A stretch of 64,000 bases of DNA. Source: Methanomethylovorans sp. PtaU1.Bin093 (lineage in GTDB: Archaea > Halobacteriota > Methanosarcinia > Methanosarcinales > Methanosarcinaceae). The notes under the pieces were generated by a model. It searched no databases and had not been told where the DNA came from. It saw only the letters and a list, made by a program, of their open reading frames with translations. A program made the translations under genes and the position numbers. The stretch covers positions 1 to 64,000 of the forward strand of contig NZ_MVQX01000073.1 of NCBI RefSeq assembly GCF_002067275.1, given 5' to 3'. Shown here piece by piece: positions 1-64,000 of this stretch (the first letter of the stretch is position 1; each line of letters starts with the position of its first letter).

Positions 1-555
1 CATCACACCTCCTGCATCCGTCACTGATCTTGGAGAAACTGATGTCGGTCCAACCTGGATCAACTGGACGTGGACAAATCCCACAGCTCCGGACTTCAGT
101 CATGTGATGGTGTACCTGAACGGTGCATTTGTGACAAACACATCCGGTAGTTCTGTCAATTACTACAATGCAACCGGACTTACTGAAGGACTGACTTACA
201 GCATCGGTCTACACACAGTCGATACTTCCGGGAACATCAATTCCACATGGGTGAATGATTCAGCAACTACTCCAATACCTTCAGACATCACACCTCCTGC
301 ATCCGTCACTGATCTTGGAGAAACTGATGTCGGTCCAACCTGGATCAACTGGACGTGGACTAATCCCACAGCTGCGGACTTCAGTCATGTGATGGTGTAC
401 CTGAATGGTATATTTGTCACAAATACATCCGGTAGTTCTGTCAATTACTACAATGCAACCGGACTTACTGAAGGACTGACTTACAGTATCGGTCTACATA
501 CAGTCGATACCTCCGGGAACATCAATTCCACATGGGTGAACGATTCAGCAACTAC
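1..555 (+). repeat. 285-bp tandem repeat encoding fibronectin-like units
   Basis: The 5' sequence beginning catcacacctcctgcatccg recurs at 286, giving a period of 285 bp (95 codons). The two copies differ at only about a dozen positions over roughly 270 bases, many of them silent. The copy at 1 is probably the last part of a longer array extending upstream. Confidence 0.9.
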
Positions 556-1537
556 AGTGAAACTCCCGAAGGTCTTCGGCTTATCGGGGACCAATATCAC
601 AATCAGCTCGATAACACTGATATGGGGAGCTTCTAGTGACACTTTCAGGGTGGAAATATTCAGGGATAATATACTTATCGGGGATGTACGCGGAGTAACA
701 ACATATGTAGACAGTAACCTGAGCAGTAGTACGAAGTATAGCTATACCTTGATCCCATACACTGTGAATGGACTTGAAGGTAAAGCTGTGAGCATTAGCC
801 TCACAACAGCTTCTCCCAGCAGCGGCAGCGGCGGTGGTGGAGGAAGCAGTACCAGCAAGACTAGCAGTGGTGGTGGAGGCGGCGGTGCAGGCAGTGCTGA
901 AGACTTTACAAATGTGGTAATGAAAGATGTGGACACTGAATACCTTGCAATGAATACCAATGTTACCTATGAGTTCACAAGAGAAGGTAATCCCATTCAG
1001 TCGGTCAGCTTCTATTCTCTTAAGAACTCGGGACAGATAACGTCTACTATAGAGGTGTTGCACAATAGGTCCAAGCTGGTGAAAAGCAGCCCTGAAGGAC
1101 TTATCTATAAACATGTCAACATCTGGGTGGGCAAGTCAGGGTTTGCCACGGCAGCTAACATTAAGGATGCTACTGTAAGGTTCAGGGTCACTGGCTCATG
1201 GCTTGAGGAAATGGGTGTGAACCCTGCAGATGTTAGGCTACAGAGATATAATGGAAATGCATGGGAAGTGTTGCCTACTACCATGGAAAGCAACACTACA
1301 AGCTATGCAATATTCGAGTCCCGGACACCGGGTTTCTCTCCGTTCGCTATCACTGCTGAAAAAGCAGTTGTGGCATCTGTGGACGATGAAACTGCTGAAG
1401 GACCAATTATGCCAGGGGATGTAGGTGTGGAAGAAACACAATCCGAAAGGTCCGGAATATGGACATTCATGTTGGCCATTCTGATAATAGGTACTCTTGC
1501 AGTAGGATATGCGTATCTGAAGAAAAGGCAAAATTGA
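2..1537 (+). CDS. Cell-surface protein with fibronectin-like repeats and PGF-pre-PGF domain (5' partial)
   Basis: The reading frame is open to the window edge, so the N-terminus lies upstream. Two near-identical 95-residue fibronectin type III-like units (each containing ITPPASVTDLGETDVGPTW) are followed by a third, divergent beta-sandwich unit, then a Ser/Gly-rich linker, then a domain of about 150 residues (from AEDFTNVVMKDV to SPFAITAE) that I recognise as the PGF-pre-PGF domain of archaeal surface proteins. The protein ends in one membrane helix and a basic tail (LKKRQN). It is probably anchored in the membrane with its repeats in the S-layer zone, serving adhesion or envelope structure. 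Many N-x-S/T sites suggest glycosylation. A strong hairpin follows the stop codon. Confidence 0.8.
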   Translation: MTPPASVTDLGETDVGPTWINWTWTNPTAPDFSHVMVYLNGAFVTNTSGSSVNYYNATGLTEGLTYSIGLHTVDTSGNINSTWVNDSATTPIPSDITPPASVTDLGETDVGPTWINWTWTNPTAADFSHVMVYLNGIFVTNTSGSSVNYYNATGLTEGLTYSIGLHTVDTSGNINSTWVNDSATTVKLPKVFGLSGTNITISSITLIWGASSDTFRVEIFRDNILIGDVRGVTTYVDSNLSSSTKYSYTLIPYTVNGLEGKAVSISLTTASPSSGSGGGGGSSTSKTSSGGGGGGAGSAEDFTNVVMKDVDTEYLAMNTNVTYEFTREGNPIQSVSFYSLKNSGQITSTIEVLHNRSKLVKSSPEGLIYKHVNIWVGKSGFATAANIKDATVRFRVTGSWLEEMGVNPADVRLQRYNGNAWEVLPTTMESNTTSYAIFESRTPGFSPFAITAEKAVVASVDDETAEGPIMPGDVGVEETQSERSGIWTFMLAILIIGTLAVGYAYLKKRQN

Positions 1538-1546
1538 TCTATGCTA

Positions 1547-1573
1547 CCCCTGTACAAAGGTACAGGGGATTTT
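1547..1573 (+). terminator. Hairpin terminator after surface-protein gene
   Basis: A perfect 9-bp stem (CCCCTGTAC at 1547-1555 with GTACAGGGG at 1560-1568) encloses a 4-nt loop and is followed by TTTT. It lies 10 bases after the stop of the surface-protein gene, so it probably ends that transcript. Confidence 0.7.
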
Positions 1574-1829
1574 ACAGCAAAACCAGAATAATCTCTGATG
1601 CTATCCAATAGCTGAAAAAGTTGTTTCTATCCTCCCTTATTTTCTATTGATCCCATCTATTGATGTTTGTCAAATGAAGTTGATCATATTGTCCTTGGAA
1701 AGAGATTAAGAATATATAATTACATAATAAAAATATATTTCTATTCACAATTTTTATTGCGTATGTTCAAATAGTGCCTCATACCATATATTTCTATGTG
1801 TATCCACTAAGGCAATTTCCCATAAACTG

Positions 1830-2501
1830 GTGGAGTGGGTGTATATACAAATCATATCAAGTAGATTCATCTTTTCTGGAATTGTATTGCTGTTCCTTAT
1901 ACTGATGGCTGGACTCGGTTCAGCTGATAAGGTTAATGTGGAGCAGGTGGGACACTTTGGTGGACATATAAGTGGTGTTGCACTAGAGCACAATTATGCA
2001 TATATTGGACAGGGTAAAGATCTTGTTGTGCTGGATATAAGTGATGTTTCCAATCCTTCAGAAGTGGGAAGGGTAATCATTCCATCAAGGGTGGATGAGG
2101 TTGTTTTGTCGGAAAATTATGCTTTTATAACCGGTTATGAGAATGGTCTTTTTGTTGTGGATATCACCGATCCTTCAGTACCAAAACTTGTTGGCAGCTA
2201 TGATACTCAAGGAGCAGATAATATTGCTGTTTCAGGCAATTACGCCTACATAGCTGTTGGTGATGGTCTTGTGATACTGGATATCAGTAATCCTTCTGGA
2301 CCAGCATTTGCAGGTAAATATAACATTGGTTCTGCATTGGACGTAGCCGTGGCAGGCAATTATGCCTACATAGCTGGTTGGGTCACTGGTCTTTCCACCT
2401 TGAATGTAGAGAAACCCGCAGAAAAGACATCGGGATTCGGCTTCTTGCTGGCAGTATCAGCAATTGGAGGCGCATTTATGGTTTTAAGAAGAATGAAGTG
2501 A
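1830..2501 (+). CDS. LVIVD-repeat secreted/anchored beta-propeller protein
   Basis: 223 residues. An N-terminal hydrophobic segment (about residues 13-31, GIVLLFLILMAGLGSA) acts as signal peptide or anchor. It is followed by repeats of about 42 residues of the form NYAYI-x(n)-GLVVLDISDPS, typical of LVIVD beta-propellers in methanogen surface proteins. The C-terminus (TSGFGF, hydrophobic stretch, then RRMK) resembles the PGF-CTERM sorting signal, so the protein may be processed by an archaeosortase. Only four to five repeats are present, fewer than a closed propeller usually needs, so it may be shortened or may oligomerise. The start is GTG; GTG at 1839 in the same frame is equally possible. 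Confidence 0.75.
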   Translation: MEWVYIQIISSRFIFSGIVLLFLILMAGLGSADKVNVEQVGHFGGHISGVALEHNYAYIGQGKDLVVLDISDVSNPSEVGRVIIPSRVDEVVLSENYAFITGYENGLFVVDITDPSVPKLVGSYDTQGADNIAVSGNYAYIAVGDGLVILDISNPSGPAFAGKYNIGSALDVAVAGNYAYIAGWVTGLSTLNVEKPAEKTSGFGFLLAVSAIGGAFMVLRRMK

Positions 2502-2839
2502 TATAAGTAGTAAATCTATAATGAGAAATAGGTATCAATAACAATTGTTAGCAGGGTATTAGATAAGTCGTGTTACGTAACTCACTCAGCACTAACACTT
2601 CCTCCAAAAGTGTTCAGCACCTACAACATTTATGCACGACTTATCAAACCCATTTTCGTTGGGGTCTAAATCCATTTCTTCCATAGGGGAGGGATATAAC
2701 TTGTGGCATCCAAGCTTATGATATTTAGAAGAATACACCAAGATATCATAAGCTTGTGGCCCTGTTCTTTCCCCCATATGCACATATATGCATCTAAAGG
2801 CTTATAAAATGTTCTTTTTGAATGCGTTTACTACAACAT

Positions 2840-2970
2840 ATATGATTCATATAGAACTTGATTCGCAGTATACGGAGGCTTGGAGTCGTAAAGGTGGTAC
2901 CCTTGAGGCTCTGGGTAGACATCAAGAAGCTCAAATGTGCTATGATAAGGCTAAGGAATTGGGATATAGG
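2840..2970 (+). pseudogene. TPR-repeat protein fragment
   Basis: A single tetratricopeptide unit can be read (residues like IELDSQYTEAW, EALGRHQEAQMCYDKAKELG), with no further TPR units on either side and no sensible N-terminus. In methanogens this sequence type occurs in long TPR proteins, so this is most likely a relic. The surrounding 2502-3450 region is AT-rich and holds no intact gene. Confidence 0.5.
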
Positions 2971-3007
2971 AATGAAAATATCCATTTTCATTTTCTACAA
3001 ATTGTTT

Positions 3008-3330
3008 CTAGCATATATACATACCTACAACCCACAGCTGCCCGTTCATGTGAAGTACTTCTGCCTGCATCAACACGGTCTGAGTAGCTTTCTTCTGCTT
3101 GTCTGGAGGATGCCCATACTTACGCAATATCCTCTTCATAAGCACACGCATCTCTGCACGTACATTCTCTCGCACGGTCCAGTCAATAGTACAGTGGCTA
3201 CCAGTTCCCTTGCAATTGTCTGCAGGATATCATCAATGATAAGGTCAATGAACTCCTTGATGACATGAGCGGTTTTTATGAAACGGTTATAATAGCTTCT
3301 AAGAGCCAGCTCAAGAATATCGGAATTCTA
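3008..3330 (-). pseudogene. Remnant of type I restriction enzyme R subunit (hsdR C-terminus)
   Basis: On the minus strand, one frame from about 3330 reads a helical segment (LALRSYYNRFIKTAHVIKEF). A second frame, from about 3197, reads [20 protein letters not shown] and on through [10 protein letters not shown] to the stop at 3008. Both match the C-terminal helical domain (DUF3387-like) of HsdR as I know it. They are separated by a frame-shifting deletion between ATV and TIDWTV. No other part of hsdR, hsdM or hsdS is visible, so this is the decayed 3' end of a lost restriction system. Confidence 0.7.
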
Positions 3331-3450
3331 CAGAGGCCCAATTTTTATTGTTAATTAGGTGATTATGGGTAGCAAAAAGAATATAATCTTTATTATTATA
3401 TTATATATAAAATATTTATTTGTAAATATACCCGGGAGCTATGGAAAAAG

Positions 3451-5667
3451 ATGATCATATGGGCAAAGGCGTTCTTTTCAATGTTTGTCGTATTTATTTT
3501 ATCAACATTGCTGCCTTACGCGGGAATAAATGAAAATGCAACATTCAAAATACAACTGATCCTGATATTCTGTGTTTGTATCGTTGTTTTTTATCTTTCA
3601 GTTACCTATTCTCTTTCTGTTTCCAAAGATCATGTACCTGTAAATGGTGAGGCATGCCGGTCTCAGGTGCCGGCAGTTAATGGATCTCCTGTACCCCTGG
3701 TTCCTGATCATTCACCTAATAGTTTCAGATATGAGTTCCCGGAAATAATGTCTATTCTCTCTCTCCTTTCTGGAACAGCGGAAGGTATCGATAAAATATT
3801 AGGCCATATTGGGGAATTGACAGATTGTACAAGATGTTCCTTCTATGAGATACAAGGTACTGTCAAGATAGCTAAAAGAAAATATCTCTGGGTAAAGAAC
3901 GGAGCTTATGTCCAAACGGATGTATTCCATAACTCCAGGATGAAAATGTTCCCTTTGGTATTTAGCAGTATGAACAGCAAAAAAACAGTGTATATAAAGG
4001 ATGTTCTGGCATATGCTGACCAAGCAGCTCCCGATCTGAAAATGCTGCAGAAGCAGGTAAAAGTTTCTTTCATTGCCATTCCACTGGTCAATGAAGGGGA
4101 AGTCTTTGGTTTCATAACCGTTGAAGATTCTAAAGTAACCGGTTCTCTGGAAGAAGAGCCAGGGGATCTGATCTTTTTATCAGAACTACTAAGGATAGCG
4201 ATAGTTCAGAAAAAGTTCATAGATGAACTCTCTTTATTCAAAAATCTTGTAAACAGGTCTAATGATTATATTATAGTAATAGATCGCAACAGTTCCAAGG
4301 TACTGGATGTCAATGAAACGCTCTGTGCTCAGACAGGGTATTCGAGAACAGAGTTCATGGCAATGGATAAAGATCTTTTGATGGATACAGTGGGTAATTT
4401 CTGGAATGGGGCTTTCTTTGAAACTTGTGGGAGTCGCTATCTGGATGTTGATTCCAGTTTCAAGGCAAAAACAGGAAAGAAGATACCTGTGGAGATCAAC
4501 GTCACATTTATAGCACACGATGACAGTGGATATGTCCTTGCTGTTGCCAGGAACATTACTGAGCGCAAAGAAAGGGAGATCATGCTCCAAAAGACGAGAG
4601 ATAGGGTTGAACTGGCTCTCAATGGCGCTGATCTGGGCATGTGGGACTGGGATGTGGCCACCGATGAGCTTGTTTTTAATGAACGCTGGGCAGAAATGCT
4701 TGGCTACAGGGCTGCAGATCTTCCTCCTAATTTTAGAACGATAGCTGGAATGATCCATGAGCAGGACAGGGATAGAGTGATCTCTGTCCTCAGAAACATC
4801 AGACCCTCCTCTCCTTTCTTTGAGGAAGAGTTCAGGGTCAATACCCTAGGTCAAGGATATAAATGGTTGCTTGTAAGGGGTAAGGCCACAGAGTTCGATA
4901 ATGAAAGCAAGCCATGCAGAATAACGGGAACTGCTATGGATATTACCCAACGTAAACAATCTGAAGAACATCTCAGACAATATGCAGATAAACTACAGCG
5001 CTCAAACGAAATGAAAGAGTTGTTCACTGATATCTTGCGACATGATCTGCTTAATCCGGCAGGAACTATCAAAGGATTCACTGAAATATTGCTTGAGAAC
5101 GAGAACAATGCACAGAAAATATCAATTCTTGAGAAGATCCATAAAAGTGATGCTAAACTCATCGATATGATCGATACTGCATCCAAGTTAGCTAAACTTG
5201 AATCTCAGGACGGTCTTGAATTCTCTGTAATGGATATTGGTGGGATCATTCATAGTGTAGCTGAAAACCTACGGCCCATGATCGAAAAAAAGAAAATGTC
5301 TGTTATCACACGTTTCTCTGGGACCCACAGTTCAGCTGTTAATCCCATAATTGAAGAAGTATTTGCTAACTTCCTCACCAATGCCGTGAAGTACAGCTCT
5401 GAGAACACATCTATATCCATTGATATATTTGATGAAGGCAATATGTGGAAAGTAGCTGTCAGCGATCAGGGTGAAGGTATTTCCGATGCTGATAAACCTT
5501 ATGTTTTTGACAGGTTCAAGCGGGTCACAAAGAAGGGTGTCAAAGGTAGTGGTCTTGGCCTTGCCATAGTTAAAAGGATAGCTGAACTGCATGGTGGTGA
5601 AGTGGGTGTGGAGGATAATCCTGAAGGCAAAGGTAGCAGATTCTGGATCAGGTTGAATAGGGTTTGA
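3451..5667 (+). CDS. Membrane sensor histidine kinase (GAF-PAS-PAS-HisKA-HATPase)
   Basis: 738 residues. Two N-terminal transmembrane helices (about 4-24 and 33-52) are followed by a GAF-like domain (about 100-255), a PAS domain (about 265-375, ending in the typical AVARNITERK), a second PAS domain with PAC motif (about 390-510), then the dimerisation domain with the phospho-acceptor His at about residue 531 in the box LRHDLLNPAG. The ATPase domain has N-box NFLTNAVKYS, G1 box DQGEGIS and G2 box GSGLGLAIVK near the C-terminus. It should autophosphorylate and pass phosphate to a response regulator. No regulator is adjacent; the nearest is about 12.6 kb away. The start has GGGAG 12 nt upstream and a strongly AT-rich promoter. 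Confidence 0.9.
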   Translation: MIIWAKAFFSMFVVFILSTLLPYAGINENATFKIQLILIFCVCIVVFYLSVTYSLSVSKDHVPVNGEACRSQVPAVNGSPVPLVPDHSPNSFRYEFPEIMSILSLLSGTAEGIDKILGHIGELTDCTRCSFYEIQGTVKIAKRKYLWVKNGAYVQTDVFHNSRMKMFPLVFSSMNSKKTVYIKDVLAYADQAAPDLKMLQKQVKVSFIAIPLVNEGEVFGFITVEDSKVTGSLEEEPGDLIFLSELLRIAIVQKKFIDELSLFKNLVNRSNDYIIVIDRNSSKVLDVNETLCAQTGYSRTEFMAMDKDLLMDTVGNFWNGAFFETCGSRYLDVDSSFKAKTGKKIPVEINVTFIAHDDSGYVLAVARNITERKEREIMLQKTRDRVELALNGADLGMWDWDVATDELVFNERWAEMLGYRAADLPPNFRTIAGMIHEQDRDRVISVLRNIRPSSPFFEEEFRVNTLGQGYKWLLVRGKATEFDNESKPCRITGTAMDITQRKQSEEHLRQYADKLQRSNEMKELFTDILRHDLLNPAGTIKGFTEILLENENNAQKISILEKIHKSDAKLIDMIDTASKLAKLESQDGLEFSVMDIGGIIHSVAENLRPMIEKKKMSVITRFSGTHSSAVNPIIEEVFANFLTNAVKYSSENTSISIDIFDEGNMWKVAVSDQGEGISDADKPYVFDRFKRVTKKGVKGSGLGLAIVKRIAELHGGEVGVEDNPEGKGSRFWIRLNRV

Positions 5668-5809
5668 AGATCACAATATATTTTATATTAAACTGACCCG
5701 GATGACATCTATTCTTCATGTGGTCCCTGATCCCCATGAAGGAAAAGTTTATGTAAGAGAGATACATGTATAGGGTGCTCGTGTTAACAACACGTAACAC
5801 CTACTTCGA

Positions 5810-5884
5810 GCCGGGGTGGGGTAGCGGTTATCCTGTGGCCCTGTGGAGGCTACGATTCGAGTTCGATTCTCGATCCCGGCCCCA
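5810..5884 (+). tRNA. tRNA-His (anticodon GTG), CCA encoded
   Basis: The acceptor stem GCCGGGG (5810-5816) pairs with TCCCGGC (5874-5880) with one G-U pair. U8 is present. The anticodon stem TGGCC/GGCTA encloses the loop CTGTGGA with anticodon GTG, and the T arm is TCGAG-TTCGATT-CTCGA. The discriminator is C73, as in histidine tRNAs, and CCA is encoded. Position -1 in the genome is A rather than the expected G, so the histidine identity base G-1 would have to be added after transcription. A TATA-like TTTATGTAA lies about 60 nt upstream. Confidence 0.93.
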
Positions 5885-5986
5885 TTTTCAAACATTTCTA
5901 TTTTAAAGTTCATTTTTCTCTTAAACTTATCTTTCTTCGTATTCAGTAATAATACCCTACATACTATATCCAATGATGAAAAAAGC

Positions 5987-7402
5987 TTAGGAGAACTCGT
6001 TGAGTTTCAGTTGTCTGCGTGGGCAGTATTCACCCGGTATATCCAAAGGGTATTCACTTGTGAGGCATGCAAGGCACAGGTTTTCCTTTTCGATGCCTAT
6101 TGCCCGGACCAATCCCTCTATGCTTAAATATCCAAGTGAGTCAGCATTGATCACGGCTTCGACCCCTGCCACTGTTTTATGAGCTGCTATCAATTCATTT
6201 CGGGTACCCATATCTATTCCAAAATAACATGGAGCTATTATCGGAGGGCTGCCAATGCGTGCATGTATCTCTTTTGCACCGGCACGCCTTATCATATCAA
6301 TGATACGCCTGGAGGTAGTCCCCCGTACTATGCTATCGTCAATAAGAACTATCCGCTGGTCTTTGATGTTCTCGGAGATAGTGTTCATCTTGAGCCGCAC
6401 AGCTGTTTCGCGCATTGCCTGTCCAGGGAGAATGAATGTCCTGCCAATATACCGGTTCTTCATTAGCCCTTCACTATACTTTATATTTGCTTCGTATGAA
6501 TAACCAATTGCAGAAGTTATTCCTGAATCAGGCACAGGCGATACAATATCTGCTTTTACAGGATGTTCACGGGCAAGTTCTCTGCCTATCTTCTCCCGGA
6601 CATTATACACAAGCTTACCATTAATGATAGAGTCAGGACGTGCAAAATACACATATTCGAACACACAATGTGCATGACACTTCTCCTGGACCAGACGATA
6701 GCTTTCAAATGTATCGTTCTTAAAAACGATCAATTCCCCAGGCTCTACTTCCCTGATCAATGTCCCATTGAGCGTGTCTACAGCAACACTTTCGGAGGCA
6801 ACTATAAAGCCACGATCGAGTTCCCCTATACATAATGGTTTAAAACCCAGGGGATCTCGTAACGCATATAACTGATCATCTATGAGTATGGCAAGTGAAT
6901 AGGAACCCTTTAGCCTTTTGATCACATTTGAGATAGATCCGATCGGGTCGTGGCGCAATAGTTCTTTTACAAGAAGGTGCGCGATCACTTCTGTGTCGGA
7001 ATTGGTAATGAATATACGACCTTCCAATTCCAGTTCATTTCTCAGGGCTCTGTAGTTTGCCAGGTTTCCATTATGGGCGATCGCTATAGTACCGCTCTTA
7101 TACTTTACTATCAGGGGCTGGCAGTTCTCTATTTTTGAGTCCCCGGTTGTAGAGTACCGTACATGGCCTACACCTACGTTGCCTTTTAGTTCCACAAGGT
7201 CTTTCTTGGCATATACTTCGGGCACCAATCCCATACCTTTAATGGATTTACCATGCAGTCCATCATGCACAGTGATACCTGTGGATTCCTGCCCTCTGTG
7301 CTGCAGGGCATAAAGGGCATAGTATATCTGAAGAGCAGTTGGGTTGTCTGTGGATGCGCCATCCTGCATCACAACACCAACAACACCACATTCCTCTTTC
7401 AT
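5987..7402 (-). CDS. purF: Amidophosphoribosyltransferase
   Basis: 471 residues. It catalyses the first committed step of purine synthesis: glutamine plus PRPP to phosphoribosylamine. The catalytic nucleophile is Cys5 after a 4-residue propeptide (MKEE-CGVVGV). The N-terminal half is an Ntn glutaminase, and the C-terminal half holds the PRPP motif VLIDDSIVRGTTS. The cysteines that bind a [4Fe-4S] cluster in the Bacillus-type enzyme appear conserved (CVFEYVYFARPDS, PCYFGID, CLACLTSEYP), so this is the iron-sulfur form. It lies 31 bp after rpl37e, on the same strand. Confidence 0.95.
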   Translation of the reverse strand: MKEECGVVGVVMQDGASTDNPTALQIYYALYALQHRGQESTGITVHDGLHGKSIKGMGLVPEVYAKKDLVELKGNVGVGHVRYSTTGDSKIENCQPLIVKYKSGTIAIAHNGNLANYRALRNELELEGRIFITNSDTEVIAHLLVKELLRHDPIGSISNVIKRLKGSYSLAILIDDQLYALRDPLGFKPLCIGELDRGFIVASESVAVDTLNGTLIREVEPGELIVFKNDTFESYRLVQEKCHAHCVFEYVYFARPDSIINGKLVYNVREKIGRELAREHPVKADIVSPVPDSGITSAIGYSYEANIKYSEGLMKNRYIGRTFILPGQAMRETAVRLKMNTISENIKDQRIVLIDDSIVRGTTSRRIIDMIRRAGAKEIHARIGSPPIIAPCYFGIDMGTRNELIAAHKTVAGVEAVINADSLGYLSIEGLVRAIGIEKENLCLACLTSEYPLDIPGEYCPRRQLKLNEFS

Positions 7403-7433
7403 CTATACTCCAAAAGAGAAAATCTTATGACGC

Positions 7434-7604
7434 TTAGAATTTGCACTTACGTTCCCATTTATAACTTCTCATACGTGGTGTCCTGCCAAAACCACATGCA
7501 GTACACTGCTTTGTATGGATATTAAGTGACACTCTACCACAGCGCCTACATGTTACATGTGTGCGCTTTTGCCTTTTTCCCATCGAAGGAGTACCTTTTG
7601 ACAT
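7434..7604 (-). CDS. rpl37e: 50S ribosomal protein L37e
   Basis: 56 residues, starting [21 protein letters not shown] zinc ribbon (CRRCG...CTACGFG) and a basic composition are typical of L37e, a small rRNA-binding protein of the large subunit. Length fits the family. It lies between lsm and purF on the same strand; lsm-rpl37e is a conserved archaeal pair. Confidence 0.93.
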
Positions 7605-7717
7605 CTATCTTCACCTTTTTTACTATTTCGTCTCTCTATTTAATTATCATTATATTTACTATCAATTAGTTAACCATGTATCAGGCGAACCCCAGACAGT
7701 ACCATAGGATAAATATG

Positions 7718-7933
<216 letters not shown>

Positions 7934-8180
7934 TTAAAGCCGCCCTCATCTTAATAGATCAAAGTAGTCCGGAATGATATGTGTATCAACGGAATGATAG
8001 CATTATACTGGTCACCATTGTGTATAGTCAGATATAAAACTATCGAACATGGTATTACATTGACGATATGAAGAACAGGGTATAGATCACCCCAGACCAT
8101 AATGTATTTAGGACATTGTCCATATTTCTTCCCGTATCCTTATAGTGATCCTTTTTGCAGGAACACAGATGGTGAACATA

Positions 8181-9566
8181 ATGTCCGGTATTCCCGTGGT
8201 AATGACAATAGCAGGTTCTGATTCAGGTGGCGGTGCAGGTATTGAAGCTGATATAAAGACTTTCGCAGCCCTGGGGGTACACGGCAGCTGTGCCATAACT
8301 TCTGTCACGGCGCAAAATACAACGGGTGTGCTCAGCGCCTATGATCTGCCTCCCCATGTGATAAGTGCGCAGATAAATGCCGTATGTTCTGATATGGATG
8401 TCAGATGGGCAAAGACAGGCATGCTCTCTTCTGTTGAGATAGTTGGTTTAGTGGCAAAAGAGGCACGTTCCCATAGATTATCTCTTGTGGTGGATCCTGT
8501 GATGGCAGCGGAAGCAGGTGGGGACCTTTTGCGTAAAGATGCTGTGAAGGCACTTAAAGAGGAACTGCTTCCATTCAGCAAGGTGGTAACGCCCAATGTC
8601 CATGAAGCATGTACGCTCTCAGGTATTGATATTAAGGATGTGGAGGATGCAAAAAAAGCAGCAAAAAAGATCACAGAGTTTGGTGTAGAGGTCGTGATAG
8701 TCACAGGCGGCCATCTAGATGCATCTGATGTGGTATATGAAGCTGTTTCTGATAAATTCACTGTGGTACCGGGTAAGTTCCTGGAAGGTGGCACCCATGG
8801 ATCGGGATGTACTTATGCTGCATGCATTGCAGCTTTTCTATCCAAAGGACATTCGATCATAGAAGCTGCCACGTTTGCAAAATCCTTTGTTGAAAAAGCT
8901 ATAATCAGCAGTGTGAAAGTGGGGCATGGGGTGGGACCTGTGAACCAGCTGGGTTCAACTCTCAGGGATGCTCATCGCTTTGCAGCTCTTCAAAATACTA
9001 TTTCAGCTGCTGATTTACTGGTCTCATGTGATGATTTCGGGCGACTCATTCCGGAAGTGGGGTGTAATATTGCCATGGCGATCCCTTCTGCCACTGTAGT
9101 GGCAGATGTGGCCGGAATTAACGGACGTATAGTCCGTGTAAGGGGCAGGCCCTACATCGCAGGAGTTGTGGAACTAGGAGGTAGTGGACATGTTGGAAGA
9201 ATGGTTCTTGCAGCTATGGAATTTGATCCGTGTGTAAGGGCAGCTGTCAATTTAAGGTACTCGGAAAAAACACTTCTCATATGCAAGGAATTGGGGCTTT
9301 CTATTTCTTCTTTTGACAGGGCTGATGAGCCGGCACAGGCCAGTACGACCGGTACCGTGGATCGGGACGTGACCTGTGCAATTGAGAAATTCGGTTCAGC
9401 TGGTTTGAAAAAAGTGCCTGATATTATATATGATACAGGCGGTCTTGGTAAGGAACCCATGATCAGGCTTTTCGGAAAAAGTGCTGAAGAGGTTGCCTGT
9501 CAAGCAGTTAAGATCGCAAGATCATATTCCAGCATCAATGATACTGATGATCATATTGGTGTTTGA
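8181..9566 (+). CDS. thiD: Bifunctional hydroxymethylpyrimidine (phosphate) kinase / thiamine-phosphate synthase ThiN
   Basis: 461 residues. The N-terminal 260 residues are a ThiD ribokinase-fold kinase ([45 protein letters not shown]), which phosphorylates HMP and HMP-phosphate. Residues about 280-450 form the archaeal ThiN domain ([12 protein letters not shown]...[16 protein letters not shown]), which joins HMP-PP and thiazole phosphate to give thiamine phosphate. The ATG at 8181 is preferred because GGTGA lies 5 nt upstream; GTG at 8145 and ATG at 8169 are in frame but less likely. No TPP riboswitch-like element was seen upstream. Confidence 0.92.
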
Positions 9567-9613
9567 TCTTTGTGTGTAATATGCGAAAGTTTATTCTTTA
9601 AATGGATGAGAAC

Positions 9614-10228
9614 ATGCAGGATTTCATTATAATTGGACATAAGGCTGTTACAACCGGAGGCTTTTCGCTTAATGATATGCCAGGCTCTGCAGGAAGGATG
9701 GATATTCTATGCAGATGTATAAATTCGGTTTTTTTCCTGTCTCACGATCTGCGACGGGACGTGCAGGCACATCTGTTACTTCTGGGTGAGCCCAATCCTC
9801 CCAGGGTCATACGTTTCAATGGCGAGAAACTGAGATATCTAAATCCGGATGAAAGAAGTGCAGGCGCATTGATCAAAAAAGCATTGGAAATAGATGACAT
9901 CTCTTCCATTGAGACCCGCTCGACCCCGGGAGTCTGGATAAGGGAAGCTGATCTAAGCACTTTGCTGAGTGAATTTTCCAGTGATGGTCGCAAAATATTT
10001 TACCTCAGGGAAGATGGTGAAGATATACGGAGTATCTCTGAGGGGCTTAAAGACGGAGTTTTTATCCTTGGGGATCATCTCGGGCTTACGGAAGATGAGG
10101 AAAAACTTGTACTGGGAATGTCCGCAGGCACTATCTCAGTAGGGCCGCTATCATTACATGCAGATCATTGCATAATCCTTATACACAATGAGCTAGATAG
10201 AGTTGCGTTCGGTCAGATACAAAGATAA
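9614..10228 (+). CDS. trmY: tRNA (pseudouridine54-N1)-methyltransferase
   Basis: 204 residues from the ATG at 9614 (MQDFIIIGHKA), which fits the family N-terminus and has GGATGAG just upstream; the ATG at 9602 is in frame. It is a SPOUT-class, SAM-dependent enzyme (formerly DUF358) that methylates pseudouridine 54 in the T loop of archaeal tRNAs to m1-psi. The C-terminal knot region (FILGDHLGLTEDEE; ISVGPLSLHADHCI) is visible. The next gene, pus10, makes the pseudouridine it acts on. Confidence 0.93.
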   Translation: MQDFIIIGHKAVTTGGFSLNDMPGSAGRMDILCRCINSVFFLSHDLRRDVQAHLLLLGEPNPPRVIRFNGEKLRYLNPDERSAGALIKKALEIDDISSIETRSTPGVWIREADLSTLLSEFSSDGRKIFYLREDGEDIRSISEGLKDGVFILGDHLGLTEDEEKLVLGMSAGTISVGPLSLHADHCIILIHNELDRVAFGQIQR

Positions 10229-10283
10229 CTGTTTTATCTTGGTTTGCCATTAGATGACCAGGACATAAATTCAGAGTGATTAG

Positions 10284-11576
10284 ATGAGCATATTCGATAC
10301 CGCTAAGATGATAATCCATGAAGGGCCGATCTGCGACAACTGCATGGGAAGGCAGTTCGCAAAGTTATCCACGGGCCTTACCAATGCCCAGAGAGGTAAT
10401 AGTCTGAAGATGGCGCTTGCCATGGAAGGACACCGGATACATAAAGAAGAAGGAGATGATTCTCTCCTCAGGGAGCTTGCTTCAAGCTCCGGTTATGTGA
10501 GAAAGGTACTTGGCGTGCATGGGGAAGACGAACGTTGCTGGGTATGTCTTGGTTTGTTCATTGACCTCGAAAAATGGGCCGATCTTGCTGTTGCTGCACT
10601 TGAAGGTCTTGAATATTCCAGTTTTCTTGTGGGCACCAAGGTCAGCGGCCTTCTGAGTGAGAACGAGGAGATCCTCTGGAGCGAATGCAGTATTGCCCAT
10701 GCCGAGCAGCTAAAGACCGAAATGAACAGGGAAGTGGGAAAACTTATCGCATCCAGGACAGGCAAAGTGGTGGACTTCGAAAAGCCCGAGATAGTTGTGA
10801 TGCTTGACCTCGCTGCCGAGACCCTGAGCCTTCAGATAAGATCTCTTTATATTGAGGGCCGCTACAAGAAACTTATCAGGGGGATCCCTCAGACAAGGTG
10901 GCCATGCCGTAATTGTAAAGGCAGAGGATGTGAAAAATGTAATTTTACCGGTAAGCAATACCCGGAATCTGTAGATGAGCTGATAAAAAAAGATGTTGTC
11001 GATGCAGCCTCTGCTGCTGATACTGCATTCCATGGTGCAGGAAGGGAAGATATCGATGCTCTCATGTTGGGCAGTGGCAGGCCTTTTGTGGTGGAGGCCA
11101 TCAGTCCACGAATTCGTACCATCGATCTGAAACAGCTTCAGGAAGCTATTAATACTCATGCCGGCGGTAAGGTGGAAGTACATGGGTTGCAGGTCGTATC
11201 AAAGGATACGGTAGAGAAGCTGAAAGCAGCTCATGCGGATAAAGTATATAACCTTAAAGTTACATTCACTGACCCAGTTTCAAAGGAAGAACTAATATCA
11301 GCACTGGAAAGTCTTTCAGGTGCAGAGATCCAGCAACGCACGCCTCAGCGCGTATCCCACAGAAGGGCTGATCTGATCCGAAAAAGGTATGTCCATGTTA
11401 TAGAACTTTTAGGATGGGAGGCAGACCATGCAATAGTGAGGGTCAGCTGCGAGGGCGGCCTCTATGTAAAAGAACTTGTATCCGGCGATGAAGGGCGGAC
11501 CGTTCCAAGTCTCACCGGAATATTAGGTAAGCAGGCAACAGTTGCTGAACTTGATGTAGTGAACGTTGACATTTGA
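10284..11576 (+). CDS. pus10: tRNA pseudouridine synthase Pus10 (psi54/psi55)
   Basis: 430 residues. The N-terminal part is the THUMP-containing region with zinc-binding cysteines (CDNC, CWVC, then CRNCKGRGCEKC). The catalytic domain includes GREDIDALMLGSGRPFVVE, with the catalytic Asp in REDIDA. In archaea Pus10 forms pseudouridine at positions 54 and 55 of tRNA, replacing bacterial TruB function. It follows trmY by 55 bp and precedes rpl21e by 42 bp, so co-transcription is likely. Confidence 0.93.
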   Translation: MSIFDTAKMIIHEGPICDNCMGRQFAKLSTGLTNAQRGNSLKMALAMEGHRIHKEEGDDSLLRELASSSGYVRKVLGVHGEDERCWVCLGLFIDLEKWADLAVAALEGLEYSSFLVGTKVSGLLSENEEILWSECSIAHAEQLKTEMNREVGKLIASRTGKVVDFEKPEIVVMLDLAAETLSLQIRSLYIEGRYKKLIRGIPQTRWPCRNCKGRGCEKCNFTGKQYPESVDELIKKDVVDAASAADTAFHGAGREDIDALMLGSGRPFVVEAISPRIRTIDLKQLQEAINTHAGGKVEVHGLQVVSKDTVEKLKAAHADKVYNLKVTFTDPVSKEELISALESLSGAEIQQRTPQRVSHRRADLIRKRYVHVIELLGWEADHAIVRVSCEGGLYVKELVSGDEGRTVPSLTGILGKQATVAELDVVNVDI

Positions 11577-11618
11577 GCTATTATCCATTAATCACAATAC
11601 ATACAACGGAGAAGAATT

Positions 11619-11903
11619 ATGTCACATGGTGAGAGACACTGTACAAGGTACAAATTGAAGAAGACCATAAGGGAAAGAGGTATTTCCCCAGTAAGTAAGG
11701 CTATTCAGGAATTCAATAACGGACAGATGGTACACATAGATATCGACCCAAGTGTCCAAAAAGGAATGCCAAATCCGAAATTTCAGGGAAGCACGGGTAA
11801 AGTCGTTGGCCAGAGGGGCAGAGCTTATCTATTGCAGGTAAGGGACGGGAATTCCATGAAAGAGGTAATTTCCCTGCCGCAGCACCTGAAACCTCAGAAG
11901 TGA
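11619..11903 (+). CDS. rpl21e: 50S ribosomal protein L21e
   Basis: 94 residues, basic, with the archaeal/eukaryal L21e pattern ([41 protein letters not shown]). It follows pus10 and precedes rpoF in the order common in euryarchaea (rpl21e-rpoF-DUF655-ksgA). Confidence 0.95.
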
Positions 11904-11941
11904 TGGGAATAATACCTTCACTGGCAACATTTTAAGATCAT

Positions 11942-11992
11942 TATCGATAAATATATCTTGATGTGTGATTATAAGCTATATGTTATCGATAG
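11942..11992. repeat. Paired TTATCGATA motifs upstream of rpoF
   Basis: TTATCGATA occurs at 11942-11950 and again at 11984-11992, flanking a TATA-like TTATAA in the rpl21e-rpoF gap. TATCGATA is itself a palindrome. This could be a regulatory site for rpoF or coincidence in AT-rich DNA. Confidence 0.3.
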
Positions 11993-12031
11993 AGTTCCAC
12001 ATACTGTAGGATACATTAAGAGTGTATTTAG

Positions 12032-12385
12032 ATGATAGTAAAGAACATTCTAAGTGAAGAACTTCTGACCATCTCTGAGGTCAGGGAGATGCTCAATGAG
12101 ATCATGGAAGATCGCCTAAGTAAAGGAGAGGAGCTCAGGTACGAGCTACGTAAGGCTATCAACCATGCGGAGATGTTCTCCAGGATGAGCGCCCAGAGGT
12201 CACGGGAACTTGTTAACAAGCTCATGGAATTGGAAAAGATGAAACCAGAGATCGCTGTACGGATAGCCGACATAGCTCCCCAGACAAGGGACGAACTCAG
12301 GACCCTGTATGCAAAGGAACGGTACACTCTTTCCGAATCCGAGCTGGACTCGATATTGGACCTTGTGAGCGAGGCAGTAGAATAG
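12032..12385 (+). CDS. rpoF: DNA-directed RNA polymerase subunit Rpo4 (RpoF)
   Basis: 117 residues. Matches archaeal Rpb4/RpoF (NILSEELLTISEVREMLNEI; C-terminal HRDC-like helices ending LDSILDLVSEAVE). It forms the stalk of RNA polymerase with Rpo7 and aids promoter opening and termination. Located between rpl21e and the DUF655 gene. Confidence 0.93.
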   Translation: MIVKNILSEELLTISEVREMLNEIMEDRLSKGEELRYELRKAINHAEMFSRMSAQRSRELVNKLMELEKMKPEIAVRIADIAPQTRDELRTLYAKERYTLSESELDSILDLVSEAVE

Positions 12386-12463
12386 ATTTATATTTGAATA
12401 TCCCATTTTTATTTTGATTGTTGTACGCAAGCATTAGCGGTTAGTTTTACGGAAGTGTTTAGT

Positions 12464-13060
12464 ATGATGACAAGGGGAAAATCACCTGAAAGAGAGGACT
12501 ACGCATGGATCATAGATTATCTGCCCTACGGCAGTAGTGTGGATTCCAAGCCCTCCTACCAGAAAAAACCTCTCGTTCAGGCTGTAGGGGAAAAACACTT
12601 TGCCCTCATGGAATTAGTACCTAAAGAGAATGCAGTACCTCAGATCGGGTCGAGGGTCTATATTGGCGAAGGGGACCGTGATGTTATTGATCATGTTAAG
12701 CACAGGATCGGTTTCAATGATCTCAGCCATGGCTCTCAGCTAGAGCTTCCATATATGGTTGAGAAGATGGTACTTCTTGATGAGCAGCGTTTCGTGGATT
12801 TCTTCAATGATGCGCATCCTATAACCAATCGATTGCACATGCTGGAACTACTTCCGGGTATCGGGAAGAAGCTCATGTGGGCTATCATCGATGAACGTAA
12901 GAAAGGCAATTTCACCAGCCTTAAAGAACTTCACGGAAGAATAGGGGGCCTGCACTCTCCTGAAAAGATCATCGCTAACCGTATAATCGATGAGCTCAAG
13001 GACGACAATATCAAATACAGGCTATTTACCCTGCCTCCCCGCCGTCCCAAGCAGGAATAA
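12464..13060 (+). CDS. DUF655 nucleic-acid-binding protein
   Basis: 198 residues. The ATG at 12464 is chosen because GGAAGTG sits 6 nt upstream; an in-frame GTG at 12455 overlaps that site. The N-terminal half is OB-like (YAWIIDYLPYG...), and the C-terminal half has a helix-hairpin-helix signature (LELLPGIGKKLMWAIIDERK). DUF655 proteins are archaeal and their function is unproven. The invariant position between rpoF and ksgA suggests a role in RNA or ribosome metabolism. Only 2 bp separate it from ksgA. Confidence 0.88.
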   Translation: MMTRGKSPEREDYAWIIDYLPYGSSVDSKPSYQKKPLVQAVGEKHFALMELVPKENAVPQIGSRVYIGEGDRDVIDHVKHRIGFNDLSHGSQLELPYMVEKMVLLDEQRFVDFFNDAHPITNRLHMLELLPGIGKKLMWAIIDERKKGNFTSLKELHGRIGGLHSPEKIIANRIIDELKDDNIKYRLFTLPPRRPKQE

Positions 13061-13062
13061 GG

Positions 13063-13887
13063 GTGGAAGTATCCTTGGTCCGCAGTATTCTGCGCCATTA
13101 TGGCATACATGGAGGGCAGCATGACCAGCATTTTCTGGTGGATGAGGCTATCCTGGACAGGATAGTCGAATCTGCAAATATTGCTCCTGATGAGACTATC
13201 CTTGAGATCGGTGCAGGCATAGGCAACCTGACAGAGCGTCTATTGCGCCGGGCCGGCAGAGTAATAGCAGTCGAATTTGATCCAAAGCTTGTGGCTGTAC
13301 TGGAAGACAGGTTCAGGGGAGAAGAGAAACTGCAGCTTATCCACGGGGATGTCCTGAGGGTGGAAATTCCCGTCTTCGATAAAGTAGTGGCGAACCTGCC
13401 GTACTCCATTTCTTCGGAAATAACCTTCAAGCTCTTCAGGTACGATTTCAAGCTGGGGATACTAATGTACCAGTATGAGTTCGCCCGGCGCATGATCGCA
13501 AAGCCTGGATCAGATGATTACAGCAGACTAACAGTGAATACTGCATACTTTGCAGATGCATCTATTATTATGAAAGTTCCAAAAGGTGTTTTTTCTCCTC
13601 CGCCTCAGGTAGAGTCCGCTGTGGTAAAGGTCTGCCCAAGGCCAGCTCCTTTTACAGTAACTAACAAGGATTTTTTTCTGAAGTTCGTAACAGCGGTCTT
13701 TACCAAAAGGCGCAAGAAAATAAAGAACGCCATTGTAGAAAGTAACCACATGTTAGGCATACACAATGTCAAGCAGGTCGTCTCCAGGCTGCCTGAGAAC
13801 CTGATGAAACTGCGGCCTGAGAATCTGGACCCTGCTCAGCTTGCTGCACTTTCCGATGGGATACTTGCAATGCAGCAGGAGGCATGA
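13063..13887 (+). CDS. rsmA: 16S rRNA dimethyladenosine transferase (KsgA/Dim1)
   Basis: 274 residues, GTG start just after the DUF655 stop. SAM-binding motif LEIGAGIGNLT and catalytic motif VVANLPYSISSE are present, with the C-terminal helical domain (FLKFVTAVFTKRRKKIKNAI). It dimethylates two adjacent adenosines in helix 45 of 16S rRNA during small-subunit maturation. It overlaps the next gene by 4 nt (ATGA). Confidence 0.95.
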   Translation: MEVSLVRSILRHYGIHGGQHDQHFLVDEAILDRIVESANIAPDETILEIGAGIGNLTERLLRRAGRVIAVEFDPKLVAVLEDRFRGEEKLQLIHGDVLRVEIPVFDKVVANLPYSISSEITFKLFRYDFKLGILMYQYEFARRMIAKPGSDDYSRLTVNTAYFADASIIMKVPKGVFSPPPQVESAVVKVCPRPAPFTVTNKDFFLKFVTAVFTKRRKKIKNAIVESNHMLGIHNVKQVVSRLPENLMKLRPENLDPAQLAALSDGILAMQQEA

Positions 13888-14549
13888 TGCCCTGCATCAC
13901 TCACAGGAAAGCCAGTGTGAAATTTGCTGATGATGTCTACGAGCCTGCAGAAGATTCTTTTTTGCTTGCCGATGCTGCACTCGAATATGCAAAGAAAGGC
14001 ATGAAGATCCTGGAAATAGGCACAGGTACAGGTTTTGTTTCTGCGGTTCTGCAGTCAAATCTGGACGTGGACCTGCTTGCTACGGACATAAATCCCCATG
14101 CTGTGAAATGTGCTTGTGACAATGGAGTTCTGACCATCAGGGCCGACATGTTCTCTGCGTTCAAGCCGGTCCAGTATTTTGATATGATCATTTTCAATCC
14201 TCCATACCTTCCCACTTTAGAGGAGGATAAGGTCCCAGGCTGGCTCAACTACGCTTTTGATGGTGGTGTCGATGGTACGGGACCTCTTTGCAGGTTCCTT
14301 GAAAAAGTTTCTCTTCATCTTCGTCCCACCGGCATCATACTACTTTTGATCTCATCGCTTACAGGGATCGAAAAGACGAAGCTCTGGATGGAAGAAGCAG
14401 GCTTTGAACCGGAAGTTGTGGAAAAAGAAAAGTGTTTTTTTGAAGAACTGGTGGTCTTAAAGGGCATCCGGAAGGATAAACCTCAGAAAGATGAAGTGAT
14501 CCGGCAAGATCACATGAACGAATCTATCAATTCATCTACCAGGGTCTGA
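13884..14549 (+). CDS. HemK/Mtq2-type N5-glutamine methyltransferase
   Basis: 221 residues. Class I methyltransferase fold with motif I ILEIGTGTGFVSA and the diagnostic FNPPYLP, as in PrmC/HemK and the archaeal-eukaryal Mtq2 branch, which methylate the GGQ glutamine of release factors. It is translationally coupled to ksgA. Its 3' end overlaps the convergent korB gene by 40 bp, and the last 20 residues or so are low-complexity. Confidence 0.85.
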   Translation: MMPCITHRKASVKFADDVYEPAEDSFLLADAALEYAKKGMKILEIGTGTGFVSAVLQSNLDVDLLATDINPHAVKCACDNGVLTIRADMFSAFKPVQYFDMIIFNPPYLPTLEEDKVPGWLNYAFDGGVDGTGPLCRFLEKVSLHLRPTGIILLLISSLTGIEKTKLWMEEAGFEPEVVEKEKCFFEELVVLKGIRKDKPQKDEVIRQDHMNESINSSTRV

Positions 14550-15364
14550 TCTTTAGGGCTGCTAATAAGAGTTCCTTCTCCAAGCACACCGAATCCGTCT
14601 TCAAGGGTAGGTTTCTCTTTCTTGTAAAATATTCCTATAGGGATCCGGTCTCCCCATTCAAGCGATCTTTCAAAAGCCTTGATCCGGTCATCAGGCACAT
14701 ACCCTTCTTCATCAAGCCTGTATACTCTTTCTGTATACCACTTGAATGTGTTGAGTTTATTAAAGGACACGCACGGTTGCAAAATGTCCACCAATGCAAA
14801 ACCGCGGTGCTTGATCGCTTCTTCCAGAATGCCTGCCAGATGTTCGATATTCCCTGCATATCCCCTCGCCACAAAGGAACAGTCCAGGGAAATGGCAAGA
14901 GCAAGAGGGTTTAGAGGTGTATTTACCACCCCATGGGTCTGGACCTTGGTCTTCATACCAAGCTCACTTGTAGGAGATGCCTGTCCTTTGGTAAGGCCAT
15001 ATATCTTGTTATCGTTAACAATGGCAGTTATGTTAGGATTACGTCTGATGGCATGGATAAGGTGATTACCGCCTTCTCCATAAGCATCCCCGTCCCCGCC
15101 TACTGTGAGGACCGTCAGTTCATGGTTAGCTATTTTTGCCCCGGTGGCCGGAGGCAATGTTCTTCCATGCAGCCCGTTGAACATATTACATTTCATATAA
15201 TGGGGAAGTTTACCTGCCTGTCCTATGCCGGACACCATGAGGACCTCATGCGGAGCCTTACCTATGTTCACCAGTGCTTTCCTGATAGCTTTAAGTATCC
15301 CAAAGTTCCCGCACCCTGGGCACCATTCGGTCTCAATGTCAGGATAATCCTCTATCGTGACCAT
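14510..15364 (-). CDS. korB: 2-oxoacid:ferredoxin oxidoreductase, beta subunit (KorB-like)
   Basis: 284 residues. TPP-binding subunit: CPGCGNFGILKAIRKA near the N-terminus and GGDGDAYGEGGNHL...NDNKIYGLTKGQ. It oxidatively decarboxylates a 2-oxoacid, probably 2-oxoglutarate, to the acyl-CoA with reduction of ferredoxin. It is coupled to the alpha/gamma gene by a 1-nt overlap (TGATG). No separate ferredoxin-like delta gene follows. The exact substrate cannot be read from sequence. Confidence 0.85.
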   Translation of the reverse strand: MVTIEDYPDIETEWCPGCGNFGILKAIRKALVNIGKAPHEVLMVSGIGQAGKLPHYMKCNMFNGLHGRTLPPATGAKIANHELTVLTVGGDGDAYGEGGNHLIHAIRRNPNITAIVNDNKIYGLTKGQASPTSELGMKTKVQTHGVVNTPLNPLALAISLDCSFVARGYAGNIEHLAGILEEAIKHRGFALVDILQPCVSFNKLNTFKWYTERVYRLDEEGYVPDDRIKAFERSLEWGDRIPIGIFYKKEKPTLEDGFGVLGEGTLISSPKDQTLVDELIDSFM

Positions 15365-17088
15365 CAGATCACCTTCTTCTCATGCAGGGCACGCATTATA
15401 TATCCTGGAGTGAAAGGCATGCCATCATACCTCAGCAGGTTCATATCAACAGATATGCCTGCTTCGGCTTTCAATAGCTGTGCGAACTGCCCAGTCGCAT
15501 TACTCTCCACACATACGGTCGTTCCTTTCCCTGTAATCATATTCCTTATCTCTTCACTTTTAATAGGGTATATATGTGTGAAATGCACGAGGTTCAGACT
15601 TTGTCCTTCTTCGTTTAGCAGCTCCACTGTTTCTGCAAGGGGTCCATATGACGATCCCCATCCGATAAGAGTAACATCTGCTTCCTGAGGTCCGTACACA
15701 TCAGGTCCTTCCATTTCCATTGTAAGCCCTTTAAGTTTCCTCATTCTCTTTTCCATCATAAGGATACGATTATCCGCTGTCTGGTCAATGTGTCCCTCCT
15801 CATTGTGTTCATCGCTATCCGCAACTACAAGGTGCTTACTCTGACCAGGCAGGGCACGGGGTGAAATGCCATCAGGTGTGATACTATATCGCCTGTATGT
15901 GTCCATAGTTCGCAGTTCATCATCTGATAACAGATGTCTATCAATGGTGATCTTTGAAGTATCGAACCGCTCGCAAGTGAACTGGGCATCGGCAAGGTAT
16001 TGGTCACTCATGATAAACACAGGGATCTGGTACTTGTCCGCCAGGTTAAAAGCCTTGGCCGTGAGATAAAACGCATCCTCAGGGGTCTTTGGTGCAAGTA
16101 TGCATCGGGGAAACTCTCCCTGGGAAGCGTGCAATGCGAACAACAGGTCCCCCTGTTCGGTCATCGTAGGCAGTCCGGTAGCAGGCCCGGGACGCTGGCC
16201 AAGGAATATTACGGCAGGTGTCTCCGTCATACCTGCCAGCCCTAAAGCTTCAGCCATAAGACTGAATCCACCTCCGGATGTAGTGGTCATGGCTCTGGCA
16301 CCGGCAAAAGATGCACCCAATACCATATTAAGGGCGCTGATCTCATCTTCCGCCTGTTCGACTATCACATTGAACCTGTCTGCATGTGCAGCCACAAAAT
16401 TCATCACTCCGGTGGAGGGGGTCATAGGGTAAGAGGCAAGGAATTGCACGCCTGCCGCAAGCGCACCAAGCCCTACAGCATCATTCCCATCTATTAACAT
16501 CTTCCTTGAAGTTCTGCCGGCCTTTGCAAAAGAGTATTTACACTTGTCCTTATAGTTATTCTGCGCATGTTCATAGCCGGCTCTTGCGGCAAGTATATTA
16601 GTGTGAACTATTTCTTCTCCTTTTTTTGAGAACGTATCTCTTAACACATCTTCCAGATATCTCAATTCAAAGCAGAGCAAGCCCAGGACAGCTCCCATGG
16701 CCACAGTGCTTGTATATAACTTGCTGCCACCGGTCCCTTTTGCTATTTTCTGGAATGGCACATCAAATAGTTGTTTGTCATAGCTGGGAATTTTAAATTC
16801 TTCTGCGTCCAGGAGTACAACACCATCATTCAGCTCTTCCATGTATTTTTCAAGAGACTTTCTGTCCAGTGCGATCAGCATATCCAATCTATCCGACATC
16901 GCTCTTACTGGCCTGTCGCTCACCCTTATTTGGAAATAGTTATTCCCTCCCCGAACCCTCGATAGATAGTACTGTGTTGAAAAAACATGCAGTCCACTTT
17001 TTTGGAACGTCTTTGCCAGCGCAAGGCCTATGGTTTGTATACCCTGTCCGGCTTCTCCTCCTATTCGTATGCTTATGTCGTGTTCCAT
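15364..17088 (-). CDS. korA: 2-oxoacid:ferredoxin oxidoreductase, fused gamma-alpha subunit (KorA-like)
   Basis: 574 residues. Residues about 1-190 form the gamma domain (IRIGGEAGQGIQTIGLALAK). The rest is the alpha pyrimidine-binding and core domain (GNDAVGLGALAAGVQFLASYP; GMTETPAVIFLGQRPGPATG). This gamma-alpha fusion with a separate beta subunit is the two-gene layout known from bacterial KorAB and some archaea, unlike the four-subunit enzymes of many methanogens. It probably supplies or consumes 2-oxoglutarate for biosynthesis. Confidence 0.87.
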   Translation of the reverse strand: MEHDISIRIGGEAGQGIQTIGLALAKTFQKSGLHVFSTQYYLSRVRGGNNYFQIRVSDRPVRAMSDRLDMLIALDRKSLEKYMEELNDGVVLLDAEEFKIPSYDKQLFDVPFQKIAKGTGGSKLYTSTVAMGAVLGLLCFELRYLEDVLRDTFSKKGEEIVHTNILAARAGYEHAQNNYKDKCKYSFAKAGRTSRKMLIDGNDAVGLGALAAGVQFLASYPMTPSTGVMNFVAAHADRFNVIVEQAEDEISALNMVLGASFAGARAMTTTSGGGFSLMAEALGLAGMTETPAVIFLGQRPGPATGLPTMTEQGDLLFALHASQGEFPRCILAPKTPEDAFYLTAKAFNLADKYQIPVFIMSDQYLADAQFTCERFDTSKITIDRHLLSDDELRTMDTYRRYSITPDGISPRALPGQSKHLVVADSDEHNEEGHIDQTADNRILMMEKRMRKLKGLTMEMEGPDVYGPQEADVTLIGWGSSYGPLAETVELLNEEGQSLNLVHFTHIYPIKSEEIRNMITGKGTTVCVESNATGQFAQLLKAEAGISVDMNLLRYDGMPFTPGYIMRALHEKKVI

Positions 17089-17330
17089 TTCCTTCCCCCT
17101 TGAAAGCTAAATGTATCCTCTGATGTTTGCGATGAACCCATGGGATCAAAGATGCAAATTCAAAATCAGCGCATCCGGTTATCATAATACTATTGAGGAT
17201 ATCCGCTTATATCATTTACCCATAATTTTTGTCGGTGATGCTTCGATCATTCTTCTCAGCTATTGTCTGCTGGAATAGCCAGCTATATATACTTATAATT
17301 ATAATATGCAAAATATAAATAATCTCGAAT

Positions 17331-18149
17331 ATGGAACTCAGTGATAGAATGGAACGCGTCCCCACAGGCATAGAAAACCTTGACACAAAAATAGGTGGAG
17401 GCTACCCACAAGGAAAAGGGATACTTTTAACAGGTGTTCCGGGTACCGGTAAGACTATATTTGGACTCCATCTGTTGTACCGATCCTGTTCGGATGGTAA
17501 GAAATGTGTGCTTATAGCAACTGAAGAGTCGCCCGAGGATCTGCTGCAGCAGGCAGGTATGCTTGGCTTAAAGTTAGATCCTTTTCTGGAAAATGGCCTT
17601 CTTAGTATCAAGCAGGTCCTGGAAATAAGGGCAGGAGCAGTGGCCAGAGCGGCCCATATTGTAGATGGGTTCAACAACACTGAGATCGATCTTATTGAAG
17701 AATGTGAACTGGACAGATCCTTCAGGCATGATCAGGTGGGTTTCAACATTGGTGCGATGGACCTTGTGGATGTGGTAAAACTAATTCCGGATGATGCTAA
17801 CGTAGTGGTTGTAGATAATCTGGGAGTGCTTACCTTTGGTCTTGACATGAAGCAGTTCAGGGATAAGTTCGACACTCTCAATCGTGTACTATCCGCTAAG
17901 CAGATCACTGTAGTATATGTAATGGACGATGCTGCATACCAGTTGACCCATCAGATAGCTGATTACTCGACACATGGGGCTATAAAATTGTTCGTGAAGG
18001 AAAACCCATATACAGGAAAAATGGAACGTTTCCTTAGTATCCCGAAGATGCGTAGTACGTCGATATCATTGGACTTTATCTTATTTGATATCACTGCTTC
18101 GGGGATCCAGTTAAAGGGCTCCAAAGGTAAGCTTATAGATGTGGGTTAA
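17331..18149 (+). CDS. KaiC-like RecA-superfamily ATPase
   Basis: 272 residues, a single KaiC domain. Walker A is GVPGTGKT (about residues 35-42) and Walker B is VVVVDNLG. N-terminal VPTGIENLDTKIGGGYPQGK is typical. The gene starts shortly after a TATA-like tract, so its leader is very short. A response regulator follows 150 bp downstream on the same strand, so a signalling role is plausible, but the partner is unknown. An in-frame ATG at 17349 is an alternative start. Confidence 0.85.
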   Translation: MELSDRMERVPTGIENLDTKIGGGYPQGKGILLTGVPGTGKTIFGLHLLYRSCSDGKKCVLIATEESPEDLLQQAGMLGLKLDPFLENGLLSIKQVLEIRAGAVARAAHIVDGFNNTEIDLIEECELDRSFRHDQVGFNIGAMDLVDVVKLIPDDANVVVVDNLGVLTFGLDMKQFRDKFDTLNRVLSAKQITVVYVMDDAAYQLTHQIADYSTHGAIKLFVKENPYTGKMERFLSIPKMRSTSISLDFILFDITASGIQLKGSKGKLIDVG

Positions 18150-18303
18150 GGATGTGGGATGTTGCTGAGTTCCAATATATGATGCCTGTATCGTGTAGCA
18201 TTATTATTGCAATGGAGTGACCAGCTTCTTTCAAGGTACATGTGGATCAGTATTTCATAGATGTATGGAAGGCAGCAGGATCTATCGATATGGGGTGAAT
18301 TAT

Positions 18304-19164
18304 ATGGCAGATCAACCAAAACCTAAAGTGCTTATAGTAGATGATGAGCCCATGAACGTGGAACTTTTGGAGGCATATCTGGGTTCTGAATACGTGACCG
18401 TTTCGGCTTCTAATGGCAAAGAAGCACTTACAAAGGTAAATGAAGAAAAGCCGGACATTTTACTTCTTGATATAATGATGCCGGAAATGAATGGTTATGA
18501 TGTATGTAAGCTTATTAGGTCTGCTGAAGGCACTCAGCTCTTGCCGGTAGTTATGGTGACCGCGCTCTCTAACAGAGAAGACCGGATAAGGGGTGTAGAG
18601 GCCGGAGCGGATGATTTTCTTATAAAACCAGTGGATAAAGTAGAACTAACTGCAAGGATCAGGTCCCTTCTTAGAATTAAACATCTGCATAACAGTTTGC
18701 AACAGGAAAAGGACAAACTTGAGATGCAGAACCGTGTCAGATCTGTGCTTACAAGGATCATCCCCACTCTTTTTAAAACCATTCCCTTGGAACAGAAGAA
18801 CATGATCATTCACCAGATGACAAATATGGTAGTGGAATCAATGTTAGAGGGCTTAATTGGGTATGAGGATATTAAAAGTAAAGAAAATCCTCTTGGGGAT
18901 GCTTGCTGCATGCTGATGAACCAGCTTGGAGGCAGTTTTGAATCAAAACCCAATGCAGAAAATCATAATTCGTTTTACTTAAAAGGAACCAGGTGTCCCT
19001 GGGGTGCTCAGGAAGCACAGTTAAATCCCGTCCTGTGTAATCTTACAAGAGGTGCTTTTGCAAGACTGGCTGAAAGAATAGATTATGAAATGGATGTGGA
19101 AGTTCTTTCAACTATGGGTAACGGCGACGAGCAATGTATTTTCAGGTTCAGCAAGCAAGGCTGA
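18304..19164 (+). CDS. Response regulator with methanogen-type C-terminal output domain
   Basis: 286 residues from the ATG at 18304, which has GGGGTGA 6 nt upstream; longer in-frame starts lack this. The receiver domain has acidic pair D13/D14, phospho-acceptor D56 (LLLDIMMPEMNG) and the conserved Lys in FLIKPVD. After a helical linker (about 120-160) the C-terminal 120 residues (GDACCMLMNQLGGSF; CPWGAQEAQLNPVLCNL) resemble the output domain that methanogens append to receivers, here with several cysteines. No DNA-binding motif is seen, so output is probably by protein contact or cofactor sensing. Confidence 0.8.
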   Translation: MADQPKPKVLIVDDEPMNVELLEAYLGSEYVTVSASNGKEALTKVNEEKPDILLLDIMMPEMNGYDVCKLIRSAEGTQLLPVVMVTALSNREDRIRGVEAGADDFLIKPVDKVELTARIRSLLRIKHLHNSLQQEKDKLEMQNRVRSVLTRIIPTLFKTIPLEQKNMIIHQMTNMVVESMLEGLIGYEDIKSKENPLGDACCMLMNQLGGSFESKPNAENHNSFYLKGTRCPWGAQEAQLNPVLCNLTRGAFARLAERIDYEMDVEVLSTMGNGDEQCIFRFSKQG

Positions 19165-19182
19165 TCAGCCACTGAATATTTT

Positions 19183-19575
19183 TTAACTGCTTAGCAGGTC
19201 AAGTATCCTTATGGCAAGATGTGCTGCGTTTGCACCATTGTCAATACCCACGCTGGCCACAGGCACGCCCGGAGGCATCTGAGCAATGGACAGCAATGCA
19301 TCAAGTCCCATCATTTTCGCACTCACAGGCACTCCTATTACCGGTTTTTTTGTTTTTGATGCAATAACTCCAGGTAATGCGGCAGAGAGGCCTGCAATTG
19401 CAATAAATACCTTTGCACTGCTTCCTGCAATGTATTCATCCAGTGTATCAGGATTGCGATGTGCTGAGATCACCTGTATGTCATAAACGTACTTGCTCTC
19501 ATCCAGTACTCCTGTTACACGATTGGCTATGGCACGATCCGATTCAGATCCCATTATGACTGCTATGTCTACCAT
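19183..19575 (-). CDS. purE: N5-carboxyaminoimidazole ribonucleotide mutase / AIR carboxylase PurE
   Basis: 130 residues. Matches the PurE fold: [11 protein letters not shown] near the N-terminus, the SAHRNPD motif, and [27 protein letters not shown]. It carries the carboxylation step of purine synthesis. It ends a three-gene minus-strand run behind shikimate kinase and chorismate mutase, a mixed purine/aromatic operon. Confidence 0.94.
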
Positions 19576-19586
19576 TATATACTTCC

Positions 19587-19874
19587 TCAGGGGAATTTAC
19601 CCTTTCCACTAAGCTCCTGCTGGTGTTCTATGCTCATTTCAATAAGTATCTTGAATATCGATCGCACAGGATTTGTATCAAGATTGAATTCTATAGCATT
19701 GTCTACTGCCCTCTCAAGGACAACTTTGTTCTGAGCCTCGTCATTGATCGGCAGACCTGACCTTCTCTTTGACTCAAGTACTTTTTCCGCAAGTTCTGTA
19801 CGTTTCTTGATAAGATCAACTATGTTCCTGTCAATACGTTGGATCTCAGCACGTGCTTCTTCAAGTGAGCTCAT
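19587..19874 (-). CDS. Chorismate mutase (AroQ class)
   Basis: 95 residues, all helical. [32 protein letters not shown] is the AroQ active-site pattern (Arg, Lys, Asp, Glu residues). It converts chorismate to prephenate for Phe and Tyr synthesis. Two bases separate it from the upstream shikimate kinase gene. Confidence 0.9.
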
Positions 19875-19876
19875 TA

Positions 19877-20752
19877 TTACTCCCGGCCAGCAAGTTTTTT
19901 TGCCGCTTTATTATATATCTTAGTGCTTATCAGGCTTCCGCTTATTCCCAGCTGGGACCAGCTTTCCTTTAGTTTTGAACAGGACACATTGTCCACAAGT
20001 GCAACATAAGATGGTCCAGTGCCTGATAGTGTGACGCCTTTAACTCCGGCTTCCAGAGCCAGCATCATTGGTCCTGTATCAAAGCCCAGAGCACTGCAAT
20101 AAAGAAATCCATTAAGGGTCATTGCCTCTTCATAGTTTCCCTCCAGGGCCAGCATGTAGGCCATATCTACCCACGGAGCGATCAATCGTGAACGAGATAC
20201 ATTGGTAGCTGAGCTGAAGGCTTTTCGGTCAGGTGCAAAGATGATAACATCTTTTTCCTTCTTTTCCCTGCGCTCCAGTTCCTTAAGTTTGTTGTCCGTA
20301 ACCACTACCCCTCCAAAAAAAGAAGCACACGCATCATCAAAGGCACCAGTGATGCTGACACCCACATCCAAAGCAGCTTGCACGCCCAGTTTTACGGCAT
20401 CAATAGGTTCGATTTCTTCGGCAAGTGCATCCAGTGTGGCAAGGACCGTGGCGTTAGCAGCTGCACTGCTGCTTTTCAATCCACTGGCAAGAGGTATTTC
20501 ACTTCTTGTTCTTACTGAACCTTGCATCTGGACATCGAAGTACTGCAGTACCAGTTCTACAGTTCTTTCTATAAGCCGTGTATCTGCTTCAGGCTGACCT
20601 TCTATAGTTCCTGTAATTTTTCCCTTGCCATTATTTATTTCGACGTCGGCAAAGGTCTTAAGGTCCACTGCAAAAGCCGCACCTTTCCAGGTGGAGATCG
20701 CATTTACTATAGTACCTGCTCCAAGAGCATATGCATGTCCTGTATAGGTCAT
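19877..20752 (-). CDS. Archaeal shikimate kinase (GHMP kinase family)
   Basis: 291 residues. The phosphate-binding loop PLASGLKSSSAAANA and the C-terminal GVTLSGTGPSYVAL identify the archaeal GHMP-type shikimate kinase, unrelated to bacterial AroK. It phosphorylates shikimate in the chorismate pathway and is followed directly by chorismate mutase. Confidence 0.92.
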   Translation of the reverse strand: MTYTGHAYALGAGTIVNAISTWKGAAFAVDLKTFADVEINNGKGKITGTIEGQPEADTRLIERTVELVLQYFDVQMQGSVRTRSEIPLASGLKSSSAAANATVLATLDALAEEIEPIDAVKLGVQAALDVGVSITGAFDDACASFFGGVVVTDNKLKELERREKKEKDVIIFAPDRKAFSSATNVSRSRLIAPWVDMAYMLALEGNYEEAMTLNGFLYCSALGFDTGPMMLALEAGVKGVTLSGTGPSYVALVDNVSCSKLKESWSQLGISGSLISTKIYNKAAKKLAGRE

Positions 20753-20890
20753 AACACCTCTATTTTTGTACAGTCTTTTTCCTGTAATTGTTCTACCAGT
20801 GGGTAGTATACACGATCATATTTAAAATGTGGTCCGTCCAATAAGCATATTTTATAACCAGTTGTTGCCGCTTGTAAATTAGAACGATAA

Positions 20891-20899
20891 TTTTATAAC
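20891..20899 (+). promoter_or_regulatory. TATA box of the fmd operon leader
   Basis: TTTTATAAC at 20891-20899 is the best TATA match upstream of fmdF. Initiation about 25 nt downstream would be near 20920, giving a leader of roughly 280 nt before the fmdF ATG at 21203. Confidence 0.5.
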
Positions 20900-20920
20900 A
20901 GATACATGTTACTATTATAG

Positions 20921-21202
20921 CGACCTCAGGTAGTATAATAGGTCGAGAACTGGAGCTATTGTATTTATTACACTACTGTTGGCATCAACGGGCAGAATAT
21001 GCCTTAGCAGACAGACGGGATGCATTCTGTACTGATATCCGGCCAAATGAGTTCAGGCGTGTTGCCAGAATAGCCACGATAATGGATCGTCAGTTCCAGA
21101 ACAGAGAAGTCTGTAACAGGTGCCTTTAGAGGAAGGGATTCTTATTGCATTGGACCTTCAATTTACAATGCATGCTATAGGCAGGATTACGGAGTAGATC
21201 AG
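20921..21202 (+). promoter_or_regulatory. Long structured leader of the fmdFACDB operon
   Basis: If transcription begins near 20920, the RNA starts almost at once with a hairpin, CGACCT (20921-20926) pairing with AGGTCG (20940-20945). In the same leader a frame without ATG, GTG or a well-spaced TTG start is open from 20899 to a TAG at 21127-21129. It reads as protein-like sequence (GRELELLYLLHYCWH...). This 450-bp gap could therefore hold a regulatory leader, a small peptide gene with an unusual start, or a degraded gene. Confidence 0.45.
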
Positions 21203-22225
21203 ATGAATGAAGTAATGTTTGGAACAAAAGACGACAAGCAACTTATGTATCTTCCGGAGAAGTGCATAGGATGTGGAACTTGCGTCATGGCATGTCCGAA
21301 AGGAATCATCACCATCGGTTCCGTGGGGGCTGTTGCCAGGGGTCTTATTGACAAGGACTACCTGGAGAATGATCCTTCAGGCTGTATAATGTGTGGTATA
21401 TGTGCCAAGACCTGTCCCACAGGTGCATTGGAAATGCGGCAGGCTGGCAAATCGATCAATGATAACACATATCTCAGTTTTGTGCTTAAACCGACAACTG
21501 TCAATGAGAACTGTGTCCACTGCGGATTATGCGAACAGATATGCCCGCAAGGATGTATAGAGGTCAGGCAGTGGCTGGCATCTGATGGCAGTGCGAAGAT
21601 CGATGGTGAGACAAAGATAGATAACTCATGCTGTGTACATTGCGGATGGTGTGCCTCCGTATGTCCCGCCGATGCGATCACTGTACAGAAACCGTTTGCG
21701 GGAACATGGGTAAGAGACGAGGCTACCTGTACTGCCTGCCGTTCATGTGTTGACACATGTCCATGTAATGCACTTTTTAACCCAGAATGGGAAGCCGGGG
21801 AGAGAGTGGATAAGGTGGCCCAGCGCGCAGACGTATGTATCTATTGCGGGGCCTGTGAAATGGCCTGCCCCGTGGATGCCATTACTGTAACCAAGACCCA
21901 GATCATCCCCGAAGTGGATAAGAAAGCCATCATCGAGAAAAAGTTGCTTAACGTCAAGGCACCGAGACCCACTCTCACTTCTGTGCTTATGACGGATGAA
22001 GAAGCCTGCCTTGGGTGCGGTAACTGTGTTATCATGTGCCCGGTCAATGCTCAGGATAATAAGAACCTTGCAGCCGGCTATCTTAACGAAGTGGAAAGCA
22101 AGAAGATCCTTGAGGTCAGGAATGGTACTGTCAAGGTTGTCAATCAGGATGTCTGTGGCTCAGATGGTGCATGTGTTATGATCTGTCCCGTGAACGCCAT
22201 CTGGTTAGAGAGAAGGGAGTGTTAG
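21203..22225 (+). CDS. fmdF: Formylmethanofuran dehydrogenase subunit F (polyferredoxin)
   Basis: 340 residues. Eight ferredoxin-like cysteine motifs are visible, seven of the CxxCxxCxxxCP type (CIGCGTCVMACP and others) and a last one with altered spacing (CGSDGACVMICP), so about eight [4Fe-4S] clusters. It wires electrons to the FMD core, which reduces CO2 onto methanofuran in the first step of methanogenesis, or runs in reverse in methylotrophic growth. First gene of fmdFACDB. Confidence 0.93.
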   Translation: MNEVMFGTKDDKQLMYLPEKCIGCGTCVMACPKGIITIGSVGAVARGLIDKDYLENDPSGCIMCGICAKTCPTGALEMRQAGKSINDNTYLSFVLKPTTVNENCVHCGLCEQICPQGCIEVRQWLASDGSAKIDGETKIDNSCCVHCGWCASVCPADAITVQKPFAGTWVRDEATCTACRSCVDTCPCNALFNPEWEAGERVDKVAQRADVCIYCGACEMACPVDAITVTKTQIIPEVDKKAIIEKKLLNVKAPRPTLTSVLMTDEEACLGCGNCVIMCPVNAQDNKNLAAGYLNEVESKKILEVRNGTVKVVNQDVCGSDGACVMICPVNAIWLERREC

Positions 22226-22227
22226 AT

Positions 22228-23982
22228 ATGGCTGGAACGATTGCAATAAAGAATGGTTATGTGTTCGATCCCCTCAATGAGGTCAAAGGGGAAAGGATGG
22301 ATGTTTTCATCAGAGACGGAAAGGTCGTGAGAGAGCTTTCAGCATCTGAGATGGATAACGCAAAGGTCATAGATGCCAGCGGCATGACCGTCATGGCTGG
22401 TGGTGTGGATTCACACTCACATGTTGCGGGTGCGAAAGTAAACAGTGGCAGGCTAATGAGGCCGGAGGACCACTACAAATGTTATATGAAGAAAACCCCT
22501 CTTACTCACTCCGGGTCAGGTTACACCGTTCCTACTGTGTACCTGGGGGGGTATGAGTATTCCAAGATGGGTTACACGACCGTGTTCGAGGCAGCAGTAC
22601 CTCCCCTTGAAGCCCGTCACACCCATGAGGAAATGCGTGCAACACCCATGGTAGATATGGGAGGCTACCTCGTGCTGGGTAACAACTGGTTCCTTATGAG
22701 GTACATGAACGAGGGTGATTTTGACAAGGCGGCAGCCTACGTTGCATGGATGATGAGGACCCACAAGACATACGGTATAAAATGTGTGAACCCAGCAGGT
22801 GTGGAGAACTGGGGATGGGGAGAGAACGTCAGTTCCCTTGACCAGGCGAACATACACTTCGAGGTCACACCCACGGAGATCATCAAGAACCTGACCGAGA
22901 TCAATGAGCACCTCGGTTTCCCAATGCCACTGCATCTGCATGCAAACAACCTTGGACACCCGGGCTGCTGGGAGATCACACGGGACTCTCTCAAGATCCC
23001 AAGCAACGTAAAGGGTAAGCCCAATGTGGATGTGGAATGGGCGGAAACAAAGATGAATGCAAAGAGGCACGAGTCCGTTTACCTGACACACTGCCAGTTC
23101 AATGCGTTCGGTGGAACTTCATGGAGAGATTTCGAATCCGGTGTAAAGGGCATAACAGATTATGTCAACGGCAAGGACCATGTAGTAATGGACAGCGGTT
23201 GTGTGCCATTCGGCGATGCAACTGTCATGACCGGCGATGGACCTGCGATCCACGATCTCTACGTACTTACAGGTAACAAATGGTCTAACACGGATGTGGA
23301 GTGCGAGTGCGGCTCAGGTGTACTGCCATTCACATACCTAAAGAGCAATCCTGTGCACAGCGTGCAATGGGCAATGGGTCTGGAAGTGCTGTTGTACGTA
23401 AAGGATCCCTGGAAGTCCATCATGACAACCGACAGTCCCAATGGTGGTCCATTTACAAAGTACCCACTTGTTATGGCATGGCTGATGTCCCTCAAGGCAA
23501 GACAGGATACCATGGCGGAATGTCACAAGTGGTCTCAGGACAGGAGCGGCCTGGGCGGCGAGGAGAGAGAGATGTCTCTGTACGACCTTGCGATCCTGAC
23601 CCGTGCCAACCCTGCAAGGACGATCGGCATGGCATACAGGAAGGGGACCCTGGGCGTGGGAGCTGACGGTGATGTTTCCATTTATAACATTGACCCGACC
23701 AAGCTCGATGTGAACGACTATGAGGGCCTTATAAGGAACCTGCAGAACTCAGAGTATACCATCAAGGACGGAGAGGTCGTTGCCCGTCAGGGTGAGATCG
23801 TAGCCATTCCGGAAAAGAGGACCTATTATTCTGACATCAAGGTTCCGGATGCTGATGAAAAACACATGCTTGAAGATGTAAAGGAGTGGTTCAGGTACTA
23901 CACCTTAGGCTTCTCTAACTACCCGACGCCTGAGAGGTACCTCGCAAATCCAACTCCGATGACCGTGAATCCGTTGAGGTGA
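22228..23982 (+). CDS. fmdA: Formylmethanofuran dehydrogenase subunit A (amidohydrolase)
   Basis: 584 residues from the ATG at 22228, 2 bp after fmdF and with GGGAG upstream. Amidohydrolase fold with the metal motif DSHSH at residues 61-65, a likely carboxylated Lys in YGIKCVNPAGVENWG, and HLHANNLGHPGC further on. It condenses formate, made by subunit B, with methanofuran to give formylmethanofuran. Confidence 0.95.
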   Translation: MAGTIAIKNGYVFDPLNEVKGERMDVFIRDGKVVRELSASEMDNAKVIDASGMTVMAGGVDSHSHVAGAKVNSGRLMRPEDHYKCYMKKTPLTHSGSGYTVPTVYLGGYEYSKMGYTTVFEAAVPPLEARHTHEEMRATPMVDMGGYLVLGNNWFLMRYMNEGDFDKAAAYVAWMMRTHKTYGIKCVNPAGVENWGWGENVSSLDQANIHFEVTPTEIIKNLTEINEHLGFPMPLHLHANNLGHPGCWEITRDSLKIPSNVKGKPNVDVEWAETKMNAKRHESVYLTHCQFNAFGGTSWRDFESGVKGITDYVNGKDHVVMDSGCVPFGDATVMTGDGPAIHDLYVLTGNKWSNTDVECECGSGVLPFTYLKSNPVHSVQWAMGLEVLLYVKDPWKSIMTTDSPNGGPFTKYPLVMAWLMSLKARQDTMAECHKWSQDRSGLGGEEREMSLYDLAILTRANPARTIGMAYRKGTLGVGADGDVSIYNIDPTKLDVNDYEGLIRNLQNSEYTIKDGEVVARQGEIVAIPEKRTYYSDIKVPDADEKHMLEDVKEWFRYYTLGFSNYPTPERYLANPTPMTVNPLR

Positions 23983-23986
23983 GTCA

Positions 23987-24796
23987 ATGGTAGAAGTTAC
24001 ACTTAGACCAAAAAATGATATTGATATAATGGTGGAAGCAGAGGTCATAACTCCTGACCATTTCGCCGGCAAGAATGCAAAGGAAATTGGTGAGCTGGTC
24101 GTATGGCAGGGCCCAAAGGAGCTGCCTCTTTCCTATTTCTTTGATGTGCAGGGTAACGGAGGAAGCTCTGCACAGGATACCACTATCATTGTAGATGGTG
24201 ATGTTCCAAGGGTAAAGAGGATAGGACAACAGATGACCGCCGGCAAGATCGTCATAAAGGGCAATGCAGGGATGCATGTTGGCTCCGAGATGGCCGGAGG
24301 GGAGATCGTTGTAGAAGGGGATGCCGAGTCCTGGGCAGGCATGGAGATGAAAGGCGGCCTGCTTCATATCAAAGGTAATACCAAAGACCACGTGGGCTGT
24401 GCATACCGTGGCAGCTGGCATGGTATGACCGGCGGTCGTATCGTAATTGATGGCAACGCAATGAACCAGGTAGGCGGCGGTATAAGCGGCGGAGAGATCA
24501 TCATCAACGGTAACGTGGACAATTTCTGTGGCATCCGTGCCAATGGCGGCCTTATCGTTGTGAAGGGAGATGCCTTCAGGACCGTGGGTGCCGAGATGAC
24601 CAATGGTATTATCGTAGTAGGCGGCCACATATCCAGGTTCACTCCGGGATTCCAGTATCAGGCCACAGAGAAAGATCTTAAGTTCGGTGATGTCGAATGC
24701 CCGGGCGAGTACAAGAAGTTCGCAGGTGACTATGCAATACCCCAGAAGGTAAAAGGCGTAATGTACGTATCAAGCGAGTTTAACGGGGGTCTGTAA
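23987..24796 (+). CDS. fmdC: Formylmethanofuran dehydrogenase subunit C
   Basis: 269 residues. A run of GxxGxxxG-like units (GNAGMHVGSEMAGGEIVVEG, GDAESWAGMEMKGG and more) forms a right-handed beta-helix homologous to the C-terminal domain of glutamate synthase. It is a structural subunit of the FMD complex. It starts 4 bp after fmdA. Confidence 0.94.
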   Translation: MVEVTLRPKNDIDIMVEAEVITPDHFAGKNAKEIGELVVWQGPKELPLSYFFDVQGNGGSSAQDTTIIVDGDVPRVKRIGQQMTAGKIVIKGNAGMHVGSEMAGGEIVVEGDAESWAGMEMKGGLLHIKGNTKDHVGCAYRGSWHGMTGGRIVIDGNAMNQVGGGISGGEIIINGNVDNFCGIRANGGLIVVKGDAFRTVGAEMTNGIIVVGGHISRFTPGFQYQATEKDLKFGDVECPGEYKKFAGDYAIPQKVKGVMYVSSEFNGGL

Positions 24797-24797
24797 A

Positions 24798-25196
24798 ATG
24801 GTATGCATTGAAGCTTTACTTAATACCGGAAGTACCATAGATGAAGGAAGGCTGGCCAAGGGCGGTGACAAATACTCAGATGCATACACAAAGGAGTGTG
24901 CAGTCTGCTGGCTCAATGAAGTTGATTACGCAGCACTGGGATTCCCTGAGAAGGTAAAGGTCATAAGAAGGGACGGACAGCGTTCAGTTGTAGTATATAC
25001 CAAATGTACCAACGACATGAGGTGTGGACAGGTCTTCATGCCAAGGGCGATATGGGCCAATGTGGTAGTAGAGCCATCCACGTTCTCCACAGGTTCACCT
25101 CTGTACAAGGGAAGCCTCGTGACCATCGAGCCTGCTGAAGGCGAGGTGCTCAGTGCTGAAGATGTTGTTCTTAAGGTGTACATGGGAGGTGAATAA
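24798..25196 (+). CDS. fmdD: Formylmethanofuran dehydrogenase subunit D (molybdopterin dinucleotide-binding)
   Basis: 132 residues, the separate MGD-binding C-terminal domain of the formate dehydrogenase-like module (MPRAIWANVVVEPSTFSTGSP). It completes the Mo/W-bis-MGD site with subunit B. One base separates it from both neighbours. Confidence 0.92.
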   Translation: MVCIEALLNTGSTIDEGRLAKGGDKYSDAYTKECAVCWLNEVDYAALGFPEKVKVIRRDGQRSVVVYTKCTNDMRCGQVFMPRAIWANVVVEPSTFSTGSPLYKGSLVTIEPAEGEVLSAEDVVLKVYMGGE

Positions 25197-25197
25197 A

Positions 25198-26505
25198 ATG
25201 GTTGCAAAGAACATTATATGTCCGGTATGCGGTGCATCATGTGACGATGTCATTGTGGATCTCAAAGGTAACACCATCGATGTCCAGAACGCCTGTAAGA
25301 TGGGTAATGCCAAGTTCCAGGAAGTTGTGAGCCATCACAGGATAAGAGAACCCATGGTACGGGAGAACGGCAAATTGAGGCCTGCTACATGGGATGAGGC
25401 TCTGGACAGGGCCGCTCAGATCCTGGCAAGCTCCAGAAGACCTTTCTTCTTCATGGGCAGTGAAACAGCCATTGAGGCGCAGGAAGTAGGTCTGCACATG
25501 GGTGAGTACCTTGGTGGTGCAGTCGATTCTAATGCCACTATCTGCCACGGACCCACTGCAATGGGCATTCAGGAAGCAGGCAGGTCCGGATGTACGGCCG
25601 GACAGTCAAAGAACAGGGCAGATGTCATCATCTACTGGGGAACCAATCCTCTGGAATCCATGCCCAGGCACATGTCCAGATATGGTGTGTTCCCAAGGGG
25701 ATACTGGACCAAGAGAGGCAGGTTCGATCGTACGGTCATTACAGTTGACCCGCGCAAGACTCCTACAACAGTCGCATCTGACCTGCACGTGCAGCTCAAC
25801 CCTAACACAGACTATGAACTGCTGAGTGGACTGTTCACCATAATCAATGGGAAAAAGCCACATCCATCAGTAGAAGAGATAACTGGTATTCCTATTGAGG
25901 TCATGGAACAGGTCGTCACCCTGATGAAAGAGTCCAATTTCGTGTCCATATACGTAGGACTGGGTGTGTCCTCATCTTATGGAAAGCACAGGAATATCGA
26001 AATGGCCCTGAACATGGTAAAGGAAATGAACAACTATACAAAGTGTACTATCGGGGCACTGAGAGGTCATTGCAACGTGGCAGGTTTCAACCAGCTCGCA
26101 TCTTACCTCTATGGATATCCCTTCGGCCTGGATTTCTCAAGGGGCTATCCGAGATACAATCCCGGAGAGTATACCTGTGTGGACCTGCTGAGGGACAAGG
26201 ATACGGATGCAGCGCTGGTGCTCAGTGCTGACCTGGTGTCCCACATACCTGCCGACGCTGCAGAGTATATGGCCCAGATACCCACTATCTGCATTGACAT
26301 TGCACCGTGCCCCACAACCACAGTCTCTGAAGTGGTGCTGCCCGGTGTCATCGATGCGATGGAATGTGATGGTACTTTCTACAGGCTTGACGATGTGCCA
26401 GTGTACTTCCAGCCGTTCACGGAATCTCCGTTCCCTTACACAAAGAGCAACGAAGATACCATGAAACAGCTTTTCGATAGAGTGAAGAAACTTAAGGAAG
26501 CATGA
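25198..26505 (+). CDS. fmdB: Formylmethanofuran dehydrogenase subunit B (catalytic Mo/W subunit)
   Basis: 435 residues from the ATG at 25198, with GGGAGGTGA upstream. N-terminal CPVCGASCDDV...NACKMG binds a [4Fe-4S] cluster. The metal ligand is a cysteine in SNATICHGPTAMG, not selenocysteine. It reduces CO2 to formate inside the complex. The F-A-C-D-B order, without E in front, matches the molybdenum-type (fmd) operons of Methanosarcina, but Mo versus W cannot be settled from sequence. Its stop overlaps fdhD by 4 nt. Confidence 0.94.
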   Translation: MVAKNIICPVCGASCDDVIVDLKGNTIDVQNACKMGNAKFQEVVSHHRIREPMVRENGKLRPATWDEALDRAAQILASSRRPFFFMGSETAIEAQEVGLHMGEYLGGAVDSNATICHGPTAMGIQEAGRSGCTAGQSKNRADVIIYWGTNPLESMPRHMSRYGVFPRGYWTKRGRFDRTVITVDPRKTPTTVASDLHVQLNPNTDYELLSGLFTIINGKKPHPSVEEITGIPIEVMEQVVTLMKESNFVSIYVGLGVSSSYGKHRNIEMALNMVKEMNNYTKCTIGALRGHCNVAGFNQLASYLYGYPFGLDFSRGYPRYNPGEYTCVDLLRDKDTDAALVLSADLVSHIPADAAEYMAQIPTICIDIAPCPTTTVSEVVLPGVIDAMECDGTFYRLDDVPVYFQPFTESPFPYTKSNEDTMKQLFDRVKKLKEA

Positions 26506-27335
26506 AGAAGAACCAGTACGCGAGTAATTCTTCTGTAAAGAGGGAATTCGGCAGGGGCGAATATGTCGCCCCTTCTTCCCTCTATACAACTATAGCGTGC
26601 ACGGAGATCTCTGGTGGCCAGAGAAAACAAATAGAAGCGGATGTTATCATTGAAGAGGCATTTGACCTTTTCATCAATGATGTCCACCTCACCACTTTTT
26701 ATGCGAGTCCCAGGGAACTTGAGGAGCTTGCAGTTGGATTCATGGTATGTGAAGGCTTTATCGGCAGGGATGATATCCGGAACATACTTTCCATTGATAT
26801 AGGTCCTAAGAGGATAGATTGTAAGATCAATATCGAGACTTCACGGCTTTTCGATCTCGGACGTGTGGAAAGGTGCGGTACGACCCTTTTTACGCCCAGG
26901 GACCGTCCTTTATTGCCAAAGGATGTGTTTTTCAGCCCACAGGTCATATTCAATGCAGTAGGGAAACTGAAAGAATGGGGCAACGCATGGAAAAAGACCG
27001 GTGGCGCTCATTCTTCTTTGGTGTGTGATCCATCAGGTAATGTTCTGGTATTCTGCGAGGACATCGGACGTTCCTGTTCTGTGGACAAGGCGGTTGGAAA
27101 AGCATTGCTTGAAGGCATAGATATTTCCAGATGTGCGCTTGTAACTACGGGCAGACTTGCAGGTACTATGGTTTCAAAGGCTATTAATTCTGGTTTTCCT
27201 CTCATGGCCAGTAAAGGCGCCACTGTGAAAGAAGCAGTGTTACTTGCACAGGATGCAGATCTGACCCTCGTAGGTTTCGTGAGAGAACCTAATATGTATG
27301 TATATAGTGGGGAATATCGGTTGATAGATGCGTGA
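26502..27335 (+). CDS. fdhD: FdhD-family sulfur carrier for Mo/W-bisMGD enzymes
   Basis: 277 residues. FdhD motifs are present (ELEELAVGFMVCEGF; KTGGAHSSLVCDPSGN; FCEDIGRSCSVDKAVGKAL; TTGRLAGTMVSKAINSGFPLMASKGATVKEAV). FdhD passes sulfur from a desulfurase to the Mo cofactor of formate dehydrogenases. In place of the usual CGVCG active-site loop it reads VERCGTTLF, so only the first cysteine is kept. The ATGA overlap with fmdB implies it serves formylmethanofuran dehydrogenase here. Confidence 0.9.
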   Translation: MKKNQYASNSSVKREFGRGEYVAPSSLYTTIACTEISGGQRKQIEADVIIEEAFDLFINDVHLTTFYASPRELEELAVGFMVCEGFIGRDDIRNILSIDIGPKRIDCKINIETSRLFDLGRVERCGTTLFTPRDRPLLPKDVFFSPQVIFNAVGKLKEWGNAWKKTGGAHSSLVCDPSGNVLVFCEDIGRSCSVDKAVGKALLEGIDISRCALVTTGRLAGTMVSKAINSGFPLMASKGATVKEAVLLAQDADLTLVGFVREPNMYVYSGEYRLIDA

Positions 27336-27465
27336 TTTTATTGTTTTTTGTTGTATTTTCCGGGGATAAATGAAAAGAACTATATTTGATTAAAACTTAC
27401 AACCATCCGAGTAAGTAACACTTTTAGTAGAATTATTGTTACAATTTTTCAAAAAGGTGATATAT

Positions 27466-27861
27466 ATGAGCGAAAAGATCGGTATCCTTGCCATAGGCCA
27501 TGGCAGCAGATTGCCCTACAACAACCAGGTAGTTACTGAAATTGCAGACATGATCGCAAAAAAACACCCGGAATATGTTGTAAAGGCCGGATTCATGGAA
27601 ATGAGCACTCCTTCAGTGGAAGAAGCATTACTTTCATTCGAAGACACCGGTGTGAGCAAGATCGTTGCTGTGCCCGTATTCCTTGCATCGGGCGTGCATA
27701 TTACCAAAGATATTCCGGGTATATTGAAACTGGACCCTGAGACCAATCAGGGCAGCATTCAAATGAATGGCCGGCAGGTAAGGATCCTCTACGGCAAGCC
27801 CCTTGGAAGCGATGAGCTCATTGCCGACCTGATCTTCAAGAGAGCGCAGGAAGTCCTTTGA
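27466..27861 (+). CDS. cfbA: Sirohydrochlorin nickel/cobalt chelatase (CfbA / short CbiX)
   Basis: 131 residues from the ATG at 27466, with GGTGA 5 nt upstream. Short CbiX-type chelatase: metal-binding His in [12 protein letters not shown] and in [14 protein letters not shown]. In methanogens this protein inserts nickel (for F430) and can insert cobalt (for B12) into sirohydrochlorin. It stands alone, with its own AT-rich promoter region after fdhD. Confidence 0.9.
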
Positions 27862-27917
27862 TCATAGCTGTGTTACAGAACACAGCATTTTTTTGTACGT
27901 TCAAAAAAAGAAGATGT

Positions 27918-28604
27918 TCAGTTTTTAAACATCGTTCTTGCAGATGCCACAAGCCCTGGCAACATGTCCACTGGTATGCTTATGATCATCTCATCGTCTT
28001 TTATTTCGGTGTACTTGCGGCTGCCGCTGCATCCCACGGTCACACCTGCTTCGCCTGAGAGATAGGGGTAAGCTACGCCATCTGCACAAACGCTCTGTTT
28101 ACCGGCAAAGCTCGCATTGACACGTCCACCGCTTTTATGAAGCAGTGCCTGTGACAGTTCCATTACCTGTTTAGGATTTGTAATGATCAGGATAACATCA
28201 GGGTTGAATGTGGTTTTTTCAAGAGGTGAATACACTACAGCTTTTACGGAGTGTGCTGGCACACGCGGCACTTTTTCCATAGTGCTTTTTGCAGCATCCA
28301 TGGACCCGAAATGGTTAAGATGATAGTACACTTCTCCTGTCTTTAGTTTTTCACCCATCTCGGTAAGTCCCATCACTGCCGCACCGCCTTTGCACATGTG
28401 ATCTTCAAGAAGTGCATAGAACTGAGATCCTTTCCTTCTTACATTATCCACCATCTGGCAATGCCTGACGTTCTCTGTTATTCTTTGCACGTCAGCGGGC
28501 AATTCTTCATCTGCTTTAACAAGACGTACGGCTACAGGTGATGTTTTAAGGTGGAGTGTGTCTATAAGTTCTTTTCCTAATCTCTGGATCTCTTCGGTGT
28601 TCAT
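27918..28604 (-). CDS. DUF169 family protein
   Basis: 228 residues from the ATG at 28604, chosen because GGAG lies 8 nt upstream; an in-frame start at 28628 would be longer. The pattern SPVAVRLVK...HCQMVDNVRRKG...CKGGAAVMGL and conserved cysteines fit DUF169, common in methanogens and anaerobes and of unknown function. Convergent with cfbA. Confidence 0.85.
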   Translation of the reverse strand: MNTEEIQRLGKELIDTLHLKTSPVAVRLVKADEELPADVQRITENVRHCQMVDNVRRKGSQFYALLEDHMCKGGAAVMGLTEMGEKLKTGEVYYHLNHFGSMDAAKSTMEKVPRVPAHSVKAVVYSPLEKTTFNPDVILIITNPKQVMELSQALLHKSGGRVNASFAGKQSVCADGVAYPYLSGEAGVTVGCSGSRKYTEIKDDEMIISIPVDMLPGLVASARTMFKN

Positions 28605-28742
28605 GCGATCTTCTCCTGTGTCAATCATAGGTTTTGTTCGGCTGTGCGAATATTATGCAAAGGGGTATATGTAGTTTTTCAAATAGGGATTCTGTTAAGT
28701 TAAGGGGTATTCAAAAAGCAGATCCAATGAAATATGAAAATT

Positions 28743-28770
28743 TCCGGCCACTGTGCCAATAATGGCCGGA
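28743..28770 (-). terminator. Hairpin after clpB
   Basis: A perfect 8-bp stem, TCCGGCCA (28743-28750) with TGGCCGGA (28763-28770), with a 12-nt loop, lies 10 bases after the clpB stop in the direction of transcription. It is followed on the minus strand by a T-rich tract. Confidence 0.55.
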
Positions 28771-28779
28771 TCAGCACGC

Positions 28780-31434
28780 TCAGACCTTCTGGACAACGTC
28801 CAGTACTATCTGGTTATCTCTGGCATCCACTACTACTGTGGAGCCTTCGGCAACCTGGCCCGAAACTATCAGCTTTGCCATCTTTGTTTCCACTTCGTTC
28901 TGGATGACACGCTTAAGTGGTCTGGCACCGAAGGTCTCGCTGTAGCCTACCCTGCCCAGGTATTGTTTTGCCTCATCAGTGATCTCCAGCTGTATCCTTT
29001 TGTCCCTGAGCCTTGCCACAAGGTCCGCCACCTTGAGGTCTACTATGTGGACCAGTTCATCGGGCCTAAGCGCATGGAATATGGCGATCTCGTCTATACG
29101 GTTGAGGAACTCAGGCCGGAAGTACTTTCCAAGTTCACTGAGTGCCTTTGCCTGTAACTGCTCATATCCATGGCCTTCCTTATGAGTTACTTCCGGCATT
29201 CCCTGTTCGGGCCTGTACGTGCCGTCAGGAACGTCCAGGAGTTTGGTCAGATCACCTGCAAAGATGTTCGAGGTCATGATCAGGAGAGTGTTCTTGAAGT
29301 CCACTGTCCTGCCCTTGGAATCCGTCAGCCTGCCGTCATCCAGTATCTGCAACATGACGTTGAACACATCAGGATGTGCCTTCTCTATCTCATCAAAGAG
29401 CACCACTGCATACGGTCTCCTCCTCACGGCTTCGGTGAGCTGTCCACCCTCGTCATGGCCGATGTAACCCGGGGGCGCACCGATCATACGGGCAACTGTG
29501 TGCTTCTCCATATACTCGGACATGTCGATGCGTATTATGTTGTTCTCGTCATCGAAGAGTTCAGCCGCAAGGGCTTTGGCAAGTTCTGTCTTACCTACGC
29601 CGGTAGGTCCCAGGAATATGAAGCTTCCAATGGGTCTCTTTGGGTCTTTGATACCTGCATAGGCACGGATCACTGAATCAGCTACTGCCTTTACAGCTTC
29701 TTTCTGGCCTATGATACGCTTGTGCAGGTTATCTTCGATATGCACAAGTTTCTCACGCTGTCCTTCCAGCAGCTTGGTGACAGGGATCTTCGTCCAGACC
29801 GAAACGACCTCTGCAATGTCCTCTTCACCCACCTCTTCGCTCAGCAGCATCTCATCCTGCGTTCTCTTGAGCGCTTCCTCTTCCTGTGCATACTGGTGCT
29901 GCAGGGGGATAAGGGTTCCATATTTCAGCTCTGAAGCCAGTTCCAGGTTGTTATCGTTCTCGGCAAGCTCAAGCTGCACCTTGGCATCTTCTATCTGCTG
30001 CTTGATGGAGTTGAGCTTGGCTATTGTTTCCTTTTCCTGGTTCCACCTTGCACGCATGGCATCGGACTCGGCACGGATGTCGGCAAGTTCCTTTTCCAAA
30101 ACTTCAAGGCGTTCCTTGGATGCCTCGTCCTTTTCTTTCTTAAGTGCTTCCTTTTCGATCTCAAGCTGCATGATCTTACGGTCAGCTTCATCAAGTTCCG
30201 CAGGCTTGCTGTCTATAGCAGTTCTCTTCTTTGCGGCAGCTTCGTCTACCAGGTCTATGGCTTTGTCAGGCAGGAACCTGTCTGCTATATACCTGTGGCT
30301 CATGACAGCCGCTGCCACCAGAGCTGAGTCCTTGAGACGCACACCGTGGTGCACTTCGTATTTTTCCTTAAGTCCACGCAGGATGGATATTGTATCCTCT
30401 ACCGTAGGCTGCTCTACCATCACAGGCAGGAAACGACGTTCCAGAGCAGCATCTTTTTCAATGTACTTTCGGTATTCGTTCAGCGTGGTAGCGCCTATAC
30501 AATGGAGCTCACCACGTGCCAGCATGGGCTTGAGCAGGTTTCCGGCATCCATAGCCCCTTCTGTGGCTCCAGCACCTACTATAGTGTGGAGTTCGTCAAT
30601 GAACAGGATTATCTGGCCTTCCGATTCAGCAACCTCTTTAAGCACAGCCTTAAGCCGCTCCTCGAACTCGCCCCTGAACTTGGCACCTGCTATAAGTGCT
30701 CCCATGTCAAGGGCAACGATGCGCTTATCCTTCATGGCATCAGGTACATCTCTCTTTGCAATACGTTGTGCAAGCGCTTCGACTATGGCTGTCTTACCCA
30801 CGCCTGCCTCACCGATGAGTACAGGGTTGTTCTTCCTGCGTCGCGACAAGATCTCTATAGTACGCCTTATCTCCTGTTCCCTGCCGATGACAGGATCAAG
30901 TTTGCCCTGTGAAGCCAGCTCTGTGAAGTCGATACCATACTTCTTAAGTGGTTCCATTGTATCTTCCGGATTCTCTGAAGTAATGCGCCTGCCCCCTCTT
31001 ATCTCCTTGATGGCAGCAAGCAGGCGGTCCTTTGTGATACCTTCCCCTGCAAGTATTTTACCTGCTATGGAATCCTTTTCCTCTGCGATCGCTATAAGCA
31101 GGTGTTCCACACTGACGAACTCATCCTGCATCTTGCCTGCTGTCTTGCTGGCAGAATCCAGCACTCTCCTGAGTGTCTGGGTCATATACACCTGCTCTCC
31201 TCCGGGACCGGATACTTGCGGCAGGCTTGCCAGCTTGTCCTCCACCTTCTCTGTGATCCTGCCCGGGTCTACATCCAGCTTCTGCAACAATGTGGGCACT
31301 AAACCCCCGTTTTGTTCCAGCATTGACAGGAGCAGATGTTCAGAATCTATCTGCTGATTATGATATCTGGCAGCTATCGTGGTTGAGCCCTGGATGGCCT
31401 CCTGGGCTTTCTGAGTGAAACGATTCAGATCCAT
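28780..31434 (-). CDS. clpB: ATP-dependent disaggregase ClpB
   Basis: 884 residues, full length. N-terminal Clp repeat domain (1-145), first AAA+ module with Walker [10 protein letters not shown], the long coiled-coil middle domain (about 400-530) that marks ClpB, and second AAA+ module with Walker [10 protein letters not shown] and the pore-region [20 protein letters not shown]. It extracts proteins from aggregates. ClpB is bacterial in origin and rare in archaea; here it ends the groES-groEL-hsp20-clpB cluster. Confidence 0.95.
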
Positions 31435-31523
31435 ACTTTTCCCCCTATGTTCCTCAAATGATCAATGATCGTGATATGTCTTATAAGCGCTGTTCTACTC
31501 GCTGTACTAATAAATTGCTGTTA

Positions 31524-31556
31524 GTTTTCAGCAAAGATTCCACATCTTTGGAAAAC
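31524..31556. repeat. Long inverted repeat between hsp20 and clpB
   Basis: GTTTTC-AG-CAAAGAT (31524-31538) pairs with ATCTTTG-GAAAAC (31544-31556), a 13-bp stem with a 2-nt bulge and a 5-nt loop. It sits about 90 bp upstream of the clpB start and 110 bp after the hsp20 stop on the minus strand. It could terminate the hsp20 message or be an operator or leader element of clpB. Confidence 0.5.
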
Positions 31557-31668
31557 TGACTGTGCTGCTGCCATGAACCAGCATGTAAAAAGGATGGTAG
31601 GGCCATGGCCCGAAGGTCATGCCCACGCACCCAGATACAGGTGCAATAAAAAATATGGTCCTTTATGT

Positions 31669-32130
31669 CTACTCGATGAGGATCTTCTTCTTCTCTTCGA
31701 TCTGCAGCTTTGGCAGTTCCACAGTGAGCACACCGTTCTCCAGTTTTGCCTTAGCACCCTCTGATGTAACTGCTTCAGGCAGGGTGAGTGTTCTTGAGAA
31801 CATCTTGTATGTACGCTCCCTGCGCATGTATCCCTCTTCCTCGCTCTCGGTCTCCGTACCGGACTTTGCCGAGATGCTTATGAGGTTCTCCTGGACATCG
31901 ATGTTGACATTCTGCTTGTCAACGCCTGGAAGGTCGGCAGTTACTACGAGCTTATCTCCCTGATCCTGAACATCTACAAGGGGAGCCAGGGTATCAGCTT
32001 CAGTCCAGCGGTCTCCCAGTGTCATGTCCTTGAACATACTGTTCAACTGCTGCTGCATCTGTCTCATCTCGTCAAAGGGGTCCCATCTAGCTGTTCTCGC
32101 TGGTGTCCATCTTGTCAGTCCAAACTTCAT
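31669..32130 (-). CDS. Small heat-shock protein, Hsp20/alpha-crystallin family
   Basis: 153 residues. The alpha-crystallin domain (LVDVQDQGDKLVVTADLPGVDKQNVNIDVQENLISI) ends with the typical LENGVLTVELPK, followed by a C-terminal tail. An ATP-independent holdase. It lies 65 bp behind groEL and ahead of clpB, a natural partner for refolding aggregates. Confidence 0.93.
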   Translation of the reverse strand: MKFGLTRWTPARTARWDPFDEMRQMQQQLNSMFKDMTLGDRWTEADTLAPLVDVQDQGDKLVVTADLPGVDKQNVNIDVQENLISISAKSGTETESEEEGYMRRERTYKMFSRTLTLPEAVTSEGAKAKLENGVLTVELPKLQIEEKKKILIE

Positions 32131-32195
32131 TGTCTTTCACCTCTGCATTTCAGATATAGTACAGTTGATCGATATTTTTCAAGAAAGGAAGGCGA

Positions 32196-33815
<1,620 letters not shown>

Positions 33816-33862
33816 TCATTTTCCATTTACGATATTTCTTATTCTATAATGCTTGTTTTCTC

Positions 33863-34138
33863 TTATTTCTCAATTACTGCAAGCAGATCCTTAAAGTCAA
33901 CGAACACGTGCAGTTCGTTGTCTATGTCTATTTCATCGCTCTTGTAACCACCATATATCACGTGGTCCCCTTTTTTCACAGGCAGTTCACGTCCATCCTC
34001 AAACGTGCCAACAGCGACAACAATGCCTTCTTTCTTTTCTTCCTTGGCTGAATCTGGCAGGTAAATGCCGCTATCGGTCTTCTCGGCCTGTTTGACCACT
34101 TTTATTAATATTCTCTCTCCAATCGGTTTGATGATCAT
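33863..34138 (-). CDS. groS: Co-chaperonin GroES (Hsp10)
   Basis: 91 residues from the ATG at 34138 (MIIKPIGERILIKVV), preceded by GGAGG with 9-nt spacing. Mobile-loop region (EKTDSGIYLPDSAKEEKKEG) and dome strands match GroES. First gene of the minus-strand chaperone cluster. Confidence 0.95.
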   Translation of the reverse strand: MIIKPIGERILIKVVKQAEKTDSGIYLPDSAKEEKKEGIVVAVGTFEDGRELPVKKGDHVIYGGYKSDEIDIDNELHVFVDFKDLLAVIEK

Positions 34139-34207
34139 TGCTGATATCCTCCAAATGAAACTATGCCAGCTTTTTGCCTGGCTTACATGCATCTATATTG
34201 TCAATCC

Positions 34208-34217
34208 AATATATAAA
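34208..34217 (-). promoter_or_regulatory. groES promoter TATA box
   Basis: TTTATATATT on the minus strand (34217 to 34208). Initiation about 25 nt downstream gives a leader of some 45-50 nt before groES. The octamer TTATGTAT (34220-34227, plus strand) abuts it on the upstream side. Confidence 0.55.
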
Positions 34218-34281
34218 CGTTATGTATTTTAGAACAATTATCTTCATAATATCGAAATGATATGTACAAAAAACAGTAACA

Positions 34282-34290
34282 TTTATATAA
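34282..34290 (+). promoter_or_regulatory. Promoter TATA box of the divergent regulator
   Basis: TTTATATAA at 34282-34290 lies 24-32 nt before the ATG at 34314, so the message is probably leaderless. TTATGTAT recurs at 34292-34299, directly after this TATA box, matching the copy beside the groES promoter. Confidence 0.5.
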
Positions 34291-34313
34291 CTTATGTATG
34301 ATAAACTATATCC

Positions 34314-34730
34314 ATGACACAGCAGAACCAGCAAATAGTTCTGATAAGCCTTGAAAAACCCAGGGACAAGAACCTTGAGGGTGATATCAGATGGCTGTGT
34401 GACAGCTTCGGGCTTTCATCCGGCCGGGACACTGAGAACATGGCCACCCGGATAGTAATGGATATGTTACGGATGCTGGCTGAGGAAGACAGGGTAACCT
34501 CAGAGTCTATAGCCGATAACCTTGATGTAAGGCTGGCGCGTGTCAACCATCATCTGCGCAATCTCATAGATTCAGGAATGATCTACAGAAGAAAAAGGTT
34601 GCTCTACCTGCGTGGAGGAAGCCTCAAAGCCGCAGTTCAGGAAATGAGGAAGGATTCAGAGCGCATTTTCGATGAACTGGAGGTCATGGCCGAAGAGATC
34701 GACAGGAAAATGGGCCTGAAGAACAGGTAA
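34314..34730 (+). CDS. Winged-helix (ArsR-like) regulator divergent from groES
   Basis: 138 residues. A central winged helix (RMLAEEDRVTSESIADNLDV; RVNHHLRNLIDSGMIYRRKRLLYLRGG) is followed by a C-terminal helical segment (QEMRKDSERIFDELEVMAEEIDRKMG) likely used for dimerisation. The divergent position and shared octamer between the promoters suggest it controls the chaperone cluster and itself, in the manner of known archaeal heat-shock repressors. That role is inferred. Confidence 0.75.
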   Translation: MTQQNQQIVLISLEKPRDKNLEGDIRWLCDSFGLSSGRDTENMATRIVMDMLRMLAEEDRVTSESIADNLDVRLARVNHHLRNLIDSGMIYRRKRLLYLRGGSLKAAVQEMRKDSERIFDELEVMAEEIDRKMGLKNR

Positions 34731-34753
34731 CTGCACAGAGCCATCTTTTCGTG

Positions 34754-35587
34754 TCATTTCTCCACATCATGCACCCAGAAGTCGCCTTCAATTGTAAGTT
34801 CTTTCTTCCATACGGGCACTTCTGATTTTAACATTTCCAAGGCATCAGTGAGGGCTATGAACAGTTCCTGCCTGTGGGCAGCTGCAACGACTATGTAGAC
34901 GATATCCTCTCCTGGCCTGATAGTGCCTGTACGGTGGTGCATTCTTACGTCCAGAACTCCTTCTCTTTGCATCAGGTCTTGACAGATCTTTTGCATTGCC
35001 TCTTCGGCAACCTTCTCGTATTTCTCGAAATGCAATGCCTTTGTTTCCACACCTTCGGAAAATTGTCTGACGATGCCGGTAAATGTGCCGATGCCCCCTG
35101 TCTGTTTCATTCGTGGGTCCTGCTTTACCTGTTCGATGAGCAGGCCGAGGGTGACCCAGTCATCCTGCTGCGTCACGAGCTCAGCAAGGGTATCAATGTC
35201 CCAGTCTCCTCTTGCTGGCAGTCTTGCAACAATATTTTGTACCTCGTCGATATTGTCAAGGTCCCCCAGAACGATCTTCGGCAGGCTGCTTGTCTTAGCG
35301 CCTTCCACTATAGCGAAATCCATGCCGTTGTCTGCCAGGGCATCAAGAGCCTTGCTGAGGGAAGGGTTGCGCCTCACAAGCACAAGTTCGTTATCTGTTA
35401 TTGCTGCCACAGCCTCGGCTCCTGCATCGAAGTGTTTGCCTGTGTCAGTGTTCTCAGGATTGAACCTATGATGGCACATCTGTTTTACAGTACCGACCTT
35501 GCCTTTTCTGGAAAGGCTTTCCACAAGTCGTGTGACCAGTGTCGTTTTACCTGTTTTCTTATAACCGACCACGCTGATGACTTTCAT
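34754..35587 (-). CDS. MobB-MoaE fusion: molybdenum cofactor biosynthesis
   Basis: 277 residues from the ATG at 35587 (MKVISVVGYKKTGKTTLV). Residues 1-150 are a MobB GTP-binding domain with Walker A GYKKTGKTT. Residues about 155-275 are MoaE, the large subunit of molybdopterin synthase (GTFTGIVRQ...RMHHRTGTIRPGE; VPVWKKELTIEGDFWV with the active-site lysines). It makes molybdopterin and probably aids guanylyl transfer, feeding enzymes such as FMD in this window. Confidence 0.9.
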   Translation of the reverse strand: MKVISVVGYKKTGKTTLVTRLVESLSRKGKVGTVKQMCHHRFNPENTDTGKHFDAGAEAVAAITDNELVLVRRNPSLSKALDALADNGMDFAIVEGAKTSSLPKIVLGDLDNIDEVQNIVARLPARGDWDIDTLAELVTQQDDWVTLGLLIEQVKQDPRMKQTGGIGTFTGIVRQFSEGVETKALHFEKYEKVAEEAMQKICQDLMQREGVLDVRMHHRTGTIRPGEDIVYIVVAAAHRQELFIALTDALEMLKSEVPVWKKELTIEGDFWVHDVEK

Positions 35588-35740
35588 GCACAGTCCTATG
35601 TAGATCAATGATATAAATAGAACGTAAGGTTTGGAAGGTTTTACGGATAATGGTCTATGATCAAATATAATTATATTTTATTTATTTTAAATTTAATAAA
35701 TATAGAATACTTTATATTGTATCAGGTAATTTTGGAGGTC

Positions 35741-36430
35741 ATGAGCGATTACAGGCTGAGGATGCATGACATTCCTGTTGACGACAGGCCCACTGAGCGC
35801 CTGTTGAAATATGGCCCTGAGTCTTTGTCCACTGCTGAGCTTCTGGCTGTGGTCCTCAGGACAGGAACGCAGAAGGAAAATGTGGTAAATATGTGCCAGC
35901 GGATCTTCTCCGAGTACAATGTAAAACAGTTGAGCCAGGCACAAATATCTAAACTGACACAGATACATGGCATAGGTCCAACTAAAGCTGCCCAGATCGC
36001 TGCTGTCTTCGAGCTTGCACGCAAGCTGGAGCGGCATGTGGATGAACCCAAGCGTAAGATAAGATCGCCTGCAGATGTTTATTCAATGCTGTATCCGGGT
36101 ATGAGGGAGCAGAAGCGTGAGAAGCTTGTGGTGCTTTACCTGGACACAAAGAACCAGGTGCTGAAGGAGGAAGTTGTTTCCATCGGCAGCCTGAATTCCA
36201 GCATCGTGCATCCCAGGGAAGTGTTTAAATCCGCGCTCATGGAGTCATCTGCATCAGTTATTATCTCTCATAACCATCCATCCGGTGATCCGACGCCCAG
36301 CAAGGAGGACATAGCAGTTACAGAAAAGCTCATCGAGGGTGGTAAAATACTGGGCATTGATGTGCTGGACCATGTTATCATAGGCGATGGCAGGTATGTC
36401 AGCCTCAAGGACGAAGGTCTTGTCGGTTAA
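35741..36430 (+). CDS. radC: RadC/JAB-domain protein
   Basis: 229 residues from the ATG at 35741 with an ideal GGAGGT upstream. An N-terminal helix-hairpin-helix region (LTQIHGIGPTKAAQIAAVFELA) is followed by a JAMM metalloprotease-like domain with the zinc motif HNHPSGDPTPSKED. RadC proteins were once linked to DNA repair; their true role is uncertain. Mainly bacterial, so an old transfer into methanogens is likely. Confidence 0.9.
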   Translation: MSDYRLRMHDIPVDDRPTERLLKYGPESLSTAELLAVVLRTGTQKENVVNMCQRIFSEYNVKQLSQAQISKLTQIHGIGPTKAAQIAAVFELARKLERHVDEPKRKIRSPADVYSMLYPGMREQKREKLVVLYLDTKNQVLKEEVVSIGSLNSSIVHPREVFKSALMESSASVIISHNHPSGDPTPSKEDIAVTEKLIEGGKILGIDVLDHVIIGDGRYVSLKDEGLVG

Positions 36431-36476
36431 AGGAAAACAAAACCTTTAAGGTATTTACTATCAATTAGGGACTCAG

Positions 36477-37394
36477 ATGAAAGATATAGAACTCAATGAC
36501 CCTTATACAACTCCATATAGGGGTATATATGCAATATGCGATAAAAATAATGAATACGTTGAGATCGTTGAGCATTCCAATTGTTATGGAGGTGCCGCAT
36601 GGTCAAAGTTCCATTATTCGCATTCTCCCCTCATTTTAAAGACAAGGTCCATAGGGAACATGATCAGGTACCTTGCAAAAACAGGCACATGCAAGCTCGA
36701 ACTAAAACCTTCGGTTGCAGCTGCTGGCATAGAATCCATTATTGTGGATAAAGATGAGGTGCATATCACATATGCAGGTCTGGGCGGCGGGGGTGTGGGC
36801 GCCACTAAGTGCCGGGCCTTTGCACAGGGTGTCCTGCGCTGCGATTACAGTGAATCCGGCGGCGGGCGTGCAGCAAGGGGTACGGTCATCGTTCCCAGAA
36901 GGGAGCGGGTGCTCATAGGGATCGACGATACCGACTCCAAGGAAAAGGGAGCCACATGGACCCTTACCCATAATATCGCAAAAGAGCTGGATTGTCCGGA
37001 GTCTGTCTATCTTTCACATTCCCTTGTCCAGCTTTTCCCGGTCTCTGCAAGAACTCAGAACTGTGTATCCACTGTGCTGGAGTTCGGGTGTGTGGACGCA
37101 AGATCGACCAAAGAACTGCTTGAAAGCATAAAGGGAGCACTTCTGAAATACAGTGTTTCAGATGAGACCGGTATGGTTGTGCTCCGGAATTTCAATGCTC
37201 ATGAGATCTATCCCTACAGCAGAAAATGCCGCAGTGGTGAGCTTACCAGGGAATATGCCCTGCAGTACGCTAACGATTATGGTGTGGAGATATGGATGAA
37301 CGGCAATGGCGTTATAGGTGCGCTGGCCTCGCTTGCATGGTTCTCAAGGCCGGAAGAATCCGTCAGGATGGATGCTGAGATACATGATGCCTGA
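36477..37394 (+). CDS. Methanogenesis marker protein 11
   Basis: 305 residues. Recognised by the overall pattern with GIDDTDSKEKGATWTLTHNIA, shared with the N-terminal domain of the TiaS tRNA-agmatidine synthetase family, and a Gly-rich GLGGGGVGATKCRA. The family occurs only in methanogens and relatives; its biochemical role is unknown. The 3' end overlaps the next gene by 11 nt, so the two are made together. Confidence 0.85.
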   Translation: MKDIELNDPYTTPYRGIYAICDKNNEYVEIVEHSNCYGGAAWSKFHYSHSPLILKTRSIGNMIRYLAKTGTCKLELKPSVAAAGIESIIVDKDEVHITYAGLGGGGVGATKCRAFAQGVLRCDYSESGGGRAARGTVIVPRRERVLIGIDDTDSKEKGATWTLTHNIAKELDCPESVYLSHSLVQLFPVSARTQNCVSTVLEFGCVDARSTKELLESIKGALLKYSVSDETGMVVLRNFNAHEIYPYSRKCRSGELTREYALQYANDYGVEIWMNGNGVIGALASLAWFSRPEESVRMDAEIHDA

Positions 37395-38925
37395 TGATGC
37401 AGCGTTTGATACAAAAGCCTTCACTGGTATAGAAGCCCTTCTTCTTTCTGTTATTGACAGTAGGGTACGGTTTGTAACCGGAGTGGCCGGTTATCCTGCA
37501 ACCGCTTTGATGGAACTGCTGCTCAAGCATCAACTTGAAGGCTACAAAGCTTTCTGGATGACCAATGAAAAGACAGCCCTCGAAAAAGCACTGGGTGCAT
37601 CGGTTACGGGGCAGCGTTCAATGGTGGTCGTAAAGCATGTGGGCATGAACGTGCTCAGCGACCCTTTGATGACATCTGTGTATCACACCATCGGAGCAGG
37701 TGTTGTGATAGTTGCCGGGGACGATGCCGGGGCCAGAGCCTCCCAGAACGAGCAGGATTCCCGTTTTTATGGTAGTCTTGCAGAGGTAGCTCTGTTCGAT
37801 CCTGCAACACCCCGGGGAGTATATGATGCAGTTATGCATGCTTTCCAGTTATCAGAACAGGCAAAAGTCCCTGTTGTCATTAGAATAACAGACAGGCTGC
37901 TCGATAGTAAAGGACATGTTCTCAGAAGCCGGCAGAATGAAACAACTGCCACTTTCGATAAGGATATCTGGAAACTTACTACTAAAGGGAAACACCAGCG
38001 ATTCCACAGGGAATCTATGCCTTTGCTTGAAAAGGCTGTTCAGACAACTTCTTTGAACTGGCTTCGTCCAGGGAACAGCAGGATGGGTATCATTTCTTCA
38101 GGCTATATTTCAGTGCTTGTGGACAAGGCGCTTTCAGAACCAAGATGGAAAGGTCATGCGCACCTTTCCCTGCAGATGGTGTCTCCTTTTCCTTTTGACA
38201 TGGTGCGGCAGTTCATCAGTGAATGCGACGAAGTGCTTGTGGTAGAGGAGACCGAGCCTTACATAGAATCCCATGTTGCCGTAACCGGAAAAGTAAAAGG
38301 CAAGATGACAGGACATATTCCGTACGGGCAGGTGGAGGCAGAGCATATTGGCTATGCGCTGGACCATCTGGGTGAGAGCAGGATAGGGAAGTATACCGAA
38401 GTGCAGACCATCAAAAGCAGAGGTTCAAGGCCTTTGTGTCAGGACTGCCCATTCATGCCTCTTTACAAATGCCTGGCGAACATCGATGTCATGGTGGCCG
38501 GGGATATGGGCTGTTCCATACGGGCAGCGCCTGAACCGTTGCAAGCCATTGATACGGGTTTTGCCCTCGGCTCAGCTATATCCACAGCATGTGGCTTTAA
38601 AGATAAGGGCATTGCGGTCATAGGTGATTTTGCACTTGCTCATTCAGGTATAGTTGGCCTGATCAATGCCGTGGGGTCCGTGGATGATGTTGTTGTCGTT
38701 ATATTGCAGAATCGGGTTGCTGCCATGACGGGTGGACAGGAGGCTCCTGATCTGATGTCTGTTGTAAAGACACTGGTATCTGATACCATTGTTCTGGAAA
38801 TGCCTGCCTATACATCTGATACATCAAATGATGCAGAAGATCGACTGAAAGGGTTGCTTCTATCCAAAATGGATCAAAAGGGAGTTTCTGTAGTATATCT
38901 TCTGGGGAAATGCACAAAACAATGA
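37384..38925 (+). CDS. IorA-like TPP-dependent ferredoxin oxidoreductase subunit
   Basis: 513 residues from the ATG at 37384. It resembles the alpha subunit of indolepyruvate:ferredoxin oxidoreductase: N-terminal pyrimidine domain (VTGVAGYPATALMELLLKH), a Cys-containing stretch CQDCPFMPLYKC, and TPP motif region VIGDFALAHSGIVGLINAVG. It lacks the C-terminal ferredoxin domain of classical IorA, and no iorB is adjacent. Overlap with marker protein 11 suggests a methanogen-specific task rather than amino-acid fermentation. Confidence 0.75.
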   Translation: MMPDDAAFDTKAFTGIEALLLSVIDSRVRFVTGVAGYPATALMELLLKHQLEGYKAFWMTNEKTALEKALGASVTGQRSMVVVKHVGMNVLSDPLMTSVYHTIGAGVVIVAGDDAGARASQNEQDSRFYGSLAEVALFDPATPRGVYDAVMHAFQLSEQAKVPVVIRITDRLLDSKGHVLRSRQNETTATFDKDIWKLTTKGKHQRFHRESMPLLEKAVQTTSLNWLRPGNSRMGIISSGYISVLVDKALSEPRWKGHAHLSLQMVSPFPFDMVRQFISECDEVLVVEETEPYIESHVAVTGKVKGKMTGHIPYGQVEAEHIGYALDHLGESRIGKYTEVQTIKSRGSRPLCQDCPFMPLYKCLANIDVMVAGDMGCSIRAAPEPLQAIDTGFALGSAISTACGFKDKGIAVIGDFALAHSGIVGLINAVGSVDDVVVVILQNRVAAMTGGQEAPDLMSVVKTLVSDTIVLEMPAYTSDTSNDAEDRLKGLLLSKMDQKGVSVVYLLGKCTKQ

Positions 38926-39178
38926 GATCAGTAATGGAGGAGGAGGGTGCCCGATTGTGGTAGGAGGAAGGATTCGAAAACCCCATATTAAGGCTAGGTT
39001 ATAGTGTAGGCACCCGATATAATATATATTGGTACAAATATATAAATATACTGTATCCTTACTTTTAGATTTCTTTTTTTATATTATTTTACCTCATCTG
39101 TGATCAGTTCTGCAGCAGCCCAGTATGATTAAATAAGATGGTCCGATATTTGGGCGTATAATTTATTTTTACATTTAG

Positions 39179-40255
39179 GTGACCTTTTTGATCGGAATAC
39201 TTGTCAATGACCGGATTAAAGCAGGTAAACAGGCTGTCAATGAGCTGTACAATGTCGGATACTATGGGCGCCCAAAAGGTGATACTCTAGAACTTACGCT
39301 CATTGAAGCTGCATATCTGCACTACAAAAAAAAGCTTGAGATCCACATGGATGACAGATCCCTGTCGTTCAAGGAGTTCTTTACAGAGGCGTCAAAAAGA
39401 CAGCAGTATTTTGATATAAAGTATATTGTCTATAAAGACTTACGTGAAAGGGGTTTTTATGTACAGCCTTCGGTGACGGATTTCAGGGTATATCCAAGAG
39501 GAGGGCATCCCGGAAAGACTCCTGCAAAGTTCTTTGTTCATGTCATTTCGGAGCGCATTCCTTTATCCCTCAGGGAGCTGCGCATGTCTCTGGAAGCTGC
39601 GCATAATGTGCATAAAACGATGGTACTTGCCATTGTTGATGAGGAAAGTGATATCACTTTCTACGAAATAGGGAAAGTGGAACCAGCTGGGGACATGAGA
39701 CCTCTTGAGGAGTCGTTACAGGATATAAGTGGAAGTTCCACGTTCCTTGAAGACCGCGTGGTGGTCTGGGACAGTGATATTTCACATTCTTTACACGCTG
39801 AAGGTTTTTATGGGCAGCCCCTGGACGCGGATCGTCTGCAGCTGTCACTTGTAGAATCAGGGTATCTGCTTAAAAAGGGTGTACTGGAAGTTGCCGATAT
39901 GTCCGGTACTTCTTCTGCTCTTGCATTCGATGATTTTGCTGCAAAGGCCTCGGTCATAGAATCGGAATTCATGCTTAAGTACATGGTGTACGAGAACCTG
40001 AGGGACAGGGGTCTTGTCCCGAAGACAGGTTTCAAGTTCGGTAGCCATTTCAGGGTGTACCAGAACTTCAAGTCGGTGGATAAGCTTCCTCACTCGGAGT
40101 ATCTGGTCCATTCCATAGCAGAGGACTATGAGTTCACGCTTCCGGTGATGTCCAGAGCAGTGCGCCTGGCCAATAGCGTGCGCAAAAGAATGATATATGC
40201 CGTACATGATAACGTCCACTGTGCCTACATCGATATTGGCAGGATCAAAATGTGA
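39179..40255 (+). CDS. endA: tRNA-splicing endonuclease (two-repeat form)
   Basis: 358 residues with two EndA repeats: the first near residues 1-175, with RVYPRGGHPGKTPAKFFVHV, and the second near 190-358, with GSHFRVY, HSEYLVHS and the catalytic-type Lys in RKRMIYA. This double-length protein is the homodimeric form known from Archaeoglobus and Methanosarcina. It cuts bulge-helix-bulge introns in pre-tRNA and pre-rRNA. GTG start; TTG at 39188 is an alternative. Confidence 0.88.
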   Translation: MTFLIGILVNDRIKAGKQAVNELYNVGYYGRPKGDTLELTLIEAAYLHYKKKLEIHMDDRSLSFKEFFTEASKRQQYFDIKYIVYKDLRERGFYVQPSVTDFRVYPRGGHPGKTPAKFFVHVISERIPLSLRELRMSLEAAHNVHKTMVLAIVDEESDITFYEIGKVEPAGDMRPLEESLQDISGSSTFLEDRVVVWDSDISHSLHAEGFYGQPLDADRLQLSLVESGYLLKKGVLEVADMSGTSSALAFDDFAAKASVIESEFMLKYMVYENLRDRGLVPKTGFKFGSHFRVYQNFKSVDKLPHSEYLVHSIAEDYEFTLPVMSRAVRLANSVRKRMIYAVHDNVHCAYIDIGRIKM

Positions 40256-40264
40256 CCGATACGC

Positions 40265-40687
40265 ATGTTCGATATCATTGCCGTGGACATTTCTGGAAGA
40301 CATATGGAAAACGGAGAATACTTCATGGTATGCGTTGCTGTATCGTTCTCTGTGTCCCCCGACCATATAGATAAGACCCATCAGGTGAATATCCGTCAAT
40401 TCACAAGCATTAATGCTCCTGAGATCACTGATGTGGTCACAATGGTAGAAAAGACCGTAGAAGGCCTTGATCCCCGGGCTACTATCGTAATGGAGGCCGG
40501 GGATATGTTCAACCGGCCGCAGTGGCTGGCAGCAAGCATGTTCTCCCGGGATTTCAAATACCAGGAATCTCTGGGCGAGCGCAGAGCTATAGAAATAGCA
40601 CACCATATTTCTGTAAGCGCCAGAAGGCTACTTAAGATAAAATGTTCCCTCAGTCTTCAGTCGGATAAGGGGGACATTATAAATTAA
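40265..40687 (+). CDS. Conserved archaeal protein, DUF2209-like
   Basis: 140 residues, 9 bp after endA. Begins FDIIAVDISGRHMENGEYFMVC, a pattern I associate with DUF2209, an RNase H-like archaeal family without known function. The N-terminal Asp and the later VMEAGDMFN hint at a metal-binding fold. Family name is from memory. Confidence 0.65.
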   Translation: MFDIIAVDISGRHMENGEYFMVCVAVSFSVSPDHIDKTHQVNIRQFTSINAPEITDVVTMVEKTVEGLDPRATIVMEAGDMFNRPQWLAASMFSRDFKYQESLGERRAIEIAHHISVSARRLLKIKCSLSLQSDKGDIIN

Positions 40688-41221
40688 ATAATTTAATGGG
40701 CGCAGATATTGGAAAATAGGGGGATTCGATATGTTAAGTGATCCTGGATCCTGTGATAAAAACTATTCATATAGCTCAAGGGTTCGACGCAAAAAGACGA
40801 TCCTACATTACTTTTATTAAAATACCCGCGCATACGAAAGATCAGAAACAAGACGTCGGCCAAGTACATTACTTTCTTCTCAAGAGCACCACCAGAAGCT
40901 ATAGAATTACTTTATAGAATAGTATAGTGTAACGAGATACTTTTAAGTTCAATGTATATTTGCCGCATGGAATACATTTTAATAATAGAATAGAGTACAA
41001 ATCCATGTAAATTTTCAATTGTGATCAACCAGTTGACAAGATCCTAGAAGATTAATCTGGTGAACTGCAGATTCATATGTTGCCAGTTAAATTCTGGATA
41101 CTGACTTCAAGAATGGTATCACAATAAAGTTGGTTTTTAGTTTTCCATGATCTGAGGGATTATGGAAGCAGATATATTAGACAAGTCAAAAGTAAAAGAT
41201 CTCAAAGTATGGGGAGATATA
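40688..41221. other. 534-bp intergenic region
   Basis: AT-rich and without a convincing gene on either strand. A GGTTCGA at 40781-40787 resembles a tRNA T loop but has no cloverleaf around it. The right end carries the promoter and Shine-Dalgarno of rubrerythrin. Confidence 0.6.
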
Positions 41222-41713
41222 ATGAGCTCAAAGGATAATCTAAAAGCAGCATTTACTGGCGAATCAATGGCGAACAGGACATACCTCGCCTTTGCAAAAA
41301 AAGCAGATGAAGAAGGGTACCCTCAAATAGCTAAACTTTTCAGGGCTGCCGCAGCTGCAGAAACAGTTCATGCATTGAATCACCTGCAGCGCATGGGTGG
41401 GATCGGGACTACAATGGACAATCTGAAAGAGGCCATCAATGGTGAAAAGTACGAATTTGAAAGTATGTATCCCCAATTCATAGAGGAAGCTAAGGCTGAA
41501 GGAGATAACAGAGCCCTCTGGAGTTTTGAAGTGGCCAATAAAGTAGAAAGGATACATGCCGGACTATTCCAAAAAGCACTTTCTGAGATCGGGAATAATG
41601 AAGAGGTCGATTACTATGTCTGCAGCATCTGTGGACATACCCACGAAGGCAAACCTGAAGCAAACTGCCCCATCTGTGGAGCCCCTGCATCCAAGTTCGA
41701 GAAAATAGACTGA
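41222..41713 (+). CDS. Rubrerythrin
   Basis: 163 residues from the ATG at 41222, with GGGGAG 5 nt upstream; an upstream in-frame ATG at 41162 lacks this. N-terminal ferritin-like di-iron domain (AFTGESMANRTYLAFAKKADEEGY; AAAAETVHALNHL) and a C-terminal rubredoxin-like knuckle CSICG...CPICGAP. It is a peroxidase protecting anaerobes against hydrogen peroxide. Confidence 0.94.
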   Translation: MSSKDNLKAAFTGESMANRTYLAFAKKADEEGYPQIAKLFRAAAAAETVHALNHLQRMGGIGTTMDNLKEAINGEKYEFESMYPQFIEEAKAEGDNRALWSFEVANKVERIHAGLFQKALSEIGNNEEVDYYVCSICGHTHEGKPEANCPICGAPASKFEKID

Positions 41714-42199
41714 CTACATGAAAAATAACTTTGCTTCTGAGGATCAATAGCATCTATCGAGAGATAAGATCGGAATAAACTCTCGATTAACTTTTTATCT
41801 GAGTGCCTATCTTTGGAAAGAATATCTTCTGGTTTGTCTGCATGCGTTCCTCAAACTTCTTACATTATTGACGATATCTATAATGTTCAGACGTATAGAT
41901 GTGGGCAGAAATTTCAGGTCAATGATGTTGAGTATAATCGTTTTTCTACAGAGGCAGTTTCCTAAATGCTGAGATATCTGCATGGAACATATTGACGTTC
42001 AATAAGAATTGTGTCCTTGCTTTGAGGCACCAGGAAGCTACCAAGCTTCTCAGGGCCACTCTCTATTGGCAGGCATAGTTGTATATGGCTTGGGGCACAT
42101 CTCTCTTTATAGAGTTTATAGTGTGGTATCTTCTTGATACTATTCCCCTCTTATCTTATTCTGAGTATGTAAAGCAGCTTTGAAATATCCACATGGACG
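41714..42199. other. 486-bp intergenic region
   Basis: No gene, tRNA or strong hairpin could be recognised on either strand. Short protein-like snatches (for example around 42010-42080) are interrupted by stops and match nothing I know. Confidence 0.55.
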
Positions 42200-43456
42200 A
42201 TGGAATTGCAAATGAAAAAAGTGATCGTTGTACAGAGGGTTGATCCGGGAAGTGATGAGCTCAAGAACAAGAGGCAGCTAACTGAGCTGAAGGAACTGGC
42301 GTATGCTGCCAATTACTCTGTAGTGGGCGAGGTTATTCAGTCCCGTTATCCGGATAAGAAATACCAGCTGGGCAAGGGCAAGGTACAGGAGCTTGCATTG
42401 GCTGTAGGATCCCTTAATGCCGAAAAAGTGATCTTCTGCAATGAACTGAGCAGTATGCAGCTGTACCACATCACAGATATATGCAAATGTGCGGTCATTG
42501 ATAAGTTCCAGCTTATCCTGGAGATCTTTGCGTTGCGAGCTACCACACGGCGCGCCAAGCTGCAGGTGGAGCTGGCAAGACTTGAGTATGAGATCCCCAG
42601 GGCAAGGATCATTGTGTCCCATCTCAAAAAAGAAGAAAGGCCAGGCTTTATGGGACTGGGGAGCTATGAGGATTCCTATGAGCAGGACATAAAGGGCAGG
42701 ATAGCCCGCATAAAGGATGAGCTAAGCCATGTGCAGAGCCACAATGACTCCCTGCGCAGTTTCAGGCACGCTCATGGTCTATCCCTCGTGGCGCTTGCGG
42801 GCTATACCAATGCCGGAAAAAGTACGCTTTTCAATTCTCTGATGGATGAGGGTGTGGATGTGGCAGATATGCTTTTCACGACCCTCTCTCCGGTCGCCCG
42901 TTCCATGGATGTCATGGGGCGTAAGGTCATTCTCACTGATACGGTAGGTTTCATTGAGGACTTGCCCCACTGGCTCATCGATGCCTTCCGTTCGACGCTG
43001 AACGAGATATTCCTTGCAGATATCATTTTGCTGGTAGTGGATGCAAGTGAACCGCTGGACATAATGCACGGTAAGCTGCTCACATGTCATGACACTCTCT
43101 GGGAACAGGTACATGGAGCATCCATGATCACGGTAATGAACAAAACAGATCTTATCAGCCATGAAGACCTCAATGGGAAAATGGAAGCTCTTGGGTATCT
43201 TGTTCCGAACCCTGTTCTTATATCTGCGAAGACAATGAAAGGCCTGGATGAACTTAGGCAGGCGATAAGGGATAAGCTGCCGGTATGGAAAAGGAAGGAA
43301 ATATCAATGCCTCTTTCCGAGCATTCAATGTCGGTGCTCTCCTGGCTTTTCAAAGAAGGTGTAGTCCATTCGGTGAAATATGCTGACCAGATACTCGTGG
43401 ACCTGGAAGCAAGGGAAGAGGTGATGAATAAGATACAATCGTTTTCAGCTAAGTAA
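42200..43456 (+). CDS. hflX: Ribosome-associated GTPase HflX
   Basis: 418 residues. The N-terminal HflX domain (GKGKVQELALAVGSLNAEKVIFCNELS), a coiled linker (ELARLEYEIPRARIIVSHLKKEERPGFMGLG), then the G domain with G1 GYTNAGKS, G3 DTVGFIEDLP and G4 NKTD. HflX binds the 50S subunit and splits stalled ribosomes. The start is ATG at 42200, or ATG at 42212, which gives the usual MKKVIVVQRV. Confidence 0.93.
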   Translation: MELQMKKVIVVQRVDPGSDELKNKRQLTELKELAYAANYSVVGEVIQSRYPDKKYQLGKGKVQELALAVGSLNAEKVIFCNELSSMQLYHITDICKCAVIDKFQLILEIFALRATTRRAKLQVELARLEYEIPRARIIVSHLKKEERPGFMGLGSYEDSYEQDIKGRIARIKDELSHVQSHNDSLRSFRHAHGLSLVALAGYTNAGKSTLFNSLMDEGVDVADMLFTTLSPVARSMDVMGRKVILTDTVGFIEDLPHWLIDAFRSTLNEIFLADIILLVVDASEPLDIMHGKLLTCHDTLWEQVHGASMITVMNKTDLISHEDLNGKMEALGYLVPNPVLISAKTMKGLDELRQAIRDKLPVWKRKEISMPLSEHSMSVLSWLFKEGVVHSVKYADQILVDLEAREEVMNKIQSFSAK

Positions 43457-43504
43457 GCAAAATTTGTTACAATCTGTTTCCTCTACAGCACATTTGGCGA
43501 CATG

Positions 43505-43513
43505 TTTATATAA
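43505..43513 (+). promoter_or_regulatory. TATA box of candidate small RNA
   Basis: TTTATATAA at 43505-43513. Archaeal initiation about 25 nt downstream of its centre would fall at 43533-43536, exactly where the 5' arm of the stem begins. Confidence 0.6.
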
Positions 43514-43533
43514 CATGGAGTATGTTAGTAAAC

Positions 43534-43620
43534 ATGCGAACGGGTCTCTTCTCAAATGTACCACCAATCCTATCCAACCACCCAATACACAACTCCTTTA
43601 ACCCGTTCGCTTGCTTCTTT
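43534..43620 (+). ncRNA. Candidate small RNA: 10-bp closing stem with large C-rich, G-poor loop
   Basis: GCGAACGGGT (43536-43545) pairs perfectly with ACCCGTTCGC (43601-43610). The 55-nt loop contains only one G and is rich in C and A (ACCACCAATCC, CCAACCACCC, AACTCCTTT), so it should stay single-stranded. AACTCCTT and CCACC are complementary to Shine-Dalgarno sequences. A TATA box stands at the right distance before the stem, and TTGCTTCTTTT follows as a likely T-rich terminator. It lies in the 259-bp gap between hflX and the PHP gene. Known M. mazei regulatory RNAs use C-rich loops to block ribosome-binding sites; whether this is a homologue is not known. Confidence 0.6.
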
Positions 43621-43715
43621 TAATGAAGGACCATTTATCTTGTCCTTATAACTTTTGGCCTTATTATCGTAAGCCATACAGACATTTTATAAGGAATAAT
43701 TTTTAATCTGAGTGT

Positions 43716-44393
43716 ATGAAATTCGACCTGCATGTCCATACACGTTTTTCTAAAGACAGTGATGCAGATATTGACGCGATCATCCACCATGCCAAAGAGA
43801 ATGGCCTCGATGGTTTTGCAGTATGTGATCATGATGTGATCGAAGGAGGTCCTTTTTCTGTGCAGCGGGCAGCCGAGCTAGGCTCTGATCTTGTGATCAT
43901 TCCGGGCGTTGAAATAACCACTTCCGAAGGGCACCTGCTTGTGCTGGGCATAAAGGAAAGCATAGAACCTGGCTTATCGCCGGCTGAAACCATACGAAGG
44001 GCACGGGCCCAGGATGCGTTGGTAATATTACCCCATCCTTTCAAGATCACATCTCATGGCATAGGATATGTGGAAGGTCTTGATGTGGACGCTGTGGAAG
44101 TTCTTAATTCACGGTGCCTTACGGATGGTCCTAATAACAAGGCGCGTGCCACAGCAAGTTCTCTGGGGCTTGCTCAGGTTGGTGGCAGTGATTGCCATGT
44201 GCCTGAAATGGTGGGCATGTCATATACTGAGATAGATGTAGATGTGCAGGAACGATCATTAGAGGCTGTCCTGGGCGCTATCCGGCAGGGCAGGGTAAGA
44301 CCCGGTGGCGGTAAAACCCCCAAGGTCTTTGTGATACGCCAGATGATGAAGAATGCAAAAAAGAGAACTGCTAAAGCATTGAAGCTGGGCTAA
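43716..44393 (+). CDS. PHP-domain phosphoesterase
   Basis: 225 residues. PHP metal-binding motifs: FDLHVHTRFSKDS, VCDHDVI, LPHPFK and GGSDCHVPEMVG. Stand-alone PHP proteins of this size hydrolyse phosphate esters or nucleotides; the substrate is unknown. A TATA box close to the ATG suggests a leaderless message. Its stop overlaps the convergent DUF447 gene by a few bases. Confidence 0.88.
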   Translation: MKFDLHVHTRFSKDSDADIDAIIHHAKENGLDGFAVCDHDVIEGGPFSVQRAAELGSDLVIIPGVEITTSEGHLLVLGIKESIEPGLSPAETIRRARAQDALVILPHPFKITSHGIGYVEGLDVDAVEVLNSRCLTDGPNNKARATASSLGLAQVGGSDCHVPEMVGMSYTEIDVDVQERSLEAVLGAIRQGRVRPGGGKTPKVFVIRQMMKNAKKRTAKALKLG

Positions 44394-44986
44394 AGATGGG
44401 AACGTAATAGCATAAGAGCCTCCTTTTCCCTTTCTCCGCCGCACTTGTTAATGATATCCTCGTAGAAATCTATCAGCTTAAGATATTTTTCTTCTCCATT
44501 CATCTTGTAGCGCGTGGCATGTATGGTTGCCTCAAGGATAGCGTTCAGTCCTCTGTTCGGTGCTTTTGGATAGAATGAATTGACATGTCCTCTCAGAGGT
44601 CTCAGTTCCGCAACAAGGGCTTCGGGTGTTATTTTGGTATTAATGCATTCGAAGGCAACCCAGCTCTGTGCTTCCTTCAGGACAGGGAACTCTCTCCAGG
44701 GAGAAGATATGGTCTCGATATCTTCTGGCTGAACATCGGAAAAAGTGTATCTGACAAATGCAACAGGATCGTTCGTTACATTGGCCACAAGGAAGTTCTC
44801 CGCCAGGATATTATGATAGGTCCTGGAACCTTTGAAAAGTCTTATGAGAATGGTATCCTGCTTTCGGATGATGCCCATAGGAGCTGCGTTCGGAGCCCAT
44901 CCATGATGTGTTGTAACAATGGTTTCAGAGATACCTTCAAAGAATCCAAAGTCCTCAAGTTTCAGTTTCTTGCTTTCTGTCAGAAT
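44390..44986 (-). CDS. DUF447 family protein (flavin-reductase-like fold) with probable ATT start
   Basis: About 198 residues if started at ATT (44986-44984). The first standard in-frame start is the ATG at 44878, which would remove the conserved N-terminus (FGFFEGISETIVTT; GWAPNAAPMGI) that DUF447 proteins share. No in-frame ATG, GTG or TTG lies between the frame's upstream stop and that ATG. GGAGG is spaced 6 nt before the ATT, and the frame starts inside the last codons of the CitG-like gene, so translation is coupled. DUF447 proteins are linked to tetrahydromethanopterin/methanofuran C1 clusters in methylotrophs; function unproven. Confidence 0.75.
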   Translation of the reverse strand: MLTESKKLKLEDFGFFEGISETIVTTHHGWAPNAAPMGIIRKQDTILIRLFKGSRTYHNILAENFLVANVTNDPVAFVRYTFSDVQPEDIETISSPWREFPVLKEAQSWVAFECINTKITPEALVAELRPLRGHVNSFYPKAPNRGLNAILEATIHATRYKMNGEEKYLKLIDFYEDIINKCGGEREKEALMLLRSHL

Positions 44987-45954
44987 CTCATTCCTCCAAG
45001 AAGGGATATAAAAAGGCCGCCTATCATTATATCGGCTGTAGACCCTGGATTAATACCCCTTGCAAGCAGTTCTTCATCAAAGTTGTATACATCTGGTAAT
45101 ATATTTTCCATATTATTACCAGAGTATTCTAATTTATAATTTATTCTCCTTGCCTTTGCAGACACTTCCTCGGCTGTTTGCCTGTCAAATTTCGTCTCAA
45201 TGAACGTATCCATGTCAGTTGCAAGCATCTTCAGAAAAGCGTAAACTATAATGTGATTGATCCGAGAGTTACCTGCGTGGACAAGTGTTCCATGACCACC
45301 CATCTCTCTTGTAAGTATCCGGGCGCATTGTGCGCAGCGAGTAAAACCGGATGTCCATTCCTTTGCAATAAGGTCATAAGAGCTGGACATCTGCATTAAT
45401 TGGTACAGTGTCGTACGCTTGTTTTCAATATCCGCAATGGCTTTTGCATCGGACAGGTCGAATTCGTTCACCTCGCGCACCTTGACCCCTGCTGGTCCAA
45501 AGGACAGGTAGATCTGTACCGCATCTCCTACGTCTGTTTCTTTTACAATGTTGAACGCTTCTTCGGTTAAATTCTCAGGTGTAAGTTCCCTGGAGTTCCG
45601 AATAAGTCTGCCTGCTGCCATTGCAAGGGGAAATAAGAGCAGAAAAGCACCGAAGTGAGTGTTACCTCCTTTCTGCCAGGCTATACTTTCAAGTACAGCC
45701 TCATGAACATATTTTCCGATCTCGTGTTCTTTCCCTGCAGCTTTCTCAAGTATTGGATATACTGCAACCGAAGATGTGAGGAAATGCTCGAAGGTGGTGT
45801 TCTCATAATCGTGATCCCTGTCTATATTCCCGGGTTTAGGGTGAGCCGATACTTCCAGCAGCATAGCAAGCTGTGCACATCTCGCCACATATGAAGCTGT
45901 ATGATATGCAGAAGCTTTGCCAGGCTTTCCTTTCATTTCCTGTTCCTTCTTCAT
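44980..45954 (-). CDS. CitG/MdcB-like triphosphoribosyl-dephospho-CoA synthase family protein
   Basis: 324 residues. Family signatures: EVSAHPKPGNIDRDHDYENTTFEHFL, WQKGGNTHFGAFLLLFPLA, and a C-terminal GINPGSTADIMIGGLFISLLGG. Bacterial relatives make the prosthetic group of citrate lyase, which this archaeon is not expected to have. Archaeal members accompany methanopterin/methanofuran genes, so transfer of a phosphoribosyl group in a C1-coenzyme pathway is more likely. It overlaps the marker 9 gene by 4 nt and DUF447 by 7 nt. Confidence 0.82.
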   Translation of the reverse strand: MKKEQEMKGKPGKASAYHTASYVARCAQLAMLLEVSAHPKPGNIDRDHDYENTTFEHFLTSSVAVYPILEKAAGKEHEIGKYVHEAVLESIAWQKGGNTHFGAFLLLFPLAMAAGRLIRNSRELTPENLTEEAFNIVKETDVGDAVQIYLSFGPAGVKVREVNEFDLSDAKAIADIENKRTTLYQLMQMSSSYDLIAKEWTSGFTRCAQCARILTREMGGHGTLVHAGNSRINHIIVYAFLKMLATDMDTFIETKFDRQTAEEVSAKARRINYKLEYSGNNMENILPDVYNFDEELLARGINPGSTADIMIGGLFISLLGGMRF

Positions 45955-47084
45955 TTACCAGTAACTTTTGGATGGTCAAGGATGTGATCAGCAAGTTGTC
46001 TTTTCAGTTTCATGTATTCTGCATCTGAAAGTCCGATCGTTTCGAGTACTCCGTCCCTTAATGGACACATCTTTGTGATCTTACAGCACCATACAAGGCT
46101 GCCGAAACAGGTGCTATCTCCGTACTCAAGAGGTGTTCCCTTTGCGAATTCCATCTTTATATCAGCGAACTCCTTTGCTGAAAGTCCTATCTTCTTTATA
46201 TTTGAATGTACAGGACACGGCTTGACCGGCAGGCAGCAGAACGCAAGCCCTCGCAGATCCCCTTCTCCTCTGCATACGTGTTTAGGTGAATTGTACCATC
46301 CTATCTCCTGCTGCAGCAGAGTTACTTCTTTTACAAGGCTGGATATCAGGGATGGGTCTTCCATGACTCCCCTTCCCACAGAAACCATGTCCGCACCTCT
46401 GGTGAACATTTCTTTCGCGGTGTCAAAATCAGTTACAGAGTTATTACCTATCAGAAGGAGTCTTGTAGCATCCCTTATCTTCCTGATGGTTTCCATGTCA
46501 GCGCCGGATCCCTTCTTCATAGCATCCACATGCAGTATGTCAGCGCCTGCATCTTCGATGGCCTTTGCCATTTTGATATTATCGATCACATTGGCACGTA
46601 CCTTCACTGACACGATGACTCCTGTTGCTTTTACCTTACGGATAGTGTCCTGCAGTTTGGAGAGATCGCGCAGTAGTGCCTCTCCTACACCTATTCTTAT
46701 CATTTCAGGCTGCCTGCAGTGTGCGTCTATTTCAATTATTGCGTTCGCATTCTTCGCCATCCTGGCAGCTTCGATCAGTGGCTCCAGCGTGGAGCTTCTT
46801 AAGTTTATAGCAACTACGCTTTCGGTTTTAACTGATCCCAGCTCATTCTCTATCAGTTTTAAAGGTTCATCTGAAAAGAATTCTTTCCTGCCTCTCTTTG
46901 CCATTTCGGACGCTGCCAGGTTAGTTGCAGCATCCAGGTTGTATCCTCCAAGTATCACAAGTCCTGCATCTTTTGCAAATTCGTTTGCAAATCGACTATC
47001 TGTTATTCCTCCCATGGGTGCAAGAGCGATGGGATTCTTAAAAGAAAGATCATCTATTTTTATATCAAAAAGGTCTTCAGACAC
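45951..47084 (-). CDS. Methanogenesis marker protein 9 (Dus-like FMN barrel with Cys-rich tail)
   Basis: 377 residues. The first 240 form a TIM barrel like dihydrouridine synthase/dihydroorotate dehydrogenase (NPIALAPMGGITDSRFANEF; DAGADILHVDAMKKG; LLIGNNSVTDFDTAKEMFTRGADMVSVGRG). The tail has clustered cysteines (HVCRGEGDLRGLAFCCLPVKPCPVH; CFGSLVWCCKITKMCP) that could bind an Fe-S cluster. The family is confined to methanogens and relatives. First gene of the mmp9-CitG-DUF447 operon; TATA TTATATTAA at 47152-47144. Confidence 0.85.
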   Translation of the reverse strand: MSEDLFDIKIDDLSFKNPIALAPMGGITDSRFANEFAKDAGLVILGGYNLDAATNLAASEMAKRGRKEFFSDEPLKLIENELGSVKTESVVAINLRSSTLEPLIEAARMAKNANAIIEIDAHCRQPEMIRIGVGEALLRDLSKLQDTIRKVKATGVIVSVKVRANVIDNIKMAKAIEDAGADILHVDAMKKGSGADMETIRKIRDATRLLLIGNNSVTDFDTAKEMFTRGADMVSVGRGVMEDPSLISSLVKEVTLLQQEIGWYNSPKHVCRGEGDLRGLAFCCLPVKPCPVHSNIKKIGLSAKEFADIKMEFAKGTPLEYGDSTCFGSLVWCCKITKMCPLRDGVLETIGLSDAEYMKLKRQLADHILDHPKVTGK

Positions 47085-47157
47085 GTTTTACCTCTGCAAA
47101 ATGTAAATTATCATGTATGTCGCTGAATAATAGCAGATTCTATTATTAATATAACGC

Positions 47158-47200
47158 TGCACTTTTGGTGAGTTCTTTATGTGCAGGCTTCAAAAGTGCA
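47158..47200. repeat. 10-bp perfect inverted repeat upstream of marker 9 promoter
   Basis: TGCACTTTTG (47158-47167) and CAAAAGTGCA (47191-47200), 23 bases apart, stand just upstream of the marker 9 TATA box in the 295-bp gap to the next gene. A T-rich tract follows on the plus strand. It may be an operator or the terminator of an unseen transcript. Confidence 0.4.
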
Positions 47201-47379
47201 CATTATTTCTTTTCAGCTTTGCAGGAAATTTTCTGAGGCACGTCTTCTATTTTTCCATTTATCCTTCAGGCTATAGCGCTTGTTTGTAAGTGATGCTCAA
47301 AACTAAATACCATCAGTGCAAACATTAGAGATGTATATGGACCAACCCCAGTGGTAAGGTCGATCGTGGAGGTTATCTT

Positions 47380-47586
47380 ATGAAATGTCTGGTTTGTGGT
47401 ATTGAAAGCGAGACCAAGTATTGCAGTACATGTGGAAAAGTAATGGCCGATGTCATTAAGATCGTAGGCGAAGAGCGTTGGAGCAATATCGATGACTGTT
47501 CTTTTATATATCCTACGGTATTGCGTGTTGCAAGAGGAGAGCTTACTGTAAATGATGTCATACAGGCGCTGGAAGCGGAGGATTGA
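47380..47586 (+). CDS. Small zinc-ribbon protein
   Basis: 68 residues. N-terminal CLVCGIESETKYCSTCG is a CxxC...CxxC zinc ribbon; the rest is helical (VLRVARGELTVNDVIQALEAED). GGAGG precedes the start. It looks like a genuine conserved archaeal protein, but I do not recognise its family or function. Confidence 0.7.
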   Translation: MKCLVCGIESETKYCSTCGKVMADVIKIVGEERWSNIDDCSFIYPTVLRVARGELTVNDVIQALEAED

Positions 47587-47804
47587 ATCCTTTGCTTTTT
47601 CACTTCACGATATAGTGCATGGAAGAATAGCGCTGTTCTTTTTATTTATCTGAAAGCTACTTCTATCTGTAAACCCGGATGATACTGCTATCTGATGGCT
47701 TTTTTTGGTTTTTTTGTTATGTAAAAAATAGAAAATCTCTTATACTTAGAAGTCGGTTAGTTATCACCTTATGTCAACATAAGTAGCATGTAAGAGGAAG
47801 AGTA

Positions 47805-49052
47805 ATGACTTTAGAAAATCCATTTGAAAATTCAAGAAAACAGTTAGCAAAATGTGCTGCTATTCTTGGGCTGGATGAAAGCGTACATGAAATGCTAAGG
47901 CACCCAATGCGCGAACTGCGTGTCACGCTCCCTGTTCGCATGGATGATGGCTCGATCAAGGTGTTCGAAGGTTTCAGGATACAGTACAACGATGCCAGAG
48001 GACCTACAAAGGGCGGTATAAGGTTCCATCCGGAAGAGAACATCGATACTGTAAGGGCGCTTGCCGCATGGATGACTTGGAAATGTGCAGTAGTAGACAT
48101 ACCACTGGGTGGAGGTAAGGGAGGAGTTATCTGTAACCCTAAGGAAATGTCCGATGGTGAGCTTGAGCGCCTCAGCCGCAAGTACATTTCAAGCATTGCC
48201 CAGATCATTGGTCCGAGAAAGGACGTTCCAGCGCCGGATGTATACACCAACCCCAAGATCATGGCATGGATGGTTGACGAATTCTCAAAGATCTCATCCT
48301 TCAATCAGCCAGGTGTCGTCACAGGTAAGCCCCTTACAATGGGTGGTTCACTTGGAAGAGGTGACGCGACAGCAAGAGGTGGTCTCTACACGATCCGTGA
48401 GGCTGCAAAAGTGCTCGGGATCGAGCTTAAGGACGCAAAGATAGCCATTCAGGGATACGGGAACGCCGGATACTACGCAGCAAAACTCGCAAAGGAACTG
48501 TTCGGCTGCAAGATAGTGGCTGTCAGTGACAGCAGAGGCGGCGTTATGAACATGGATGGTATTGACCCAGAGGCGGCAAACCAGCACAAGGCAAAGACCG
48601 GTTCAGTTGCAGGCCTGCCAAACACAACACCTGTCAGCAATGAGGCTATCCTTGAGTTAGATGTGGATGTTCTCATTCCTGCAGCCCTTGAGAACGTGAT
48701 CACGGAGAAGAACGCACACAAGGTCAATGCTAAGATCGTTGCAGAACTCGCAAACGGTCCGACAACGCCTGCAGCAGATGAGATCCTCTTCCAGAGGGGT
48801 ATTCATGTTATTCCAGACTTCCTTTGTAATGCAGGCGGAGTGACAGTTTCATACTTCGAGATGGTCCAGAACTTCTACATGTATTATTGGAGCGAGATCA
48901 GGGTACACACTCGTCTGGACAGGAAGATGACCGAGGCATACAAGGCAGTGTATGCAGCATCACAGAAGTACAACATTGATATGAGGACAGCTGCTTACGT
49001 TGTTGCCATCGAGCGTGTCGTAACTGCAATGAAGGACCGTGGATGGATCTGA
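47805..49052 (+). CDS. gdhA: Glutamate dehydrogenase
   Basis: 415 residues. Substrate-binding [20 protein letters not shown] with the catalytic Lys region [15 protein letters not shown], and a Rossmann domain with [15 protein letters not shown]. It interconverts 2-oxoglutarate plus ammonia with glutamate. NAD versus NADP preference is not clear from sequence. The 2-oxoacid oxidoreductase and glutamate synthase in this window act on the same metabolites. Confidence 0.95.
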
Positions 49053-49179
49053 TCCGCCTTGGATCCAATCCTGCAATATAACTGAGCAACATTTATATGG
49101 TCTGAACATAAGACCATATAGATCCTCCCTTTTCAGGTCGGATAGTTGATATAGTTGTATTGTTGTTGATGGGATTATC

Positions 49180-49908
49180 ATGAAGATTGCACTAATTGGC
49201 GGTACAGGCAGCATAGGTAAAGGTTTCGCTCTCAGGTGGGGGCAGAAACATCAGGTGATCGTGGGTTCAAGGAACCAGGAAAAAGCTCAGGCCAAGGCCA
49301 CCGAGTATAACTGCATATTGAAAGACCATGGCTTCAAGGCAAACATAACAGGCGAGGTCAATGCACAGGCAGCCTCGGAAGCTGATGTGGTGCTTCTTGC
49401 CATCAGGTATGGGCAGATAGCTTCCACTATCGAACAGATCAGACCCGGACTTTCCGGCAAGGTCATCATATCCGTAGTCGTGCCAATGGAAAAGAATTCC
49501 TGTATCATTGTTCCGGGTGAAGCTCCTTTGGAGATCTCGGCTGAGTCCCGGGAAGACTACAAAACGGACTACTTCTGTTATGTCACGCCTCCTTCAGGAA
49601 GCGCTGCACAGGAAATAGCAGCTTTGTTGCCTGAGGGTGCTGACGAACTGGTCTCTGCTTTCCATACCGTTCCCGCTGCTAAGCTCTCCAATCTTGATGT
49701 AGAGCTCGATTACGACATCGGGGTCTGCGGAAATAGTATGCGTTCCAAGAGCATCGTCTTTGATCTTGTCAGGGACATCCCCGGAATGCGGCCTATGGAC
49801 ATCGGTCCACTTGAAACCTCCTCGATGGTGGAATCAATTACACCTCTCCTTGTCAATGTGGCCATACGCAACAACATGAAAGATGTCAGTATCAAGTTCG
49901 TAGATTAA
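49180..49908 (+). CDS. npdG: F420H2:NADP+ oxidoreductase
   Basis: 242 residues. N-terminal Rossmann motif IALIGGTGSIGKGFALRW followed by VGSRNQEKA, which recognises NADP. The pattern VVVPMEKN...CYVTPPSGSAAQEIA...VSAFHTVPAAKL is typical of archaeal Fno/NpdG. It transfers hydride between F420H2 and NADP, supplying NADPH for biosynthesis. A T-run follows, and it is convergent with the next gene. Confidence 0.94.
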   Translation: MKIALIGGTGSIGKGFALRWGQKHQVIVGSRNQEKAQAKATEYNCILKDHGFKANITGEVNAQAASEADVVLLAIRYGQIASTIEQIRPGLSGKVIISVVVPMEKNSCIIVPGEAPLEISAESREDYKTDYFCYVTPPSGSAAQEIAALLPEGADELVSAFHTVPAAKLSNLDVELDYDIGVCGNSMRSKSIVFDLVRDIPGMRPMDIGPLETSSMVESITPLLVNVAIRNNMKDVSIKFVD

Positions 49909-49931
49909 TATCCCTCCAAGGATCTCTTTTT

Positions 49932-52664
49932 TTATTGCCATTGTCCCTTCAGCTTGTCCAGTTTCCATGTTCTTCCAACAGTTGATTTTTCAAGGTAGCA
50001 TACAGCATCCTGTTCGTACAGATTAGCGATGACCACGGCATGTCTTCCTCCCGATGCCTCACGGACATTGATCACCTTGATAACATTGCTGAACCTTTCA
50101 TGATCAGGGAGGATATCTTTAAGCACGTTGCCTGAGTTGCTGAAGAACTCATTGTTGAACCCTGAGCTCTTCATGTCCGGATATACGGGCATGTAGATGA
50201 TCTCCTCTTCCACGATATCCTGGAAGAAATGAGTTCCATACGATACTTCCGGGGTGTGGCCAGCCTTCTCAAGTGCGATCTCCACTAGCAGGGAGGTGTG
50301 ATCTATCTCACTATATGTTGCATTGACACCCAGTTCTATATTGCTGCTCCCCCACCTTCCGGGTCCCATCAATATGAAATTAGTATCCATGGAGCTCATC
50401 TTTTCGTTGATGTTCCCTACAATGCGGCCTATGGACCTTTTTGTATCTATGTCTGCAATTTCATATGCCTGAGGGTCGATGTACACTATATACTCGACAT
50501 TTTCCACTTTTCCCTCATTGATGAGCATGCTGGATCTGAAAAGAATATTTTCCTCTTTTATATCATCGGGTATGGCTATATTCTCGCTGCTTCCCGGCGT
50601 TGTCATGGGCCTGCATTGCACTATGTTTATCCTTATATTTCCCTTTTGATCGACCGCTGCCGTAAACTCGATATCTACCGGGTGTTCGTATACCTCTTCT
50701 ACTATCCGGAGTATTTCTCCCATTGTATCAACGAACTTCGTGTTCTTTATGAGGTTATTGAATGTCAGCACCATTTCCTGTGAGCAGTCTATAGCATTGG
50801 TGTATGGGTCAGTAAGGTATCCTTCGTTCATGACCGAAATGAACAGTCTGAGTCCAGGATAATCGCAGTCTTTGGCAAGGTTCTGGAAAGGTATGGTTAT
50901 GAGCTTCCTTGCATCCAGGTCCAGGGCATCCACATCCCATTGCGAGTATTTCATCACTTTCATGCCAGTTTCAGGGCGGAGTGTAGGGTGACTCACTGCG
51001 ATCATTCTGGGGTAGTCCCTTCCTACACGGTCCACAGCCCGGGTGCCGAGTCCAAAAACAAGTCTTATCAGTCCTTTTCTAGGGTCAATGCGTTTTGTCC
51101 ATCGGAAGAGGTTCTTTGAGAAAGCAACTCCTGCAAGGGCCGGAAAGAAATACTGCTTATAAGGCATGCCAGAAACACGCTGCACCAGTATTGCCATCTG
51201 CTCGTCCTGGTAGTGAAGCCCTCTTGTCCTTCTGTAAGCAAGGGCGTCCGGGTTCAGGGCACTGGCATAGACGAGCTTGACGGCATGCATGAACTCTTCG
51301 AGGCGCTCATCCGGACTTCCCTGGTTAGGGCAGAACTCGCTCCTGTACTTACCTGCAAAAGCATTTCCGTAGTTGTCTTCCTGCAGGCTGCTTGACCTTA
51401 CTATGATGGGCGCCTGCCCGAAGTAATCCATCAGTTCCCTGAACTGTTCTACTATCTCTTCCGGGAACCTGCCTTCCAGGAACTTTTTTTCGACCTCCTC
51501 GAACTCTGCCTTTGTCATACTGGAACTGTCGGAAAGCTTTATCTTGAGGCGGAAAAGGTCGTTATTTATCATGAAGGTGAAAAATACATCAGAACCAACG
51601 TAGAATGAATCATGAGGCTCAATTATCCCTGAGAACTCTTCTTTCTTCTCGCTGGCCAGGATTATGTTGCGTGAGAGCAGCATTCCTACAGCTTTTCCAC
51701 CAATACGGCCGGAACCTATCATTCTGTCTCGTATGCTGAGCAGGTCTTCCAGTCCCAGGTAGGTATCAGCAAGACGGTTGAAGCGGGGATGGTCACCGAT
51801 GATCATCCTTGATAGTTCCTGTTTAAGCGCGGTTATCTCGGGCTCTGGTATAGTGTCCAAAATTTCCATGTCATGGTGGAACTTCAATTTTGTGTACACA
51901 GTGTCCCAGGGGGCTGTGCCACTTTTCCGCATACGTATGATCTTTCTACGGTCGCTGGATGATATTGTGGCGGCTTTTGAGCTATCTAAAATAGGCTCCC
52001 ATGTCTCTCCGGTTACCAGGTGAGGCAGGAACATGCTCTGAGAATAGCGGTCGTAGACCTTCAGGGGGTGGATGTATGTCTTTCCGTTGATGTGGTAGTA
52101 GTCGATAAGCACTTGGGTCGTTTCCCGGATACCAGCAACAGTGGAATGACTATGCTTTCCACGAGTGAGACAGAAATAACCAATGGTCTCAAGTTCGAAC
52201 AGGTATGGGCATGTGGCTTTAAAGAAATTGGCTACCAGCTCATCGGTAGCCCATTCGACCATGAGTGAGGAAAGGTTATCAAATACGTAATAAACCTTCT
52301 CACCATAGTATTCAATTATCCTGTGGACCTGGCTGCTAAAGAAGTCAAATCCATTGCTCGGATCTACTTTTACTATGTCCAGTCCTTCCATTGCCTGAAG
52401 AATGGGCTCATGTGGTGCGAACCTTACATACACGCACTTTGAGCCGGAACTGATAGCTTGTCGTATCAGTCTGAATGCAAAATATCTGTAGTCTTCAAGT
52501 CCCTCCACTTCCCAAACCACGTTATCCCCCAGACGGAAAGAGTGGAGTATCTCATCGAGCTGAGGGACTCCGCTGGTTATCTTCTCTTTATCTGCGTATT
52601 TGAGGGTCTTGAGTTCTACATTGATCTTTTGATTCACTCTGCTTTCTCCATGGGATGGGGACAT
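49932..52664 (-). CDS. KaiC/RecA-like domain fused to PEP synthase-type ATP-grasp domain
   Basis: 910 residues. Residues about 25-250 resemble a KaiC/RecA fold (ITSGVPQLDEILHSFRLGDNVVWEVEG; VYYVFDNLSSLMVEWATDEL), but the Walker A GKT is lost. Residues about 300-720 are a PEP/pyruvate-binding ATP-grasp domain (IGGKAVGMLLSRN; PIIVRSSSLQEDNYGNAFAGK; VQCRPMTTPG). The last 180 residues (FILMGPGRWGSSNIELGV; YGTHFFQDIVEEEI) form an unassigned domain. The phospho-His swivelling domain of true PEP synthase is not seen, so it is not expected to make PEP. It may be a kinase or pyrophosphoryl transferase of unknown target. Confidence 0.75.
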   Translation of the reverse strand: MSPSHGESRVNQKINVELKTLKYADKEKITSGVPQLDEILHSFRLGDNVVWEVEGLEDYRYFAFRLIRQAISSGSKCVYVRFAPHEPILQAMEGLDIVKVDPSNGFDFFSSQVHRIIEYYGEKVYYVFDNLSSLMVEWATDELVANFFKATCPYLFELETIGYFCLTRGKHSHSTVAGIRETTQVLIDYYHINGKTYIHPLKVYDRYSQSMFLPHLVTGETWEPILDSSKAATISSSDRRKIIRMRKSGTAPWDTVYTKLKFHHDMEILDTIPEPEITALKQELSRMIIGDHPRFNRLADTYLGLEDLLSIRDRMIGSGRIGGKAVGMLLSRNIILASEKKEEFSGIIEPHDSFYVGSDVFFTFMINNDLFRLKIKLSDSSSMTKAEFEEVEKKFLEGRFPEEIVEQFRELMDYFGQAPIIVRSSSLQEDNYGNAFAGKYRSEFCPNQGSPDERLEEFMHAVKLVYASALNPDALAYRRTRGLHYQDEQMAILVQRVSGMPYKQYFFPALAGVAFSKNLFRWTKRIDPRKGLIRLVFGLGTRAVDRVGRDYPRMIAVSHPTLRPETGMKVMKYSQWDVDALDLDARKLITIPFQNLAKDCDYPGLRLFISVMNEGYLTDPYTNAIDCSQEMVLTFNNLIKNTKFVDTMGEILRIVEEVYEHPVDIEFTAAVDQKGNIRINIVQCRPMTTPGSSENIAIPDDIKEENILFRSSMLINEGKVENVEYIVYIDPQAYEIADIDTKRSIGRIVGNINEKMSSMDTNFILMGPGRWGSSNIELGVNATYSEIDHTSLLVEIALEKAGHTPEVSYGTHFFQDIVEEEIIYMPVYPDMKSSGFNNEFFSNSGNVLKDILPDHERFSNVIKVINVREASGGRHAVVIANLYEQDAVCYLEKSTVGRTWKLDKLKGQWQ

Positions 52665-52687
52665 AAAAGTATCCTGTATTGTCAGGA

Positions 52688-54280
52688 TCAGCTTTCAAGT
52701 ATCTCCTCTGCAATGTCCCTGTATGCATCCATAACATAGGCAATTCCGGATACCTTTGCAGCTTCCTCGGTAAGCGCCATGACATCTTTACGTGTGATGG
52801 CATGGATGTTGAATCTTCGGGAACCGGCCATAAGTTGCTGCAATCCCACTTTGATCCTCTCTGTATATGAATAGATGCCTACCGCTCCAAGAGGTATGTT
52901 TTTCATCTCTTCTCCATATTTCTCTTTCAGTTCCTCGTAGTGTACGAAGATCTCTTCTTTGGTAGTGCCAAATTCAGATACTGTCTTAGGGAGATCTTTT
53001 TCTTCTAACCATTTGCCTATGTTCTTGCCCACCATTCCGGGGATCATGAGGCCACGGCCCATGCATACTGCCTTGAAATAGGGTGATCCCATTGCAAGTG
53101 CCTTATAGATCCCATCCTCACTGGAGAAACCGCCTGCCATTGCCAGATCAGGCACTTTCTTACCTCTGCCTGATAGTTTCTGCGCAAATTCATAGACCTG
53201 GGATTGCAGGTAGAATGTCGGGACTCCCCATTCTTCCATCATAGGCCAGGGGCTCATGCCGGTGCCTCCAGGTGCTCCATCATATGTGAGCAGATCTATC
53301 CTGGCTTCTGAGCTGTATTTTATGGCCATGGCGGTCTCTGCCATGGAATATGCTCCCGTCTTGAGGGTGATACGTTTAAAACCAAGGTCTCTGAGCCTTT
53401 CACATTCCTCACAGAATCCTTCCTCTGTAACAAACCCAAGTCTGGAATGTCTTTCAAATTCCTTTATGGCGCCCATTCTGAAAGCTTCCTGGACAGAGTG
53501 AAGCTCAGGGTCCGGAGTGACTATATATCCTCTTCTTTTTAGTTCCATGGCACGGTCAATGTCTGCGACCTTTATCTCGCCGCCAATACATTTCGCTCCC
53601 TGTCCCCACTTAAGCTCGATGCTTTCCATATTGTGCTTGCTTGCAAGGTACTCTGCAACGCCGAGCTTTGTATCCTCTACGTTCATCTGGACAAGCATCT
53701 CTCCGTAACCATCATAGAACTTATTGTAAAGCTCGATCCTGCGGTCCATTTCAGGCGATTCTTGGACAAGGCCGTCACTTCCCAGTTTCAATCCGGGGTC
53801 TACTCCGCACACATTCTCTCCGCATACGATGGTGATGCCTGAGATTGCAGCACCTATGGTGAAGTGTTCCCAATTGTTCCTTGCGATATCTGTTGAACCG
53901 AGCGCACCGGTAAAGATAGGCAATTTCATCTTGACCTTTTTTCTCCAACCGTACTCGATTTCGGTATTGACGTTAGGGAACCTTGCGGTTTCAGGACCAG
54001 GGATCATACCTTCCGGCAGACCTATGGCACCGACCGCATATCCCTGGATATTGAGATGAGAGTAATCTATGGGGTAATTCTTGTCCCCACCTGCAGTGAT
54101 CTCCCCGAAGGGTCCAGGGTATATCACTTCACGTCCCCGGAAGGATGACTTGAATATTTCGCAGTTGCCGCGACATCCGTCCAGACAACGTGTACAGATA
54201 CCTGACATTGGTGTTACGTTCTTTGACCTGTTAAAGGTCCGAGTGGCTTCATTTGCGTTTGGCTGTCTTAAGTTTCCCAT
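52688..54280 (-). CDS. gltB: Archaeal-type glutamate synthase (FMN domain)
   Basis: 530 residues. N-terminal cysteine cluster CTRCLDGCRGNCEIF, then the FMN-binding synthase barrel (PIFTGALGSTDIARNNWEHF; ELKWGQGAKCIGGEIK; LLTYDGAPGGTGMSPWPMM; MAGGFSSEDGIYKALAMGSPYFKAVCMGRG). This is the single-domain archaeal GltB core without fused glutaminase; it would take ammonia from a separate subunit or a ferredoxin-coupled partner. Probable promoter TATA on the minus strand near 54372-54383. Confidence 0.88.
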   Translation of the reverse strand: MGNLRQPNANEATRTFNRSKNVTPMSGICTRCLDGCRGNCEIFKSSFRGREVIYPGPFGEITAGGDKNYPIDYSHLNIQGYAVGAIGLPEGMIPGPETARFPNVNTEIEYGWRKKVKMKLPIFTGALGSTDIARNNWEHFTIGAAISGITIVCGENVCGVDPGLKLGSDGLVQESPEMDRRIELYNKFYDGYGEMLVQMNVEDTKLGVAEYLASKHNMESIELKWGQGAKCIGGEIKVADIDRAMELKRRGYIVTPDPELHSVQEAFRMGAIKEFERHSRLGFVTEEGFCEECERLRDLGFKRITLKTGAYSMAETAMAIKYSSEARIDLLTYDGAPGGTGMSPWPMMEEWGVPTFYLQSQVYEFAQKLSGRGKKVPDLAMAGGFSSEDGIYKALAMGSPYFKAVCMGRGLMIPGMVGKNIGKWLEEKDLPKTVSEFGTTKEEIFVHYEELKEKYGEEMKNIPLGAVGIYSYTERIKVGLQQLMAGSRRFNIHAITRKDVMALTEEAAKVSGIAYVMDAYRDIAEEILES

Positions 54281-54765
54281 TATTTCACTTCCTCAGAATA
54301 ACACTATCTGCAATGCGGGAATTAACGCTCTGTGTCCCTACTATTTAACAGCAGTAGGATAGTGGTTGGCCAATACTATTATTTATAGTTTTTGAAAAAC
54401 CTTTTATTTGTGATCAGAAGTAACTAAATGAAAAGTGTATGGTATGTGTAATGTAAATTTACATTATCACATAGTATCTAAACATATTACTATGTTGTTT
54501 CTATCTTTTTACAGACCGCATCAACCGAAAAAGCAAATTTGGGATTCGCTTGTATTCAAAAGTCATAAACAACTTACAATTTTAGAAAGATATCATTATA
54601 GTATTCTTGAGTTAATTTTATATTCTAATATGGGATTTAAGCCATTAAAATGGCGAAAATAGTACTGTAGTGTTAGAGAGACTATTTGACTATATACGGA
54701 ACAAAGGAAGCTTTATGAATAACGGAGCTTTTTGGAAGTCAGTCCCATTTTTGAGGAGTCTGTAA
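54281..54765. other. 485-bp AT-rich intergenic region
   Basis: Holds the gltB promoter on the left. The plus frame 54435-54662 (75 codons, low GC) shows no recognisable domain and no ribosome-binding site and is more likely chance. Base composition is lower in GC than the flanking genes, as is the envelope gene that follows. Confidence 0.5.
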
Positions 54766-56700
54766 ATGCAGGAAAAGAAGATTGGTACAACTCATAAGGT
54801 GTTAAGATTTGTTGCAAGTTTTTTCCCTTTATTCATCATCGCGATGGTTGCTGCTGGCATTGCAATCGCCTATTTTATAGACCGTCCTGATTTTGCGATC
54901 AGAGGCTTGTTAGTAGCTGTACCAGCAATATTCTCTGCCATATTCTTGTCAAAAATGTTCAGAAAGGACGTTGGTCATGATGAGCTCCTTCTCAAAAGCA
55001 TCTCTTTGAGCCAAAGAACTACGGTTCTAGCTTTTATAACGCTTTATATATTATCCATCATATTCCTGTTCTTAAGTGCCACAAGAACATGGTATTACTT
55101 TGGAACAGTGACATTGGCCTATATCTTGGTTTTGAATCAGATATTCTCCAAGTCTTCAAGAGCTTATATTATTCTTATTGAGCTCTTCCTGCTGAGTTTA
55201 AACTTGATCTATAGTGTCACGCTAAAATATTCTCTGTATTTTGGCGGAACAGATATCATGTCTCATCTATTTCTCTCGGAGGTAACTTATCTATCGGGTC
55301 ACTTGGCTCCCGGGGACCTGAGCACCTTTTATGCAAGCTTCCCACTATTCCACATTTTTAACTCTCAGCTTTCGTATTTATTAGGGCTGGACCTGCAAAC
55401 AGCTTACTTCATTGGTTCAGGTTTGATCTATTCGGTACTGTTCATTTTCATATACTATTTCTTTATGAAAACTACAAATAATTCCACATTTTCTCTTTTG
55501 TCATGTATGGTGTATTCTGCAAGCGGCACTGTTATCTATTACGGTATGTACATGATCACAAGGACTTTAGCATATGCAGGTTTGATAATAATCCTATATC
55601 TGTTGTACAAAAAAGATGAAAATGATCGTGGTTTTGCTTATCAGGGACTTGCTATACTACTTACCATATTCTTAGTGCTCGTTCATCAGGTTTCAGCTGC
55701 TCAGATAGCTATTATATTGTTCCTTCTTTTGGTGTGTGAACATATCCTGTCAAATGAAAACTATATAAATACCACCTATTTTTCATTGTTCACTGCAATG
55801 TTCATGGGCTATTGGTTCTACTTTGCAAATGTCTTCGTGGAAGAATTGTTGCTAAGCAGATCTGACATTCAATTTTATGAAGAGTTCCAGATCAAAGAAA
55901 CCGTGCAGATGGGTTATGAGTGGATATATATATTAAATCATCTTGACGTTTCTGTATTTTTGCTCTTTGCTCTGATCGGGATAGGTTATCTTCTATGGGA
56001 TCGTATCAAAGCCAACAAAAGGAACTATACAGATTACTTCTCGGTGTTCGCGCTTTTTGCTTTACTTACACTTGTGCTTTATATCCCTACTCCTATTCAG
56101 ACCCTGTGGCAAACAATGACCTTATTCAGATTTGACAGGTTCATGTTGCTTATAAGTCCTTTCATGGCGTTTGCTATGGCTGCAGGTATTTACATTCTTT
56201 ATTCGCATCTCTCGGACAGTGGCAAAAAGCCAGGCTGGATGATCGTTATTTCCGTACTCATGGCTATTTTTGTGCTCAGCTCCATTTATTATAATGGTCC
56301 GGAATCAAAGCCCTTCTTGTCAGATCCTGTTAGAGAATACTTTACTTCAGATGAGATCAAGGGATTTAATTATTTTATGGATCACGTTGATCCCGGATCT
56401 GCATTGTACTCTGATTATCACGCACATAGGTTTTTCATTCAACAAAACTTCAGTGAATCGCAGGAATTGGGCTTACCTTTCTTCAGAAGTTATACCATTT
56501 CGGATGTTGCTGAAATTCCAACTTATGACGGATATGTGATCATAAGACAAAAACAGTTCCTGGATGGAGGTATATATACTGGTTCCGGTTCCTCTAATTT
56601 CCTTTATGGTCCGGAAGATGGGAATGATGCAGCATTGACAAGTTCGTTATTAAAGGACGCTAAAATCTACTCAAATTCAGGGGTTGAACTGTATCTCTGA
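54766..56700 (+). CDS. Polytopic membrane protein, glycosyltransferase/oligosaccharide-related
   Basis: 644 residues with roughly a dozen hydrophobic helices over residues 10-500 and a soluble C-terminal part (FNYFMDHVDPGSALYSDYHAHRFF...). The layout, a large multi-helix region with an extracytoplasmic C-terminal domain, resembles archaeal membrane glycosyltransferases that use lipid-linked sugars, but no catalytic motif is certain. It stands directly before a GT4 glycosyltransferase, so a cell-surface glycan role is likely. Codon use is AT-richer than in the core genes around it. Confidence 0.6.
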   Translation: MQEKKIGTTHKVLRFVASFFPLFIIAMVAAGIAIAYFIDRPDFAIRGLLVAVPAIFSAIFLSKMFRKDVGHDELLLKSISLSQRTTVLAFITLYILSIIFLFLSATRTWYYFGTVTLAYILVLNQIFSKSSRAYIILIELFLLSLNLIYSVTLKYSLYFGGTDIMSHLFLSEVTYLSGHLAPGDLSTFYASFPLFHIFNSQLSYLLGLDLQTAYFIGSGLIYSVLFIFIYYFFMKTTNNSTFSLLSCMVYSASGTVIYYGMYMITRTLAYAGLIIILYLLYKKDENDRGFAYQGLAILLTIFLVLVHQVSAAQIAIILFLLLVCEHILSNENYINTTYFSLFTAMFMGYWFYFANVFVEELLLSRSDIQFYEEFQIKETVQMGYEWIYILNHLDVSVFLLFALIGIGYLLWDRIKANKRNYTDYFSVFALFALLTLVLYIPTPIQTLWQTMTLFRFDRFMLLISPFMAFAMAAGIYILYSHLSDSGKKPGWMIVISVLMAIFVLSSIYYNGPESKPFLSDPVREYFTSDEIKGFNYFMDHVDPGSALYSDYHAHRFFIQQNFSESQELGLPFFRSYTISDVAEIPTYDGYVIIRQKQFLDGGIYTGSGSSNFLYGPEDGNDAALTSSLLKDAKIYSNSGVELYL

Positions 56701-56798
56701 GACTGTGGAGCTCTAATTATGCTAAAGCTCTTCATCTCGGACAATCATCATAGATCATAAAGTATCGGGTATCGATCAAGTCACTCTAACCTTCTGTA

Positions 56799-57956
56799 AT
56801 GTTGTTTCCCATGACATCTAAGAAAGGCTTTATATTGATGGCTACTGTGCCTTCGTATAGTGTTGTGCAGTCTTCGAGGGCCTTGCATATATTTTCCGAA
56901 CTCAGTAAAGAGTTCCAGGACATGTATCTGATCATGCAGTCCTATGATAAGAATGAGGTTGAGCTGGACAATTTGATCCAGGTACGACCTTTCATAAGCA
57001 TGGATGGTAGTTTTTCTTTATTGAAAGGAATGCTCTACAGGCTTCAATTGACACTTTTTGCATTCAGGTTTGCAATACGTCATCATCTGGATTTTGCAAT
57101 ATTGAGGGGATACGACTCAATTATGTTGTTGATCTTATTGAAACTCATAGGTGTCAGGGTATATTCTGATTTCCATGGGAAGTATGATCTGGAATTATCT
57201 CAACGGGGAAAACATCTGAGAGGTTTTTTTGTCAAATACATCGATAGGACCACTTTAAAGTTCAGTGATCGCATCATTGTTGTCAGTGAAGGTATTGAGG
57301 CTCAAATACAGGAATACAAAGAAAAGTGTATCTTGGTCCCTAACGGGATAGATGTGCAGAAGATCGATGATGCAAATAATTATGTCTCTACATTTGATCT
57401 CAAGGGCTACAAGAAGGTCGTGGGTTTTGTCGGTAATTGGGAATCTTTCATGAACGTAGAGGACATGTGCCAGGCAGCTGAATACATTCCTGAAGTTTTG
57501 TTTGTCATAGTGGGTGAAGGTTTTAATGCTTCCCAGTTGATGGAAAAATACAGGATTTATGATAATGTGATCTTTGCAGGGCGCAGGCCACAGAAAGAAG
57601 CATTTTCAATTATGCACAAGTTCGATATTTGTATTTTGCCTTATGATAAGATGGATGCGCATTCAAGGTATCCTGGCTTCTTTTCGTCAAGAAAGACAAA
57701 AGAGTATATTGCCGCCGGTAAACCCATTATTGTTGCTGATGTTATCGGAAAGGAATCCTGTCTGATCCCCGGCTATAACTGTGTGCTGTACGAATCAAGA
57801 GATCCCAGAGACCTCGCTGATAAGATCTCAGAAATGTTTAGTGATACTTCTTTGCTCGCTTCCATGGGTAAGAATAACTTTGATGTGAGAGAGCGTTTTA
57901 CATGGAATTATTTGATTCAGAATTCTGGCATCATTAAGGACCTTCAAGAAAATTGA
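56799..57956 (+). CDS. Glycosyltransferase, family 4 (GT-B fold)
   Basis: 385 residues. N-terminal acceptor domain (ATVPSYSVVQSSRALHIFSELSK), then the donor domain with VVGFVGNWESFMNVEDMCQAAEYIP...FVIVGEG and SIMHKFDICILPYDK...RKTKEYIAAGKPIIV, the GT4 pattern for nucleotide-sugar binding. It transfers a sugar to a cell-surface glycan or glycolipid; donor and acceptor unknown. The ATG at 56811 is an alternative start. No signal peptide: it acts in the cytoplasm. Confidence 0.85.
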   Translation: MLFPMTSKKGFILMATVPSYSVVQSSRALHIFSELSKEFQDMYLIMQSYDKNEVELDNLIQVRPFISMDGSFSLLKGMLYRLQLTLFAFRFAIRHHLDFAILRGYDSIMLLILLKLIGVRVYSDFHGKYDLELSQRGKHLRGFFVKYIDRTTLKFSDRIIVVSEGIEAQIQEYKEKCILVPNGIDVQKIDDANNYVSTFDLKGYKKVVGFVGNWESFMNVEDMCQAAEYIPEVLFVIVGEGFNASQLMEKYRIYDNVIFAGRRPQKEAFSIMHKFDICILPYDKMDAHSRYPGFFSSRKTKEYIAAGKPIIVADVIGKESCLIPGYNCVLYESRDPRDLADKISEMFSDTSLLASMGKNNFDVRERFTWNYLIQNSGIIKDLQEN

Positions 57957-58102
57957 CGGTAACAGTAAGCTATTTCTTTTCCTTGTCAGAATTTATATAC
58001 AATTGTGCATTTATTTTTTTAGTTTCTTGCTTATTATTTTTCTATCATTTCCAGATTGCCAGTATTCATGATCAGTAAATACAAAATTATATATACAGCT
58101 AG

Positions 58103-58301
58103 TTTTATAAAATTATATTAATTAATGCACCCAAGCAAGGTGCAAATATGGCTCAAATTGAGCTGAGCTACTATATATTCAATATACTTTACATCATAAC
58201 ATATATTCACAGTTGATAATCTATTTATCGACTCGTGTTATTTTGTTATCTGAAGGCTGAAACCTTCAAAGTATAGGGGATAAAAACAAGAGAAACACCT
58301 G
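58103..58301 (+). promoter_or_regulatory. Promoter and structured leader of the corrinoid helical-domain gene
   Basis: TATA TTTTATAAAA at 58103-58112 predicts initiation near 58130. The leader would be about 170 nt with three small hairpins: GCACC/GGTGC (58127-58143), GCTCAA/TTGAGC around 58153-58165, and GAAGG/CCTTC around 58252-58267. Nothing else is seen in the 345-bp gap. Confidence 0.4.
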
Positions 58302-58625
58302 ATGATTATCATGCAAGTTGAAACAGAAGCCACAAACCTTATTGCGAAGGCAAAGAAGGCCATCATTGAACACGATAACAGCACCGCAAAGCAAGTATCT
58401 TATGAGGCACTGGATGCAGGTATAAGCCCTCTGGAAGTCATAGAGCTTGGTTTCATTGAAGGGATGAAGGTACTAGGAGACCTTTTCGAACATGGGGATA
58501 TAGATCTCCAGGAAATATTTGAAGCATCCCTCACCATGAACATAGGGATTGATGTCCTGAGACCACATATTATGTCTTCTCCGGAGAATGCATGTGCATT
58601 TGAAGACCTTGTGCTGGGGATCTGA
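58302..58625 (+). CDS. Corrinoid methyltransferase protein helical (cap) domain only
   Basis: 107 residues. All-helical domain matching the N-terminal B12-binding_2 region of MtaC/MtbC/MtmC-type corrinoid proteins (DAGISPLEVIELGFIEGMKVLGDLFEHGDIDLQEIFEASLTMNIGIDVLRP). The Rossmann domain with the cobalt-ligating DxHxxG that should follow is missing. After residue 95 the sequence ends in an unrelated tail, and the remainder is not present downstream in any frame before the opposing gene. It is either a truncated relic or a free-standing cap-domain protein. ATG at 58311 is an alternative start. Confidence 0.75.
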   Translation: MIIMQVETEATNLIAKAKKAIIEHDNSTAKQVSYEALDAGISPLEVIELGFIEGMKVLGDLFEHGDIDLQEIFEASLTMNIGIDVLRPHIMSSPENACAFEDLVLGI

Positions 58626-58647
58626 AATACCCGCGCAAGAGTTTATT

Positions 58648-59277
58648 TCAGTTTTCAGCTTCCATGTGTCCTCCAAGGGCATCCAGAGTATCGAATATCA
58701 ACGTTCTTTCTGCAGTGAATTCGCAGACAGGCTGTCCCAGCTCCAATAGTGTTCGGATGTTCTGCATCCTGGAAAGGCGGAAGCTTTCCAGCTTATACAT
58801 GACCTTTTTTCCGTTTATGTACAAAGGCAATTTCCATGCTGTATCGTTCCCGGAAATAATGGGTGTTTCCATTCTTTCCAGGTTATTGGGAACATCAGTT
58901 ATTTTGTAGCCTGCTCTCTCCATCTCTTCAAGTTCTTCAAATGAACGTGGTGTTATCAGCTCCGTCCTTCTTATCAACGGTTCAGAATCATCAGGAAAGC
59001 CAGGAGGAGGCACATTAAAAGCTATAATTGATATGTTATCTTTCTTCGCCTCCAAGAATGCGTCTATGCTTTGCTCTTTCAGTTGCTCCGGCGATAACTC
59101 TTTCTCAATGGCTATAATACTCGGGTCAGGAGAATCATTCCTAGAGGCTTCTATTCCTGAAGGAACATATTCCCAACGTGTTATCCTTGTAGTGTAACCT
59201 GTTCTTTCAAGCAGTACATATAATTTGTATAGGTCATGCATATTCTCGTCACTTGTTTTCCCATAATATATTATCAA
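58648..59277 (-). CDS. Unrecognised protein, probably methanogen-specific
   Basis: 209 residues, mixed alpha/beta, no signal peptide or membrane segment. It opens MIIYYGKTSDENMHDLYKLY and contains a Pro-rich loop FNVPPPGFPDDSEP and a single cysteine near the C-terminus. I do not recognise a family. Codon use resembles that of real genes and the C-terminal half is well ordered, so it is probably expressed. It converges on the truncated corrinoid protein gene. Confidence 0.6.
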   Translation of the reverse strand: MIIYYGKTSDENMHDLYKLYVLLERTGYTTRITRWEYVPSGIEASRNDSPDPSIIAIEKELSPEQLKEQSIDAFLEAKKDNISIIAFNVPPPGFPDDSEPLIRRTELITPRSFEELEEMERAGYKITDVPNNLERMETPIISGNDTAWKLPLYINGKKVMYKLESFRLSRMQNIRTLLELGQPVCEFTAERTLIFDTLDALGGHMEAEN

Positions 59278-59325
59278 GATATTATGTTTTTCTTTAAGCA
59301 GCTTAATCCCAGCTATCTTTGAGCA

Positions 59326-59613
59326 TTATTTCTTCTGCTTTATATCTTGGAATTGAGTTCTTCTCCAGAGCCAGTTCAATGGTTCTATGCTGGATAAAGA
59401 TGTGAGGAAAGTTTTAAAATATATACGCTGATAAAAACTTCTATAGTAATTGAAGATTGGTGTCATAACGGCATTTGGAAATATTATTAGGATGCTATCT
59501 TCTGCTAAGTCTTTCTTAAGAATTAACATCATGGGCCTGCATACTTCCGGACTTATTTTAGTAAGGAAATAATTTAAGTAGAAGAGATAAATAAACATAA
59601 TAAAAATGTACAA
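59326..59613 (-). pseudogene. Possible fragment of a membrane glycosyltransferase
   Basis: 95 codons. The stretch KISPEVCRPMMLILKKDLAE followed by DSILIIFPNAVMTPIFNYYR resembles the soluble tail of GT39-like archaeal membrane glycosyltransferases, where such a segment follows the last membrane helix. No membrane domain precedes it, and the N-terminus is a short hydrophobic, low-complexity run. It is probably a relic. Confidence 0.35.
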
Positions 59614-59694
59614 AAAGTATGGTGGCGTGCATGTCCTCAGCAGTAAGTATTCAGAAGACTGAAGACTTTTAATTCCGAAGATCTTTCATCTATG

Positions 59695-60621
59695 TTATAT
59701 TAATTCATGACATGTCCATTTCAATTTTGCAGTTGTTCCATTCCGGGCACAGATTCGGAACAGGTTCACCACGCCATGACAGTTGCAGGCAGTAGCTATA
59801 AAAAAGATCTCGTTTGTTGCGATCATATCCTCGGTCTTATCTTCATATGCATCCGAAGAATGTGTATATTCAAACATTTCCAGTAGATACTGTTTCATAT
59901 CGGCACCTTTCATTGCACCGATACCCGGTTTCATCTGGTAGCTTTCGAAAACCCAGCCTTTGATCCAGGGGCACATATCCCGTAAATAATTTGTTATTGT
60001 CTTTGGCTTCTCTCTTCTGAAATTCGGACAAAACTTCTCTGGGCCAGGGCATCCATCCGGGCACATCTCTCCAGGTCTGGCGTATGATAACATAGCTATT
60101 CCCTGTGCAGGATAAAGGCCAGCTCTGATATTTTCCGGAAATCTTGATGTGAATTGATCAAATAACTTCATCATATCTTCATCTTCAGGCAAAATACATG
60201 TCTCTGTGACAGTCTGATCATCTCTGTTCATGCAATTGAGATATTCTTTCATCAGATATGCGGCCATATGGCAGGGAATGGCAGGTATGATATATTCAGG
60301 TATGCCAAAGGACAGGATAAAAGGGACCACATCGAGTCCCGCACAATAAAAATACATCTCCGAGCTTTCTTTCTCAAGGGGGGACGCTAATTTGCCTTCC
60401 AGCAGCTTACAGAGAGCACTTGCATCTTTTATGATCTCTGTGCCGGAAGAGGCCGGAGCATTTCTATCCTTATCCAGCACAATTACAAGAGGAAGGCTAT
60501 GCTTACGTGCATGTTCCAAGAAGCTTGCACCTATTTTACCACCACCCACTACCAGATAATATCCCCTTATAACAGGCAGGGACCTCAGATCTTCTATTAT
60601 GTCACTTGAACTCATTGGCAC
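59695..60621 (-). CDS. Rossmann-fold, cysteine-rich protein of unknown function
   Basis: 308 residues. N-terminal nucleotide-binding motif YYLVVGGGKIGASFLEHA (GxGxxG) ending in VIVLDKD, an acidic residue as in NAD(H)-binding folds. The C-terminal half carries grouped cysteines (CPDGCPGPEKFCPNF, then MCPW, then CNCHGVVNLFRIC), possibly an Fe-S or zinc site. I do not know the family. The combination of NAD-type domain and cysteine cluster suggests a redox or metal-linked role. ATG at 60615 is an alternative start. Confidence 0.6.
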   Translation of the reverse strand: MPMSSSDIIEDLRSLPVIRGYYLVVGGGKIGASFLEHARKHSLPLVIVLDKDRNAPASSGTEIIKDASALCKLLEGKLASPLEKESSEMYFYCAGLDVVPFILSFGIPEYIIPAIPCHMAAYLMKEYLNCMNRDDQTVTETCILPEDEDMMKLFDQFTSRFPENIRAGLYPAQGIAMLSYARPGEMCPDGCPGPEKFCPNFRREKPKTITNYLRDMCPWIKGWVFESYQMKPGIGAMKGADMKQYLLEMFEYTHSSDAYEDKTEDMIATNEIFFIATACNCHGVVNLFRICARNGTTAKLKWTCHELI

Positions 60622-60773
60622 ATAAGCTCTCTATTTAAACGTTTCTTTTTTCCTACAGATAAATGTATCATTCTCTTGCTTCACAAGGATTTTTTATATG
60701 AAAATAATTGCAAACTGCCATCTTTGCAAATTGTCTGAGTAACATTTTTTAAACAATGGCAAATCGTTTAAAT

Positions 60774-60796
60774 ATAAGTATAAACACAATACTTAT
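60774..60796. repeat. Inverted repeat in the promoter of the channel-like gene
   Basis: ATAAGTAT (60774-60781) and ATACTTAT (60789-60796) form an 8-bp dyad with a 7-nt spacer, overlapping the TATA-like AAATATAAG. It is placed as an operator would be, about 90 bp before the next start codon. Confidence 0.35.
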
Positions 60797-60876
60797 TGAG
60801 AGGGTTTAGATAGACATATTGGTGAGAGTACATCTATCTTCCAGCTCACTGTTATATTATTTGGAGAGTGGTATAA

Positions 60877-61797
60877 ATGGCATCAACACCAATACTTGAT
60901 AGTTTATACGGGCTAGCGGATCAATTCATTGCTTTTGTCCCGACACTGGTTGCTATAATAGTACTATTAATACTAGGGCTTATAGTTGGGAAGGCTGTAG
61001 GTAAGATCGGAGCGAAGTTCCTGGACAAGATAGGACTTGACGATCTTATAAACAAAACGATCATCGGTGATATGATCAAAAGGACTGGAGGACACATAGT
61101 TGATTTCTTTGATGTGGCCATCAGATGGTTCATTTATCTGATATTTGCAATAATCATCATCGACCTGCTTAATATCCAGGTAGTTGCAGACTTCATTGCC
61201 TCGTTAGTTCTGTACATCCCAATTATCCTGGCTGCGATCATCACATTATTGATAGGCCTTCTTATAGTTGATTTCCTGGCGGATCTGGTGCGCAATGTCC
61301 TCATTGCTACGGGGATTGATGATAAGGTAGAGAGCACGCCAATGGGGGCAACTATCACAGCAAGTGGAATGAAGACGTCCAGCATAGTTTCGGGCATTGT
61401 CCGGGTATTCGGATATCTTATATTCATACTGGCTGCACTGAACATACTTAAGCTGACCATCATAGCGGATCTCGTACAGGATGTGATCAATTATCTGCCA
61501 AATCTGTTCGTTGGTTTGCTGATATTGATAATTGGTTTGCTTGCTATTGACTTCTTCGCTGACTATATTGCTAATATAATGAAGGGCATGACAGTAGAGC
61601 ATGCTGATATCCTGGTCCCTGCCTTCAGAGGAATTCTCTCCCTGGTGGTCATGCTCCTGGCTCTGGATGCCATGCTTATAGATACAGGTATATTCTATCT
61701 GTTCATCGGTCCTCTTGCATGGGGTCTGGCGGTTGTCATTGCCTTTAAGTGGGGTATCAAAGACGCAATTGTTGCCTATGCCAGGGAAAAGAAATAA
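60877..61797 (+). CDS. Membrane protein with conserved TM-helix repeats (MscS-related)
   Basis: 306 residues. About six to eight hydrophobic helices and two copies of the motif VGKAVGKIGAKFLDKIGLDDL / VDFLADLVRNVLIATGIDDKVE seen in the conserved TM-helix family related to small mechanosensitive channels. No cytoplasmic MscS beta domain follows. Likely a membrane channel or scaffold; function unproven. Its predicted leader is long and contains complementary AGATAGA/TCTATCT segments. Confidence 0.75.
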   Translation: MASTPILDSLYGLADQFIAFVPTLVAIIVLLILGLIVGKAVGKIGAKFLDKIGLDDLINKTIIGDMIKRTGGHIVDFFDVAIRWFIYLIFAIIIIDLLNIQVVADFIASLVLYIPIILAAIITLLIGLLIVDFLADLVRNVLIATGIDDKVESTPMGATITASGMKTSSIVSGIVRVFGYLIFILAALNILKLTIIADLVQDVINYLPNLFVGLLILIIGLLAIDFFADYIANIMKGMTVEHADILVPAFRGILSLVVMLLALDAMLIDTGIFYLFIGPLAWGLAVVIAFKWGIKDAIVAYAREKK

Positions 61798-61903
61798 TCC
61801 CTGTCTACCTTTTTTTATTCTCATTTTCATTTATTTTATCTTATTTTCTTTTTTGCATATCCTAATCCATACATTTTAAGTGCATGAAGTCATATTTTAC
61901 GTC

Positions 61904-63046
61904 ATGTTGTCCTGCAATGTGATCGATTTGCCTCCGTTTCATGTAATGGAGATACTGGAGAGGGCACAGGAACTGGATAGAGCCGGGAGGCACATCGTAC
62001 ATCTGGAAATAGGGGAGCCTGATCTTCCCACGGCCCCACATATATGTGAGGCTGCTTCTGTAGCTATGTGCGCAGGTGAAACCAAATATACTCACAGCCA
62101 GGGTATCCCTCAACTGCGCAAGGCCATAGCTGACAATTATAACAGGAAATTCGGGCTGGACATTGATCCCGGACAGATCATTGTGACCTCGGGAACAAGT
62201 CCAGGTCTGTTGTCGCTCTTCATAGCTCTGTTAGAGCGGGGGGACGAGGTAATCATGTCGAACCCTCATTATGCATGTTATCCCAACTTTGTCAGGGCGC
62301 TGCAGGCCAGACCTCATTTCATCTATACAAAAGAAGAGGAAGGGTTCATCCTGGAGCCATCTGAAGTGTGCAATGCCATAAATCCCAAGACAAAGGCCAT
62401 ACTTGTCAATTCTCCTTGCAATCCTACGGGGCAGGTGATGACTGCAAAGCAGCTTATGGAGCTGGCAGCGATCGCTGCAGATGTGCCTATTATATCTGAT
62501 GAGATCTACCAGGGACTTGTCTATGAGGGTGAGGACCATACGATCCTTGAGTATACAGATAATGCTTTTGTTCTCAATGGTTTTTCAAAACTGTATGCTA
62601 TGACAGGATGGCGATTAGGGTATTTGATCGCCCCAAAACAGTATGTGCGTACTTTGCAGAAGATACAGCAGAACTTCTTCATATCTACCAACTCTTTTGT
62701 ACAGCATGCTGGTGTGGCTGCGCTCAGCGGTCCGCAGGATCAGGTTTTTGAGATGGTCAGGACCTATGACGAACGCAGGCGTTATATGCTCGAGAGGATA
62801 AAAAAAATAGGACTGAATGTAAGAGCACCGCCTATGGGTGCCTATTATATATTGGCAGATGCGAGGCAGTATGGGGCAAGTTCACTGGAACTCAGCTGGA
62901 GGATCCTGGAAGAAGCAGGAGTTGCTGTGACCCCAGGAATTGATTTTGGTGATGGGGCTGAAGGTTATCTACGATTTTCGTATGCCAATAGTATCGAAAA
63001 TATTGCAGAAGGTATGGACAGGCTTGAAAAGTATCTGAACGGCTGA
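61904..63046 (+). CDS. Class I/II aminotransferase (PLP-dependent)
   Basis: 380 residues from the ATG at 61904; an in-frame GTG at 61880 would add 8 residues. Fold type I aminotransferase: HLEIGEPDLPTAPHI, TSGTSPGLLSLFIALLERGD, NSPCNPTGQ, SDEIYQGLVY, and the PLP Lys at residue 229 in LNGFSKLYAMTGWRLGY. It resembles aspartate/aromatic aminotransferases; the amino-acid substrate is not decided by sequence. Confidence 0.9.
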   Translation: MLSCNVIDLPPFHVMEILERAQELDRAGRHIVHLEIGEPDLPTAPHICEAASVAMCAGETKYTHSQGIPQLRKAIADNYNRKFGLDIDPGQIIVTSGTSPGLLSLFIALLERGDEVIMSNPHYACYPNFVRALQARPHFIYTKEEEGFILEPSEVCNAINPKTKAILVNSPCNPTGQVMTAKQLMELAAIAADVPIISDEIYQGLVYEGEDHTILEYTDNAFVLNGFSKLYAMTGWRLGYLIAPKQYVRTLQKIQQNFFISTNSFVQHAGVAALSGPQDQVFEMVRTYDERRRYMLERIKKIGLNVRAPPMGAYYILADARQYGASSLELSWRILEEAGVAVTPGIDFGDGAEGYLRFSYANSIENIAEGMDRLEKYLNG

Positions 63047-63195
63047 TCCTCGGTTTCGTTTCCAGTGAGCTTTAATAAATGCTTCTGGAAAATGTGCACC
63101 ATCGATCTTTCTCCGGTAAATATATCCTGCTTTTTTGTCAGTATATAAACAAATCGCTACACTTAAATAGTAATGTAACTCTCATTCCAAATGTT

Positions 63196-63205
63196 ATTAG
63201 CTTAT
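63196..63205 (+). promoter_or_regulatory. ATTAGCTTAT motif before the DtxR-type gene
   Basis: ATTAGCTTAT lies 20 bp before the regulator's start codon and matches 8 of 10 bases of the palindrome ATTAGCTAAT found before feoA. It may be an autoregulatory operator. Confidence 0.3.
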
Positions 63206-63224
63206 CTAGGCAAGGTAATGCCAC

Positions 63225-63722
63225 ATGACCACTGAAAGAACTGAAGACTATTTGAAGGCAATTGAGAAAATAATCGAAAAGAAAGGTTATGCTCAGGTAA
63301 AAGATGTGTCCAGAGAACTGGATCTCAGTTCCCCCAGTGTCACCGGTATGTTCAAGAAGCTTACTAAAATGGGGTACATCAATTATGAGAAGTATGGTGG
63401 TGTCACACTCACCGCTGAGGGAGAAAGGATAGCAAAGAAAACAATGGAAAAGCATAGCACTATCCGGGATTTCCTGCTGATCATCGGCCTTGATGAAGAA
63501 ATAGCAAACCATGACGCATGCAGGATAGAGCACATACTTACTCCTCAAACCTTCGACAGGCTCACAAAGTTCGTGGAATATATGAACTTCAATCAGGAAT
63601 TGCCTTTATGCCTTGATCACTTTAAATACTTCTATGAGACCGGTGAAAATATAGACTGCACCCTTTCTTCCAGGGGCGAGTGCCCGGTTCATGGAAAAGA
63701 GCACAAGGTAGCCCAGAAATGA
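63225..63722 (+). CDS. DtxR/MntR-family metal-dependent repressor
   Basis: 165 residues. N-terminal winged helix (TEDYLKAIEKIIEKKGYAQVKDVSRELDLSSPSVTGMFKKL) and a dimerisation/metal-binding domain (KHSTIRDFLLIIGLDEEIANHDACRIEHIL), with cysteines in the C-terminal part (CTLSSRGECPVHG). No SH3-like domain. It probably senses Fe(II) or Mn(II). The feoA gene downstream suggests iron control. Confidence 0.9.
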   Translation: MTTERTEDYLKAIEKIIEKKGYAQVKDVSRELDLSSPSVTGMFKKLTKMGYINYEKYGGVTLTAEGERIAKKTMEKHSTIRDFLLIIGLDEEIANHDACRIEHILTPQTFDRLTKFVEYMNFNQELPLCLDHFKYFYETGENIDCTLSSRGECPVHGKEHKVAQK

Positions 63723-63799
63723 GATGTTAAGGCCTACTCTTTGTTCTTGCCTTCTATAGATATCTACTCATTTGTAATGATTTTTGTGTGCTTAAACAA

Positions 63800-63809
63800 A
63801 TTAGCTAAT
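63800..63809. promoter_or_regulatory. Palindromic operator candidate upstream of feoA
   Basis: ATTAGCTAAT is a perfect 10-bp palindrome 11 bases before the TATA-like ATATATATAAA (63821-63831) of feoA. Its position and its near-copy before the DtxR gene make it a candidate binding site for that repressor. Confidence 0.4.
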
Positions 63810-63878
63810 CCGAAATTGCTATATATATAAAATCATGTTTAATGCTCAAAAATAGGCTTTGTAAAAAAGGGAAATATA

Positions 63879-64000
63879 ATGGTGGAATGTACACTTAACG
63901 ATCTTCGACCAGGGATAAAGGCAAGAATAATCAAAGTTCTTGCCAAAGGTACGGTAAGAAGGAAGCTTATGGACATGGGAATGGTCCCAGGTTCAGAAAT
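63879..64000 (+). CDS. feoA: FeoA, ferrous iron transport protein A (3' partial)
   Basis: 40 codons are visible before the window ends. MVECTLNDLRPGIKARIIKV followed by RRKLMDMGMVPG is the SH3-like FeoA start. FeoA assists the FeoB ferrous iron transporter, which probably follows outside the window. Confidence 0.85.
   Translation, partial: MVECTLNDLRPGIKARIIKVLAKGTVRRKLMDMGMVPGSE

Follow-up and report, generated by a model that had tools for sequence, protein, structure and literature searches.

What is encoded between the hflX-type GTPase gene (42200..43456, + strand; Pfam GTP-bdg_N, MMR_HSR1, and GTP-bdg_M) and the PHP-domain protein gene (43716..44393, +; Pfam PHP and PHP_C) of Methanomethylovorans sp. 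PtaU1.Bin093, two neighbours whose synteny is conserved? The question comes from a preliminary description of a 64,000-nt stretch of contig NZ_MVQX01000073.1 (hereafter the window), which had placed there a candidate small RNA with an anti-Shine-Dalgarno loop. Its parts are present in the sequence: a TATA box (TTTATATAA, 43505..43513, +), kept in orthologues and located 31 nt before the stem; a perfect 10-bp closing stem at the expected start, whose 5' arm (GCGAACGGGT, 43536..43545, +) and 3' arm (ACCCGTTCGC, 43601..43610, +) are backed by both fold and covariation; and a 55-nt loop (43546..43600) with a single G, two CCACC-type tracts, and AACTCCTT. The T-rich end is also present, as a presumed termination region (43611..43624, +), but is modest in the window copy; across 75 family members, the 30 nt 3' of the stem are 46% T.

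The bounds of the small RNA core, 43534..43613 (+), were taken from two covariance models, R1 and R2, and its transcript ends are predicted. The window contains a single R2 match, which scores 74.9 bits (E 9e-21). A start-site or promoter-proximal element with a GTTWGT core (43521..43535, +) is conserved in the genus and resembles a block in Methanolobus and Methanosarcina copies. The loop opens with a pyrimidine tract (43546..43554, +), where the window copy has UCUCUUCUC at the position of the U-tract of other members, and continues with a near-invariant, C-rich and G-poor core (43555..43588, +) comprising AAATGTACCACCAATCCTATCCAACCACCCAAT and its neighbours. The AACTCCTT region (43591..43598, +), which had been singled out as the anti-Shine-Dalgarno element, is not conserved outside the genus.

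The window contains five perfect 10-bp inverted repeats whose loops measure 30-80 nt, against 4.0 in shuffles, and the stem of the RNA by itself is at chance level and unremarkable. A repeat of this type whose loop has at most one G (or at most one C) is found once in the window and in none of 60 shuffles, and the predicted fold of the RNA (-18.3 kcal/mol, z -5.6) is equalled by none of 200 shuffles. The near absence of G from the loop, taken together with the comparative evidence, is not at chance level, and the decisive evidence is all comparative.

A BLAST search with 161 bp of the window locus recovered the RNA from each of the five remaining genomes of the genus, with 90-94% identity, and from Methanolobus with about 80%. 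The position between hflX and PHP holds the RNA in at least six genera, with copies in six genomes of the Methanomethylovorans clade, in Methanolobus, Methanosarcina (L019), and Methanococcoides, and in two further genera, represented by G008 and by G030 (placed there by hflX). The syntenic copy at L181 presumably belongs to M. burtonii. Among these orthologues the flanks vary, but the stem and some 30 nt of the loop have hardly changed; the loop core (43555..43588) is identical across the Methanomethylovorans clade and nearly identical in Methanolobus despite diverged flanks.

The RNA extends far beyond this locus. At E <= 1, 88 of 112 genomes from the taxonomic family gave matches to model R1, often two to four each. 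Model R2, built with the other four families left out and used at a cut-off of E <= 0.01, matched 164 of 186 Methanosarcinales genomes, covering all five families and 25 of 27 genera, with usually three to five copies per genome. Only seven of about 170 genomes drawn phylum-wide from outside the order passed E 0.01 (best 7e-4), weakly and at chance level, so that the stronger matches are confined to Methanosarcinales. Members from the four families left out of model building have a TATA-like box upstream and a U-tract, and in most of them the 3' arm is preceded by a shared core, CUAACCCCCACUCCCC. The genome of the window itself holds further candidates at C13:110678-110745 (-), C59:48322-48378 (+), and, weakly, C59:48520-48575 (+), all three with the CCCCCACUCCCC core. 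Rfam 15, at both gathering and permissive thresholds, returned no match for the window RNA or the examined paralogues, and no order-wide family with such a covarying stem was found in Rfam or in the literature searched. In Methanosarcina, two or three members stand in tandem within about 1.3 kb (L177, L178, L179, L180, L175, and L176), the loop of one of them repeating a CCCCAACUAUU unit.

Stem covariation was followed in two alignments, A6 (51 sequences) and A8 (60 diverse members from the five taxonomic families). Double, compensatory changes affect five of 10 stem pairs in A6 and seven of nine in A8; the paired substitutions in these alignments include C-G to U-A in 25 sequences, G-C to A-U in 26, and G-C to A-U at the outermost pair in 12. 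In A8, 99.8% of the stem cells are paired, a figure that leans high as this alignment was partly gathered by a model that rewards the stem; with the partner slid by one to three columns, 29-50% are. In the set gathered within the genus by plain BLAST the stem is unchanged, and the more distant changes are compensatory. Family stems are 9-10 bp long with arms 33-77 nt apart, and the loops they enclose contain 4% G and 37-38% C, with a U-tract of at least four residues in 49 of 60. The preliminary description had named the stem and G-poor loop of related genomes as its touchstone and a covariance search across Methanosarcinales as the means of finding them; both elements are present in relatives, with compensatory stem changes and a recurring C-rich, G-poor loop.

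Promoter position is also shared. In 50 of 75 members, a crude consensus scan put the start of the best TATA box 28-33 nt ahead of the stem's first base. In Methanolobus, start sites have been mapped about 19-22 nt downstream of the promoter elements (PMC5378194); with that spacing, transcription of the window RNA would begin right at the stem, at about 43533-43536. Taken together, the orthologues, the covariation, and the order-wide matches strongly support the view that this stretch is a real, independent, conserved, and structured small-RNA gene, and the RNA probably regulates other genes.

How such an RNA might be built and work can be outlined. Its own TATA promoter would drive an independent gene, giving a transcript of some 80-90 nt that would start at the stem or within about 2 nt of it. 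The 9-10-bp stem would then join both RNA ends and display an unstructured loop. The compensatory substitutions, and the existence of a subfamily with an unrelated stem, are consistent with the stem being a scaffold, and the loop, in which C-rich, G-free stretches follow a U-rich or pyrimidine tract, would be the working part. The comparisons show the conservation, the structure, the promoter geometry, the independent genes in varied surroundings, and the multiple copies. Action of the loop in trans is a proposal: short C-rich seeds might pair with G-rich ribosome-binding sites on several mRNAs, so that these are translated less, and an Sm-like (SmAP/Lsm) protein may sit on the U-tract. The subfamily in question was found in genome G084, which we take to be Methanolobus psychrophilus R15: five strong copies (C1: 69758, 351373, 561345, 2838636, and 2877684) combine an unrelated stem, AGGUGUGUGU/ACACACACCU, with the same loop modules, UUUUCUACCACCAACCCCCACUCCC. 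This presence of the same modules on different stems suggests that the loop carries the function. Sister-subfamily RNAs lie at L231 1473-1537 (+), L257 1481-1539 (-), and L259 1475-1525 (+).

Our best guess for this function, to which we give a probability of about one half, is that of a trans-acting RNA that would mask purine-rich translation starts. Pairing through short seeds is kept as the most likely mode of action by analogy with the sRNA162, sRNA154, and sRNA41 of M. mazei. In sRNA162, an unstructured region covers a ribosome-binding site in trans (PMC3510493); for sRNA154 and sRNA41, the same is reported of exposed segments (PMC11456600, PMC5867862). Pairing of the window loop was calculated for 390 predicted start regions (from 400 kb of genome G005 and the window) versus coding controls; the start codons came from a simple prediction rule, which limits the power of the test for individual genes. 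The loop preferred start regions by a difference of -2.44 kcal/mol, whereas random intergenic segments of the window gave -0.25 +/- 0.85 kcal/mol and none of 60 reached the value of the loop. However, 68 of 80 dinucleotide-shuffled loops did as well as or better than the real one, and the paralogues behaved in the same way. The idea of an anti-Shine-Dalgarno loop thus holds insofar as ribosome-binding sites are preferred over coding sequence, but this preference is a composition effect that shuffled loops share. The C-rich, G-poor bias suits purine-rich start sites; the conserved order of the bases is left unexplained by composition-based pairing.

For the proposed control of several mRNAs by the loop, target prediction in start regions and antisense searches yielded no conserved target. 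In six genomes, when at most three mismatches were allowed, the only complement of the 23-nt loop core was the gene itself; the complements of the order-wide cores CCCCCACUCCCC and, at zero mismatches, GGGGAGUGGGGG are nearly absent outside the RNA genes of the genomes searched and almost confined to these genes, respectively. The most striking individual match, GGATAGGAGTGGTGG (L268 362-380), lies directly before the start of M. hollandica pylC and is complementary to the window loop at 14 of 15 positions. As a target, pylC was rejected: the genome of the window has a weaker match, G002 has lost most of it, and Methanolobus has none.

Conservation of base order is better accounted for if the RNA is a sponge, whose C-rich loop motifs would bind, and thereby titrate, a single-strand RNA-binding protein of the KH, TRAM, or cold-shock type. 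The conserved loop blocks are longer than pairing requires, the modules ACCACCAA and CCCCCACUCCC recur on different stems, and CCCCAACUAUU is repeated several times in some Methanosarcina copies; the absence of long complements from the searched genomes and the performance of shuffled loops in pairing with ribosome-binding sites point the same way. The protein partner is putative, however, the loops of paralogues differ considerably in the order and spacing of their motifs, and the characterised small RNAs of the same archaeal family work by pairing. We regard titration as a tentative second choice. In its fullest form, which seems to us somewhat doubtful, the family would be an archaeal counterpart of protein-titrating RNAs, ancestral and order-wide, in which the modules UUUUU...CUAACCCCCACUCCCC and ACCACCAAUCC are the candidate protein recognition site, presented on varied scaffold stems by several copies per genome.

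The preferred reading, a trans-acting RNA that pairs with translation starts, supposes a gene that stands alone, and the position of the RNA, 105 nt upstream of the PHP-domain gene on the same strand and in conserved synteny with it, could also be that of a cis-acting 5' leader. The PHP-domain gene has its own TATA box (43685..43692, +), 31 nt before its ATG and kept in relatives, and in G008 several hundred additional nt separate the RNA from the beginning of the PHP gene. Paralogues occur between topoisomerase VI B and a clamp-loader-like AAA gene (RFC large subunit), next to Mrp antiporter and RuBisCO genes, or beside pyrophosphatase and MacB-type permease genes, and are frequently antisense to both neighbours. 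Given the separate, conserved TATA box and the copies antisense to both neighbours, the RNA is not the leader of one particular gene, and a leader function at the PHP locus is very improbable.

Even less credible is a dual-function RNA that would encode a small protein, as proposed for M. mazei sRNA154. A 29-codon ATG frame (43534-43623) begins right at the expected start, and small ORFs have been detected by Ribo-seq in small RNAs of M. mazei (PMC11456600). This frame is broken by 1-nt length differences among orthologues of the same genus, which adjoin the 3' arm, and G033 has TTG in place of the ATG, in keeping with the initial remark that no frame here is protein-like. An operator or mobile-element end acting as DNA can practically be dismissed, since the arms, although inverted repeats that are invariant within the genus of the window, stand 33-77 nt apart at a fixed place behind a TATA box and enclose a strand-asymmetric, G-poor loop with a T-rich 3' side.

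With a predicted promoter of its own, a conserved structure, and no coding capacity, the RNA is, on sequence grounds, an archaeal intergenic small RNA. It shares this kind, and the order of its host, with sRNA162, whose reported homologues are limited to M. acetivorans and M. barkeri and whose 191-nt primary transcript forms three stem-loops and a linker (PMC3510493). The window family has instead a single closing stem (in about 80 nt) and one G-poor loop, and is order-wide and multi-copy; identity of the window RNA with sRNA162 was rejected on comparing its one stem with the published description of three stem-loops plus linker in about 190 nt. Both sRNA154 and sRNA41 are small RNAs of the same archaeal family. 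The former differs in being nitrogen-regulated and in having two loops, and one Methanosarcina member of the present family may be sRNA41. In M. psychrophilus R15, nine cold-induced "cold box" small RNAs have been described that are multi-copy and conserved and share a motif upstream of their promoters (PMC5378194). The R15 genome holds four members of the present family and five strong copies of the sister subfamily, and the latter are possibly part of the nine, copy number and genome being compatible with this but proving nothing. Coordinates of members of the present family in G084 include C1 948154-948240, 1262975-1263050, 2721950-2722007, and 2751038-2751102.

Bacterial RNAs offer parallels for both modes of action. 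The UCCC-loop small RNAs of Staphylococcus pair through C-rich single-stranded loops with the G-rich Shine-Dalgarno sequences of many mRNAs; the loops are alike, but there is no homology, and targets have been shown there whereas pairing is a candidate here. CsrB and RsmY titrate the CsrA protein through GGA motifs in hairpin loops, and likewise expose repeated short motifs, which in the present family are C-rich and gathered in one large loop, the protein being putative.

The best-known archaeal regulatory RNAs come from one genus (three species for sRNA162), and here a covariation-supported, multi-copy family, missing from Rfam, spans an order that includes major methane producers. The family occurs in Methanosarcina, a genus with established genetics, and is a direct test case for whether archaeal small RNAs act by pairing with mRNAs or by capturing proteins. 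The alignments and covariance models suffice to annotate it across the order.

Control of the family itself may involve an inverted repeat, TTCGT-N6-ACGAA, which directly precedes the TATA box of the hflX-PHP copies of Methanosarcina, Methanococcoides, G008, and G030, and of a second Methanolobus copy; it is missing from the window copy. When 17 genomes were searched for the exact pattern, 11 matches came up, seven of them exactly 47 nt from a family RNA, and the repeat is likely the operator of an archaeal regulator. It was seen 47 nt upstream of the RNA at L165, L166, L181, L173, L174, and L222, and is nearly specific to promoters of the family. The repeat also occurs in M. psychrophilus R15 (L370 1501-1518; G084 C1:1611616), before a gene starting MKEEESHGIVRQRLAEKMAGEITLSEKPGEALKKWR whose product has a helix-turn-helix-like reading and could be an autoregulated regulator of these small RNAs.
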